The position numbers and the translations under genes are program-made. A DNA stretch of 43,895 bases from Geobacteraceae bacterium GWC2_55_20 (GTDB taxonomy: Bacteria > Desulfobacterota > Desulfuromonadia > Geobacterales > Pseudopelobacteraceae): NCBI GenBank assembly GCA_001802125.1, contig MGZK01000045.1, positions 1-43,895 on the forward strand, read 5' to 3'. Positions within the stretch are counted from its first letter, which is position 1; the number at the start of each line of letters is the position of its first letter. The notes below the pieces were generated by a model. The model had not been told where the DNA came from, made no database searches, and worked only from the letters and a program-made list of their open reading frames with translations. Of the stretch, positions 1-43,895 are shown piece after piece.

Positions 1-13
1 AAGGAGAAAAACG

Positions 14-265
14 ATGAGCGAAAGAGAGCTTGAACTGCAGGCAAGACTTGAATACCTTGAGCGTCACACCTGGCGAAACAGCGCTATCTTGAGGGCTGTG
101 GCAATGGTGGCCTTCACGGCCCTGATTGGAATCGTAGTCGCCTCTGGTGTTGTCGGTGGCGGTCGCGGCAGTCACTGGTCCGGCCCGGCCTGGAATACGA
201 TGTGGCTCTATGGCCTGTTTGCCGCTAACGCGGTATCGATGTTCTGGACGACTCACAAGGAATAG
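14..265 (+). CDS. Small membrane protein of unknown function
   Basis: This 83-residue protein has a charged N-terminal stretch (residues 1-25, mostly Glu/Arg/Leu and probably helical), then a hydrophobic segment at about 28-48 and a second at about 60-78, so it should cross the inner membrane twice. The start is supported by AAGGAG at positions 2-7, seven bases upstream. It is followed after 12 bases by a larger membrane protein and then an OFA-type transporter, all on the same strand, so the three probably form one operon. I do not recognise the family. A role as an accessory subunit of the transporter system is only inferred from position. Confidence 0.75.
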   Translation: MSERELELQARLEYLERHTWRNSAILRAVAMVAFTALIGIVVASGVVGGGRGSHWSGPAWNTMWLYGLFAANAVSMFWTTHKE

Positions 266-277
266 GGGGATACGAAA

Positions 278-1327
278 ATGCCAATGAAAATTTCCAATGC
301 AATCCTTCTGCTGGTTGTCTGCGTAGTATGCGCGGCTTTCAGCATGCAGATTTTTGCCGGTCTCGACGAGATGATGGGTGATCAATACTGGACTGTGGAC
401 ACAACCCAGGGCGATCACGGTTGGTATGCGATGGGCCTGCTGCCGCACGTAAAGAAAACGCCCAAGGATGAGGCAAAGGCGCTCAACACCGACGCCGATC
501 CCAAAAACGATGTTGTCATTTACGCCCAGAGCGGCGATTTTGCCGGTAAATCGGTCTATGGTATCTGCTTTGGTATTCCGCTGATCATGTACCTGATCTG
601 GTTTGCCTTTATCATCGGTTTTCCCGACAAGGTCGATCCCTACCTGCTGCCGCGCAAGATATTTACCATCGCGGTAATCATCGGTTGTTCCGTTGTTGCC
701 AATCTTTTCCTGATGCGCATCGCCGGCGACTTTGCCCGTGATCCGATGTCCCGTATCGCCAACCTGGCCGGAAACCACGCCTCGCTGCTTTTCCACAATG
801 CCGGGATCTGGTTTGCAATTCTCTTTTCCGCCCTCGGTACTCACAACCATTCCTTCAATGAAGTTCAGGCGCCCGATAGCCGTCAATGGCATTCCCAAGC
901 TAACGAGAAATTCAACTGGATGTTCTGTCTGCTGGGCGTTGTCACGGTGCTGGAAGTTGTGCTTGTAAAGAACAAGCTTGCTCTGCCGGATGCTGCGGTT
1001 GACTATTCGGTCTGGATTATCTGGGTTGTGATCTTCATGCGTATGTATGGTTTCTCTCCCAAATACTGGATCAAGCGTCCGACCGGTATTGCCATCATGG
1101 TAGTCGGAACCCTGCTGACCCTGCCGGTGTTCTACATGCTGGAGCGCTTGACCGGAACCTACGGAGCCGGATTTGCTTCCCCGATTCTGGCCAAGGCCCT
1201 GGGAGCTGAAAATCAGAACATTGGGTTGTCGCTGATGGTTTCGATATATCTTGTTTTCTGGATGGAGTTTGCTACCGCCATCCGCATGAACGGCCCGCTT
1301 AAAAAAGCCGTTGCCAAGCAACAATAG
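278..1327 (+). CDS. Multi-spanning membrane protein, unknown, next to OFA transporter
   Basis: This 349-residue protein has an N-terminal hydrophobic segment (about 5-26), an extracytoplasmic-looking stretch of about 65 residues rich in Asp and Lys (30-95), then roughly seven further hydrophobic segments to residue 335. It contains several His residues in or near membrane segments (NHASLLFHNAG around 165-175 and GTHNHSF around 188-194), which could bind metal or heme, but I see no CXXCH motif or known transporter signature. A second Met lies two codons in (284). It sits 12 bases after a small membrane protein and 11 bases before an OFA-family carrier, so a joint role in anion uptake or energy coupling is plausible but unproven. 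Confidence 0.8.
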   Translation: MPMKISNAILLLVVCVVCAAFSMQIFAGLDEMMGDQYWTVDTTQGDHGWYAMGLLPHVKKTPKDEAKALNTDADPKNDVVIYAQSGDFAGKSVYGICFGIPLIMYLIWFAFIIGFPDKVDPYLLPRKIFTIAVIIGCSVVANLFLMRIAGDFARDPMSRIANLAGNHASLLFHNAGIWFAILFSALGTHNHSFNEVQAPDSRQWHSQANEKFNWMFCLLGVVTVLEVVLVKNKLALPDAAVDYSVWIIWVVIFMRMYGFSPKYWIKRPTGIAIMVVGTLLTLPVFYMLERLTGTYGAGFASPILAKALGAENQNIGLSLMVSIYLVFWMEFATAIRMNGPLKKAVAKQQ

Positions 1328-1338
1328 GTCAGGGGGAA

Positions 1339-2715
1339 ATGGATATGTCTGATATCAAGAACAGAGGTTGGCAAGTTGTTATTGCCGGTACCGGCATCAA
1401 TCTGGCTTTGGGAGTACTGTACGCCTGGAGTATATTCAAGGGGGCCATCAAGGCCTCGATCGAAAAAGGGGGACCGGGTGCTTTCCAGTGGGATATAGCA
1501 TCGATAAACGATCCCTATGCGGTTTGCTGTCTGACTTTCGCATTCGCCATGATTCTGGCAGGTAAGTGCCAGGACAAGATCGGTCCGGCCAAAACCGCGT
1601 TGATCGGCGGAGTGCTGGTGGGCGCCGGGTTCACCTTGCTGGGTTTCTCGTCAAGCTATATCGCCTGGGTGGTTGGTTTCGGAATACTGGGTGGAGCCGG
1701 TTTCGGTTTTGGATATTCGGCGGCAACCCCGCCGGCTCTGAAGTGGTTCTCACCAGCCAAGACCGGTCTGATTGCCGGAATAGTCGTTGGTGGCTTCGGT
1801 CTGGCGCCGGTTTATATCGCGCCGTTGTCATCCTGGCTTTTGGGCAGGTTCGGGATAGAAAGCTCAATGTTTATGCTGGCCGCGGGTTTTGCGGTGGTGG
1901 TTTGCGGCTTATCGTTCTTTGTTGTCAACCCTCCCGCCGGTTATGTCCCGGCCGAGCCTGCCGACCCAGGTCCGGTAGCGGCTCTGAATGCCGCCAAACC
2001 CAAGATTAACGCATCCGCCAGTGAAATGCTGCGTTCATACAAGTTCTATGTACTCTGGTTGACCTATTTCATAGGCGCCGGCGCTGGTCTGATGGTGATC
2101 GGCAGCGTGGCCGGACTGGCCAAGAAGAGTATGGGTTCCATGGCCTTCCTGGCGGTTGCAATCATGGCGATCGGCAATGCCGGTGGCCGTGTAATTGCCG
2201 GAGTGCTCTCAGACAAGATCGGTCGTCGCGCAACCCTTTTCATCATGCTTTCGTTCCAGGCTGTGCTGATGTTTGCCGCGATGCCCGTGATAGCCACCAA
2301 TAACGCCGCACTGCTGGTAGTTCTGGCTACATTCATCGGTTTCAATTACGGATCCAACCTGGCCCTGTTCCCGTCGTTTTCCAAGGATTACTGGGGAGTC
2401 AAGAACTATGGCATGAATTACGGCATCCTCTTCAGCGCCTGGGGCGTGGGCGGTTTTGTAATGGGCAAGGTGTCCGAAATGCTGAGTTCCCAACCGGGCG
2501 GCATGGCAAAATCATTCATGCTCTCCGGAGCTCTGCTGGCCGCCGGCGCTGCATTGACCATCTTCCTGGCAGAACTCAAACCGGCGACAGAAGGCCAGGC
2601 AGAACCCTCGCAATGGAGAGAGTTCTGGGCTGAATTCATGCTGGGCGCCAAGGTTTTTGCCGGATATGAACAGGCACAGGTACGCATACCGAGAGAGGCT
2701 ACCGTTATAAGATAG
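1339..2715 (+). CDS. OFA family MFS transporter (oxalate/formate antiporter-like)
   Basis: This 458-residue major facilitator has about 12 membrane segments. The N-terminus, with WQVVIAGTGINLALGVLYAWSI at about residues 10-31 (pattern G-x-x-x-N-x-x-x-G-x-x-Y-x-W-S), is the typical opening of the OFA branch. The loop after helix 2 has GKCQDKIGP, and the second half has GRVIAGVLSDKIGRR, both MFS loop-2/8 motifs. Family members move small carboxylates such as oxalate, formate, lactate or pyruvate across the inner membrane; the substrate cannot be read from sequence. GGGGGA lies just upstream of the start. It is the last gene of a three-gene unit and is followed by a strong hairpin at 2819-2846. 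For an acetate- or formate-oxidising anaerobe, a monocarboxylate carrier fits, but that is inference. Confidence 0.88.
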   Translation: MDMSDIKNRGWQVVIAGTGINLALGVLYAWSIFKGAIKASIEKGGPGAFQWDIASINDPYAVCCLTFAFAMILAGKCQDKIGPAKTALIGGVLVGAGFTLLGFSSSYIAWVVGFGILGGAGFGFGYSAATPPALKWFSPAKTGLIAGIVVGGFGLAPVYIAPLSSWLLGRFGIESSMFMLAAGFAVVVCGLSFFVVNPPAGYVPAEPADPGPVAALNAAKPKINASASEMLRSYKFYVLWLTYFIGAGAGLMVIGSVAGLAKKSMGSMAFLAVAIMAIGNAGGRVIAGVLSDKIGRRATLFIMLSFQAVLMFAAMPVIATNNAALLVVLATFIGFNYGSNLALFPSFSKDYWGVKNYGMNYGILFSAWGVGGFVMGKVSEMLSSQPGGMAKSFMLSGALLAAGAALTIFLAELKPATEGQAEPSQWREFWAEFMLGAKVFAGYEQAQVRIPREATVIR

Positions 2716-2818
2716 CCTGTCCGCATGATCCGCCGGTCATCCGCCGCCGTCGGGTCTGAACCATCGAGGTGGATATTTAAACCATAGCCAATCGGCACTG
2801 TTTTCTGCCAAAAACAGG

Positions 2819-2846
2819 AAAACCCCGTGGGAAACCTCGGGGTTTT
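2819..2846. terminator. Bidirectional intrinsic terminator between convergent genes
   Basis: AAAACCCCG (2819-2827) and CGGGGTTTT (2838-2846) form a nine-pair stem around a ten-base loop, with A-rich sequence on one side and T-rich on the other so that it can work in both directions. It lies between the OFA transporter (plus strand, stop 2715) and the DUF350 gene (minus strand, stop 2873). Positions 2716-2818 contain no gene I can support. Confidence 0.85.
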
Positions 2847-2872
2847 CAATTTTGGAACCATGAAGACAAAAA

Positions 2873-3286
2873 TTAATATGTCATGCAGGCAGCATTGAGG
2901 ATTCCGATTGAAATCGAGCAGAATGCCAGCAGGGTCGCGGCGGCGATATGATTGTTCTCGATCTCCCGCACCAGGTCCCTGAAGACAAGCCGGACAGTAC
3001 CGAAGACCGCAAACTGCACCAGCATCGCGATCACGGCCCAGATCAGCATGTCGATGAAACTGACACTGTGTGTGATGGCGCTGTAAAGCGGCAGGATGAA
3101 GCCGGTCAGAGCGCCACCGAAGCTTATGGCCGCCGAGGTCTTGCCTTCGCGGATCAGCTTCAGTTCGTTATAGGGTGTCATTGCGCAATAGATAATACAG
3201 AAAACAGCCACAAAACCGAGTGCCGCGCCAAAGTAGCCGCAGAAGCCAAGCAGTCCCGACAGTGAATCCAGCAGTTTGCCTTGCAT
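2873..3286 (-). CDS. DUF350 (YjfL-like) inner-membrane protein
   Basis: This 137-residue protein has four hydrophobic segments (about 13-33, 50-70, 78-98 and 113-135), with the small-residue-rich helices and the acidic/basic turn (LVFRDLVREIENNH) typical of DUF350/YjfL proteins. The start at 3286 is chosen because AGGAGG lies about nine bases upstream; the frame stays open further upstream, but that part overlaps the preceding gene and does not look like protein. It is the last gene of a minus-strand trio with a YjfC-like ligase and a YjfM/YgiB-like lipoprotein, the same three families that occur together in enterobacteria. The molecular function of DUF350 proteins is unknown to me. Confidence 0.85.
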   Translation of the reverse strand: MQGKLLDSLSGLLGFCGYFGAALGFVAVFCIIYCAMTPYNELKLIREGKTSAAISFGGALTGFILPLYSAITHSVSFIDMLIWAVIAMLVQFAVFGTVRLVFRDLVREIENNHIAAATLLAFCSISIGILNAACMTY

Positions 3287-3320
3287 CTGAAAATCCTCCT
3301 CGATATGAAATAATTGATAA

Positions 3321-4448
3321 CTATTGAAACAGGTGCGGTACAAAGCGGCTGGCATTGGTGGTGACTCGCGACAAGTCTTCGCGAATGCCGATACCGGCCG
3401 GTTCGCCATCTATTACCCATGACCCGATTACCGGATAGTTTCCGTCAAAGCAGGGCATGTCTGCCAATTCCTGGTAGACGGTTCCCTGGCCGGTATAACT
3501 CCCGTCATATTCCGTGACCAGTCCATTGCGGTGGACGCTGATGTTGCTTCCCTCCCGCGACAGGAAAGGTTTGGACACGAAGTTATCGCGGAAATGCCCA
3601 GGGTCGAAGCTCGCTTCCAGAAGGTTGGGGTGGCGAGGGTTCAGTTCCCACAGAATCGGAAGGATAGCCTTGTTGCTGAGAATCATTTTCCAGGCCGGTT
3701 CTATCAGGATTATGCCGCTCTGTTCCAGATAACGTCCGAAAAACTCGCTGACGAGCCATTCCCACGGGTAAAGTTTGAACATTGAATTGATGATTTTGTC
3801 CGTGCTGTCCACATATCTGGAGCCGAGTGAGTCGAAGCCGATGTCTTCGATAAAAAACTGCTCGGTCGCCAGTCCGGCCTGATGCGCCGTGTCCCGCAGG
3901 TATTCCAGGTTGCCCAGATCCTCCGCGGCATCCTTGACACAGCTGAAATATAGTGCCCCGTCAATGGAGTTTTTCAGTCCTTTCCAACCTTCAATCAGTT
4001 TTTCGTGAATTGAGTTGAATTGGTCCGCTTCGGGAAAACGATCCTTCAGCCAGAACCATTGCGTAACACTGGCCTCCAGCAGCGCGGTTGGGGTATCGGC
4101 GTTATACTCAAGCATCCTGGGAGGGGAATGCCCATCGTAAACCAGATCGAACCTTCCCAGAATCGAGGGCTCATCGTTCTCCCAGGAACGTTCGATCAGC
4201 GGAATTGCCAGCGGCGGTATCCGCAGTTTATCGTAAAGTTTTTCGGAGATGACGTGCCCGGCCGCCTCGATACAGATCTCCTGCAGTTCCTTGGTGGCAG
4301 CTTCCAGCTCATCTATTTCCGCGGCAGTGAAAGAATAATGGGCTGTTTCATCCCAATAGACCTCGCCGTCAATGGTGTGGTAGCTCATGCCGCATGATTC
4401 CACTTTTTGCTGCCACTCAAATCGTGGTGGAGTAACATTGCGCTGCAT
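3321..4448 (-). CDS. Glutathionylspermidine synthase-like ATP-grasp ligase (YjfC/YgiC family)
   Basis: This 375-residue protein matches the C-terminal synthetase domain of glutathionylspermidine synthases, as YgiC and YjfC do in E. coli. Visible hallmarks are RFDLVYDG followed by LEYNADTPTALLE (about 130-150), which forms the ATP/Mg site, ILWELNPRHPNLLEA (about 265-280), FVSKPFLSREGSNIS (about 292-306) and the C-terminal GSWVIDGEPAGIGIRED. Start 4448 has GGGAGG upstream, and only two bases separate it from the stop of the upstream lipoprotein gene. The amidase half of true glutathionylspermidine synthase is absent. YgiC/YjfC proteins lack a confirmed substrate, so a peptide or polyamine ligase role is family-level inference. 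Confidence 0.88.
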   Translation of the reverse strand: MQRNVTPPRFEWQQKVESCGMSYHTIDGEVYWDETAHYSFTAAEIDELEAATKELQEICIEAAGHVISEKLYDKLRIPPLAIPLIERSWENDEPSILGRFDLVYDGHSPPRMLEYNADTPTALLEASVTQWFWLKDRFPEADQFNSIHEKLIEGWKGLKNSIDGALYFSCVKDAAEDLGNLEYLRDTAHQAGLATEQFFIEDIGFDSLGSRYVDSTDKIINSMFKLYPWEWLVSEFFGRYLEQSGIILIEPAWKMILSNKAILPILWELNPRHPNLLEASFDPGHFRDNFVSKPFLSREGSNISVHRNGLVTEYDGSYTGQGTVYQELADMPCFDGNYPVIGSWVIDGEPAGIGIREDLSRVTTNASRFVPHLFQ

Positions 4449-4450
4449 GG

Positions 4451-4771
4451 CTAGCCTCCCGATGAATGGAACGAGCCCAGACTCCCGAATCCGCCTCGCG
4501 AGACGCTCATGTTGCGGATGGCGCGTGTACCCTGCCCACCGCTGAAGACGGTGCCGGAGCGAAACCAGGGACCGTAGTAATAGTGCGCGTTGGAGCGGTA
4601 ATGCTGACTGTCCTTGCCGACTTCCTCGCATTTCTGCGGGTCGTTGTTCCAGTCATCAAGGCAGTCCTGTTTATTCGTGTAGACGTGCCGCTCCTCTTTC
4701 TTGCTGCAGCCGGTGACTGCCAGCGTTCCGATCAGGGCGAGCGTGATGTGGAGGGTGCATCTTCGTCGCAT
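4451..4771 (-). CDS. DUF1190-like lipoprotein (YjfM/YgiB-like)
   Basis: This 106-residue protein has a lipoprotein signal peptide with lipobox LAVTGC (Cys22). After it come a conserved-looking Cys-containing part (KQDCLDDWNNDPQKCEE) and a Gly/Ser/Tyr-rich C-terminus (SVSRGGFGSLGSFHSSGG), the composition seen in YgiB/YjfM proteins. GGAG lies about nine bases before the ATG. It is the first gene of a minus-strand operon with a YgiC/YjfC-like ligase and a YjfL-like membrane protein. The conserved pairing suggests the ligase and lipoprotein act on the same envelope component, which is unknown. Confidence 0.8.
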   Translation of the reverse strand: MRRRCTLHITLALIGTLAVTGCSKKEERHVYTNKQDCLDDWNNDPQKCEEVGKDSQHYRSNAHYYYGPWFRSGTVFSGGQGTRAIRNMSVSRGGFGSLGSFHSSGG

Positions 4772-4957
4772 GATTTACTCCATGGTTGTGGAATATGGCA
4801 AGCATACCAGAACATTCCGGATGTGCGGGGATGCTTGAAAAAAAGTGAAATATTTGGAGTTTGCCCAGCAGCTTGTTTCGGTTTATAAGGTATCTACGGG
4901 CCAAATGCAAGTTTGTGTCTTCATGTGGCGGGAGCGAGGGGGGCAGTTCTGTTAATC

Positions 4958-4987
4958 TTGACTTTTGCAGTCCAACTCTCGTACTAT
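4958..4987 (+). promoter_or_regulatory. Predicted sigma70 promoter for the prolyl isomerase-cytochrome unit
   Basis: TTGACT (4958-4963), an 18-base spacer and TACTAT (4982-4987) resemble a housekeeping promoter 33 bases before the first gene at 5021. The rest of the divergent gap (4772-5020) holds the unassigned promoter of the minus-strand operon; I could not place that one with confidence. Confidence 0.55.
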
Positions 4988-5020
4988 TAGACGCTTAACT
5001 ATCTAAAGATTGGAGAAAAT

Positions 5021-5992
5021 ATGTCCAAGAGTATCAACCTGATTGTAGCGCTGTTGCTGATTACGGTCTGTGTTCCGTTGACGGTAAGGGCAGAAACCGT
5101 GAGCAGAACTGTTGCCGTAGTCAACGGCGTTGATCTGTCTGAGGCTGACCTTAATCAGGAAATAAATACAATCATGCCGATGAGTCAACCTTTTCACGGA
5201 AAAATATCTGATGAAAAGAAGGCAAAGATTCGTTCTGACGCGATGAAGGTTCTGGTTGATTACGAACTGATGGCTCAGGATGCCCTCGGCAAGGGGATCA
5301 AGATTCCCCAGGCGGTGATTGATGGGGAGATGGATAAACTGGTAAAAAAATTCAAATCCAAAAAGGATCTGGTGAAGGCGTATAAAGGCGCGGGTTTCAC
5401 AGACAAGACCTTTTTGCGAATCATGCAGCGCAGGCTGCTGGCGGAGAAAATTCATGCCCTGGAAGTTGACGGCAAGGTTTCGGTGACTCCCGAGAAGCTA
5501 AAGAGCTACTACGATTCGAATATTTCCAAATACAATAAACCGGAAGAATTCCGGGCAAGCCATATACTGATAAAAGTGGACCCATCTTCCAACAAGGAAA
5601 AACGCCTGGCTTTGCGCGCCAGCGCGGATTCAATCCTGAAAAGACTAAAAGACGGAGAGAAGTTTGAGGAAATTGCAGTCAACGAGTCGGACGACGACTC
5701 AAAAAACAAGGGCGGTGATCTGGGATATTTTCATGCCGGTCAGACAATTCCTGAATTTAACGATGCTCTCACCAAACTGAAAGTCGGTGAAACCAGCCCG
5801 GTTGTTGAATCACTGTATGGTTTCCACATCATCAGGTTGACGGATAAACGGCCTGCCCGCCAGATTCCGTTTGATGAGGTTCAGGATAAAATCAAGAAGG
5901 ATATGGTTGCTACGCAGAAAAAACAACTGCAGGATGAGTGGATGGACGGATTGCACAAAAAGGCCAAAATCATATATCCCGGAGAAAAGTAA
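5021..5992 (+). CDS. Periplasmic parvulin-type peptidyl-prolyl isomerase (PpiC/SurA-like)
   Basis: This 323-residue protein has a signal peptide (about 1-24, cleaving after VRA), an N-terminal SurA-like helical chaperone region (25-170) and one parvulin domain (about 176-277). The parvulin hallmarks are EEFRASHILIK, KNKGGDLGYF and SPVVESLYGFHIIRL. It would catalyse Xaa-Pro isomerisation and chaperone exported proteins in the periplasm. GGAG precedes the ATG. It is the first gene of a unit that continues, three bases later, with a sugar transferase and ends in three multiheme cytochromes, so the likely clients are those cytochromes or the NHL lipoprotein. That link is inferred from gene order. 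Confidence 0.88.
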   Translation: MSKSINLIVALLLITVCVPLTVRAETVSRTVAVVNGVDLSEADLNQEINTIMPMSQPFHGKISDEKKAKIRSDAMKVLVDYELMAQDALGKGIKIPQAVIDGEMDKLVKKFKSKKDLVKAYKGAGFTDKTFLRIMQRRLLAEKIHALEVDGKVSVTPEKLKSYYDSNISKYNKPEEFRASHILIKVDPSSNKEKRLALRASADSILKRLKDGEKFEEIAVNESDDDSKNKGGDLGYFHAGQTIPEFNDALTKLKVGETSPVVESLYGFHIIRLTDKRPARQIPFDEVQDKIKKDMVATQKKQLQDEWMDGLHKKAKIIYPGEK

Positions 5993-5995
5993 CCG

Positions 5996-6718
5996 TTGAA
6001 AGCGCTTGTAGTAATTCCAACTTATAATGAAAAAGATAATGTAGTCCGGCTTTCATCGGCGGTCCTTGATCAGCACGCTGATATCCAAATACTTTTTGTA
6101 GACGATAACTCGCCTGATGGCACCGGCAAAATCATAGATGAGCTGGTGTCCGGCAATGATCGCATCCATGTCTTGCACCGGGCCGGAAAACTTGGCTTGG
6201 GGTCTGCATATCGTGAAGGTTTCAAGGCGGCGCTTTCAATGGGCGCTGATTATATCATTGAGATGGATGCGGACTTTTCGCACGATCCCGGCGTGCTTCC
6301 CGAGTTTCTTAATGCTATTCAGTCCAGTGATCTGGTGATCGGTTCGCGCTATCTTAATGGTGTGAGTGTCGTTAACTGGCCGATCAGAAGGCTGATTCTA
6401 AGCTATTTCGCTAGTGTTTATACCCGGTGGGTTACCGGTTTGCAGCTTAGGGATTGCACCAGCGGCTTCAAATGTTTCCGCAGATCCTCGCTCGACACCA
6501 TTGATCTGGATAGTGTCAGATCAGACGGTTATTCGTTTCAAATCGAAATGAACTACCGCTGTATGGAAAAGGGGTTACGCATTATGGAAATCCCGATAAT
6601 TTTCATTGACCGGCATGCCGGGAGTTCAAAAATGTCCCGCCGAATTGTCAGGGAAGCCGTGACAATGGTCTGGAAGCTGCGTTTGCATACGATTATTTCA
6701 GCACTGTGGAGGAAGTAA
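5996..6718 (+). CDS. Polyprenyl-phosphate sugar transferase, GT2 (Dpm1-like)
   Basis: This 240-residue soluble GT-A glycosyltransferase has [11 protein letters not shown] (5-15), [11 protein letters not shown] (34-44), [10 protein letters not shown] (about 88-97), [22 protein letters not shown] and [11 protein letters not shown], the full set of dolichol-phosphate mannose synthase motifs. It lacks the C-terminal membrane helices of some bacterial homologs. It should transfer mannose or glucose from a nucleotide sugar to polyprenyl phosphate on the cytoplasmic face, making a lipid donor for glycosylation outside the membrane. The start is TTG at 5996, placed by GGAG at the end of the previous gene. 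No membrane glycosyltransferase that would use the donor is in the window. Confidence 0.88.
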
Positions 6719-6725
6719 ATCCTTT

Positions 6726-6911
6726 ATGTCACACGATATCTGGTCGATTGTTCTGTTGGTTGGACTTGCTGGTTGGATCGCCTCCAGTATCATGCTGATG
6801 TTCAGGGCTTTTCCCGAAAGAGACGTTTTTAATTCCTCCGCCGGTGTTCGCTGGGGCGGCGCGGCGGTGGTTGCGTTTGTAGTGTGGGTAGTTGGAATGC
6901 TCAATGCATGA
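6726..6911 (+). CDS. 61-residue membrane protein
   Basis: Two hydrophobic segments (about 5-25 and 42-60) flank a polar loop with FPERDVFN. It begins seven bases after the glycosyltransferase stop, with GGAGG upstream, and its TGA overlaps the ATG of the NHL lipoprotein gene (ATGA at 6908-6911), so translation is probably coupled. I do not recognise the family. Its place between a lipid-sugar synthase and exported proteins would suit a small partner of either, but there is no direct evidence. Confidence 0.7.
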   Translation: MSHDIWSIVLLVGLAGWIASSIMLMFRAFPERDVFNSSAGVRWGGAAVVAFVVWVVGMLNA

Positions 6912-7990
6912 GTGATTTTGTGAAAGAAAAAACATCAGCATTTCGTATGCTGCAGATAGCCTTTCTTGCCTTGCTGATTGCTGCTTCCGTCAGCGGGTGC
7001 GTATCCGTAAAAATGGAGGATGCCGCCTGGCATGACAAGCGCCTGGATGTGTCGTGGCCGCAACCGCCCGAGAAGGCCCGTATCAGGCTGCTTAAAGTTA
7101 TCAGTGGAGCGAAGGACGTGGTCGAGGCCCAGTCCGGTTCCATCGGCAAGATGCTGGAATTTATTGTCGGAACCAGGGAAGATTATCTGGAGTTTTTCAC
7201 TCCGCAGTGCATTGCCGCGGATGGAGACGGCCTGATCTATATTGCCGATCCATCGGCAGGCGTGGTGCATGTCTACAACCTGGCCGACAAGGAAATCGGC
7301 TATATCTTTAAAGCCGGTGACAAAAAGCTGGTGCGGCCGGTTGGTGTCGCTCTTGACGGCAAAGGACATCTGTATGTGACCGATTCCCAGCTTGGAATGG
7401 TTTTCAAGTTACGATTGGATGGCTCTTTCATAGCGGAGCTTGATGGCAGGGGGAAACTCAAGAGTCCTGCCGGCATTGCGATAACATCCACCGGCAAGAA
7501 AATTGTTTCCGATTTGCAGGCCCGTAAAATATTCATTTTTGGCGCCGATGACTCATTTTTACAGGAACTTCCCGGTTCTGATTTCAGCGGTGAGCTGCGT
7601 ATGCCGGTTTATGTTTCCGTTGACAAAAATGACAATATCTATGTCACCGATACAATGAACTTCACGCTCAGGATGTTTGATTCATCCGGACGGTATCTTC
7701 GCAGTATCGGCCAGATCGGCGACAGTCCCGGATCATTTGCGCGGCCCAAGGGGGTCGCCGTTGACAGCGATCTGAACATATACGTGATGGACGCGATCCT
7801 GGGCAACTTCCAGATATTCAACCAGAAGGGTCAATTGCTGCTCTACGTCGGCCAGGAAGGCGCCCTGCCGGGTGAACTGATGCTCCCGAGCGCTATTTTT
7901 ATTGATAAGAATGACAGGATTTACGTTTCAGACACGTTCAATCACAGGATACAGATATATCAGTACCTGAAAGAGGATAGAATCAAATGA
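6908..7990 (+). CDS. NHL-repeat beta-propeller lipoprotein
   Basis: This 360-residue protein has a lipoprotein signal with lipobox SVSGC at about residue 31, then NHL/six-bladed propeller repeats from about residue 90 to the end. Repeated patterns are P-x-G-V-A-x-D-x-x-G-x-x-Y-V-x-D-x-x-x-x-x-V and final blades containing NDRIYVSDTFNHRIQIY. Such propellers bind proteins or ligands on the cell surface or in the periplasm. The start 6908 is chosen for the ATGA overlap with the previous gene; a GTG at 6884 would extend it without adding a better signal peptide. It overlaps the next cytochrome gene by ATGA (7987-7990). A docking or assembly role for the adjacent cytochromes is inferred. Confidence 0.87.
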   Translation: MSDFVKEKTSAFRMLQIAFLALLIAASVSGCVSVKMEDAAWHDKRLDVSWPQPPEKARIRLLKVISGAKDVVEAQSGSIGKMLEFIVGTREDYLEFFTPQCIAADGDGLIYIADPSAGVVHVYNLADKEIGYIFKAGDKKLVRPVGVALDGKGHLYVTDSQLGMVFKLRLDGSFIAELDGRGKLKSPAGIAITSTGKKIVSDLQARKIFIFGADDSFLQELPGSDFSGELRMPVYVSVDKNDNIYVTDTMNFTLRMFDSSGRYLRSIGQIGDSPGSFARPKGVAVDSDLNIYVMDAILGNFQIFNQKGQLLLYVGQEGALPGELMLPSAIFIDKNDRIYVSDTFNHRIQIYQYLKEDRIK

Positions 7991-8883
7991 ACCACAAATG
8001 GTTTCCTTTGTTTTGCGCCGGTTTTTTCGTATTTATGTTGGCATGGGAGGTCTGCGCCAAGGGCCCCATGGTTTCCGCCATGGGTAACAAGCATAACCTG
8101 TCGGCACAGAATACTGCTGCCGGCATAACCTACCGTGCCGTTGATGATGCCGTAAACAACCCCGGCGGTCAGCAGATATGCATATTCTGCCATACTCCGC
8201 ACAACTCGAATCCGCAGGGGCCGTTATGGAACCGCAGAGACACCTCCCAGGTGTTTGCCCGCTACACATCGAACACGCTGCAGATCAAGAATCTGGCGGC
8301 ATCACAGTATTCCGTCACCGGTGATTCCCTGGGGCAGCCGAACGGTTCTTCACGTCTCTGCCTGTCCTGCCATGACGGCGTCACCGGACTGGGTGATGTC
8401 CTCCGTAGCGGACAGATGGGACAGATACAGATGTTGAGCGGAAATAATAATATAACCGGCGTCGCATCATTCCATCCATCCACCAACAAGATGAAGGTAG
8501 GGCACCACCCGGTCTCATTCGTATATGCGACCTCTTTTGATTACAAAACCCAGCTGGGAACGATGATCGGTTTGAATCCGGGCGTGTTCAAGCTTCCCGC
8601 TCAGGCTCCCAACCCGGAAATGGCTGCCAAGGTCAAGTTGCAGGATAGCAAGCGTGACAGCCGTGGATGGATGCAATGTACAACCTGTCACGATCCTCAT
8701 CAGAACATGGGTAATGACGAGACTACCTATCCCCCCGCATTTACGCGTAAAATCACTCCTTTCTGGGTGTACAGCGGGGCGACCGCGGTCGCTGGTCACG
8801 ATGGTGTCTGCACCAGTTGCCATTTGAACCTGCTTGCGCCATACAATGTCGGTGGCTCAAATCCTCCATGGCCATATCCATGA
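7987..8883 (+). CDS. Periplasmic or secreted tetraheme c-type cytochrome
   Basis: This 298-residue protein has a signal peptide (1-24, cleaving near VCA-KG) and four CXXCH heme motifs: CIFCH (65-69), CLSCH (125-129), CTTCH (231-235) and CTSCH (275-279). Motifs 1 and 3 are followed by xPH (CHTPH, CHDPH), the pattern of closely stacked hemes with histidine ligands from neighbouring sites, and further His residues (162, 173, 174) could be distal ligands. The long heme-poor stretch between hemes 2 and 3 is typical of extended extracellular cytochromes. The ATGA overlaps on both sides tie it to the NHL lipoprotein and to the next cytochrome. Electron transfer in the envelope or outside the cell is the expected role; the exact class is not assignable by eye. 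Confidence 0.88.
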   Translation: MNHKWFPLFCAGFFVFMLAWEVCAKGPMVSAMGNKHNLSAQNTAAGITYRAVDDAVNNPGGQQICIFCHTPHNSNPQGPLWNRRDTSQVFARYTSNTLQIKNLAASQYSVTGDSLGQPNGSSRLCLSCHDGVTGLGDVLRSGQMGQIQMLSGNNNITGVASFHPSTNKMKVGHHPVSFVYATSFDYKTQLGTMIGLNPGVFKLPAQAPNPEMAAKVKLQDSKRDSRGWMQCTTCHDPHQNMGNDETTYPPAFTRKITPFWVYSGATAVAGHDGVCTSCHLNLLAPYNVGGSNPPWPYP

Positions 8884-9980
8884 ACACTACCTGGAAGGTA
8901 TCATCAATGGTTACACGAATTCTGCCTGTCCATCTCTGTTTGATTCTTCTTTTTTGGGCCGTGATCGCCGATTCAGCGACCAACACTCCTCCCCATCTTG
9001 ACCGGAACTACCTTCCCTATGGCTGCGGCAGTTGCCATGTGGGTATGGAATTCAAATATGGCGGGGGCCCCAACCGTTGTCTGCTCTGCCACGGGAAGCT
9101 GAACCAGGATTCTGCCGGCTGGATGAAGGACAGGCAGCCGGTTGCGGACATCTCCAAGGACTTTGGAAAGAACTACCGGCACCCGGTGTTCGACAAGCCC
9201 GGCCTTCACGATTCAAAAGAAACCTTGCCAGAGGTCAATCCTTCCGCTCCCAGGCATGCGGATTGTGTCGATTGTCACAATCCCCACCAGGTCTCCTCGG
9301 AAACGCCCTTCAGTGGAATCAAGGGTAAGAAAATGGGCAATTTTAACGCGCAGATAACCAAGGAATACGAGCTCTGCTATCTGTGCCATGCCGATAGCGC
9401 CAACCTGCCGCTCAATGCAACCAACAAGCGGATGGAATTTTCAACTTCCAATCAGTCTTTTCACCCGGTGGAAGGGGAGGGGAAAAACCAGGCGGTTATC
9501 AGTCTGATGCGGCCTTACAAGGAAAAGAAAAGTTCACCGAGCGATGTTTCGGTGATCAAGTGCGCTGACTGTCATGGCAGTGACGACCCGAACGCTCCAC
9601 GCGGTCCGCATGGTTCGAAGTACCAGTGGCTGCTTGTGGATAATTACTCCACCGGTGACAATCTGGTCGAAAGCAGCTTCACTTATGAACTCTGTTATCG
9701 TTGCCACAAACGTTCCAGTATCCTGGCCAACGAAAGTTTCCCGGAGCATTCGCGCCATATTGCCGGCGAGCGCAACTTCAAGGGGGGCGGAACCTCCTGT
9801 CATACCTGTCACTCTTCGCACGGGAGCGTGGAGAACCGTTACCTGATCAAGTTCAACCGTGCCTATGTATCCGAGAGTTCAAGTGGAAAACTGAAGTTCG
9901 TTGAAAAGGGCACTTATACTTTTCATGGAGAATGCTGGCTCTCCTGTCATGGTGTTGACCACAACCCCAAGACCTACTGA
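8880..9980 (+). CDS. Octaheme-type cytochrome c with doubled CXXCH motifs and one CX3CH
   Basis: This 366-residue protein has a signal peptide (hydrophobic core about 13-30) and seven CXXCH sites: CGSCH (49-53), CLLCH (67-71), CVDCH (129-133), CYLCH (166-170), CADCH (228-232), CYRCH (272-276) and CHTCH (307-311). An eighth site has an extra residue, CWLSCH (352-357). CVDCHNPH and CHTCHSSH have the doubled-CXXCH family pattern. The start 8880 overlaps the previous stop as ATGA, like two other junctions in this unit; an ATG at 8907 with GGAAGG upstream is an alternative and still leaves a signal peptide. It probably carries electrons in the periplasm or at the outer surface together with its two neighbours. 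Confidence 0.86.
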   Translation: MNTTWKVSSMVTRILPVHLCLILLFWAVIADSATNTPPHLDRNYLPYGCGSCHVGMEFKYGGGPNRCLLCHGKLNQDSAGWMKDRQPVADISKDFGKNYRHPVFDKPGLHDSKETLPEVNPSAPRHADCVDCHNPHQVSSETPFSGIKGKKMGNFNAQITKEYELCYLCHADSANLPLNATNKRMEFSTSNQSFHPVEGEGKNQAVISLMRPYKEKKSSPSDVSVIKCADCHGSDDPNAPRGPHGSKYQWLLVDNYSTGDNLVESSFTYELCYRCHKRSSILANESFPEHSRHIAGERNFKGGGTSCHTCHSSHGSVENRYLIKFNRAYVSESSSGKLKFVEKGTYTFHGECWLSCHGVDHNPKTY

Positions 9981-9997
9981 TATGGAAATTATTTAAA

Positions 9998-10429
9998 ATG
10001 CACGCTTTGATGCTTATCATGGCAATGTTTTTAAGTCTGCCGGTTCTGGTCGGCACCGGCCTCGCCGCTGATCTGGCCGCTCGCGCAAAGTTTGGAGCAA
10101 GCCCTCATAATGACAAAGGTGATTGTACGCTCTGTCATGCATATCCGGCGGAGACATTGCGGGGCTGGTTTGTTCTCGGTTCCACCAAAAGGAAGTTGAA
10201 GGATGGTCCTACCGAGGTCTGTCTGAAATGCCATGGCCCCGGTTTCGGTCACGCTATCGGCAAAAAAACGGCTGTGAACCATAGCGACCTGCCTCTGGAT
10301 GAAAAAGGTGAAATTACCTGCGCGATCACATGCCATCAGATGCATGTCCGGACAGAAGACCAGAAACAAAAGTATTACCATCTGCGAATGCCATTTGACT
10401 CGCTCTGTGTCTCCTGTCACGATAAATAG
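9998..10429 (+). CDS. Small tetraheme-type cytochrome c with one CX3CH site
   Basis: This 143-residue protein has a signal peptide (1-24, LAA-DLA) and heme motifs CTLCH (43-47), CLKCH (75-79), CAITCH (108-113) and CVSCH (137-141). The third has three residues between the cysteines, the same departure seen at the end of the preceding octaheme-type protein, and it is followed by QMH as in a CXXCHxxH pair. The ribosome-binding site before 9998 is weak. It is the last gene of the unit and is followed by a clear terminator at 10474. Its size suggests a soluble periplasmic electron shuttle; this is inference. Confidence 0.85.
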   Translation: MHALMLIMAMFLSLPVLVGTGLAADLAARAKFGASPHNDKGDCTLCHAYPAETLRGWFVLGSTKRKLKDGPTEVCLKCHGPGFGHAIGKKTAVNHSDLPLDEKGEITCAITCHQMHVRTEDQKQKYYHLRMPFDSLCVSCHDK

Positions 10430-10473
10430 AATGATACATGCGAACATTTTGAAACAATCCTGTTAATAGGTTG

Positions 10474-10499
10474 CCACTGGTGTGAAACCAGTGGTTTTT
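10474..10499 (+). terminator. Intrinsic terminator of the cytochrome unit
   Basis: CCACTGGT (10474-10481) and ACCAGTGG (10487-10494) form a perfect eight-pair stem with loop GTGAA, followed at once by TTTTT. It ends the prolyl isomerase-to-cytochrome transcript and separates it from the type II secretion genes that start at 10541. Confidence 0.92.
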
Positions 10500-10540
10500 A
10501 TATTTTATTATATTGGTATCTATGGTATTTAATCAGGCTT

Positions 10541-11749
10541 ATGGCGCTATATACCTGCAAACTCGGAGCATCGGACGGTAAAATACTCTACAGGGAATTT
10601 GAGGCTGCGGAGAGTTCTGTACTGCGGAAAAGCCTTGAGGATCAGGGTTTTTTTGTTTTTGAAGTAAAAAAGAAGCCGTTTCAATTTCTTTTTGACAAGG
10701 GCATCAAGCGCCGCAAGATTGATAACAAGGCCCTGCTGACGTTCAATCAGGAGATGCTGGTGCTGATCAAGTCCGGCATTCCCATAATGCAGGTGCTGGA
10801 CGCGATTCTGGACAGGCACGATTCCGGCAAGCTTTCCGAGGTTTTGCAGCAGGTGCGTGAGGATGTAAAGGGTGGCGCAGCCCTGTCGGTCGCGATGGAG
10901 AAGCATGGCCGCGCTTTTCCGTATCTCTATGTGGCATCTATCAAGGCGGGTGAGCGCACCGGTGATCTTCCACGCACCATTCGCCGATACATTCAATACC
11001 TGAAGCGAGTGGGCGACATCCGCAAGAAGGTGATAGCTGCTCTTTTTTATCCGTCAATTCTGATACTCTTTGCGTTTCTGGCCATAACCCTGCTTCTGGT
11101 TTATGTCGTTCCGACTTTCAGCCAGGTCTATGCCGATTCGGGATCACAGCTTCCTGCCCTGACCCAACTGTTGATCACGTTCACTTCCCTGTTAAGACGG
11201 TTTTTCATCGTTGGTCTGGTCGTGATTTTCGGCTTGATCGCGGTTTTAAAAAAATGGATCAATACCGAGGCCGGGCGTTATACCGTTGACCGTATCAAGC
11301 TGACCATGCCGGTTGTCGGTGATGTATTTACAAAGTATTCCGTGGCCAGCTTTGCCAGAACCCTGGCAACGGTATTGGGGAGCGGCATCCCAATCATCGA
11401 GTCGCTGAGGATGTCGATCGGCACCCTTAATAATGTTTATATGGAAAAACGCCTGTTTGAGGCTGTCCGCTATGTTGAGGAGGGGGGGCGTTTGTCCGCG
11501 GCGTTTGAAAAAATCAATATAATGCCTCCCCTGGCATTACGAATGCTGGGCGTAGGTGAAACAACCGGCTCCCTGGAAGATATGCTGATCGATATTTCGG
11601 ATTATCTGGAAGACGAGCTGGAAGAGCGGCTGCACATGCTGACCACGGCCATCGAGCCCGCCATAATGCTTATCATGGGGGTTGTCATTGGTGTAATCAT
11701 AGTAGCTATGTATCTTCCGATTTTCAAGATTGCCGGTACGGTGGGATAG
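10541..11749 (+). CDS. gspF: Type II secretion inner-membrane protein GspF
   Basis: This 402-residue protein has the duplicated T2SSF architecture. The first cytoplasmic domain (about 65-190) contains FNQEMLVLIKSGIPIMQVL and ASIKAGERTGDLP. It is followed by a membrane helix (about 168-192), a second helix near 215-235, a second T2SSF domain (about 268-390) with FARTLATVLGSGIPIIESL and LGVGETTGSLEDML, and a final helix. GspF anchors the GspE ATPase at the inner membrane. It is the first gene of the secretion cluster, with only a weak AGG upstream of the ATG. PilC is the type IV pilus homolog, but the accompanying secretin and GspG-like pseudopilins favour a type II system. Confidence 0.92.
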   Translation: MALYTCKLGASDGKILYREFEAAESSVLRKSLEDQGFFVFEVKKKPFQFLFDKGIKRRKIDNKALLTFNQEMLVLIKSGIPIMQVLDAILDRHDSGKLSEVLQQVREDVKGGAALSVAMEKHGRAFPYLYVASIKAGERTGDLPRTIRRYIQYLKRVGDIRKKVIAALFYPSILILFAFLAITLLLVYVVPTFSQVYADSGSQLPALTQLLITFTSLLRRFFIVGLVVIFGLIAVLKKWINTEAGRYTVDRIKLTMPVVGDVFTKYSVASFARTLATVLGSGIPIIESLRMSIGTLNNVYMEKRLFEAVRYVEEGGRLSAAFEKINIMPPLALRMLGVGETTGSLEDMLIDISDYLEDELEERLHMLTTAIEPAIMLIMGVVIGVIIVAMYLPIFKIAGTVG

Positions 11750-11750
11750 G

Positions 11751-13475
11751 ATGGCGATGCAGCCTTTCAGGCGTAAAAACATAGGGCAGATTCTGATCGA
11801 CCGTGGCAGCCTGACTTCCGAGCAGCTGGCTGTCATTGTTGATAAGTTGGGCAGTACCCGTCTGCGGTTCGGTGAAATTGCAGTTCACGAGGGCTTCGTA
11901 TCGGAAGAGGACATTGCCCAGGCGCTGTCAGAGCAATTCAACCTGCAGTACATTGATCTGCGCAACTTCAAGATGGATGAAGAATTGCTCAATTCGCTGC
12001 CGCCGGATGCGATCTATCGCTACCGCTTCGTTCCTCTGGAGCTGACTCCGCATGCCATTATGGTTGCCGTCAGCGACCCCACCGATGTGGTCAAGCTCGA
12101 CGAACTGGAGCTGATGCTGGATCGTCAGGTTCAGATCCGGATCGCCTCGGAATCTTCGATATCCGGAGTAATCAAGGCCGGTGAAGGGACTCGCCGCGTG
12201 TTGCGGGAAGTCTCGGAAGACTTCATGCTGCAGTTGGTCAAGGAGACCGACCGGGGTGAAGAGATATTGTCGGTCGAGTCCATATCCGATGATACCAGTC
12301 CGATAATCAAGCTGATCAACACCACCATTCTTGACGCGCTGAACCGCAGGGCCAGTGATATCCATATCGAAACCGGACACGATGGCGTTGACATCAAGTA
12401 CCGCATTGACGGAGTACTCTATAAGGCCAACGAAACGATTGACCAGCACTTCCAGGCTCCGATCATATCCAGGCTCAAGGTTATGAGCGAACTTGATATT
12501 TCTGAACGGCGCATTCCACAGGACGGCCGTTTCAAAATCCGCTTCGGAGAAAAATCAATTGATTTCCGTGTTTCGATCATGCCCAGCTCCCTGGGTGAGG
12601 ATGCCGTAATTCGAATACTCGACAAGGAGAGTATCGCCAGTGACCTGAAAGGGTTGACGCTGGAGAATCTTGGTGTCAGTGAGAGAGAGATAAAGCGACT
12701 GCGCAAAAAGATCCGTGAGCCTTACGGCATGGTTCTGGTGACCGGCCCGACCGGATCGGGCAAAACAACCACCCTGTACGCCGCGCTCACGGAAATTCAC
12801 ACCGGCGAAGACAAGATCATTACTATTGAAGATCCGGTCGAATACATGCTGCGAGGAGTACTGCAGATCCCGGTCAATGAAAAAAAAGGGCTTACTTTTG
12901 CCAAGGGACTGCGCTCGATTCTTCGTCATGACCCGGACAAGATCATGGTCGGCGAGATACGCGATTCCGAGACCGCGCAGATTGCGGTCCAGTCCGCGCT
13001 GACCGGGCATCTGGTGTTTACCACCGTGCATGCCAATAACGTTTTCGACGTGATCGGTCGTTTTATCCATATGGGTATCGATCCCTACAACTTTGTTTCC
13101 TGCCTCAACTGTGTCATGGCGCAACGGCTGATCCGCAGGGTCTGTGTGGCCTGCCGCCGTCCGGTGCAGTATTCCGATGAGGAGTTGCTTGAAGGAGGGG
13201 TTGATCCGGAGAAATTCCGCGGAAAAACTCTCTACGAGTCCAAGGGGTGCGACGAATGCCATGGCACCGGCTATCGCGGGCGTGTGGCTATTGTCGAGCT
13301 TCTGGAGTTGAACGACCAGATCCGGGACCTGATCATTGCCAAGGTGCCGGCAACCCAGCTCAAGCAGGCCGCGCGCGATGCCGGCGTGATGTTCCTGAGG
13401 GATTCCGCGGAAGAAAAGTTTGCGGCCGGTATAACAACGCTCAAGGAGATTAATCGCGTCACTTTTGTAGAGTGA
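11751..13475 (+). CDS. gspE: Type II secretion ATPase GspE
   Basis: This 574-residue hexameric ATPase powers pseudopilus assembly. It has an N-terminal MshEN/GspE-N domain (about 1-150), Walker A GPTGSGKTT (332-340), Asp box ITIEDPVEY (about 360-368), Walker B DPDKIMVGEIRD (about 394-405), a His box around TGHLVFTTVHAN, and a zinc-binding four-Cys insert (C465, C468, C500, C503). The first in-frame ATG (11751), one base after the gspF stop, is taken as the start; ATG 11757 has the better placed AGG, and the frame is open back to a TTG at 11730. Confidence 0.93.
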   Translation: MAMQPFRRKNIGQILIDRGSLTSEQLAVIVDKLGSTRLRFGEIAVHEGFVSEEDIAQALSEQFNLQYIDLRNFKMDEELLNSLPPDAIYRYRFVPLELTPHAIMVAVSDPTDVVKLDELELMLDRQVQIRIASESSISGVIKAGEGTRRVLREVSEDFMLQLVKETDRGEEILSVESISDDTSPIIKLINTTILDALNRRASDIHIETGHDGVDIKYRIDGVLYKANETIDQHFQAPIISRLKVMSELDISERRIPQDGRFKIRFGEKSIDFRVSIMPSSLGEDAVIRILDKESIASDLKGLTLENLGVSEREIKRLRKKIREPYGMVLVTGPTGSGKTTTLYAALTEIHTGEDKIITIEDPVEYMLRGVLQIPVNEKKGLTFAKGLRSILRHDPDKIMVGEIRDSETAQIAVQSALTGHLVFTTVHANNVFDVIGRFIHMGIDPYNFVSCLNCVMAQRLIRRVCVACRRPVQYSDEELLEGGVDPEKFRGKTLYESKGCDECHGTGYRGRVAIVELLELNDQIRDLIIAKVPATQLKQAARDAGVMFLRDSAEEKFAAGITTLKEINRVTFVE

Positions 13476-13491
13476 CGGGAACGGATTTTTA

Positions 13492-14418
13492 ATGCTGTTT
13501 TCCCAATCTTCGATAGGAATGGAAATAAGGCCCGACGGCGTGACATGCGCTATGGTGGGAGGAACTCATGCTTCTCCCCGCATCGAGCGGCTCGCCTGTG
13601 CCGATTTTCCGGAAAATACTGTCCGGGTCTCACTGAAGGAACAGAACATAATTGCTCCGGATGTTTTTGTTGAACGAATCAAGTCAGCCCATAACCTGAT
13701 TCTGGCTCGCACTGGCAAGGTCTCGGTCTCCCTGCCTGACTCAGTTGGCAGAATGCTACTGATTGATCTTGAAGGCAGGTTCAAGAGCCGTGCGGAAGGG
13801 CTCGACCTTATTCGCTGGAAACTGAAAAAAAGCATACCATTCGACCTTGCCGATACCCATCTGGATTACCAGAAACTGGCTGTTCGCGAGAATGGTGAAA
13901 TGTCGCTTCTGGTTGCATTGATATCAAAAACGGTAGTATCCCAGTATGAGGAGCTGCTTGCGGAAGCGGGGCTGGTTCCGGCCCGGATAGATTTCAACTC
14001 ATTCAACCTCTGCAGGGTCTTTGATCGTCACCTGCCGGTTGAAGGTGACAGCATCATGGTTTCATTCTATGGCAGCACGCTGGGTATTATCGCATTTTCC
14101 CAGGGAGTTCCCGTGTTTATACGCGTTAAGGATCTCTCCGGCACGGTTGCCACGGACAGTCGTGTATTCATGGAAATCAACAGTTCCCTGATGGTATGTA
14201 AAAATCGCTTTCCGGACCGTCAGTCCCGCGTGGTTTTTTGCCTGGCGGCGCCCGCCGTGATGGCGGACTTCAGGGAGATGGTGGAGGAGGCAACCGGGAC
14301 CGCTGTCACACCGCTGGAAACAAAAGGTGTAGTAATCCCCGGTAACGCGGCTCCGGGTGACCAGGCGACGTTGTTTGCTTATACCGCTGCCATCGGCGCG
14401 GCAATGAGGAACCTCTGA
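13492..14418 (+). CDS. PilM/GspL-like actin-fold assembly protein
   Basis: This 308-residue protein has the PilM/GspL cytoplasmic-domain layout: an opening SIGMEIRPDGVTCAMV strand pair, LIRWKLKKSIPFDL near residue 105-118 (a hallmark of PilM-like proteins), DFNSFNLCRVFD near 165-175 and a closing AAIGAAMRNL helix. It lacks a membrane helix, so together with the PilN-like protein encoded next it would make up a split GspL. It links GspE to the inner-membrane platform. Its stop overlaps the next ATG (TGATG). Confidence 0.82.
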   Translation: MLFSQSSIGMEIRPDGVTCAMVGGTHASPRIERLACADFPENTVRVSLKEQNIIAPDVFVERIKSAHNLILARTGKVSVSLPDSVGRMLLIDLEGRFKSRAEGLDLIRWKLKKSIPFDLADTHLDYQKLAVRENGEMSLLVALISKTVVSQYEELLAEAGLVPARIDFNSFNLCRVFDRHLPVEGDSIMVSFYGSTLGIIAFSQGVPVFIRVKDLSGTVATDSRVFMEINSSLMVCKNRFPDRQSRVVFCLAAPAVMADFREMVEEATGTAVTPLETKGVVIPGNAAPGDQATLFAYTAAIGAAMRNL

Positions 14419-14954
14419 TGCGTTTCAGTATTAATCTTGCTACCAGGAACTACGTTGACAAACGCCTGCTTAACCAGGTCTGTTACGTATCGATTGCACT
14501 TCTGCTTGTGCTGTCGGGCTGGAACATTACCAGGGCATCCTGGAATCTGGGTGAACAGCGAAAGCTTGATTCCGAGATTCAGGCGCTTGAAGGGCGATTC
14601 AACAGCAAGCCTGGCGGCGTCTCGGACAAGGATTTTGCCGAGCAGCAGGCCCATATCCGCTTTTATAATGACATTATTGACCGGAAGGGGAAGGATTGGC
14701 TCAAGTTGCTTGATCTGATTGAAAGCGTTACACCGGAAGGGATTTCACTGGCTGCCATTGCTCCGGGTAAGAAAAAGGACGAGTTGAGCCTGGATGGCCG
14801 CGCCAGAACATTTTCCGCGGTGCGCCATTACCTTGAAAAACTCGAGGAGTCCAGCGTGTTTACCGACGTCATGCTGCTGTCCCATCAGGATCTGATAACC
14901 GGCGACATGGGGCGAGGCGTGCAATTCAGGATCTCGTGCAAGGTGCGCTACTGA
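14418..14954 (+). CDS. PilN-like inner-membrane platform protein
   Basis: This 178-residue protein opens with RFSINLATRNYVDKR, the PilN pattern (I-N-L-x-x-R/P) that binds PilM. One membrane helix (about 22-42), a short coiled coil and a periplasmic ferredoxin-like domain follow, ending in VQFRISCKVRY. It starts in the stop codon of the PilM-like gene and its own stop overlaps the next start (TGATG at 14952-14956), so PilM-, PilN- and PilO-like proteins are probably made in equal amounts. Confidence 0.82.
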   Translation: MRFSINLATRNYVDKRLLNQVCYVSIALLLVLSGWNITRASWNLGEQRKLDSEIQALEGRFNSKPGGVSDKDFAEQQAHIRFYNDIIDRKGKDWLKLLDLIESVTPEGISLAAIAPGKKKDELSLDGRARTFSAVRHYLEKLEESSVFTDVMLLSHQDLITGDMGRGVQFRISCKVRY

Positions 14955-15499
14955 TGAACCAGATCGTGATGGAAATATTACGCCTGAAAAAAGTTGCCCT
15001 TATAATTATTCTGGCGCTGATACTGCTGAACGCGGCGCTCTTTGTACTGATCAACTACTTTCAGACATCGGCCCTGGCCACGGCACAGAGCCGATGGAGC
15101 GAGTTGAGGAGAAAAGCGGCAACGGCAGGACGGGCTGATTCGACTGCATTGTACCGGCAGGGGTTGAGCGATCTGGAAAAACTGAAGACAAGGATTCCGG
15201 CAAAACGCGAGTTTGCGCGTGTGCTGAGCGATATTCTGGAAAGTGCGTCCGGCAGCGGTGTTTCTACCAGTTCGATCAGCTACAAGCCACTGGTAATAAA
15301 GGATGAAGGACTGCTCTCCTACCAACTGACTTTTTCCGTTTCCGGCGGGTATGCCGCGATCAAGAGCTATCTCTCCGATCTCCAGAAAAATCCCGAGTTG
15401 ATTGTTGTGGATGATATTGTGTTCTCAAACAACGATCCCCTGGTTGAAAACGTGGATATGAATTTGCGCTTAACGGTCTATCTTCAGGGGGGGGCATGA
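14954..15499 (+). CDS. PilO/GspM-like inner-membrane platform protein
   Basis: This 181-residue protein has a short cytoplasmic N-terminus, one membrane helix (about 13-35), a coiled-coil region (about 40-80) and a C-terminal periplasmic ferredoxin-like domain with LSYQLTFSVSGGYAAIKSYL. This matches PilO/GspM, which pairs with the PilN-like protein. The start 14954 is preferred over an upstream GTG at 14936 because it forms the TGATG junction. ATGA at 15496 couples it to the next gene. Confidence 0.8.
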   Translation: MNQIVMEILRLKKVALIIILALILLNAALFVLINYFQTSALATAQSRWSELRRKAATAGRADSTALYRQGLSDLEKLKTRIPAKREFARVLSDILESASGSGVSTSSISYKPLVIKDEGLLSYQLTFSVSGGYAAIKSYLSDLQKNPELIVVDDIVFSNNDPLVENVDMNLRLTVYLQGGA

Positions 15500-16104
15500 A
15501 CCGTCAACGCCTGATACTGCTGATACTGGCGATTGTCTTTGTTTGCGCGGTCATCTGGAGTTATAGAGCTATGCCGCGTCTTGAAACCGTTGCCGGGTCC
15601 AGGCAGTCAACTGTTCAACCGACTAAGGCTGTTGTCGTCAAGCCCAAAACCGCGTCTGATGAAATTGTAGACAGCCGTGTTTTAAAGATCGGACTATTGG
15701 AACAGGAACGGACAGGCTTCAAGGGCTATCGTCGCAATATTTTCAAACCGATCTTCGTAGATGAGTTGAAACTGCTTAAACAGAAGGCGGTAGCGGTCAA
15801 ACCGCCGCCCCTGCCGCCTCCGCCGATTCAATCTGCCGTGGCGGCGGTGCCGGTGGTGGCCAAGCCAGAAGCCGCACCGCTGGCGCGCTTCACCTTTTTG
15901 GGCTTTCTTAAGAAAGATGCTCAAAAGACCATTTTTCTGGCCAAGGATAAAGAGATTATCCTGGTAAAAAAAGGTGATAAAATCGCCGGACGCTATGAGG
16001 CCTCATCGATCACCGATCAAGCATTGACTCTTCTTGTGGCCGATTCAGGCGATGAAATTGTGATACCGCTGATTGAGAACCGGCCGCTTGGCGCAGCCAA
16101 GTAA
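15496..16104 (+). CDS. GspC/PilP-like periplasmic connector
   Basis: This 202-residue protein has an N-terminal membrane anchor (about 5-23), a proline-rich linker (KPPPLPPPPI near 101-113) and a C-terminal beta-rich HR-like domain (about 128-200) with TFLGFLKKDAQKTIFLA and ILVKKGDKIAGRYEV-like strands, as in GspC and PilP. It should connect the inner-membrane platform to the secretin whose gene follows 43 bases later. No PDZ domain is present, which is closer to PilP or the short GspC variants. Confidence 0.75.
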   Translation: MNRQRLILLILAIVFVCAVIWSYRAMPRLETVAGSRQSTVQPTKAVVVKPKTASDEIVDSRVLKIGLLEQERTGFKGYRRNIFKPIFVDELKLLKQKAVAVKPPPLPPPPIQSAVAAVPVVAKPEAAPLARFTFLGFLKKDAQKTIFLAKDKEIILVKKGDKIAGRYEASSITDQALTLLVADSGDEIVIPLIENRPLGAAK

Positions 16105-16147
16105 CAATTACTAACAATACGTACAATACGTCAAGGAGACGCTACGA

Positions 16148-18742
16148 ATGCGCTACCTGAACCTTACCATATCCATTCTGCTCCTGGCCGCGATTTCGCT
16201 GCTTTCAGGCTGCTCCGCCGGCACCAAGGCCTTCAGCAAAGGTCAGGACTTTGAGACTCAGGGGAAATTCGAAGAGGCCATGTACAGCTATGCCGAGGCA
16301 TTCCGCAACGATCCGACCATGAATGAATACCGGTTGCGTTTTCTGAAGGTCAGGGAAAAAGCGGCCGATCAGCGTTTCAAGCAGGGTGTCGCCTTTGCGG
16401 AAAAGGGGAATTACATAGATGCCTTGACTGAATATCAGGCAGCGCAAGGCCTCGACCCGAGCCAGGGGCGCTTCAAACAGAAGATCGATTCAACCACGCT
16501 GCTGAAGGATGCCCAGGTCGCATTTTTGGAGGGGCGCGATTTCGAAAAGACCAACAAGCTTAAAGACGCTTATCGCCTCTACAGCCGTGCCCTGGAGCTG
16601 TCGCCCAAAAACAGCGAGTACCAGGAAGCGCTTTCACGTGTGACCGGAATGCGAAAGAGCAAGCTTGAGGGGAAAGAGCTCAGTCTCAAGTCATCCAAGC
16701 CGATCACGCTTAAATTCAAAGACGCAAAAATGAAGGATGTGTTTAACATATTGACCCAGCTTTCCGGTATCAATTTCATCTTCGATGAAGGGGTCAAGGA
16801 TACTCCGGTATCGATCTATCTTGAAAACGCGTCATTTCAGCAGGCCTTCGACCTGCTGACCAATATGAACAAGCTCGACAGAAAGATCCTCAACGAAACC
16901 ACTGTGCTCGTCTATCCCAGAACTCCCGACAAGATCAAGCAGTACGAGGACATGGTGCTGCGTACATTCCATCTGAATTACATGGACGCAAAGAAGGCGA
17001 TCAACCTGATCCGCACCATGATCCAGGTTAAAAAGGCCTACGTGAACGAGGACTCCAACTCGATTGTCGTACGTGACAGCGCCGACATAGTGGCGGTAGT
17101 CGAGAAGATCCTCGATGCCAACGACATGCCCGAGGCCGAAGTGGTCCTGGACGTGGAAGTCATCGAGATGAGCGACAAGAACGCCCAGAATGTCGGTCTG
17201 CTGCTCAGCAACTACAATGTGCAGCTGGGCGCGTTTTCACCGACCAACTCCAAGCTGATGGCCACTACCCTTACCTCGGCAACTACCACATCGTCCACGA
17301 CCGCAACGACAACCGACACGAGTGCAACCATCGATAACCTGTTGCGGGTATTTACGCTAAAAGGATATGGGGGCTTCGTTACCGTTCCCAATGCAACCTA
17401 TAACCTGGGCAAGACCCTGGCCAAGGGCGAGGTGCTCTCCAATCCCAAAATCAGGGTGAAGAACAAGGAAAAATCCAAGTTCAACGTCGGTACCAGGGTG
17501 CCGATTACCACCACCACGCTTAACGGTACCCTGTCGCAGGTCAACGTGCAGTATGTGGATGTGGGGGTCAAGGTCAATGCCGAGCCGACCATCCAGCTTA
17601 ATAACGAAATAACGATCAAACTGTCGCTTGAGGTCAGCTCGATACTGACAAAAGAGAAAATCGGCGATGCCAGCAGCCTGACAACCGTGGTTACGATCGG
17701 TACACGTAATGTTGAAACGGTTCTGACGCTGAAAGACGGTGAGACCAGTATCATCGGCGGCCTGATCCAGAACACCAGCAACAACGACAAGACCAAGATC
17801 TTTTTGCTGGGTGACATTCCGCTGATCGGACCGCTGCTGTCCAACTCCAATACATCCAAGGACAAGACCGAACTTCTGCTGGCGATAACTCCGCGCCTGG
17901 TTCGCGGCGTGTCGGTGCCCGCACCGGGCCTGGCTTCTTTTGTTTCCGGCAAGGAGGATGACCCTTCACTTGTTCGTCCGATGGCCTCTTTTGATCTGGA
18001 AGCGGTGTTCGATGACGCATCCAAGCCAAAAACCCAGCCCAAGGCGGCTGATAAAAAGCCTGCCGTGCCGGCTGCAAAGACTGCTCCGGCTATACCTGCC
18101 ACAGCAACCAGGCCTGTGGCCCCGCAGGCAACCGTTCCGGCCGTAGCTCCGGCGGTTCCTGGTGCAAAAACAGAATCTACGGCCCCTGCTGTTTCTCCGG
18201 CTGCCGCCAAGACGGCTGACGGCGCAGTTCCGGCGTCCGTTCCAACTCCGGCTACTGCAGCAGCTCCAGCCAAGGCCGCTGTACCCGCGCCCGCTCCAGT
18301 CACCGCACCTGCTGCTCCGGTACCGGCACAGCGTGCCCTGTTGCAGATCGCGGCGCCAGCTTCGTCAAGCATTGGCCAGCAGTTCGGCATCGATATCAAG
18401 GTGACCGGGGTCACCGATCTGGCCAATGCCTCCCTGGTGCTTACCTATGATCCGATCTTCGTCGAGTTCATATCGATGACGGAAGGCCCGTTCTTGAAAA
18501 AAGACGGCAAGCCGACCTCCTTCAGCAGCAAGGCCGATACGGCCGGCGGCGCGGTTTCAGTCAGCCTGTTGCGTGTCTCCGGCAGTGGCGGGGTCTCGGG
18601 CGGAGGGGTGATGGCGACGGCCATGTTCAGAGCCAAAAATCAGGGACCGGCCAGTTTTGCCTTCAGGAATGTGGCGTTCAGCACGGCAAATGGCGCGGCC
18701 CAGAATATCCTGCCATTCAGCACGGCGGTCGATGTACGCTAA
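16148..18742 (+). CDS. gspD: Type II secretion secretin GspD with TPR N-terminus and cohesin-like C-terminus
   Basis: This 864-residue outer-membrane channel subunit has a lipoprotein signal (lipobox LLSGC, Cys22), TPR-like helices (about 28-165), an STN/N0 domain (about 180-245), secretin N domains (about 250-330) and a Thr/Ser-rich insert (about 373-396). The secretin barrel domain (about 425-588) includes GEVLSNPKIRVKNKEKS and ELLLAITPRLVRG. A long Ala/Pro linker (about 630-727) leads to a beta-rich tail (about 728-862) with LVLTYDPIFVEF and FAFRNVAFS, which resembles a cohesin-type module. AAGGAG precedes the start. The lipoprotein anchor means it may not need a separate pilotin. The tail is unusual for secretins outside this group. 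Confidence 0.92.
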   Translation: MRYLNLTISILLLAAISLLSGCSAGTKAFSKGQDFETQGKFEEAMYSYAEAFRNDPTMNEYRLRFLKVREKAADQRFKQGVAFAEKGNYIDALTEYQAAQGLDPSQGRFKQKIDSTTLLKDAQVAFLEGRDFEKTNKLKDAYRLYSRALELSPKNSEYQEALSRVTGMRKSKLEGKELSLKSSKPITLKFKDAKMKDVFNILTQLSGINFIFDEGVKDTPVSIYLENASFQQAFDLLTNMNKLDRKILNETTVLVYPRTPDKIKQYEDMVLRTFHLNYMDAKKAINLIRTMIQVKKAYVNEDSNSIVVRDSADIVAVVEKILDANDMPEAEVVLDVEVIEMSDKNAQNVGLLLSNYNVQLGAFSPTNSKLMATTLTSATTTSSTTATTTDTSATIDNLLRVFTLKGYGGFVTVPNATYNLGKTLAKGEVLSNPKIRVKNKEKSKFNVGTRVPITTTTLNGTLSQVNVQYVDVGVKVNAEPTIQLNNEITIKLSLEVSSILTKEKIGDASSLTTVVTIGTRNVETVLTLKDGETSIIGGLIQNTSNNDKTKIFLLGDIPLIGPLLSNSNTSKDKTELLLAITPRLVRGVSVPAPGLASFVSGKEDDPSLVRPMASFDLEAVFDDASKPKTQPKAADKKPAVPAAKTAPAIPATATRPVAPQATVPAVAPAVPGAKTESTAPAVSPAAAKTADGAVPASVPTPATAAAPAKAAVPAPAPVTAPAAPVPAQRALLQIAAPASSSIGQQFGIDIKVTGVTDLANASLVLTYDPIFVEFISMTEGPFLKKDGKPTSFSSKADTAGGAVSVSLLRVSGSGGVSGGGVMATAMFRAKNQGPASFAFRNVAFSTANGAAQNILPFSTAVDVR

Positions 18743-18751
18743 GTCTGCCTT

Positions 18752-19471
18752 ATGAGTTACCGGTCAGTTATGACAAAACTGAAGACACCCGCGCTGAACC
18801 GGAACGGTTTTACCTTTTTGATGGCGATTTTCATGGTTATGATCATCGGGATACTGTCGGCCCAAACCGGCAAATCCTGGACCATGATTATGAAGCGTGA
18901 GCGCGAAAAGGAATTGATCTTTCGCGGAAGCCAGATCAAGGAAGCGATCGAAAACTGGTACAATCCGAAATACACGGTGCTGGGCGTAAAGTGGCAGGGG
19001 CTGCCCCGGCCGTTGATGGAGCTGAAAGACCTGCTTAAGAATCCATATACCCTGGAAGCGTTGCACTATCTGCCGCATAGCTATGGCACCAAGCTTGAAG
19101 GCGAAAATTCCAAGTGTGCCCCCGACTGTGCCGAATACAGGGTTACCCAGGATCCTATCACCGGCAAGGAATGGACGGTAATCAGGGGCACCGTGGCAGC
19201 TGATGGAACCGTTACACCCAACCCGGGCGGCGGCATCATCGGAGTGGCGAGCAAAAGTGATGAGACACCGCTGAAAACCGATTTCAAGGATACGGCTCTC
19301 GAAAACATGGTGGTTACCGGCGACAAGTTCAAAGACCCCGATCCCATGAAAACGGCAACAGAACCGAAGGATGGCGGTGCTAAAACCACCAGGTACAGTG
19401 ACTGGAAATTCGTGGCCGATCCGAAGAATGATCACACCAAGATTTACAGGGCTTATCACGAAAGCTGGTAA
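18752..19471 (+). CDS. Type II secretion pseudopilin, atypical (no Glu5)
   Basis: This 239-residue protein has a prepilin-type N-terminus: a basic leader ending in LNRNG, then a hydrophobic helix starting FTFLMAIFMVMIIGILSA. Position +5 of the mature protein is Met, where most pseudopilins have Glu. GspK-type minor pseudopilins also lack Glu5, so a tip role is possible. After the helix comes KREREKELIFRGSQIKEAI, typical of Geobacter-type secretion pseudopilins, and a larger globular domain containing an extra Cys pair (CAPDC). The protein ends in HESW. An alternative ATG lies at 18770. Confidence 0.8.
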   Translation: MSYRSVMTKLKTPALNRNGFTFLMAIFMVMIIGILSAQTGKSWTMIMKREREKELIFRGSQIKEAIENWYNPKYTVLGVKWQGLPRPLMELKDLLKNPYTLEALHYLPHSYGTKLEGENSKCAPDCAEYRVTQDPITGKEWTVIRGTVAADGTVTPNPGGGIIGVASKSDETPLKTDFKDTALENMVVTGDKFKDPDPMKTATEPKDGGAKTTRYSDWKFVADPKNDHTKIYRAYHESW

Positions 19472-19526
19472 ACGAAGTGTTGACACAATATCCAGGGGCT
19501 GGATGGAATGGAATGAAGGAACTTTC

Positions 19527-20012
19527 TTGAAACTGTTGAGATGTTACATCGGGGTTTCCCTGCTTGAACTGGTGGTGACGATCACTATTCTCGGAATCCT
19601 TGCCGCCGGCGTGATGCCGATGATCCGTAATACAGCGGTCAGGTCCAAGGAGATTGAACTACGCAGGAACCTCCGCATCATCCGCATCGCGATTGATGAC
19701 TACAAGAAGACTTATGACAAGATGCCGGATGGGCCGTTGAAGAGCGGTAGCGGTTATCCGGAAACACTGCAGGAGCTGGTGGACGGACATGATTTCGGGG
19801 ATGTAAAAACAGGCAAGGTCAAATTTCTGCGGAGGAAGATCCTCAACCCGCTGGACCCGAAGAGTTTCGAGGACGAAAAACAGTGGGGCTGGGAGCTGCG
19901 TTCCTACAAGGATCAACCGGATTCGTCAAAATGGGGCGGAGAGGATGTTTTTGATGTATATGCACCGCAGGATGGAATCGCCATGGATGGTACAAAATAC
20001 AATGAATGGTAA
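19527..20012 (+). CDS. Type II secretion pseudopilin (GspG/H-like)
   Basis: This 161-residue protein has a nine-residue leader ending in Gly, then VSLLELVVTITILGILAAG with Glu at +5, the canonical prepilin peptidase site except that the first mature residue is Val instead of Phe. The TTG start at 19527 is chosen because AAGGA lies six bases upstream; an in-frame ATG at 19503 is the alternative. The C-terminus has DVYAPQDG and ends in KYNEW, similar to the calcium-loop region of GspG. It overlaps the next pseudopilin gene by 11 bases. Confidence 0.8.
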   Translation: MKLLRCYIGVSLLELVVTITILGILAAGVMPMIRNTAVRSKEIELRRNLRIIRIAIDDYKKTYDKMPDGPLKSGSGYPETLQELVDGHDFGDVKTGKVKFLRRKILNPLDPKSFEDEKQWGWELRSYKDQPDSSKWGGEDVFDVYAPQDGIAMDGTKYNEW

Positions 20013-20493
20013 TCCGGTGATCAATCCCGCGGCAAACCCGGCCGCGGCACGCCCGTGCCTGCTGCGCCGCTCCCGGAGCGGCTTCACGCTGGTGGAACTG
20101 ATGATAGTTGTCTCGATCATCGGTATCCTGGCCGCGATTGCCGTGCCCAATTATCAATGGAGCATCATCAAGGCACGGGAAGCCGTGCTGCGTGAAACCC
20201 TGTACAATTTCCGGACCACGCTGGACCAGTTCTATGCCGATCAGGGCAAGTATCCCGATACGATTGAAGAACTGAAAGAGAAAAATTACATGCGTGAAAT
20301 CCCCAGGGATCCGTTCACCAACAGCAACACCACCTGGGAAACGGTCGAGCCGCCGCCACAGACCACGCCTTCCGGCTCGGATGGATCGTCCGCTTCCACA
20401 ACCGGCGGAACCGATATCGGTAAAGTCTATGATGTCAAGAGCGGCTCGGACAAGATCAGCCCCTCGACCAACACACCCTATAAAGAATGGTAG
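20002..20493 (+). CDS. Major type II secretion pseudopilin GspG/OxpG-like
   Basis: This 163-residue protein has a long leader of about 26 residues (LLRRSRSG), then FTLVELMIVVSIIGILAAIAVPNY, a textbook pseudopilin helix with Glu5. The GspG-type domain follows with LYNFRTTLDQFYADQGKYP and YMREIPRDPFT, and an Ala/Ser/Gly/Thr-rich loop. The C-terminus YDVKSGSDK is where GspG binds calcium, and the protein ends in PYKEW. The ATG at 20002 lies inside the previous gene, and the ribosome-binding site is weak. This should be the main pseudopilus subunit. Confidence 0.85.
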   Translation: MNGNPVINPAANPAAARPCLLRRSRSGFTLVELMIVVSIIGILAAIAVPNYQWSIIKAREAVLRETLYNFRTTLDQFYADQGKYPDTIEELKEKNYMREIPRDPFTNSNTTWETVEPPPQTTPSGSDGSSASTTGGTDIGKVYDVKSGSDKISPSTNTPYKEW

Positions 20494-20497
20494 CAGT

Positions 20498-21190
20498 ATG
20501 ATCCAGTTGCATAACGTATCCATGGCGTATCAGCAGGACGCCTCCGCTCTCGACAACATCAATCTGAAGATCGGCAAGGGGGAATTCGTCTTTCTGACCG
20601 GTCCCTCCGGCGCCGGCAAAACCACTCTGCTGCGGCTTTTGTACGGCGCTCTCTCGCCCAGCCGCGGGCAGGTGCTGATAGACGGTCAGAATGTCTCCCG
20701 CTTGCCCGCCTCCCAGATTCCGTATCTGCGCCGTTCGGTCGGTGTCGTTTTCCAGGATTTCAAACTGCTGCAGAATCGCACGGTCTTTGAAAACGTTGCC
20801 ATTACCCTGGAAGTGCTGGGGTGGGGCCGGGCGGATATCGGCAAGAAGGTGATGCACATTCTCAAACAGATGGGCATTGAATCCAAGTTCAACATGATCA
20901 CGCAACGTCTTTCCGGCGGTGAGCAGCAGCGTGTCGCGCTTGCCAGGGCTCTTGTCAATGATCCCAAGATTCTGTTGGCGGATGAGCCGACCGGTAACCT
21001 GGATGATGCCAACAAGAATCAGATCCTGTCGATTTTCAGGGAGGCAAATGTTCGCGGCACGACCGTTGTCGTTGCAACCCATGACCGCCGCCTGATCGAG
21101 CAGAGTCACAAACGTATCGTAATGCTGAATAAAGGGGAAATAGTTGAACAGATGGAAAAAGAAAAAAACAGAGACGATCAAGCCCTTTAA
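20498..21190 (+). CDS. ftsE: Cell division ATP-binding protein FtsE
   Basis: This 230-residue ABC ATPase has Walker A GPSGAGKTT (about 36-44), the Q-loop in VVFQDFKLL, signature LSGGEQQRVALARAL, Walker B ILLADEPTGNLD and the H-loop ATHD. The FtsE hallmark MIQLHNVSMAY opens it. It works with FtsX at the septum to activate murein hydrolases through EnvC-like proteins. It starts five bases after the pseudopilin stop, so it is probably co-transcribed with the secretion genes. The frame is open upstream but that part is the pseudopilin gene in another frame. Confidence 0.94.
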   Translation: MIQLHNVSMAYQQDASALDNINLKIGKGEFVFLTGPSGAGKTTLLRLLYGALSPSRGQVLIDGQNVSRLPASQIPYLRRSVGVVFQDFKLLQNRTVFENVAITLEVLGWGRADIGKKVMHILKQMGIESKFNMITQRLSGGEQQRVALARALVNDPKILLADEPTGNLDDANKNQILSIFREANVRGTTVVVATHDRRLIEQSHKRIVMLNKGEIVEQMEKEKNRDDQAL

Positions 21191-22112
21191 ACGTCCTACA
21201 CTGGCCGGGGACGGATTTGGCGGCAGGATCGGATATTTTGTCACGCGGGCCATTACCAACATTCGTCAGAACGTTTTTGTCAATGTTGTCACCATAGGAA
21301 CAATCACGCTGGCACTGTTGATTGTGTCGCTTTTCCTGCTGGTTTTTGTGAATCTGGAGAGTGCCGCTGAAAATTGGAGCGAGCGGGTTCAGGTAACGGT
21401 GTATTTTGATAAGGAGTTGACGCCTCCCGAACAGAATGCGCTCCGCGGTAAGATACTGGCGTTGCCTGGCGCCCGGAGTGTCGCTTATGTCTCCAGGGAA
21501 GAAGCAATGAAACGCTTCAAAAACCGGCTGCGAGGTCAGGAAACCATTCTGGAAGGGGTCAGGCCAGAAGTGCTTCCGACCTCTTTCGAAATTTCTCTTA
21601 AACGTGCAAACCGTGACACCCTGGGCGTGGAGAGTTTTGTATCCGCCTTGAAACGCATTCCCGGCATCATGGAAGTTCAATACGGCGAAGAATGGGTGCG
21701 GCGTTTCAATTCATTCCTCAACTTCGCTCGTCTGCTGGGAGGTCTCCTGGGGGGCTTTCTGGTCGTCGCGGTGATATTCATCGTTTCCAATACGATCAAG
21801 CTGACCATATATGCCCGTCGTGACGAGCTTGAAGTCATGTCGCTGGTCGGCGCCACCAGCTTTTTCATAAAAGCCCCCTTTCTGCTGGAAGGCCTGATGC
21901 AGGGCATCGCCGGATCGATTATCTCAATCGCTCTGCTGTTCGGTTTGTATGAAGGCTTTTTGCATAACGCGGGCAGCTTTCTGACCTTCAACCCGGTGAC
22001 TTCCGGTCTCGGTTTCCTTCCCCTGGAATACGTCGGCGGCATATTTCTCGCTGGCGCTCTCCTCGGTTTCATCGGCAGTCTGACTTCGTTGAAACGTTTT
22101 ATCAATGTCTGA
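21144..22112 (+). CDS. ftsX: Cell division permease FtsX
   Basis: This 322-residue protein has a basic cytoplasmic N-terminus, a first membrane helix (about 45-70), a periplasmic domain (about 70-190) with VQVTVYFDKELT and VAYVSREEAMKRF, and three C-terminal helices within a FtsX domain (SNTIKLTIYARRDELEVMSLVGA). It transmits FtsE ATP hydrolysis to the EnvC-like activator encoded next. The TTG start at 21144 has GGGGAAA upstream and overlaps ftsE by 47 bases; no usable ATG lies nearby. Confidence 0.92.
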   Translation: MNRWKKKKTETIKPFKRPTLAGDGFGGRIGYFVTRAITNIRQNVFVNVVTIGTITLALLIVSLFLLVFVNLESAAENWSERVQVTVYFDKELTPPEQNALRGKILALPGARSVAYVSREEAMKRFKNRLRGQETILEGVRPEVLPTSFEISLKRANRDTLGVESFVSALKRIPGIMEVQYGEEWVRRFNSFLNFARLLGGLLGGFLVVAVIFIVSNTIKLTIYARRDELEVMSLVGATSFFIKAPFLLEGLMQGIAGSIISIALLFGLYEGFLHNAGSFLTFNPVTSGLGFLPLEYVGGIFLAGALLGFIGSLTSLKRFINV

Positions 22113-22115
22113 CCG

Positions 22116-23300
22116 ATGAAGCAGCTGACATTACTACTCATATTTATTGTTTCCTCTGCGTCACTGTGTTATGCCCAGAACCCCAAGGACGAGCTTAGAG
22201 GGGTAAAGCGCGAGATCAAGGTCAAAAAGCAGTTGATTACCAAGACTCGCAAAGTTGAAGCGGTTATATCCACCGAACTTCAGGAGATCAATCGCAACCT
22301 GGTCCAGAAAGAGTCGGACCTGGGGCGACTCAACAATGACCTGCGAAGCGTGGAAAACAGCCTCGGCCGCATTGGCGGTGATATCGGCAAGGTTTCGGCC
22401 GAGGCAAGCCTGAAACGCACCGAGATTGAACGGCGGCTGACCTCCCTGTACAAAGCCGGTGAGCTGGGCGCATTGCGAATGTTTTTTTCGGCGGAATCTT
22501 TTCCGCAGATAGCCGAGAATATTCGCTATATGCGTTCGATTCTTGATAATGACAAACGGATATTCGTGGAGTACAATCAGAAAATTGAAGAGCTGAAAAA
22601 GCTTAAATTGAATCTTGAAAGCGATGCGTTGAAAAAAGAACGTATCATGACCGGTATTGAGCAGAAGAAACGCGAGATTGAACAGGACAAACGGAAAAAA
22701 TCGGATTATCTTGTAAAGGTGCGACAGGATCGCAAAAGTTATGAGGCTTCGCTGAAGGAGTTGCAGGCGAATGCTTCGCGTCTGCAGTCGATGATGGTGC
22801 GGCTTGAAGCATTGAGCCGCCGTAAATTGTCATCCCGCCACGAAAAACCCGGCAGTAAACTGAAACCGCTGGCAGAACTGCCGCCTGTTCCCGATCGGGG
22901 TTTTGCTTCCCAGAAAGGACGCATGTCACTTCCGGTGAGAGGCGCGATACTTGAATCGTTCGGCAAGCACAAACATCCGGAGTTCAATTCGTATACTTTC
23001 AGCAAGGGTTTGTCCATTTCGGCCGGTTCCGGCGCGGACATCAAGTCCATTTATGAAGGCAGCGTCATATTTGCCGACTATTTCAAGGGCTTTGGCAATA
23101 TGATCATCGTGGATCATGGCGGGGGGTATTTCAGCCTGTATGCCCATGCTTCGCGACTGGCAAAAAAAGTCGGCGCCAACGTTGCGCGTAACGAGACGAT
23201 CGCAAGCGTCGGCGATGTTGATTCAACCAAGGGACCGATTCTTTATTTTGAAATACGCCATCAGGGCAAGCCGGTAGACCCGGCCGGATGGGTTCGCTGA
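22116..23300 (+). CDS. EnvC-like murein hydrolase activator (degenerate M23)
   Basis: This 394-residue protein has a signal peptide (1-20, CYA-QN), two coiled-coil stretches (about 22-110 and 140-245) and a C-terminal LytM/M23 fold (about 275-390). The zinc site is lost. The usual H-x-G-x-D is SKGLS (296-300), and the terminal H-x-H is ILY before FEI near residue 376, although YAH is kept. That is the EnvC pattern: an activator of amidases rather than an enzyme. It follows ftsX by three bases, matching the known FtsEX-EnvC pathway. Confidence 0.92.
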   Translation: MKQLTLLLIFIVSSASLCYAQNPKDELRGVKREIKVKKQLITKTRKVEAVISTELQEINRNLVQKESDLGRLNNDLRSVENSLGRIGGDIGKVSAEASLKRTEIERRLTSLYKAGELGALRMFFSAESFPQIAENIRYMRSILDNDKRIFVEYNQKIEELKKLKLNLESDALKKERIMTGIEQKKREIEQDKRKKSDYLVKVRQDRKSYEASLKELQANASRLQSMMVRLEALSRRKLSSRHEKPGSKLKPLAELPPVPDRGFASQKGRMSLPVRGAILESFGKHKHPEFNSYTFSKGLSISAGSGADIKSIYEGSVIFADYFKGFGNMIIVDHGGGYFSLYAHASRLAKKVGANVARNETIASVGDVDSTKGPILYFEIRHQGKPVDPAGWVR

Positions 23301-23339
23301 CAACAGATCAGAAACATACACATACGCGGAGGAAGTAAA

Positions 23340-24722
23340 ATGAGTGCACCTGGAAGTAAAAAAACAAAAGTGATCGCCGGATTTGCAATGATAGTGGCAG
23401 TGCTGGTGGCGTTTATCGCAATCAGTTCACAACAGCACTGTTCGGCTGAGGGCAAGGGCAGTGATTACGAGTCGATCGAACTCTTTACCGATGTGATGGC
23501 GATCGTCAAAAAGAGCTATGTCGAAGAAGTTGATACCAAGAAACTGATCTATGGCGCGATCAACGGTATGCTGTCGTCGCTGGATCCGCACAGTTCGTTC
23601 ATGCCTCCCGATACCTACAAGGAAATGAAGATCGACACCAAGGGCGCATTTGGCGGCCTGGGAATTGAGATATCTATCAAGGACGGGGTGCTTACCGTGA
23701 TTTCCCCGATCGAGGATACGCCCGCGTTCAAGGCCGGTATCAAGTCGGGTGACCAGATTCTGAAGATTGACGACAAGTTGACCAAGGATCTGAATATCAA
23801 CGATGCGGTCAAGCGCATGCGTGGGTTGAAGGGTACAAAAGTCGTCCTGACGATCATGCGTGACGGCTTTGACAAACCTAAAGAGTTCCCTCTGGAGCGC
23901 GACATCATCCAGGTAAAAAGTGTCCGCTCTGCCCTGATGGATGGCGGCTACGGCTATGTGCGCATCGCCCAGTTCCAGGAAAAGACCGACGAAGATCTGG
24001 GCAAGGCGCTCAAGTCCCTGAAGGAACAGAACAAGGGTGAGCTCAAAGGTTTGGTGCTCGACATGCGCAACGATCCGGGCGGGCTTCTGGACCAGGCTGT
24101 CAGGGTGGCTGACCATTTTGTTCCCGAAGGGCAGATGATCGTCTACACCGAAGGGCGTGAAAAAGATTCCAAGATGCAGTTTACCTCCAAAAAAGGGAGC
24201 AAGGAGCCGGCCTATCCGATTGTTGTGCTGATCAACGGCGGCAGCGCCAGCGCCTCCGAAATCGTGGCCGGCGCGCTGCAGGACCATAAGCGGGCCATCG
24301 TCATGGGCACCCAGAGTTTTGGCAAGGGCTCGGTTCAAACCATCATTCCGCTTTCCGATGATTCCGGATTGCGGCTGACCACTGCCCGCTATTTTACTCC
24401 CAAGGGGCGTTCGATCCAGGCCAAGGGGATTACCCCGGATATCGTTGTCGAAAGGGTTGAGCTTCCCAAGGAGTCCGTCGCCAAGAAGGACGGCATGCAT
24501 CTGCGCGAGAAAGACCTGGAGAATCATTTTGAAACGGAAGCCAAGCCTGGAACTACTGGTGATGTAAAAAAAGAAGAGAAGAAGGATGCGAAAAAAGAAG
24601 AGAAAAAAGACGAGCGGACCCAGCGCCTCGAAGAGAATCTGAAAAACGATTATCAGGCGATGCGTGCTTTCGACTTGCTCAAGGGGTGGGAACTGATCAA
24701 ATCGATGGGCAGTGACAAGTAG
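23340..24722 (+). CDS. C-terminal processing serine protease (S41, CtpA-type)
   Basis: This 460-residue protein has a membrane anchor or signal (about 11-30), an N-terminal helical domain, a PDZ domain (about 95-180) with GAFGGLGIEISIKDG and a protease core. The core has GGSASASE (301-307, catalytic Ser probably 304) and FGKGSVQT with Lys329, a 25-residue spacing as in Prc/CtpA. A Lys/Glu-rich segment (about 405-430) precedes the C-terminus. It should trim or degrade periplasmic proteins. GGAGG precedes the start. The order envC-like, ctpA, yibQ-like is widely conserved and points to control of peptidoglycan hydrolases. Confidence 0.93.
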   Translation: MSAPGSKKTKVIAGFAMIVAVLVAFIAISSQQHCSAEGKGSDYESIELFTDVMAIVKKSYVEEVDTKKLIYGAINGMLSSLDPHSSFMPPDTYKEMKIDTKGAFGGLGIEISIKDGVLTVISPIEDTPAFKAGIKSGDQILKIDDKLTKDLNINDAVKRMRGLKGTKVVLTIMRDGFDKPKEFPLERDIIQVKSVRSALMDGGYGYVRIAQFQEKTDEDLGKALKSLKEQNKGELKGLVLDMRNDPGGLLDQAVRVADHFVPEGQMIVYTEGREKDSKMQFTSKKGSKEPAYPIVVLINGGSASASEIVAGALQDHKRAIVMGTQSFGKGSVQTIIPLSDDSGLRLTTARYFTPKGRSIQAKGITPDIVVERVELPKESVAKKDGMHLREKDLENHFETEAKPGTTGDVKKEEKKDAKKEEKKDERTQRLEENLKNDYQAMRAFDLLKGWELIKSMGSDK

Positions 24723-24747
24723 ATCCTGACCATTGCGGGGTATCGTT

Positions 24748-26124
24748 ATGAAATCGCTCAATATGTTTGTCGCCGCACTGCTGCTCTGCACACTTGTCGG
24801 TGCGGTTGAAGCAGATGCGGCCGCGAAAATTACACTTACGCAGACCGCTGAAGGCGTTTATTCGCTTTCGGTTGCAAATATTGCCAAGGCTTCCACGGCC
24901 AGGGCGATTAACTTGGCTATCACATACGATGCAGTAGTGCTTAGCAATCCGGTGATTTCCAACGGTCCGTTCGCCGGTAGATTCGGCGCAATGCAGGTGC
25001 CGCACAATGATGCAGCACGCGGGACGTTAAAGATCGCGTATTTTACTACAGGCGAAAATGTGTTTTTCGAAGGAGAAGGATTGCTGGCCACAGTGACATT
25101 TTCCAAGACCGGAACTGTGTCACCGAAGTTGCCTGGGTTTACTGCCGAATTGGTTTCTGATGCAGGCGTCTATATCGCGATCGAGTCGGTAGTCACTCCG
25201 CTGCCCGGAACCCCTGTCAAGACAACCACTGGCGAAAGCGATGCCACCGATAACACCATCAACAATAACAATAACCCGAATCCGGTCAACACGAATCCCG
25301 GCAATATGGGCGGACTGTCGGACAGGCCTTCTGTGACAACGGGTACGACAAGCGGCACTGTCGCCTATCAAACTCCGATTTCCGGGGGTGTCCAGGAAAA
25401 CCGCTCCCAGGGTCCGGACAGTAAGAAGGAGTATTCCCAGGAGCCGCCCCATCAGCAGGAGCAGTCAGGAGGGGCAGCCGTACAGGATAACATCGCTTCC
25501 GCTACTGCGGATACTGCAAAGAAACCGATTTCTAAAAAAATATCTGAATCCTCTCCCGTAAATCTGCAGTCGCTTGAAAGCGTTGCGGACCGCTTTCGGG
25601 ATTACAAGGGACCCCGGACATTGAAAGGGATGTCGGAACTGTTTGATGTATCCAGATACAAAGCTGCCGGTATTGAGCAGACGCCTGTAATAGCCGTTTC
25701 CGACGGGAAAAAAATGATTACGGTCAGGGTTGCGCTTCCGGCCGGTTCAGCTGTACCCGGCTTTTCGCTGAAAGGGGCCAACCTGAAAGGGCTGAGGAGC
25801 CTGTCCGACAGGTTGATGGAGCTGGATGCGCTACCGCAGAAAGGCAAGCTGGATGTGCGCATGTCGATAGTGATTCAAAAAACAGTCGCGGAAATCCCCC
25901 TGCTCGTGGTTCCGGCGGTTTCGGGCGGAATTTTGGCCCTGTCCGGTCAGGAACTGGAAAAGCTGCTCTTGAAGGCCGATGCCCGCAATAAAACCCTCCT
26001 TTACGACCTTAACACGGACGGAAAACAGGATTACCTGGATGACTATATCCTGGTCGCCCACTGGTTGCTGAAACAGCAGGTCGAAAAGAAAATCCCGTCC
26101 GCAAAAACTGCCGCTCCCCGCTGA
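24748..26124 (+). CDS. Exported protein with cohesin-like N-domain and dockerin-like C-terminal repeat
   Basis: This 458-residue protein has a signal peptide (1-26, VEADA-AAK). A beta-sandwich like cohesin modules follows (about 28-150: NLAITYDAVVLSNP, LLATVTFSK). Next come a low-complexity Asn/Thr/Gly/Gln-rich linker (about 155-270), a second folded region (about 275-415) and a C-terminal DLNTDGKQDYLD (420-431), a complete 12-residue EF-hand/dockerin calcium loop followed by a helix. The start is ATG 24748; a TTG at 24733 is possible. It lies between a CtpA-type protease and a YibQ-like deacetylase. I do not know a named family. It could pair with the secretin tail, but this is inference. 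Confidence 0.82.
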   Translation: MKSLNMFVAALLLCTLVGAVEADAAAKITLTQTAEGVYSLSVANIAKASTARAINLAITYDAVVLSNPVISNGPFAGRFGAMQVPHNDAARGTLKIAYFTTGENVFFEGEGLLATVTFSKTGTVSPKLPGFTAELVSDAGVYIAIESVVTPLPGTPVKTTTGESDATDNTINNNNNPNPVNTNPGNMGGLSDRPSVTTGTTSGTVAYQTPISGGVQENRSQGPDSKKEYSQEPPHQQEQSGGAAVQDNIASATADTAKKPISKKISESSPVNLQSLESVADRFRDYKGPRTLKGMSELFDVSRYKAAGIEQTPVIAVSDGKKMITVRVALPAGSAVPGFSLKGANLKGLRSLSDRLMELDALPQKGKLDVRMSIVIQKTVAEIPLLVVPAVSGGILALSGQELEKLLLKADARNKTLLYDLNTDGKQDYLDDYILVAHWLLKQQVEKKIPSAKTAAPR

Positions 26125-26126
26125 TC

Positions 26127-27104
26127 GTGGCAAAATCCAGCAAGAACAGGTTCGCCCCGAAAAAAACCGGTTCCGGTATCGCCACACTGGTGATACTGGT
26201 GCTGGTTCTGTCGGCGGCCGGCGGTTTCTGGCTCTTCTCAAGCCAGAGGAAGCCGGAATCCAGGCCGGAGAGTGGTGTCTTGGCGCCACCAGAGGCCGCT
26301 GCCCCGGTGCTGCCCTTCAGTAACGCTACCGCAGTCCCGCCCCCTCAGGTGGAGAAACCGCCGCACAAGCTTCCCGGAGGATATCCGGAAACCACTTTGC
26401 CGCATGAAGAGCTGCAGCCCCGCCAACAGCCTGCCGACGGGACGGCGCTTCTGGCTATCGTCATTGACGACATGGGCAGCAGCATGTCCGAAGCGCGTTC
26501 CCTGGCGGCGATTGGTGTGCCGCTGACGTTTTCGGTCATTCCCGGATTGCAGCGCTACCGTGAGGTAGCTTCCTTTGCCGCATCCTCAGGCATCGAAACA
26601 ATGATACACATACCGATGCAGTCCAAGGAATGGCCGGGCAGGCGCCTTGAGTCGAACGGCCTGCTGGTGTCGATGGGGGACGATGAACTGAGGGAACGTG
26701 TAAGCGGTTACATGCGCGATCTTCCCGGTGCGGTCGGAGCCAATAACCATACCGGGTCCGAATTTACCGAGCATGCCGATAAAATGCGGAGTGTGCTGGA
26801 AACTCTGAAGGAGAAGGGGCTGTTTTTCGTCGACAGCGTGACGACTCCGCAAACCGTCGGGATACGGCTGGCGCGTGAAGTCGGGATCAAATCGGGACGC
26901 AGGAATGTGTTTCTGGACAACGAACAGGAACGCGGATATATTCTGGGGCAGCTCAACCAGGCGGTCAGGCAGTCGAAAAAGAACGGTTCCGCCATCGCGA
27001 TCTGCCACCCGCACAAGGCAACTATTTCCGCGCTTGCTTCGGCGCTGCCCGGGTTGGCGAATCAGGGCGTGACGCTGACCACGGCATCAAAACTCGTCAG
27101 GTGA
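26127..27104 (+). CDS. Divergent polysaccharide deacetylase family protein (YibQ-like)
   Basis: This 325-residue protein has a membrane anchor (about 19-37), a proline-rich linker and a YibQ/DUF610 domain (about 105-320). Visible motifs are AIVIDDMGSS (metal Asp pair), ETMIHIPMQSKEWPG, GANNHTGSEFTEH and FFVDSVTTPQ, which correspond to the carbohydrate esterase 4-like fold. The start is GTG at 26127, two bases after the previous stop. Its stop codon overlaps the convergent ParA-like gene by eight bases. In enterobacteria yibQ follows envC, and the order here (envC-like, ctpA, one extra gene, yibQ-like) keeps that association. The substrate is presumably cell-wall glycan. Confidence 0.87.
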   Translation: MAKSSKNRFAPKKTGSGIATLVILVLVLSAAGGFWLFSSQRKPESRPESGVLAPPEAAAPVLPFSNATAVPPPQVEKPPHKLPGGYPETTLPHEELQPRQQPADGTALLAIVIDDMGSSMSEARSLAAIGVPLTFSVIPGLQRYREVASFAASSGIETMIHIPMQSKEWPGRRLESNGLLVSMGDDELRERVSGYMRDLPGAVGANNHTGSEFTEHADKMRSVLETLKEKGLFFVDSVTTPQTVGIRLAREVGIKSGRRNVFLDNEQERGYILGQLNQAVRQSKKNGSAIAICHPHKATISALASALPGLANQGVTLTTASKLVR

Positions 27105-28497
27105 TTTCCAGCTCTCTGGCTATGCTCTGTTGAACCTTCTGGATTATCTTGTAGTAATCTTCATGCAGAACCGCTTCCGGATTGGCCGGATCAACCGGGT
27201 AGACCGATAGCCAGCCACCCTGGCGCAACTTCCCTTCAAAGCCGGACAAGGCCTCATTCAGCAGCAGGTACAGCTTGTCGTGCACCCCATCGAACTCACC
27301 TGAGTCAAATCCCGGCATCTCAATATCTTTCCGGAGCAGCTGCTCTCCGCCCATGCTGAACTGGCGGTAATCGAGCCGATTCTCGGAACCTTCCATGCGT
27401 GGCGCCAGCAGCGACACCGCCCTGCCGGCGTTGTTGGCAACCGCCATTCTGGCGGCGGTGTATGCATCCGAGCGGCTGGTCAGGCCGTAGAGCGTGGAGC
27501 AGAGCATGTCGCTGACGCAGTCGCCATGTAGAAAGCCGCGTGCGGCGCGATCGGATGTTTCGAAGTAGAAACTGCGTCCCTCCGGCTTTTCAGTAAGCAG
27601 TGAACCGCATATGTGACAGCGCTCGGCCAGCCCTTCCAGTCGCGCCAGATAAGATTCTTTTTTTTGCGACTCCTTTTCAAGCAACCATTTGTGATACAGG
27701 CAGGACCTGGTCTCCTCCGTCGTATCGACACTCCTTAGAATGTCACGGGTTATCTCCATGAACTGGCTGTGCACCTCGGTGCCGCGGGCGTGGGTCAGAA
27801 TCGGATAGATCTTGCCGTCAGGATTGGTGTTGAGGCTTTCCACCTTGGGGCTTTTGGAAATGTAGGAATCAAGGCAGCGATATCCGCGATTGACGGCGAA
27901 TGCGCGCAGCAGGGTCTTCTGGTCCTTGAATATGCCTTCGAACTTTATGCGCGAGTCGATCAGGCAGGGGAGCAGCGCCAGAGATTTCTTGTCGATGCCG
28001 CGCTGGTCGAACAGGGCGAAGATATTCTTGCAGTTCTCCAGGCTGGGCATGTCCTTGACCGGAATCAGCACCCTGTCGGCGGCATACAGGGCATTCTGGG
28101 TCAGGATGTTCAGGTCGGGGCGGGTGTCGATGATGACGATCCCGGACAGCCCCGACTCGGCCAGCATCCTCGTCAGCGTCATCGGCCCCTTGAAGCGTTC
28201 GTGAATATCACCCAGTTCGGTCGAGGAGGGGATATATCCAACGCCATACTGTCCGGTCTGGACAACTTCCCGGGCGGGCGCGCCCATCAGCAGCGCATGA
28301 ACGTCTGCGGAGTCGTCCTGGGCCTTTCTTATCTCGAACATCTTGTCGATCGTGAAGTGGTTGTCGAAGGAGAGGATCGTCACCGGCATGTCTTCACGCA
28401 TGGCCTTCAGATAAATGGCCAGGTTGGTGGCAAGCGTGGTCTTGCCCACGCCGCCTTTCTCCGAAGAAATGGTTATCGTGTATGGGTATGCATGCAT
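27097..28497 (-). CDS. ParA/MinD-type ATPase with Cys-containing C-terminal extension
   Basis: This 466-residue protein begins with ITISSEKGGVGKTTLATNLA (8-27), a deviant Walker A, followed by SFDNHFTIDKMF and IVIIDTRPDLN, so it is a SIMIBI-class ATPase. After about residue 270 it carries an extension with RCHICGSLL and LHGDC, a possible zinc site, and a long helical tail. Length is about 200 residues beyond a plain ParA. No ParB or plasmid-type partner is adjacent, so classical partitioning is unlikely. It is transcribed alone, divergent from the hydrogenase operon. Its role is not known to me. The ribosome-binding site is weak. Confidence 0.82.
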   Translation of the reverse strand: MHAYPYTITISSEKGGVGKTTLATNLAIYLKAMREDMPVTILSFDNHFTIDKMFEIRKAQDDSADVHALLMGAPAREVVQTGQYGVGYIPSSTELGDIHERFKGPMTLTRMLAESGLSGIVIIDTRPDLNILTQNALYAADRVLIPVKDMPSLENCKNIFALFDQRGIDKKSLALLPCLIDSRIKFEGIFKDQKTLLRAFAVNRGYRCLDSYISKSPKVESLNTNPDGKIYPILTHARGTEVHSQFMEITRDILRSVDTTEETRSCLYHKWLLEKESQKKESYLARLEGLAERCHICGSLLTEKPEGRSFYFETSDRAARGFLHGDCVSDMLCSTLYGLTSRSDAYTAARMAVANNAGRAVSLLAPRMEGSENRLDYRQFSMGGEQLLRKDIEMPGFDSGEFDGVHDKLYLLLNEALSGFEGKLRQGGWLSVYPVDPANPEAVLHEDYYKIIQKVQQSIARELEIT

Positions 28498-28552
28498 GGT
28501 GAGTACCGCCGTTTATGTAGTCAAAATGTGTATTTCTTCCGCAGGGAAGCCG

Positions 28553-28581
28553 ATACTAGTCAATTTACGCTAACCGGTCAA
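28553..28581 (-). promoter_or_regulatory. Predicted sigma70 promoter of the ParA-like gene
   Basis: Read on the minus strand, TTGACC (28581-28576), a 17-base spacer and TAGTAT (28558-28553) form a good promoter, giving a leader of about 50 bases before the ATG at 28497. Confidence 0.6.
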
Positions 28582-28643
28582 CCGTTTGATGCCGTCAGGC
28601 TTGCCCCGCTCCGGGATATGTCATATACCATATTCTGAAAAGT

Positions 28644-28657
28644 AGTTCTAATGAACT
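28644..28657. promoter_or_regulatory. Palindrome upstream of hydrogenase promoter (possible operator)
   Basis: AGTTC-TAAT-GAACT is a perfect 5-4-5 inverted repeat ending nine bases before the hydrogenase -35 box. This position would suit an activator. Between the two divergent promoters (28582-28665) I see no other gene or repeat. Confidence 0.4.
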
Positions 28658-28665
28658 TTTTTAGC

Positions 28666-28693
28666 TTGACATGTGCCCTTTTTATCTTAGTAT
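28666..28693 (+). promoter_or_regulatory. Predicted sigma70 promoter of the hydrogenase operon
   Basis: A consensus TTGACA (28666-28671) is separated by 16 bases from TAGTAT (28688-28693). The start of the first gene is 28752, giving a leader of about 50 bases. Confidence 0.65.
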
Positions 28694-28751
28694 CACGAAA
28701 TGTATACGAGTTAATATGTAATCCGCCAATAACTTTCAAGGATGAAAGGAT

Positions 28752-29273
28752 ATGGATCGTATGTCTGAGATTTCAGAGTCTCGCGCCTCCCTCCAGGAAA
28801 CAATGACGTTTCTTGGCGCCATCGCCAGCGGTCTCGAAGAAGCCATCGGTGAATCGGCAAACAGCATTTCCTATCTGGCCGGCAAGCGTCTCGGTACGCG
28901 CCTCTCAAAGGGCATTGAAAAAACCGACGACATCGAACAGGCCCTCTGCTCGGTCCGTAAGGTCCTGCTTGACAATGGCTGCCTCTGGCAGTTCGAGGCC
29001 TTTAAAACCCACGACCGTCCCGCGATGGTCATGTCTGCCGATGACGGGCAGGATATCAACCTGGTTTTCCGCGACTGCATGATCCGCCAGACACTCTTCA
29101 AATTCGGTCACCATCAGAAGGGCTCCCTCTGCAACATGATGTTCGGTTTTTTTTCCGGGGCGCTCCAGAACGTGATGGGTCATGACTCCACCCTCGAAAT
29201 TCTGCACGCCGGCGAAAACGCCTGCTACAAGCGGTTGGTAATCCATTCAGCTGCCGCAAAGGAGGTCCTGTGA
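28752..29273 (+). CDS. Hydrogenase-operon protein, unknown family (paralog A)
   Basis: This 173-residue soluble protein has no recognisable catalytic motif. It is clearly related to the protein at 31876-32337 in the same operon. Both have an N-terminal helical part with AGKRLGTRL versus AGREMARKL, then LVFRDCMIRQ versus LVFDRCTLRD, a GSLCNMM versus TALCHLF segment and a terminal ENACYKRL versus GPQCRLKI. Three cysteines line up. AAGGA lies nine bases before 28752; an in-frame ATG at 28761 is possible. Its stop overlaps the GTG start of the hydrogenase small subunit. The fold may be V4R-like, a ligand-binding family, but I am not sure. Confidence 0.75.
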   Translation: MDRMSEISESRASLQETMTFLGAIASGLEEAIGESANSISYLAGKRLGTRLSKGIEKTDDIEQALCSVRKVLLDNGCLWQFEAFKTHDRPAMVMSADDGQDINLVFRDCMIRQTLFKFGHHQKGSLCNMMFGFFSGALQNVMGHDSTLEILHAGENACYKRLVIHSAAAKEVL

Positions 29274-30223
29274 GTTCCGTACCTGTCAATATCGAATGGT
29301 TAAGCGACTGTTCCGGTTGCCATATCGCCATCATTGATCTGCACGAGAAGCTGTTGGCTGTCCTGAACGAGATCAGTATCCAGCGTTGCCCGGTGCTGAC
29401 CGATGTCAAGGATTATCCCCATGCGACCCTGGGGCTTATTTCCGGCGCAATCCGTTCGGAGCATGACCGTCATGCCGCCGAGCAGATGCGCAAGAGCTGC
29501 GACGTGGTGATAGCATGGGGATCCTGTGCGGTCTACGGCGGCATTGCCGGCGCAGGCAATGTGCATACCTGCGCGGATATCTTCGACTCCGTCTATGTCA
29601 ACAACAAGACTACCATCACCACGTCCTGTCCTCACAGTGACAAGATTTCCAATCTTGAAGCGAGTGTTACACCGCTGGACAATGCCATAGATGTGGATCT
29701 CTATCTGCCCGGCTGCCCGCCCCATTCCGCCTTTGTTTTCGATGCGCTGCTGGCCATCCTGGAAGGGCGCTCACCCAGGACCGCCACCGGCGAGTCAGTC
29801 TGTGCCAGGTGCAAGCGCCGCATGGAGAAAACCGAGGTTGATCGCATCAAGAAAAACTCCGAAGGTGTTCCCGACCGCGAGCAATGTCTGCTGAGTCAGG
29901 GCTATCTCTGCATGGGATCGGTAACCCTTGACCGCTGCATGGCGCCCTGCCCGCAGAACGGCGTCACCTGTACCGGTTGCGCCGGCGCCACCATGCAGGT
30001 ACTGGCCGAACCAAACCGTGATATCCGCACCGAAATTGCCGAGAGGATGTCCCGCCTGACCAAAATACCCAGGGAGGCGATTGTCAGGGAGATCGAAAAG
30101 ACCTCCAAGACACATTACTCCTATACCATGTCATCCCCGATGATCGGAGAGAAGCCGACTTTCCTGATCCAGAAGTGGACCGATGAGGAAAGGAACGACT
30201 ATGAACAAGACCATAACTATTGA
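29270..30223 (+). CDS. NiFe hydrogenase small subunit (Mvh/Hox-type)
   Basis: This 317-residue protein holds the electron-transferring FeS clusters. The N-terminus WLSDCSGCH (Cys14, Cys17), WGSCAVYGG and LPGCPPHS supply the proximal cluster ligands. No Tat signal peptide is present, so the enzyme is cytoplasmic. The C-terminal part has CARC, CLLSQGYLCMG, CMAPCP and CTGCAG clusters of cysteines as in group 3 (MvhG-like) small subunits. The start is GTG at 29270 with GGAGG directly upstream and a four-base overlap with the previous stop. It pairs with the large subunit encoded next (23-base overlap). Confidence 0.9.
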   Translation: MSSVPVNIEWLSDCSGCHIAIIDLHEKLLAVLNEISIQRCPVLTDVKDYPHATLGLISGAIRSEHDRHAAEQMRKSCDVVIAWGSCAVYGGIAGAGNVHTCADIFDSVYVNNKTTITTSCPHSDKISNLEASVTPLDNAIDVDLYLPGCPPHSAFVFDALLAILEGRSPRTATGESVCARCKRRMEKTEVDRIKKNSEGVPDREQCLLSQGYLCMGSVTLDRCMAPCPQNGVTCTGCAGATMQVLAEPNRDIRTEIAERMSRLTKIPREAIVREIEKTSKTHYSYTMSSPMIGEKPTFLIQKWTDEERNDYEQDHNY

Positions 30224-31628
30224 TCCAGTTACCCGCATCGAGGGGCATGCCAAAGTATTCATCAATCTTGCCGACGACGGACAGCTGGAGTCCGCCGGCC
30301 TGGTGGTAAACGAACTGCGCGGTTTTGAGCGCATCCTGACCGGCATGGACGCCGACCGGATGCCGCTCATCACGGCCCGTATCTGCGGTGTCTGTCCTAC
30401 CGCCCACCATCTGGCCGCCAGCAACGCACTGGACAATGCCGCCGGGGTTACCTCGCCACCGGCTGCGCAGTTGCTGCGCGAGCTGATGTACATGGGACAC
30501 CTGATCCATTCCCACTGCCTTTCGGTCTTTGTTCTGCAGGGGCCGGACCTGGTGCTTGGCCTTGACGCGGATCCTGCCATCCGCAACGTGGTCGGCGTGG
30601 TGCAGGCGGTGCCGGAAATCGCAAAAAAAGCGCTGCAGTGCCGTTCCATCGGCCAGAAAATCAACGAAATAGTCGGCGGAAGGGGAACGCACCCGGTCAC
30701 TTCGGTTGCCGGAGGAATCGCTTTCGTGCTGGATAGCGACAATGAGCGCCAGTTGAGAGAGATGACCGACGAGGCGCTTGCGCTATCGCTGGAACTTTTG
30801 CCGGTAGTCAAGCAGCTGCTGCTGAAGCAGATCGATATTCATCCCGCGATGTTATCCGAATGGGTAGTGCCGGCCTGGAGTGCCGGGACGGTGCAGCCGG
30901 ATGGAACAATCGATTTTCTGAACGGGGAAATCCGGGCGGTGGATATGGACGGGAATACCGCTCTGCAGTTCCCGACCCGTGATTATGACCAGTACCTGTC
31001 CGAGTCGGTTCTGGACTGGTCATACATGAAGCAGGTGGCGATACTTAAGGATGACCAGCGCCATGACTACCGGGTTGGTCCGCTGGCGCGCTTTAACGCC
31101 ACCGACCGCTATGGGACTCCCGAAGCGGATCGTGAGCGTGAAGAATTCATCCGGACGGTTGGTCGCCCCTGTCATGCAAATGTGATGCAGGCCTATGTCC
31201 GCTTGATCGAACTGGTCTACTTTGCTGAACGGGCCCGCAAGATACTGGCGATGCCGGAGATCCATGGAGAAACGCGCATACCGGTCAAGTTCCCCGGTGG
31301 TCGCGGGGTAGGGCATGTGGAGGCGGCGCGCGGCACCCTGATCCATGACTATGAAATTGATGAAAACGGGATCGTAAGATCCGCCAACCTGATCGTGGCG
31401 ACCCAGCAGAACTATGCTCTGATCAACAAGACCATCGCCCAGGCGGCAACCTCGCATGTTATCAATCGGCCGGATGATCAGGCGCTGCTCAACGCGGTGG
31501 AGTTCGGTATTCGCTGCTATGACCCCTGTCTTTCCTGCGCCACCCATGCAATGGGCGGCATGCCGCTGGAAATATCGATCGCCAGGGGCAATGCCGCTGC
31601 GCGTGCCATCAGGAGAAACGTGCTATGA
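30201..31628 (+). CDS. NiFe hydrogenase large subunit
   Basis: This 475-residue catalytic subunit has TRIEGHAKV near the start, RICGVCPTAHH with Cys62 and Cys65, and DPCLSCATH with Cys443 and Cys446, the four cysteines that bind the NiFe(CN)2CO centre. A 26-residue tail follows His449 and must be removed by a maturation protease, matching the protease gene downstream. AGGAAAGGA places the start at 30201 rather than 30183. With a leaderless small subunit and an adjacent ferredoxin this looks like a cytosolic group 3-type enzyme. No diaphorase or F420-reducing subunit is present, so the electron partner is open. Confidence 0.92.
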   Translation: MNKTITIDPVTRIEGHAKVFINLADDGQLESAGLVVNELRGFERILTGMDADRMPLITARICGVCPTAHHLAASNALDNAAGVTSPPAAQLLRELMYMGHLIHSHCLSVFVLQGPDLVLGLDADPAIRNVVGVVQAVPEIAKKALQCRSIGQKINEIVGGRGTHPVTSVAGGIAFVLDSDNERQLREMTDEALALSLELLPVVKQLLLKQIDIHPAMLSEWVVPAWSAGTVQPDGTIDFLNGEIRAVDMDGNTALQFPTRDYDQYLSESVLDWSYMKQVAILKDDQRHDYRVGPLARFNATDRYGTPEADREREEFIRTVGRPCHANVMQAYVRLIELVYFAERARKILAMPEIHGETRIPVKFPGGRGVGHVEAARGTLIHDYEIDENGIVRSANLIVATQQNYALINKTIAQAATSHVINRPDDQALLNAVEFGIRCYDPCLSCATHAMGGMPLEISIARGNAAARAIRRNVL

Positions 31629-31879
31629 AACTGGAAATCTCCGTCCATGAACAGGCCTGCCGTGGCTGCCAGATGTGTGTTGATGTCTGCCCGACCAAGG
31701 TGTTCGAGTTTGACGATGAAAAACGGCTCTGTGTAGTCAAGCATGAAGATGACTGCATCGCCTGCCTGAGCTGCGCTTATATCTGCCCCTCCGGTGCGAT
31801 TACCCACACCGGCTACCATGTCGTCAAGAATTTTTACCGTGATCTGGCCTTCTGCGACAAGATGGAGAAGTTTATATGA
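31625..31879 (+). CDS. Two [4Fe-4S] ferredoxin subunit of the hydrogenase
   Basis: This 84-residue protein has two complete cluster motifs: C-R-G-C-Q-M-C-VDV-C-P near residues 13-23 and C-I-A-C-L-S-C-AYI-C-P near 47-57. The C-terminal tail has further aromatic and one Cys residue. It starts in an ATGA overlap with the large subunit gene and ends in an ATGA overlap with the next. It probably carries electrons between the small subunit and an unidentified partner. Confidence 0.9.
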   Translation: MKLEISVHEQACRGCQMCVDVCPTKVFEFDDEKRLCVVKHEDDCIACLSCAYICPSGAITHTGYHVVKNFYRDLAFCDKMEKFI

Positions 31880-32337
31880 ATACCCTTAACGCAGCGAACA
31901 TCACCCTTGAGGATCACACCACGGCGCTTAACGAAGTCTCTTTCCTGATGGATATCTTTGCCTCCACGATTGACAACATCATGGGAGGGGCCACGGCTCC
32001 GGTCGGCAGGATCGCGGGACGTGAGATGGCCCGGAAGCTGCCGATCAACCTGGATAATCCGGCTCTCGAAGATGTTATTGGAATCCTTTCGGCCAGGATG
32101 AAAGGCGGTTTTGCATTTTCATTGCAAGGTTCAGGAGATGATAGCGAGCTGGTCTTTGATCGCTGTACGCTGCGTGATGTTTGCGCGCTTCGCGGACTGC
32201 AGACCGGCACTGCGCTCTGTCATCTTTTTCATTCATATTTTGACGGGATCGTGAACGAATTGATCTGCCGCCCGGTAAAGACCGATATTGTCTCCTGCGA
32301 TGGTCCTCAATGCCGTTTGAAAATCAGAGTCCAGTAG
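31876..32337 (+). CDS. Hydrogenase-operon protein, unknown family (paralog B)
   Basis: This 153-residue protein is a diverged copy of the first gene of the operon. Shared features are the AGREMARKL helix, LVFDRC, a TALCHLF segment with aligned Cys, a YFDG/FFSG position and the C-terminal GPQC. The three aligned cysteines suggest a metal or FeS site, or a redox sensor. No known enzymatic motif is visible. It overlaps both neighbours (four bases with the ferredoxin gene and 28 bases with the protease gene), so it is made together with the enzyme. It may act in assembly or in sensing for the chemoreceptor downstream; that is inference. Confidence 0.75.
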   Translation: MNTLNAANITLEDHTTALNEVSFLMDIFASTIDNIMGGATAPVGRIAGREMARKLPINLDNPALEDVIGILSARMKGGFAFSLQGSGDDSELVFDRCTLRDVCALRGLQTGTALCHLFHSYFDGIVNELICRPVKTDIVSCDGPQCRLKIRVQ

Positions 32338-32825
32338 CTGGCAGGCAGGTTGAGGGAACGCTGATCGTCTGCATCGGTAACGATCTGGTGGCGGATGATG
32401 CCGCCGGGCATGAAATTTATCTGCGTTTGCGAAATCCGGAGCTGCCGATTGAGGTCAGGCTGGAATATGCCGCTGTCGGGGGAATAGCCCTGCTGGACCG
32501 TCTGACCGGGCGTGAGTCCACAATGATCGTAGTGGATGCGGTGCAGTTCGGATCACCCCCTGGAACGATTCACTGTCTCAATTGGGATGAACTGCCGGAT
32601 CTGGGGGTGGGGGCCTTGTCCGGCCATGATATCGGATTGCGGGAAACGGTAGCAATCGGGAGGTTGCTCTACCCGGATAAACTGCCGGAACGAATTGTGC
32701 TGGTTGGAATCGAAGGGCGTTGCTTCAACCGTACCAGGGCTGCGATGACACCGGAAACGGCAGCCGCGCTGGACGATGCGGTGCTCTTGATCCGGAATAT
32801 GCTCATGCATCAGAGGGGGCCATGA
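32310..32825 (+). CDS. Hydrogenase maturation protease (HyaD/HycI family)
   Basis: This 171-residue protein has the GIGN-like opening (VCIGNDLVADDAAGHEIYLRL, about 19-39, with the nickel-binding Asp), the central VVDAVQFG with the second Asp, GALSGHDIGL with the conserved His, and VLVGIEGRCF. The protease senses nickel in the large subunit and removes its C-terminal tail. The ATG at 32310 lies inside the previous gene and has only a weak ribosome-binding site, so a slightly later start cannot be excluded. Gene order right after the structural genes supports specificity for this hydrogenase. Confidence 0.88.
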   Translation: MPFENQSPVAGRQVEGTLIVCIGNDLVADDAAGHEIYLRLRNPELPIEVRLEYAAVGGIALLDRLTGRESTMIVVDAVQFGSPPGTIHCLNWDELPDLGVGALSGHDIGLRETVAIGRLLYPDKLPERIVLVGIEGRCFNRTRAAMTPETAAALDDAVLLIRNMLMHQRGP

Positions 32826-32826
32826 T

Positions 32827-34434
32827 ATGAACAATACCGACTCACCCGCCGGGATTACAAAGCCGATGACCGCCTACGAAGAAATTCAGCGCCTGGCTGA
32901 AGCGATGATGAACGGTGAACTGGGAGCGCGCGGTAATCCCGGCGCATACCAGGGCGCCGACTCCGAATTGATCTCCTTGGTGAACCGGATGCTGGATACG
33001 CTGGTCGCGCCACTGCATCTGGCTGCGGATGCGATTGCCGAGATCGCCCACGGCCGGATTCCACCTTTCGTGATCGATGAATACAAGGGGGAGTACAACG
33101 ACATCAAGCGCAACCTGAACTCGCTCCTGGCCACCCTCTACGGCATGCATCACGAGACCCAGCACCTGATCGGCAACATCCAGGAAGGGCGACTGCGTAC
33201 ACGCGGTAACGACTGGGATTTCGAAGGCATCTGGCGCGATCTGATCAGCGGTGTCAACGGTACTCTCGATGCGGTTATCGATCCGGTCAGCGAGGCCAGT
33301 GCGGTATTGGGCCGCCTGGCCGCCTATGACCTGGGCGCCCGCATGCAGGGCAAGTACCGCGGTGAACATGCCGTTATCAAGAAAGCGATGAACACGACCG
33401 CCGAGTCGCTTCATTCGGCAATTTCCCAGGTTTCCGAAACTGTGGATCTGGTGTCCGACGTCGGCAGCCGTATCACCCAGAGTAGCGAGATTGTCTCGAA
33501 AGGGGCGCTGGAACAGGGACGGCAGCTGTCGGAGACCTCCGCCAACATGTTGCGCATATCAGAAATTTCGAGCAAGAGTGCCCAGAGTACTGTTGATGCC
33601 AGGCGTAGCGCGCAATCCGCCAGCGATTCGATCACCAAGGCAAAAGATGCGATGAGCCGCATGCTGGAAGCAATGAGCGAAATTCGCGGTTCCGCTGATA
33701 ACACGGCAAACATAATTCAGGAGATTGATGCGATTGCGAAGGAGACCGACTCGCTCTCCTCGGGCGCTTCGGCCAAGGCGGTGCGGATGCGCACGTCAGC
33801 GGGAGGTTTCGGCGTGGTGGCGTCGGAGATAAGAAGGCTTTCGCTGCAGTGCAAGGATGTTGTCAGCCGGCTTGAGATTTTCAACGCCCGGATTGACCCG
33901 ATTATCGCGACGCTCGAACCGGGCGAGGCCGAACAGCTGAAAAACGATTTCCAGTACCTGATCGAGGATCTGGACAATGTTGCGATGATGTCGAACCTGC
34001 TGGGTGTAAATGCAGCCATTGAGGCGGCCCATGTGGAAGGGGCCGGAAACGATTTTAAAATAGTCACCGAGGATATCCAGGTTCTGGCCAAACGCTCCAC
34101 TGACGCCGCCAGGCGGACCGAAGTACTGATCCAATCTTCAGTAAAGCTTGCCAGAAACGGAGAGCTGCTTTCCAGGGAAATTGATACGAATCTTGCCGGC
34201 GCGGTTGAAGGCGCGCGTACTATCGGTGCTCTTACGGACGAGATCTCCCGTGCCAGCCTGGAGCAGGCCAGTGGCCTTAACCAGATCAGCCAGGCCGTGA
34301 AACAGCTCAATGCCGTGACCGACCAGAACACCGAAAGCGCGGTGGAGTCTTCCGACGCCGCCAGGAATCTTGCGCGTCAGGTCATCAAGCTGAGCGCAAC
34401 CGTCAATAAGTTTCAGCTTGGAGTCCAGGTTTAG
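32827..34434 (+). CDS. Soluble methyl-accepting chemotaxis protein of the hydrogenase operon
   Basis: This 535-residue protein has no membrane helix. The N-terminal part (about 15-200) looks like two or more HAMP-type helical units (LVAPLHLAADAIAEIAHGRIP; VIDPVSEASAVLGRLAAYDLG). The rest is a long coiled-coil signalling domain. It contains GGFGVVASEIRRLS (about 320-333), half of a normal MCP hairpin tip, and about 75 residues later NLLGVNAAIEAAHVEGAG (about 393-410), another tip-like segment. Such proteins bind CheW/CheA. GGGGG precedes the start. Its position as last gene of a hydrogenase operon suggests it reports hydrogen oxidation or redox state, but that is inference. Confidence 0.87.
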   Translation: MNNTDSPAGITKPMTAYEEIQRLAEAMMNGELGARGNPGAYQGADSELISLVNRMLDTLVAPLHLAADAIAEIAHGRIPPFVIDEYKGEYNDIKRNLNSLLATLYGMHHETQHLIGNIQEGRLRTRGNDWDFEGIWRDLISGVNGTLDAVIDPVSEASAVLGRLAAYDLGARMQGKYRGEHAVIKKAMNTTAESLHSAISQVSETVDLVSDVGSRITQSSEIVSKGALEQGRQLSETSANMLRISEISSKSAQSTVDARRSAQSASDSITKAKDAMSRMLEAMSEIRGSADNTANIIQEIDAIAKETDSLSSGASAKAVRMRTSAGGFGVVASEIRRLSLQCKDVVSRLEIFNARIDPIIATLEPGEAEQLKNDFQYLIEDLDNVAMMSNLLGVNAAIEAAHVEGAGNDFKIVTEDIQVLAKRSTDAARRTEVLIQSSVKLARNGELLSREIDTNLAGAVEGARTIGALTDEISRASLEQASGLNQISQAVKQLNAVTDQNTESAVESSDAARNLARQVIKLSATVNKFQLGVQV

Positions 34435-34468
34435 TTGGCTTTCTGCTGCAATCTTTCCAAAAAAATCG

Positions 34469-34498
34469 GCGGCCTCTGAATGGGGCCGCTGTTTTGTT
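34469..34498 (+). terminator. Intrinsic terminator of the hydrogenase operon
   Basis: GCGGCCTC (34469-34476) and GGGGCCGC (34482-34489) form an eight-pair stem (one G-T pair) with loop TGAAT, followed by TGTTTTGTTTG. It lies 35 bases after the chemoreceptor stop. Confidence 0.85.
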
Positions 34499-34510
34499 TG
34501 TATCAACGGC

Positions 34511-34538
34511 TTGCATTTTGTCCGTTAAGAGATAGTAT
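34511..34538 (+). promoter_or_regulatory. Predicted sigma70 promoter of the SPFH operon
   Basis: TTGCAT (34511-34516), 16 bases, then TAGTAT (34533-34538) lie between the hydrogenase terminator and the SPFH gene at 34585. The -10 hexamer is identical to those predicted for the hydrogenase and ParA-like genes. Confidence 0.55.
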
Positions 34539-34584
34539 GCATCACGATGGTCAAGGCGGTCATTATTAACAAGGGGGCATGCAA

Positions 34585-35715
34585 ATGGGATTGTGGGATA
34601 AACTCACGGGCGAACTGATAGATATCATCCAGTGGCTGGACGATACCAATGATACCATGGTCTATCGTTTTGAGCGCTATGGCAACGAGATCAAGTACAA
34701 CGCCAAGCTGGTCGTGCGCGAAGGACAGATGGCGGCCTTCATAAACGAGGGGCAGCTGGCCGACGTGTTCAAACCCGGCACCTACACTCTTGAGACCAGG
34801 AATCTGCCGGTGCTGGCAACCCTGCAAGGCTGGAAATACGGCTTTGAGAGCCCTTTCAAGGCCGAGGTGTATTTTTGCAGCACACGCCAGTTCACCAATC
34901 TCAAGTGGGGCACGCCCGGACCCTGTACGATGCGCGATCCGGAGTTCGGGCCGGTGCGCGTGACCGCCTTTGGCCTGTATTCGCTCAAGATCAAGGATCC
35001 GGCGGTATTTATCCGGGAGATCGTCGGCACGGAGGGGAACTTCAGTACCGGCTCGATCGAGGATAACTTGCGAGGCAAGATCGGTACACGGATCAAAGAG
35101 GTCATGCCGGATTCCGGTATCCCTGTCATCGACCTGGAAAGCAAGGTCGTGCAATTGGGGGAAACGCTGAAACTCCGGATAGCGCCGTCCTTCGAGTCGT
35201 TCGGTCTGGAACTGGCGGAAGTGCAGGTTCAGGACATCGGGCTGCCGGAAGAAGTTGAACGGGCCATCGACAAGGCCGGAGCAATTAGGGCGCTGGGCAG
35301 TATGCAGACCTATACGCAATACGAGACCGCCAGCGCTATCCGCGATGCGGCCGGCAATCCGGGCGGGCTGGCCGCGGCCGGAGTCGGAGTCGGGATGGGG
35401 TTGGGCATGGGGGGGCAGATGGCCGGTGCCATGGGTGGCCTGTTCAACGCGCAGGGACAGCCGCGGGCTGCTCAGGGCGGCGATGAGACACCACCTCCGT
35501 TGCCGTCCCGGCTCCAGCTTTATGTGGCAATCAATGGCCAGCAGTCCGGTCCCTTTGAAATGCCGGCGATACAGCAGATGATTCTGTCGGGGCAGGTCAC
35601 CCAAGAAACGCTGGTCTGGAAGCAGGGCATGTCCTCCTGGTCGGCCGCCGGACAGCAGCAGGAGCTGGATGCGCTGTTTGCCGCGGCCCCACCACCGTTG
35701 CCGCCTGCAGCGTAG
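34585..35715 (+). CDS. SPFH-domain protein with C-terminal GYF_2 domain
   Basis: This 376-residue protein opens with MGLWDKLTGELIDIIQWLDD, typical of virion-core-like SPFH proteins (YdjI group), followed by an SPFH/band-7 domain (about 30-240). A Gly/Met-rich linker (about 265-295) leads to a GYF_2 domain (about 310-368) with LYVAINGQQSGPFEM and LVWKQGMSSWSAA. GYF_2 modules bind proline-rich peptides. The start 34585 is preferred over ATG 34579 because AAGGGGG is then seven bases upstream. It has no obvious membrane helix. The zinc-ribbon membrane protein encoded three bases later is its likely partner. Confidence 0.87.
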   Translation: MGLWDKLTGELIDIIQWLDDTNDTMVYRFERYGNEIKYNAKLVVREGQMAAFINEGQLADVFKPGTYTLETRNLPVLATLQGWKYGFESPFKAEVYFCSTRQFTNLKWGTPGPCTMRDPEFGPVRVTAFGLYSLKIKDPAVFIREIVGTEGNFSTGSIEDNLRGKIGTRIKEVMPDSGIPVIDLESKVVQLGETLKLRIAPSFESFGLELAEVQVQDIGLPEEVERAIDKAGAIRALGSMQTYTQYETASAIRDAAGNPGGLAAAGVGVGMGLGMGGQMAGAMGGLFNAQGQPRAAQGGDETPPPLPSRLQLYVAINGQQSGPFEMPAIQQMILSGQVTQETLVWKQGMSSWSAAGQQQELDALFAAAPPPLPPAA

Positions 35716-35718
35716 AGT

Positions 35719-36813
35719 ATGGCCGGCAAGGTTTCCGCCAATTCATTTCCCTGCGATTCCTGCGGCGCCAGGCTTGAGTATTCTCCGGAATCATCGTTAC
35801 TGAAGTGTCCGTACTGCGGTTCGGAGTGCATGATTCCTGACTCGTCCGCTGCCGTGCCGGAGCTTGATTTCCATCAGTACTTTGCCCGCGCCACCGAGCA
35901 GGGGGAGCCGCTGGAAAAGCAGACCGTCACCTGTTCCGCCTGCAGTGCGGTTTCGATAATCGAGCCAGATGTTTCCTTGAGCAGTTGCCCCTTCTGCGGG
36001 TCGCTGCTGACCGCGCGGGCAAAAGCCGGCCGGCTTGTCAGGCCGGGCGCAATTCTCCCTTTCAAAATTAACCGCACCATGGCCGCGGAACTATTCCGCA
36101 GTTGGCTTTCGGGACTCTGGTTCGCTCCGGGAGGTCTGAAGCGCAACTCGGCCACCTCCGGCGGAATCAAGGGGATTTATCTGCCGTACTGGACCTATGA
36201 TGTGCGTGTGACTACCTGGTATGAAGGCGAGCGGGGTGAGGATTACCGGGAAACCGGACTGTCCTCGGAAAAGGGCGTCAGTGACAAAAGCCCTGCCGGC
36301 GGTCGTAGTGTGACTCGCACACGCTGGCACAGTTCACGAGGGTGTGTTGTCAATACTTTTGATGATGTGCTGGTGCCGGCCGGTTGTTCGTTGCCGCCTG
36401 AAGCCGTCGCAATGCTGGAACCCTGGGATCTGAAGAGTCTTGTGCCTTACAGTGACGAGTACATGAGCGGCTTCCAGTCCGAGGCCTACCAGATTGACAT
36501 GGGGGAGGGGTTCGAGCGTGCCAGAGCGCTGATTGAAAGGGGGGTCCGCGGTTCGATCGAGCGCCATATCGGTGGCCAGCACCAGCGGATCAATGCCATG
36601 CGCAGCCAGTATGATGATATCACCTTCAAACATGTGCTGCTGCCGGTCTGGATCAGCGCCTACCGCTATCGCAACCGCACTTTCCGCTTCATAGTCAATG
36701 CACGCACCGGACAGGTGCTTGGCGAACGTCCCTGGTCGGTATTTAGGATTGCAATCGCGCTGATCGGAATGTTATTGGTGCTGCTGCTGTTTGCCATTCT
36801 GGTAAAACAATAA
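35719..36813 (+). CDS. Zinc-ribbon protein with C-terminal membrane helix
   Basis: This 364-residue protein has two zinc ribbons: FPCDSCGARL with LKCPYCGSE (about 11-36), and VTCSACSAV with SSCPFCGSL (about 71-95). A domain of about 200 residues follows with IYLPYWTYDVRVTTWYEGERG and HVLLPVWISAYRYRNRTFRFIVNARTG, then one membrane helix at the C-terminus (about 340-362). Similar proteins are common next to SPFH genes. It starts three bases after the SPFH stop. A role as membrane anchor or scaffold for the SPFH assembly is inferred; its biochemical function is unknown. Confidence 0.83.
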   Translation: MAGKVSANSFPCDSCGARLEYSPESSLLKCPYCGSECMIPDSSAAVPELDFHQYFARATEQGEPLEKQTVTCSACSAVSIIEPDVSLSSCPFCGSLLTARAKAGRLVRPGAILPFKINRTMAAELFRSWLSGLWFAPGGLKRNSATSGGIKGIYLPYWTYDVRVTTWYEGERGEDYRETGLSSEKGVSDKSPAGGRSVTRTRWHSSRGCVVNTFDDVLVPAGCSLPPEAVAMLEPWDLKSLVPYSDEYMSGFQSEAYQIDMGEGFERARALIERGVRGSIERHIGGQHQRINAMRSQYDDITFKHVLLPVWISAYRYRNRTFRFIVNARTGQVLGERPWSVFRIAIALIGMLLVLLLFAILVKQ

Positions 36814-36834
36814 ATCATTCACAGGAGTCTTTAC

Positions 36835-38031
36835 ATGCGACTTACCCCAGCCACCGAACTCGAATACCGATGTAAAAAACTGCAGGACTACATGATTGCC
36901 GATGGTCTGGACGCGGTCATCATTGTCCAGAACGCCGACCTTTTCTATTTCACCGGCACGGTTCAAAGCGGCAACCTGTACGTCCCGGCGCAGGGACAAC
37001 CGATCTTCATGGTACGCAAGGACGCAGGCCGGGCGCGGATGGAGTCTGGGTTGAAGGAGGTGGTCCCGTTCGGATCGATGAAAGAGATTCCGGGAATCCT
37101 GTCGCAGTACGGTTATCCGGAGCCCGGGCGAATCGGCCTGGAGTTGGATGTATTGCCGGTAAACTTTTATGAGCGCTACAAAAAGGTCTATCCCAACGCC
37201 GTATTTATGGATGCGACTCCCCTGATTCGAAGAGTCAGGATGATCAAGTCGCATTATGAAATACATCTGATGCAGGATTCCGCCGACCAGAACGACCGTG
37301 TCTATCGACGCGCCAGGGACATCATCCGTGTCGGCGCGACCGATCTGGAAATCGCCGCGGAGTTGGAATATACCGCTCGCAAGGACGGACACCAGGGGCT
37401 GGTTCGCATGCGCGGGTTTAACTCCGAGTTGTTTTATGCCCAGATATTTTCGGGAGTCGATAGCGCCGTACCGGCCTATCCCGACACCCCGCTGGGCGGA
37501 ATGGGACTTAATCCCTCCTTTGGACAGAGCGCCGGACTCAAACGGATCGAACCCAACGAAGCTGTTCTGATCGATTTTGCAGGTTGTGTGGATGGTTACC
37601 TGAGTGACCAGACGCGTGTATTTGCTGTCGGAAAGATATCTGACCGTTTGCAGCGCGGGTATGCCGACATGCTTGAAATCCAGAACAAAATGATGGAGAT
37701 CGCGGTGCGGGGCGCGGCCTGGGGTTCTGTTTACGATCAATGCCTGGCGCTGGCGATAGAAATGGGTTATGCCGACAGTTTCATGGGAACAAGGGGCTCG
37801 CAGGTTTCTTTCATCGGTCATGGACTGGGAGTCGAGATAGATGAGTATCCTTTTATTGCACGCGGCTTCAATGATATGACTCTTGAAGTCGGAATGGCGT
37901 TCGCTTTTGAGCCGAAATTGGTGTTTCCGGGGGAGGGCGCGATAGGTATTGAAAATACATTTTACCTTAGTAATGAGGGGCTTAAGCGACTTACGCACTC
38001 CAGTGACGAACTGGTGGTTTTGCCTGTATGA
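36835..38031 (+). CDS. M24-family metallopeptidase (Xaa-Pro aminopeptidase-like)
   Basis: This 398-residue protein has a creatinase N-terminal domain (about 10-140) and a pita-bread catalytic domain. All five metal ligands are present: Asp247 (LIDFAG), Asp258 (LSDQTR), His329 (FIGHGLG), Glu359 (FEPKLV) and Glu373 (GIENTF). It should remove the N-terminal residue before proline from peptides in the cytoplasm. AGGAG precedes the start, 21 bases after the zinc-ribbon gene. Confidence 0.92.
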   Translation: MRLTPATELEYRCKKLQDYMIADGLDAVIIVQNADLFYFTGTVQSGNLYVPAQGQPIFMVRKDAGRARMESGLKEVVPFGSMKEIPGILSQYGYPEPGRIGLELDVLPVNFYERYKKVYPNAVFMDATPLIRRVRMIKSHYEIHLMQDSADQNDRVYRRARDIIRVGATDLEIAAELEYTARKDGHQGLVRMRGFNSELFYAQIFSGVDSAVPAYPDTPLGGMGLNPSFGQSAGLKRIEPNEAVLIDFAGCVDGYLSDQTRVFAVGKISDRLQRGYADMLEIQNKMMEIAVRGAAWGSVYDQCLALAIEMGYADSFMGTRGSQVSFIGHGLGVEIDEYPFIARGFNDMTLEVGMAFAFEPKLVFPGEGAIGIENTFYLSNEGLKRLTHSSDELVVLPV

Positions 38032-38049
38032 CAACATGAAAATTTTTTG

Positions 38050-38078
38050 TTGCATTTTTTAAATGTTGCCAGTATAAC
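38050..38078 (+). promoter_or_regulatory. Predicted sigma70 promoter of citrate synthase
   Basis: TTGCAT (38050-38055), a 17-base spacer and TATAAC (38073-38078) form a strong candidate promoter. It would give a leader of about 140 bases before the ATG at 38227. In that leader I see no start codon with a ribosome-binding site and no clear riboswitch. Confidence 0.6.
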
Positions 38079-38226
38079 AGCAGCAAGCAATTGTATACAG
38101 TATCCTAAAAAAGATTTTCCCGCTTGTTGTCACGCTTGAACCGGCAGTTGTTTATTTCATGTTGTTGTCCAGTCTTATCCGTCGTTAAACCCAGTGCAGT
38201 CCACACCACGAAAGGAGAGTACCCAA

Positions 38227-39555
38227 ATGGCATTGAAAGACACGCTCAAACAGAAGATCGAGGAACATCGTCCCCGTACCACCCGTCTCGTGAAGGAATT
38301 CGGCAAGGTTATTATCGATCAGGTCAATATTGACCAGTGCATCGGTGGCGCCCGTGACATCCGCAGCCTCGTTACCGACATCTCCTACCTTGATCCACAA
38401 GAAGGGATTCGCTTCCGCGGCAAGACCATCCCCGAGACATTCGCAGCACTGCCCAAGGCACCAAACTCCAACTATCCGACCGTTGAGTCTTTCTGGTACT
38501 TCCTGCTGACCGGCGAAGTTCCGAACGATGCACAGGTTGCCGAAGTAGTTGCAGAATTCAAAACCCGTCAGGTAGTTCCCCAGTATGTATTCGACGCAAT
38601 CCGCGCCCTGCCAAGTGATATCCATCCGATGGTCATGCTGTCCGTTGGTATGCTGGCACTGCAGAAAGATTCAAAGTTCTATGCTTTCTACAGCGGCGGC
38701 AAGTTCAACAAGATGACTGCTTGGGAATATGTGTATGAAGATGCCAGCGATATCGTCGCTCGTATTCCTGTCATTGCCGCATTCATCTACAACCTGAAAT
38801 ACAGAGGCGACAAACAGATCGCTATCGATCCCAGCCTGGACATGGGCGCAAACTTTGCCCATATGATCGGCCAGAGCGAGCAGTACAAGGATGTTGCCCG
38901 CATGTACTTCATCCTGCATTCAGACCACGAGTCCGGCAACGTTTCCGCACATACGACTCACCTGGTTCACTCGGCTCTTTCCGATCCTTACTATGCATAC
39001 TCAGCCGGTCTGAACGGTCTTGCCGGTCCTCTGCACGGTCTTGCCAATCAGGAAGTTCTCGACTGGACCATGAAATTCCAGGAGAAATACTGCAAAGGCG
39101 TGGAGCCTACCAAAGAGCTGATCAAAAATGCTCTGTGGGATACCCTCAACGCCGGTCAGGTTATTCCGGGTTACGGCCACGCCGTTCTCCGCAAAACCGA
39201 CCCACGCTATATGTCACAGCGTGAATTCTGTCAGAACACCCCGGGCCTGAAAGACGATCCACTGTTCAAAGTTGTTTCCATGATCTTTGAAGTGGCTCCT
39301 GGCGTTCTCACAGAGCACGGCAAAACCAAGAACCCCTGGCCGAACGTTGATGCACAGTCCGGCGTTATCCAGTGGTACTACGGCCTCAAAGAGTGGGATT
39401 TCTACACTGTTCTGTTCGGCGTAGGCCGCGCGCTTGGCTGCATGGCCAACATCACTTGGGACCGTGGTCTCGGCTATGCCATCGAGCGTCCGAAGTCCGT
39501 TACTACCGCAATGCTTGAGAAGTGGGCTGCAGAAGGTGGCCGCAAACTGGCCTAA
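38227..39555 (+). CDS. gltA: Citrate synthase, eukaryotic-type
   Basis: This 442-residue protein condenses acetyl-CoA and oxaloacetate, the entry step of the TCA cycle. Visible motifs are YLDPQEGIRFRGKTIPE, SAGLNGLAGPLHGLANQEV (active-site His), VIPGYGHAVLRKTDPRY (second His) and the GVLTEHGKTKNPWPNVDA-type C-terminal part found in mitochondrial enzymes. Members of Geobacter are known for a citrate synthase of this kind, which supports the taxonomic guess. The start 38227 has AAAGGAGAG upstream. Its codon use (many GTT, CCG, CTG and AAA codons) is more biased than that of its neighbours, as expected for a highly expressed gene. It is monocistronic: own promoter and terminator. Confidence 0.96.
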   Translation: MALKDTLKQKIEEHRPRTTRLVKEFGKVIIDQVNIDQCIGGARDIRSLVTDISYLDPQEGIRFRGKTIPETFAALPKAPNSNYPTVESFWYFLLTGEVPNDAQVAEVVAEFKTRQVVPQYVFDAIRALPSDIHPMVMLSVGMLALQKDSKFYAFYSGGKFNKMTAWEYVYEDASDIVARIPVIAAFIYNLKYRGDKQIAIDPSLDMGANFAHMIGQSEQYKDVARMYFILHSDHESGNVSAHTTHLVHSALSDPYYAYSAGLNGLAGPLHGLANQEVLDWTMKFQEKYCKGVEPTKELIKNALWDTLNAGQVIPGYGHAVLRKTDPRYMSQREFCQNTPGLKDDPLFKVVSMIFEVAPGVLTEHGKTKNPWPNVDAQSGVIQWYYGLKEWDFYTVLFGVGRALGCMANITWDRGLGYAIERPKSVTTAMLEKWAAEGGRKLA

Positions 39556-39578
39556 GTTTTTAATATAAGATGAAATCG

Positions 39579-39606
39579 GGGGATGCGGAAACGCATCCCC
39601 TTTTTT
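39579..39606 (+). terminator. Intrinsic terminator of citrate synthase
   Basis: GGGGATGCG (39579-39587) and CGCATCCCC (39592-39600) form a perfect nine-pair stem with a GAAA tetraloop, followed by six T residues. Confidence 0.95.
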
Positions 39607-39616
39607 AATTTCAAGC

Positions 39617-39646
39617 TTGCAATTTAGAAATAGTAAGGTATATAAA
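39617..39646 (+). promoter_or_regulatory. Predicted sigma70 promoter of superoxide reductase
   Basis: TTGCAA (39617-39622), an 18-base spacer and TATAAA (39641-39646) precede the desulfoferrodoxin gene. TATATA at 39639 with a 16-base spacer is the alternative -10. Confidence 0.6.
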
Positions 39647-39647
39647 A

Positions 39648-39660
39648 GACAATATTTGTC
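39648..39660. promoter_or_regulatory. Inverted repeat at the superoxide reductase transcription start
   Basis: GACAA-TAT-TTGTC is a perfect 5-3-5 palindrome lying just after the -10 box, over the expected transcription start. A repressor bound there would block transcription. A second short hairpin, GTCGC/GCGAC, follows at 39659-39677. Confidence 0.4.
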
Positions 39661-39713
39661 GCCTTTGCGGTGCGACTAAAATTCCAAATCTAAATTACAA
39701 AGGAGAAAACACC

Positions 39714-40088
39714 ATGCCGAAGCTTCTTGAAGTCTACAAATGTGAACTGTGCGGTAATATCGTCGAGGTAATCCATGCCGGCGGTGGCGATCTTGTCTGC
39801 TGCGGTCAGGAAATGAAACTGATGACTGAAAATACCGTGGATGCGGCCAAGGAAAAACATGTGCCGGTGATCGAGGTTGGTGATGGGTTTGTGAAGGTCA
39901 CGGTCGGTTCCGTGCCTCATCCGATGGAGGAAAAGCACTACATCGAATGGATCGAGCTGATCGCTGACGGGAAAGCTTACCGCCAGTTCCTGAAGCCGGG
40001 CGAGGTTGCAACCGCCACTTTCAACATCACCGCATCGAGCCTGACTGCGCGTGAGTACTGCAATTTGCATGGTTTGTGGGCCGCATAG
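39714..40088 (+). CDS. Desulfoferrodoxin-type superoxide reductase (2Fe)
   Basis: This 124-residue cytoplasmic protein reduces superoxide to hydrogen peroxide without making oxygen. Center I cysteines are Cys10, Cys13, Cys29 and Cys30. Center II has the catalytic loop Glu47-Lys48-His49 and further ligands His69, His75, Cys116 and His119, in the same positions as in characterised 2Fe superoxide reductases. AAAGGAG precedes the start. It is a single-gene transcript between a promoter at 39617 and a terminator at 40118, and defends an anaerobe against oxygen exposure. Confidence 0.96.
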
Positions 40089-40117
40089 ATAAATTCGGGC
40101 CAGAATAAACGTTATTG

Positions 40118-40152
40118 CCGCGGGATTCCGGTAAACGGAGTCCCGCGGTTGT
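40118..40152 (+). terminator. Intrinsic terminator of superoxide reductase
   Basis: CCGCGGGATTCCG (40118-40130) and CGGAGTCCCGCGG (40136-40148) pair over 13 bases (one G-T pair) with loop GTAAA, followed by TTGT. The T-tract is short, but the stem is very stable. Confidence 0.8.
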
Positions 40153-40164
40153 ATGCGGAACGAC

Positions 40165-40193
40165 TTTACACCCACCCGCCTCTCATGTATCAT
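40165..40193 (+). promoter_or_regulatory. Predicted sigma70 promoter of lptF, giving a leaderless transcript
   Basis: TTTACA (40165-40170), 17 bases and TATCAT (40188-40193) form a good promoter. Only eight bases lie between the -10 box and the lptF ATG at 40202, so the transcript would start at or within one to three bases of the ATG. Confidence 0.6.
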
Positions 40194-40201
40194 CCACGCC
40201 A

Positions 40202-41353
40202 ATGAAACGCATTCTCGGCTTTTACATAATTCGTGAAATAGCATCGCTCTTTATGCTCGGTATTATCGTCTTCACGCTGATACTGCTTATGGGGCGGCTG
40301 ATCAAGCTTACCGAGCTGGTGGTTTCCCGTGGCGTTCCATTTGCGGATGTTGCCAGGATGATCATCTATCTGATGCCGTCATTCCTGGTGTTCACCATTC
40401 CGATGGCTTTTTTGCTGGCCGTGCTGCTGGCGTTCGGAAGGCTTTCCGCCGACAACGAGATCACAATCATCAAGGCCAGCGGCGTGAGCCTGGTTCAGAT
40501 CATGCCACCGGTTCTGTTCTGTGCCCTGTTTGCGGCCCTGCTGGCATTGTCCGCCAGCTTGGTTGGAGTGCCGTGGGGCAACAGCTCCTTCAAGGAGCTG
40601 AGCATCAAAGTGCTGAAACAGAACGCCGCGGCCACGATACGTGAAAAGGTGTTCTGGGATGAAATCCCCGGCGTGATCCTTTATACGGACCAATATGATG
40701 ATCAGAAGCAGATTCTGAAGGGGATCGTCATCCACGACGGACGCAACCAGGAACGGCCGATGACAATATTTGCCCGGCAGGGGGCGGTCACCGGCGGAGC
40801 CGGACGCCAGGCGCTGCGGTTGTCGCTGGTTGACGGAAGTATTCATGCGGCCGGCAAGGAGGGCGAATACCGTTTGGTTGATTTTGGCGAATATATCATG
40901 TCGGTAGGAGGGGAGGGAACCGCCGCGGGTATAACTCGAAACGAACTTGATATGGATGTTGCTGAGTTGAGGCGCCAGATCGGCGATCCTTCCACGGCTC
41001 AGCGGACCCGCTTGAAAATGATGTCGGAGCTTCACAGCCGCTTCGCATTTCCGTTCGCATCGCTGGTATTCGCCTTCATCGCCGTGCCTCTCGGAATCCA
41101 GAACCGACGTTCCGGGAAATCGGCCGGTTTTTCGGTCAGTATCGGCATACTCCTGGCCTATTACCTGATGCTTTCATTGGTAAGGACGTTGGCTGAAAAG
41201 GGGAGTATTCCACCAGTAATTGCGTTATGGCTGCCCAACATGGTTTTCATGGGTATCGGCTGGTATCTGCTGCGTCTGGCGTCGCTCGAACGGAGCATTC
41301 CATTCCCATCGCTTACGGATATCGTTGGTTTCCTGAAAGGGAAGGCGCGTTGA
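40202..41353 (+). CDS. lptF: LPS export permease LptF
   Basis: This 383-residue inner-membrane protein has the YjgP/YjgQ layout: three N-terminal membrane helices (about 10-35, 55-85 and 95-122), a periplasmic jellyroll domain (about 125-270) and three C-terminal helices with FAFPFASLVFAFIAVPLGIQNRRSGKSAG. With LptG and an LptB ATPase encoded elsewhere it extracts LPS from the inner membrane. The ATG at 40202 begins with MKRILGFYIIREI, typical of LptF. No Shine-Dalgarno sequence is present; see the promoter call. An open frame upstream to 40115 overlaps the terminator and is not expected to be coding. Confidence 0.92.
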   Translation: MKRILGFYIIREIASLFMLGIIVFTLILLMGRLIKLTELVVSRGVPFADVARMIIYLMPSFLVFTIPMAFLLAVLLAFGRLSADNEITIIKASGVSLVQIMPPVLFCALFAALLALSASLVGVPWGNSSFKELSIKVLKQNAAATIREKVFWDEIPGVILYTDQYDDQKQILKGIVIHDGRNQERPMTIFARQGAVTGGAGRQALRLSLVDGSIHAAGKEGEYRLVDFGEYIMSVGGEGTAAGITRNELDMDVAELRRQIGDPSTAQRTRLKMMSELHSRFAFPFASLVFAFIAVPLGIQNRRSGKSAGFSVSIGILLAYYLMLSLVRTLAEKGSIPPVIALWLPNMVFMGIGWYLLRLASLERSIPFPSLTDIVGFLKGKAR

Positions 41354-41354
41354 C

Positions 41355-42434
41355 ATGTTGATCCTGAACCGTTATATAGCCTTTACATGGCTGCGCCTGT
41401 TTGCTCTCTGTCTTGGCAGTTTCGTAGCGATCTATCTGGTCCTGGACATGATGGATAAAATCCCGCGCTATCTTCGTGCCGGTGGCGCAATCAGCGACAT
41501 CGCCACTTTCTTTCTCAATAAACTGCCGGAAATGGTTGGGCAGACCGCCGCTTTTTCAACGCTGATGGCGACTCTCCTTACTCTGGGGCTGCTGTCGCGA
41601 AGTTCGGAGATAACAGCTATGCGGAGTTGCGGCATCAGTCTGCTGCGGATTTCGTTCCCGATGCTGATGCTGGGGCTTGTCGCAAGTGTCCTGTTGCTTG
41701 TCAATGCCGAGATGCTTGTCCCCAAAAGTTATGAACGGATGGACTATATCGAGCGGGTCAGGATCAAGAAGCAAGGGGTCAACGCCGTCTTCAAGCTTAA
41801 CAATATCTGGTTCAGGAACGATTCGATGATAATCCAGGCGCGCGCCTTCGATCCTCAAAAACGTATGCTTAAAGGGGTCACGGTCTGGACGATGGATGAT
41901 TCCCTGACTCCGGTGAGCCGGATTGATGCCGATCGGGCTGAATTCAAGGACGGTCACTGGACCCTCCGGCAGTTGGAGGTCAAGGATTTCAGTGTCGGTA
42001 CAGGGTACCGGGCAACCGCTGTTCCAAGCATGGAAGTTGCGCTCAACCTCAAGGTCGATGATCTCAAGGTGCTGGATAACAACGCCGACAACCTGAGTTA
42101 TCGCAAGCTTCGCGAATACGCGGAAAACCTTCGGCGCGGAGGCTACCAGGCTTTTCGCTACATGACCATGATGCATTCCAAGATATCATCGCCGTTTGCG
42201 GCCTTTGTGATGGTTGTCCTGGGAATTCCGTTTGCAATGCGCAACAGCCGCTCGGGCGGAATCGCCTTGGGGATCGGAGCCAGCGTTGGAATCGGTTTCG
42301 GATATTTTGTCATCAACGCCGTGCTCCTGTCATATGGTCGTAGCGGAGTACTGCCGGCAGTAGCTGCGGCCTGGGGAGCAAATGTCATTTTCTGCCTGGT
42401 GGGCGTGTGGTTGGCCATGACGGTTAAACGCTGA
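41355..42434 (+). CDS. lptG: LPS export permease LptG
   Basis: This 359-residue partner of LptF has the same six-helix and jellyroll plan, opening with LILNRYIAFTWLRLF and closing with the FAAFVMVVLGIPFAMRNSRSGG helix pair. The start lies one base after the lptF stop, with GGGAAGG about a dozen bases upstream, and the pair is surely co-transcribed. No lptA, lptB or lptC gene is in the window. Confidence 0.92.
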   Translation: MLILNRYIAFTWLRLFALCLGSFVAIYLVLDMMDKIPRYLRAGGAISDIATFFLNKLPEMVGQTAAFSTLMATLLTLGLLSRSSEITAMRSCGISLLRISFPMLMLGLVASVLLLVNAEMLVPKSYERMDYIERVRIKKQGVNAVFKLNNIWFRNDSMIIQARAFDPQKRMLKGVTVWTMDDSLTPVSRIDADRAEFKDGHWTLRQLEVKDFSVGTGYRATAVPSMEVALNLKVDDLKVLDNNADNLSYRKLREYAENLRRGGYQAFRYMTMMHSKISSPFAAFVMVVLGIPFAMRNSRSGGIALGIGASVGIGFGYFVINAVLLSYGRSGVLPAVAAAWGANVIFCLVGVWLAMTVKR

Positions 42435-42455
42435 TCGATAAGGAGATACAACATT

Positions 42456-43394
42456 ATGGTACGCAACATTAAGATTCTTCTGCTGTCTCTTTCATGCTTC
42501 GCCATCGTTTCAACAGCAGTCGCGGCTGAGCGGCCGCAACGTATAAAGCAGAAGAGCTCAGTCCCGTCCGTGACCGTTCCGGTTCCGCCGCTCAATCCCG
42601 CCGCTCCCACAATTCTCAGCATAATACCGGCTCAGTCGGAACCGGGTGGCAAAGTAACCATCTTCGGGAGCGGTTTTGGAGAACAATCGACGGTTTATCT
42701 GGGGAGTACCGAGATTCCAGCAAAGGTGACCGGTGGCAAACAGCTGGAATTTCACCTTCCCCAGCTTGAGGCGGGTTTGTATGCGCTGTACGTAAAGCGT
42801 AACGACGGCATTACCGGCAGAGTCTATAACTTTACCGTTCAGGCGCTTCGTCCGGTGCTGATGTCGATTGTTCCGGAAAGCGTCAGCGCCTGCGCGCAAG
42901 GTGGAGAGCGCGAGGTGGCCGCCAACGGAAAAAACTTCAGCGAAACATCTTCACTTTTGTTTGACGGGGCTGTGATCAACAGCCGCTTCATTTCCCCGGA
43001 ACAGATTGTATTCACGGCGCCTTCCGCTTCAAGCGGTATTCATCAGATCACGGTAAAAAACGATCCGGAAAATGGTTCCCTGCCTAGAACCCTGATTATT
43101 GAAAGCAAGCCTGAAATCAGCCAGGTTACAATTGGAAACGAGTTCGTCAATTATTACGAACTGAATATCCACGGCAGGAACTTTCAGCAAAACTCGGCGA
43201 TCTATGTCGATGGCCAGAGAATAGGCGGAAAGGGCGGACAGGAGATGATCGAGAGGGAAAAGCTGATTTTCATCGATTGTACAAGGCTGGTTTACCAACG
43301 TCATCCCTATTCATCGACCAACAAGGATTTTCGCATTCAGGTGATCAACCAGGGTGGAGAGGGAAGCCAGGTTGTCAATGTAACAGCGCCATGA
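42456..43394 (+). CDS. Exported protein with IPT/TIG domains
   Basis: This 312-residue protein has a signal peptide (1-23, AVAA-ER), a short proline-rich stretch, then two or three immunoglobulin-like IPT/TIG modules. The first runs about 50-130 (PTILSIIPAQSEPGGKVTI, FGSGFGEQSTVYLG); the second about 133-215 (PVLMSIVPESVSACAQGG, GKNFSETSSLLFDG) and a third-like repeat runs from 216 to the end (GRNFQQNSAIYVDGQ). AAGGAG precedes the start. Such modules are found in surface or periplasmic binding proteins. It sits 21 bases after lptG, probably in the same transcript, but a link to LPS export is not established. Confidence 0.85.
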   Translation: MVRNIKILLLSLSCFAIVSTAVAAERPQRIKQKSSVPSVTVPVPPLNPAAPTILSIIPAQSEPGGKVTIFGSGFGEQSTVYLGSTEIPAKVTGGKQLEFHLPQLEAGLYALYVKRNDGITGRVYNFTVQALRPVLMSIVPESVSACAQGGEREVAANGKNFSETSSLLFDGAVINSRFISPEQIVFTAPSASSGIHQITVKNDPENGSLPRTLIIESKPEISQVTIGNEFVNYYELNIHGRNFQQNSAIYVDGQRIGGKGGQEMIEREKLIFIDCTRLVYQRHPYSSTNKDFRIQVINQGGEGSQVVNVTAP

Positions 43395-43519
43395 AGGTGT
43401 TTTCCTGCGCTGGTCCATTGAAACCGCTTTTATGAGCAAGAATTTGTAGCGTTGTTTCGTACGTTCCAACAGTTGTCCCGATAAAAGATGGACATCTGAT
43501 ATTCATTGATTTGAGATTA

Positions 43520-43558
43520 GATAAGGGGGCGAGATGCTTGACATCTCGCCCCCTTATC
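43520..43558. terminator. Perfect 17-base-pair hairpin between convergent genes
   Basis: GATAAGGGGGCGAGATG (43520-43536) and CATCTCGCCCCCTTATC (43542-43558) are fully complementary around loop CTTGA. It lies between the IPT gene (stop 43394, plus) and the micro-gene (stop 43568, minus). There is no T-tract on either side, so it may end transcription inefficiently, protect 3' ends, or serve another purpose. The stretch 43395-43519 has no gene I can support, only a short AGATGGACATCT palindrome near 43486. Confidence 0.6.
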
Positions 43559-43567
43559 CATGCGATA

Positions 43568-43630
43568 TCAGCAAGGATGAACGTCAGCGGAACCAACTAC
43601 ACGGGGCTTGATATAAGTTCTCTTCTTCAT
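43568..43630 (-). CDS. Candidate 20-residue peptide gene (MKKRTYIKPRVVGSADVHPC)
   Basis: The minus strand has AAAGGAG eight bases upstream of an ATG at 43630, then 20 sense codons and TGA. The basic N-terminus, the Y-x-x-P-x-V-x-G pattern (residues 6-13) and the terminal HPC resemble leader peptides of ribosomally made, modified peptides (RiPPs), in which Y-x-x-P patterns are read by PqqD-like domains. An in-frame ATG at 43666 would give 32 residues, but its ribosome-binding site is poorly spaced. The gene follows a probable cytochrome gene (stop 43785) and is followed by a 17-pair hairpin ten bases after its stop. No modifying enzyme is in the window. I do not recognise a named family. Confidence 0.55.
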   Translation of the reverse strand: MKKRTYIKPRVVGSADVHPC

Positions 43631-43727
43631 TTGTTCATCTCCTTTCCGCACGTTGATCACATGCATGCTTTAAATTTCGTCTCCCAGACCCGGACTGCGT
43701 TTGCAAGAGAAAAATAACACTGACTCA

Positions 43728-43766
43728 GCAAGTACCCCCCGGCAGAGTCGAGGGTACTTGCCGGGG
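43728..43766 (-). promoter_or_regulatory. Overlapping RNA hairpins between cytochrome and micro-gene
   Basis: Two alternative stems share bases: GCAAGTACCC/GGGTACTTGC (43728-43737 with 43752-43761, ten pairs) and CCCCGGCA/TGCCGGGG (43737-43744 with 43759-43766, eight pairs). A third short pair GACTC/GAGTC (43722-43726 with 43745-43749) is also possible. On the minus strand a T-rich run follows about ten bases later (43719-43709). It could be a terminator for the cytochrome gene, an attenuator or a switch controlling read-through into the peptide gene. Confidence 0.55.
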
Positions 43767-43784
43767 TAATTATACAGTGACAAC

Positions 43785-43895
43785 TTACCAGAGCGACTTG
43801 GTGTTCCATTGCTGCGAAGTCTGGTTGAAGGTTGTGCCTCCGGCCGTGGCCGTGTCATGACAGGTCTGCGTTGCTGCGGAACCTGATGTGCCGAA
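43785..43895 (-). CDS. C-terminal end of a probable multiheme c-type cytochrome (partial)
   Basis: Only the last 36 residues are in the window; the frame is open to the window edge. The visible part includes AATQTCHDTATAGGTTF and ends NTKSLW. The CH dipeptide followed by Asp is typical of a heme site, but the residue three positions before that Cys is Thr, so it is not CXXCH. If a partner cysteine exists it must lie upstream of the visible residues, giving a spacing of at least 11. Long-spaced CXnCH sites and CxxxxCH/CXXCH repeat proteins are known from Geobacter. With so little sequence the cytochrome assignment is moderate. Confidence 0.5.
   Translation of the reverse strand, partial: FGTSGSAATQTCHDTATAGGTTFNQTSQQWNTKSLW

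Follow-up and report, generated by a model that had tools for sequence, protein, structure and literature searches.

We studied a very short gene on the minus strand of a 43,895-nucleotide contig from Geobacteraceae bacterium GWC2_55_20 (the whole analysed contig is called the window below) and asked what kind of peptide it encodes. The gene, at 43568-43630, has 20 codons, reads MKKRTYIKPRVVGSADVHPC and stops with TGA. A Shine-Dalgarno site, AAAGGAG (43639-43645, minus strand), lies 8 nt before its ATG. Beyond the stop, between convergent genes, comes a terminator-like inverted repeat of 17 pairs that lacks a clear T run (43520-43558, minus strand); the 63-nt stretch holding this repeat has a predicted fold of -36.9 kcal/mol. 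Ribosome-binding site, reading frame and hairpin were all confirmed where the original prediction had placed them. No signal peptide was evident in the peptide by eye. For the reasons given below, we hold that the gene very probably encodes the precursor peptide of the GeoRSP system, a RiPP pathway.

Conservation and spread of the peptide family

The window genome carried three copies of the gene, on contigs C45 (the window), C4 and C62, which were 100, 90 and 95% identical to the query and ended with TGA, TGA and TAA, respectively. A match on contig C18 (G000:C18:43894, E 1.23) was rejected as chance: it had neither a start nor VHPC, and it lay in a frame other than the membrane-protein-like frame found there. 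Matches in the same family numbered 35, spread over 17 of 76 genomes (E <= 0.05). In the order, 39 of the 141 genomes matched at E <= 0.01 with a 26-row profile (the match in G045 was weak), at 1-6 matches per carrier genome, and in a draw of 394 genomes from the phylum 31 matched at E <= 0.001. Such recurrence is far beyond chance. These relatives bear out the original suspicion that a family of such peptides could go unseen below the usual annotation length, and no NCBIfam or Pfam model of the peptide was found up to E 10, within HMMER's filters.

The members examined approximate the pattern MKKxxYxxP[RK][VI]VG...VHPC-stop. Eighty-four distinct genes were gathered with two criteria, a motif made up of Tyr/Phe, Pro and PC at the C-terminus and a length of 18-20 codons, so their conserved ends and their length range (58 genes of 20, 19 of 19 and 7 of 18 codons) are partly there by construction. 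The less constrained columns were conserved as well: Val/Ile-11 in all 84 genes, His-18 in 83 and Gly-13 in 80. Every one of the 84 had a Shine-Dalgarno core, and the stop was TGA in 59, TAA in 20 and TAG in 5. In an alignment of 33 rows chosen for diversity, M1, P9, V17, P19 and C20 never varied, and Y6 and H18 hardly did. One variant, at locus L143, read ...MYGKPKVVGTSSLHPC, and no start there yields 18-20 codons. The original prediction had made its case depend on conservation of the amino acids among relatives, and conserved they were: pN/pS was 0.33 over 80 distinct sequences, with synonymous change near saturation.

Association with the GeoRSP enzymes

The peptide had been proposed as a RiPP-type precursor whose radical SAM or PqqD-like partners might lie beyond the window edge. 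Such partners do exist in the same genome, but on contig C132 and not just past the edge: the one match over the TIGR04303 cut-off was a GeoRSP radical SAM/SPASM protein (619 bits), and beside it were a GeoRSP PqqD protein (TIGR04302, 159 bits) and a SPASM protein (TIGR04304, 349 bits). All three exceeded the curated cut-offs of their NCBIfam models. The precursor idea itself is probably right in kind, as judged from the co-occurrence of peptide and enzyme and from the placement of peptide genes in GeoRSP clusters.

The co-occurrence of the peptide with the GeoRSP radical SAM gene is near-exact. At the family level (76 genomes), 15 genomes had both, 2 the peptide only (G035, 66% complete, and G038, 97%), 1 the enzyme only (G025) and 58 neither. 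Relatives are not independent, and presence was therefore dealt anew within genera; this gave a mean of 5.96 shared genomes and a maximum of 13, and none of 200000 dealings reached 15. At the order level (141 genomes; enzyme at E <= 1e-60, with 35/35 matches over the TIGR04303 cut-off) there were 39 peptide and 35 enzyme carriers: 33 genomes had both, 6 the peptide only (G035, G038, G045, G089, G092 and G096), 2 the enzyme only (G025 and G122) and 100 neither. Four of the six peptide-only genomes, three MAGs and G096 (78%), were 66-81% complete. The phylum draw (394 genomes; enzyme at E <= 1e-100, with 24/30 matches over the same cut-off) contained 31 peptide and 30 enzyme carriers, of which 29 had both, 2 the peptide only (G362 and G473) and 1 the enzyme only (G300), leaving 362 with neither; outside the order there were 25 peptide and 24 enzyme carriers, and 23 genomes had both. 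A record labelled Nitrospirae had a GeoRSP enzyme (63% identical) plus the peptide MKKLAYVKPKVVGSASVHPC.

Exceptions occurred on both sides. No GeoRSP enzyme was found at the thresholds used in the peptide carriers G038 (97% complete), G362 and G473. For G025, G122 and G300, which have only the enzyme, a broader profile run at E <= 10 returned short chance matches and no convincing peptide; scans for short ORFs in loci L110, L111, L112 and L132, as well as the 1101 bases before the G122 cluster read by eye, had nothing resembling the peptide. G122 at least is a firm exception to the rule, being a closed genome of one contig that is 100% complete.

The geopeptide maturase TIGR04280, likewise a radical SAM peptide maturase that is common in the same order, served as control. 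It was present in 103 of the 141 order genomes (E <= 1e-60), with up to 5 matches per genome. Set against the peptide, it gave 30 genomes with both, 9 with the peptide only, 73 with the maturase only and 29 with neither; there was no association (p = 0.67), and the geopeptide system was rejected as the partner.

The position of the peptide genes points the same way. Outside the order, 11 genomes had a peptide gene that follows the radical SAM match on the same strand at a distance of 33-179 nt, and G437 and G455 had one flanked by the radical SAM gene and the SPASM gene. Within the order, peptide and enzyme shared a contig at a distance of 6.8-10.9 kb in 12 of the 33 genomes with both; in seven of these (G002, G095, G099, G100, G101, G131 and G140) the peptide gene stood directly before the NosD-like gene at the cluster start. 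In G006 it was inside the GeoRSP row, and G011 had a nearby copy on the strand opposite to the cluster. None of the three copies of the window genome adjoins its GeoRSP cluster.

A typical row in the order starts with genes for a NosD-like beta-helix protein, a carboxypeptidase-regulatory-domain protein, an OpuAC-like binding protein and a ResB-like protein, continues with an ArsP-type permease, a cupin, PqqD, the radical SAM protein and the SPASM protein, and ends with FmdE, a PhnD-type binding protein, a TPR protein and a sulfur-transport-type membrane protein; the window genome carries all thirteen genes. Across 43 loci compared, in which at least five pairs were the same genome fetched twice, PqqD and radical SAM genes were present in 43, NosD in 37, ResB in 31 and the permease in 24, and the count for SPASM was inflated because the SPASM query also matches the radical SAM gene. 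The pair of OpuAC-like and PhnD-like binding proteins was seen in the row at L133:7181-18717 and in other GeoRSP loci.

Neighbouring large proteins and RNA signals

Many further copies of the peptide gene follow genes for very large proteins. The comparison covered 55 rows (54 genes, one with two starts), namely those of the 84 genes for which 2.5 kb or more of upstream DNA was available. A frame of at least 150 codons ended within 300 nt upstream of the peptide in 52 rows; the upstream frame had at least 500 codons in 34 and contained 10-36 CxxCH motifs in 19. The link to cytochrome genes that had been suggested from the window is thus recurrent but not general, as other large proteins and the GeoRSP cluster are also neighbours. 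Twelve upstream frames had a motif of the WNxKxxW type at or near the end. The giant multiheme frames, including one in the Nitrospirae-labelled record, share a tail approximating CHxxxxAGGxxY...QxWNxKxxW, found at 43785-43895 of the window and in loci L054, L056, L057, L061, L065, L066, L069, L071, L073, L081, L084 and L176. Read by eye, the peptide of the Nitrospirae-labelled record follows a carboxypeptidase-regulatory-like frame, before which lies a CxxCH protein ending EHWNSKTPW.

Seven neighbours were run against Pfam and look extracellular by domain type: two matched cytochrome c7/c3 and Geobacter CxxxxCH models, three had Big_1/Invasin_D3 with a C-terminal biotin/lipoyl-like domain, one FG-GAP with UnbV_ASPIC and one a propeller repeat. 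The Big_1/Invasin_D3 neighbours are outside the order (L168:6624-9413, L169:8946-12140 and L173:8128-11832), each followed by a peptide gene. Large non-heme frames before the peptide in L078, L079, L105, L106 and L107 have a Cys one or two residues from the end, in the tails GICRP, DTACQ, HGTCQ, ANVCR and ANTCP; this near-terminal Cys may perhaps be an attachment point.

In the window, the minus-strand frame at 43785-43895 is the C-terminal end of a protein, open at the contig edge; it ends TCHDTATAGGTTFNQTSQQWNTKSLW, and this tail resembles those of multiheme frames located before other members of the peptide family. The gap of 154 nt between this frame and the peptide gene contains a strong predicted hairpin (43726-43763, minus strand), because of which co-transcription of the two is uncertain. 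The last 35 nt of the window (43861-43895) are identical to the first 35 nt of contig C30 (G000:C30:1-35), which has a multiheme reading frame with 21 CxxCH within the stretch 3-4157 and a run of Ns inside, and the end of contig C62 (G000:C62:24164-24271) is 99% identical to the window tail. The break in the assembly thus falls in a repeat, and no single upstream gene can be assigned to the window copy. As for the statement that the peptide gene lies next to a cytochrome gene, the tail is indeed multiheme-like, but it is the whole basis for that adjacency because the contig ends there.

These neighbours raise another explanation, an unmodified microprotein (for example a His-Pro-Cys carrier of heme or metal) that would act for large surface proteins or cytochrome assembly and be inherited with GeoRSP without being its substrate. 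The 19 rows with at least ten CxxCH agree with it, as does the ResB-like gene (Pfam ResB) in 31 of the 43 GeoRSP loci. We regard it as unlikely, since it leaves unexplained why the gene can lie between those for the radical SAM and SPASM proteins and why the peptide has the YxxPx[VI] docking pattern (see below), and many upstream partners are without CxxCH.

The region around the peptide gene was also inspected for RNA signals. A stem-loop, GCATGT-GATCA-ACGTGC (43648-43664, minus strand; one G-U pair), abuts the 5' side of the Shine-Dalgarno site and folds with -7.8 kcal/mol within a 37-nt stretch. A Watson-Crick stem of four pairs was present at the same place in 14 of 46 relatives (L011, L012, L029, L030, L031, L034, L035, L052, L086, L090, L107, L109, L126 and L175), against a mean of 3.8 when the arms were dealt anew; 0 of 20000 dealings reached 14, by a statistic that ignores kinship. 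The arms covary (GCAC..GTGC, GCGC..GCGC, GCAT..ATGC and similar), and the window copy is outside the 14 because of its G-U pair. Folding energy showed no general hairpin before the Shine-Dalgarno site, with no difference between 82 upstream regions and 230 control genes (p = 0.45). The stem is confined to part of the peptide family. On the other side of the gene, the sequence of the hairpin after the stop varies from copy to copy, and this hairpin looks like a terminator-like element that is no conserved part of the family.

An attenuator, that is, a regulatory leader ORF whose translation controls the next gene, could account for this stem and for the seven order genomes in which the peptide directly precedes the NosD-like gene. 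We judge it very improbable: the amino acids are conserved across the phylum despite synonymous change (pN/pS 0.33), many copies are followed, by eye, by a terminator-like hairpin and not by a gene start, and in the 11 genomes outside the order the peptide follows the radical SAM gene instead of preceding it. A selenopeptide, in which TGA is read as selenocysteine to give ...HPC-U-YRMDKGARCQASRPLI through the hairpin, is hardly credible: the window frame does stay open through the hairpin to a TAA and the C4 copy likewise has an open stretch after TGA, but the third copy of the same genome ends with TAA, the sequence after the stop is not kept among relatives, the Rfam matches for 43200-43895 (E up to 5) included no SECIS family, and read-through is rejected as a family trait because 25 of 84 distinct genes have TAA or TAG as the stop at that place.

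Proposed pathway and comparison with known systems

The reading of the gene as the GeoRSP precursor agrees with the layout of the peptide itself. In lasso leaders, YxxPx[L/V/I/F/A] is the motif bound by RREs, according to two papers (PMC13381572, PMC12710340), and the Y-x-x-P-x-[VI] spacing of our peptide matches this docking motif as given in the former. The proposed pathway has both a PqqD-like (RRE) protein, TIGR04302, and a peptide with the matching leader motif. The original prediction had named YxxP as a pattern recognised by a PqqD-like domain, and a docking site is indeed likely from its fit to the lasso leader motif in PMC13381572. Because of this fit, the N-terminal half is probably a leader and the V-H-P-C end the place of modification.

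We propose the following course. The PqqD-like protein would grip the K-K-x-Y-x-x-P-x-[VI] half of the peptide, and the radical SAM/SPASM enzyme together with the SPASM protein would modify the conserved V-H-P-C end; the most likely site is the terminal Cys or the position beside it, and the chemistry would be of the thioether or oxidative decarboxylation type. Read by eye, the radical SAM protein has CxxxCxxC and SPASM cysteines; after its own model, its best NCBIfam scores were with AhbD (heme b synthase), NirJ2 and mycofactocin MftC, and among proteins of solved structure its best relative was PqqE. From this kinship (PqqE, AhbD, NirJ2, MftC) we guess at oxidative chemistry on the C-terminal Cys. 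The product, whole or trimmed, would be exported and work on the surface of the cell together with the large proteins adjoining its genes; as no signal peptide was seen by eye, we infer that export via a membrane protein of the cluster is likely. Scattered copies of the gene would boost the supply of the same product when the adjoining large proteins are made.

PQQ (PqqA/PqqD/PqqE) and mycofactocin (MftA/B/C) likewise combine a short precursor, a PqqD-type protein and a SPASM radical SAM enzyme, and the GeoRSP radical SAM protein reached 161 bits against the MftC model and 120 bits against that of PqqE. Unlike those precursors, our peptide has 1-6 matches per genome, many of them far from the enzymes and beside large proteins, and it ends in VHPC; PQQ and mycofactocin are not known for several precursor copies beside unrelated large proteins. 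With lasso leaders the peptide has the YxxPx[V/I] motif in common. A lasso peptide does not fit: ours ends 11 residues after the Pro, which leaves no room for a lasso core, as such a core needs more residues than that.

To our knowledge, no target peptide had been assigned to GeoRSP before. Haft and Basu reportedly wrote a paper on radical SAM target peptides. In openly licensed PubMed Central we found no description of GeoRSP, a term met only in an unrelated paper on elephants, or of a peptide family with radical SAM, PqqD or multiheme proteins, and the available part of a RiPP survey (PMC4289311) has nothing on this peptide family. What seems new here is a known kind of pathway, an RRE plus a SPASM radical SAM enzyme, with an unusually short, multi-copy and dispersed precursor that is tied to giant proteins.

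GeoRSP is a radical SAM system that had a name but apparently no substrate. The peptide looks like that substrate, and YxxPx[VI]V...VHPC-stop can serve as the search motif for the system. Precursors of this sort escape notice because they have about 20 codons and often lie distant from their enzymes. The association also connects RiPP chemistry, in a way that can be tested, with the very large multiheme proteins of the order. More tentatively, and as a proposal that we consider rather doubtful, GeoRSP could make a new peptide-derived redox or metal-binding group from the C-terminal Val-His-Pro-Cys and supply it to giant multiheme cytochromes and other large surface proteins, many of which have a precursor gene of their own immediately after them; if true, this group would be a dedicated modification or partner of extracellular electron conduits.
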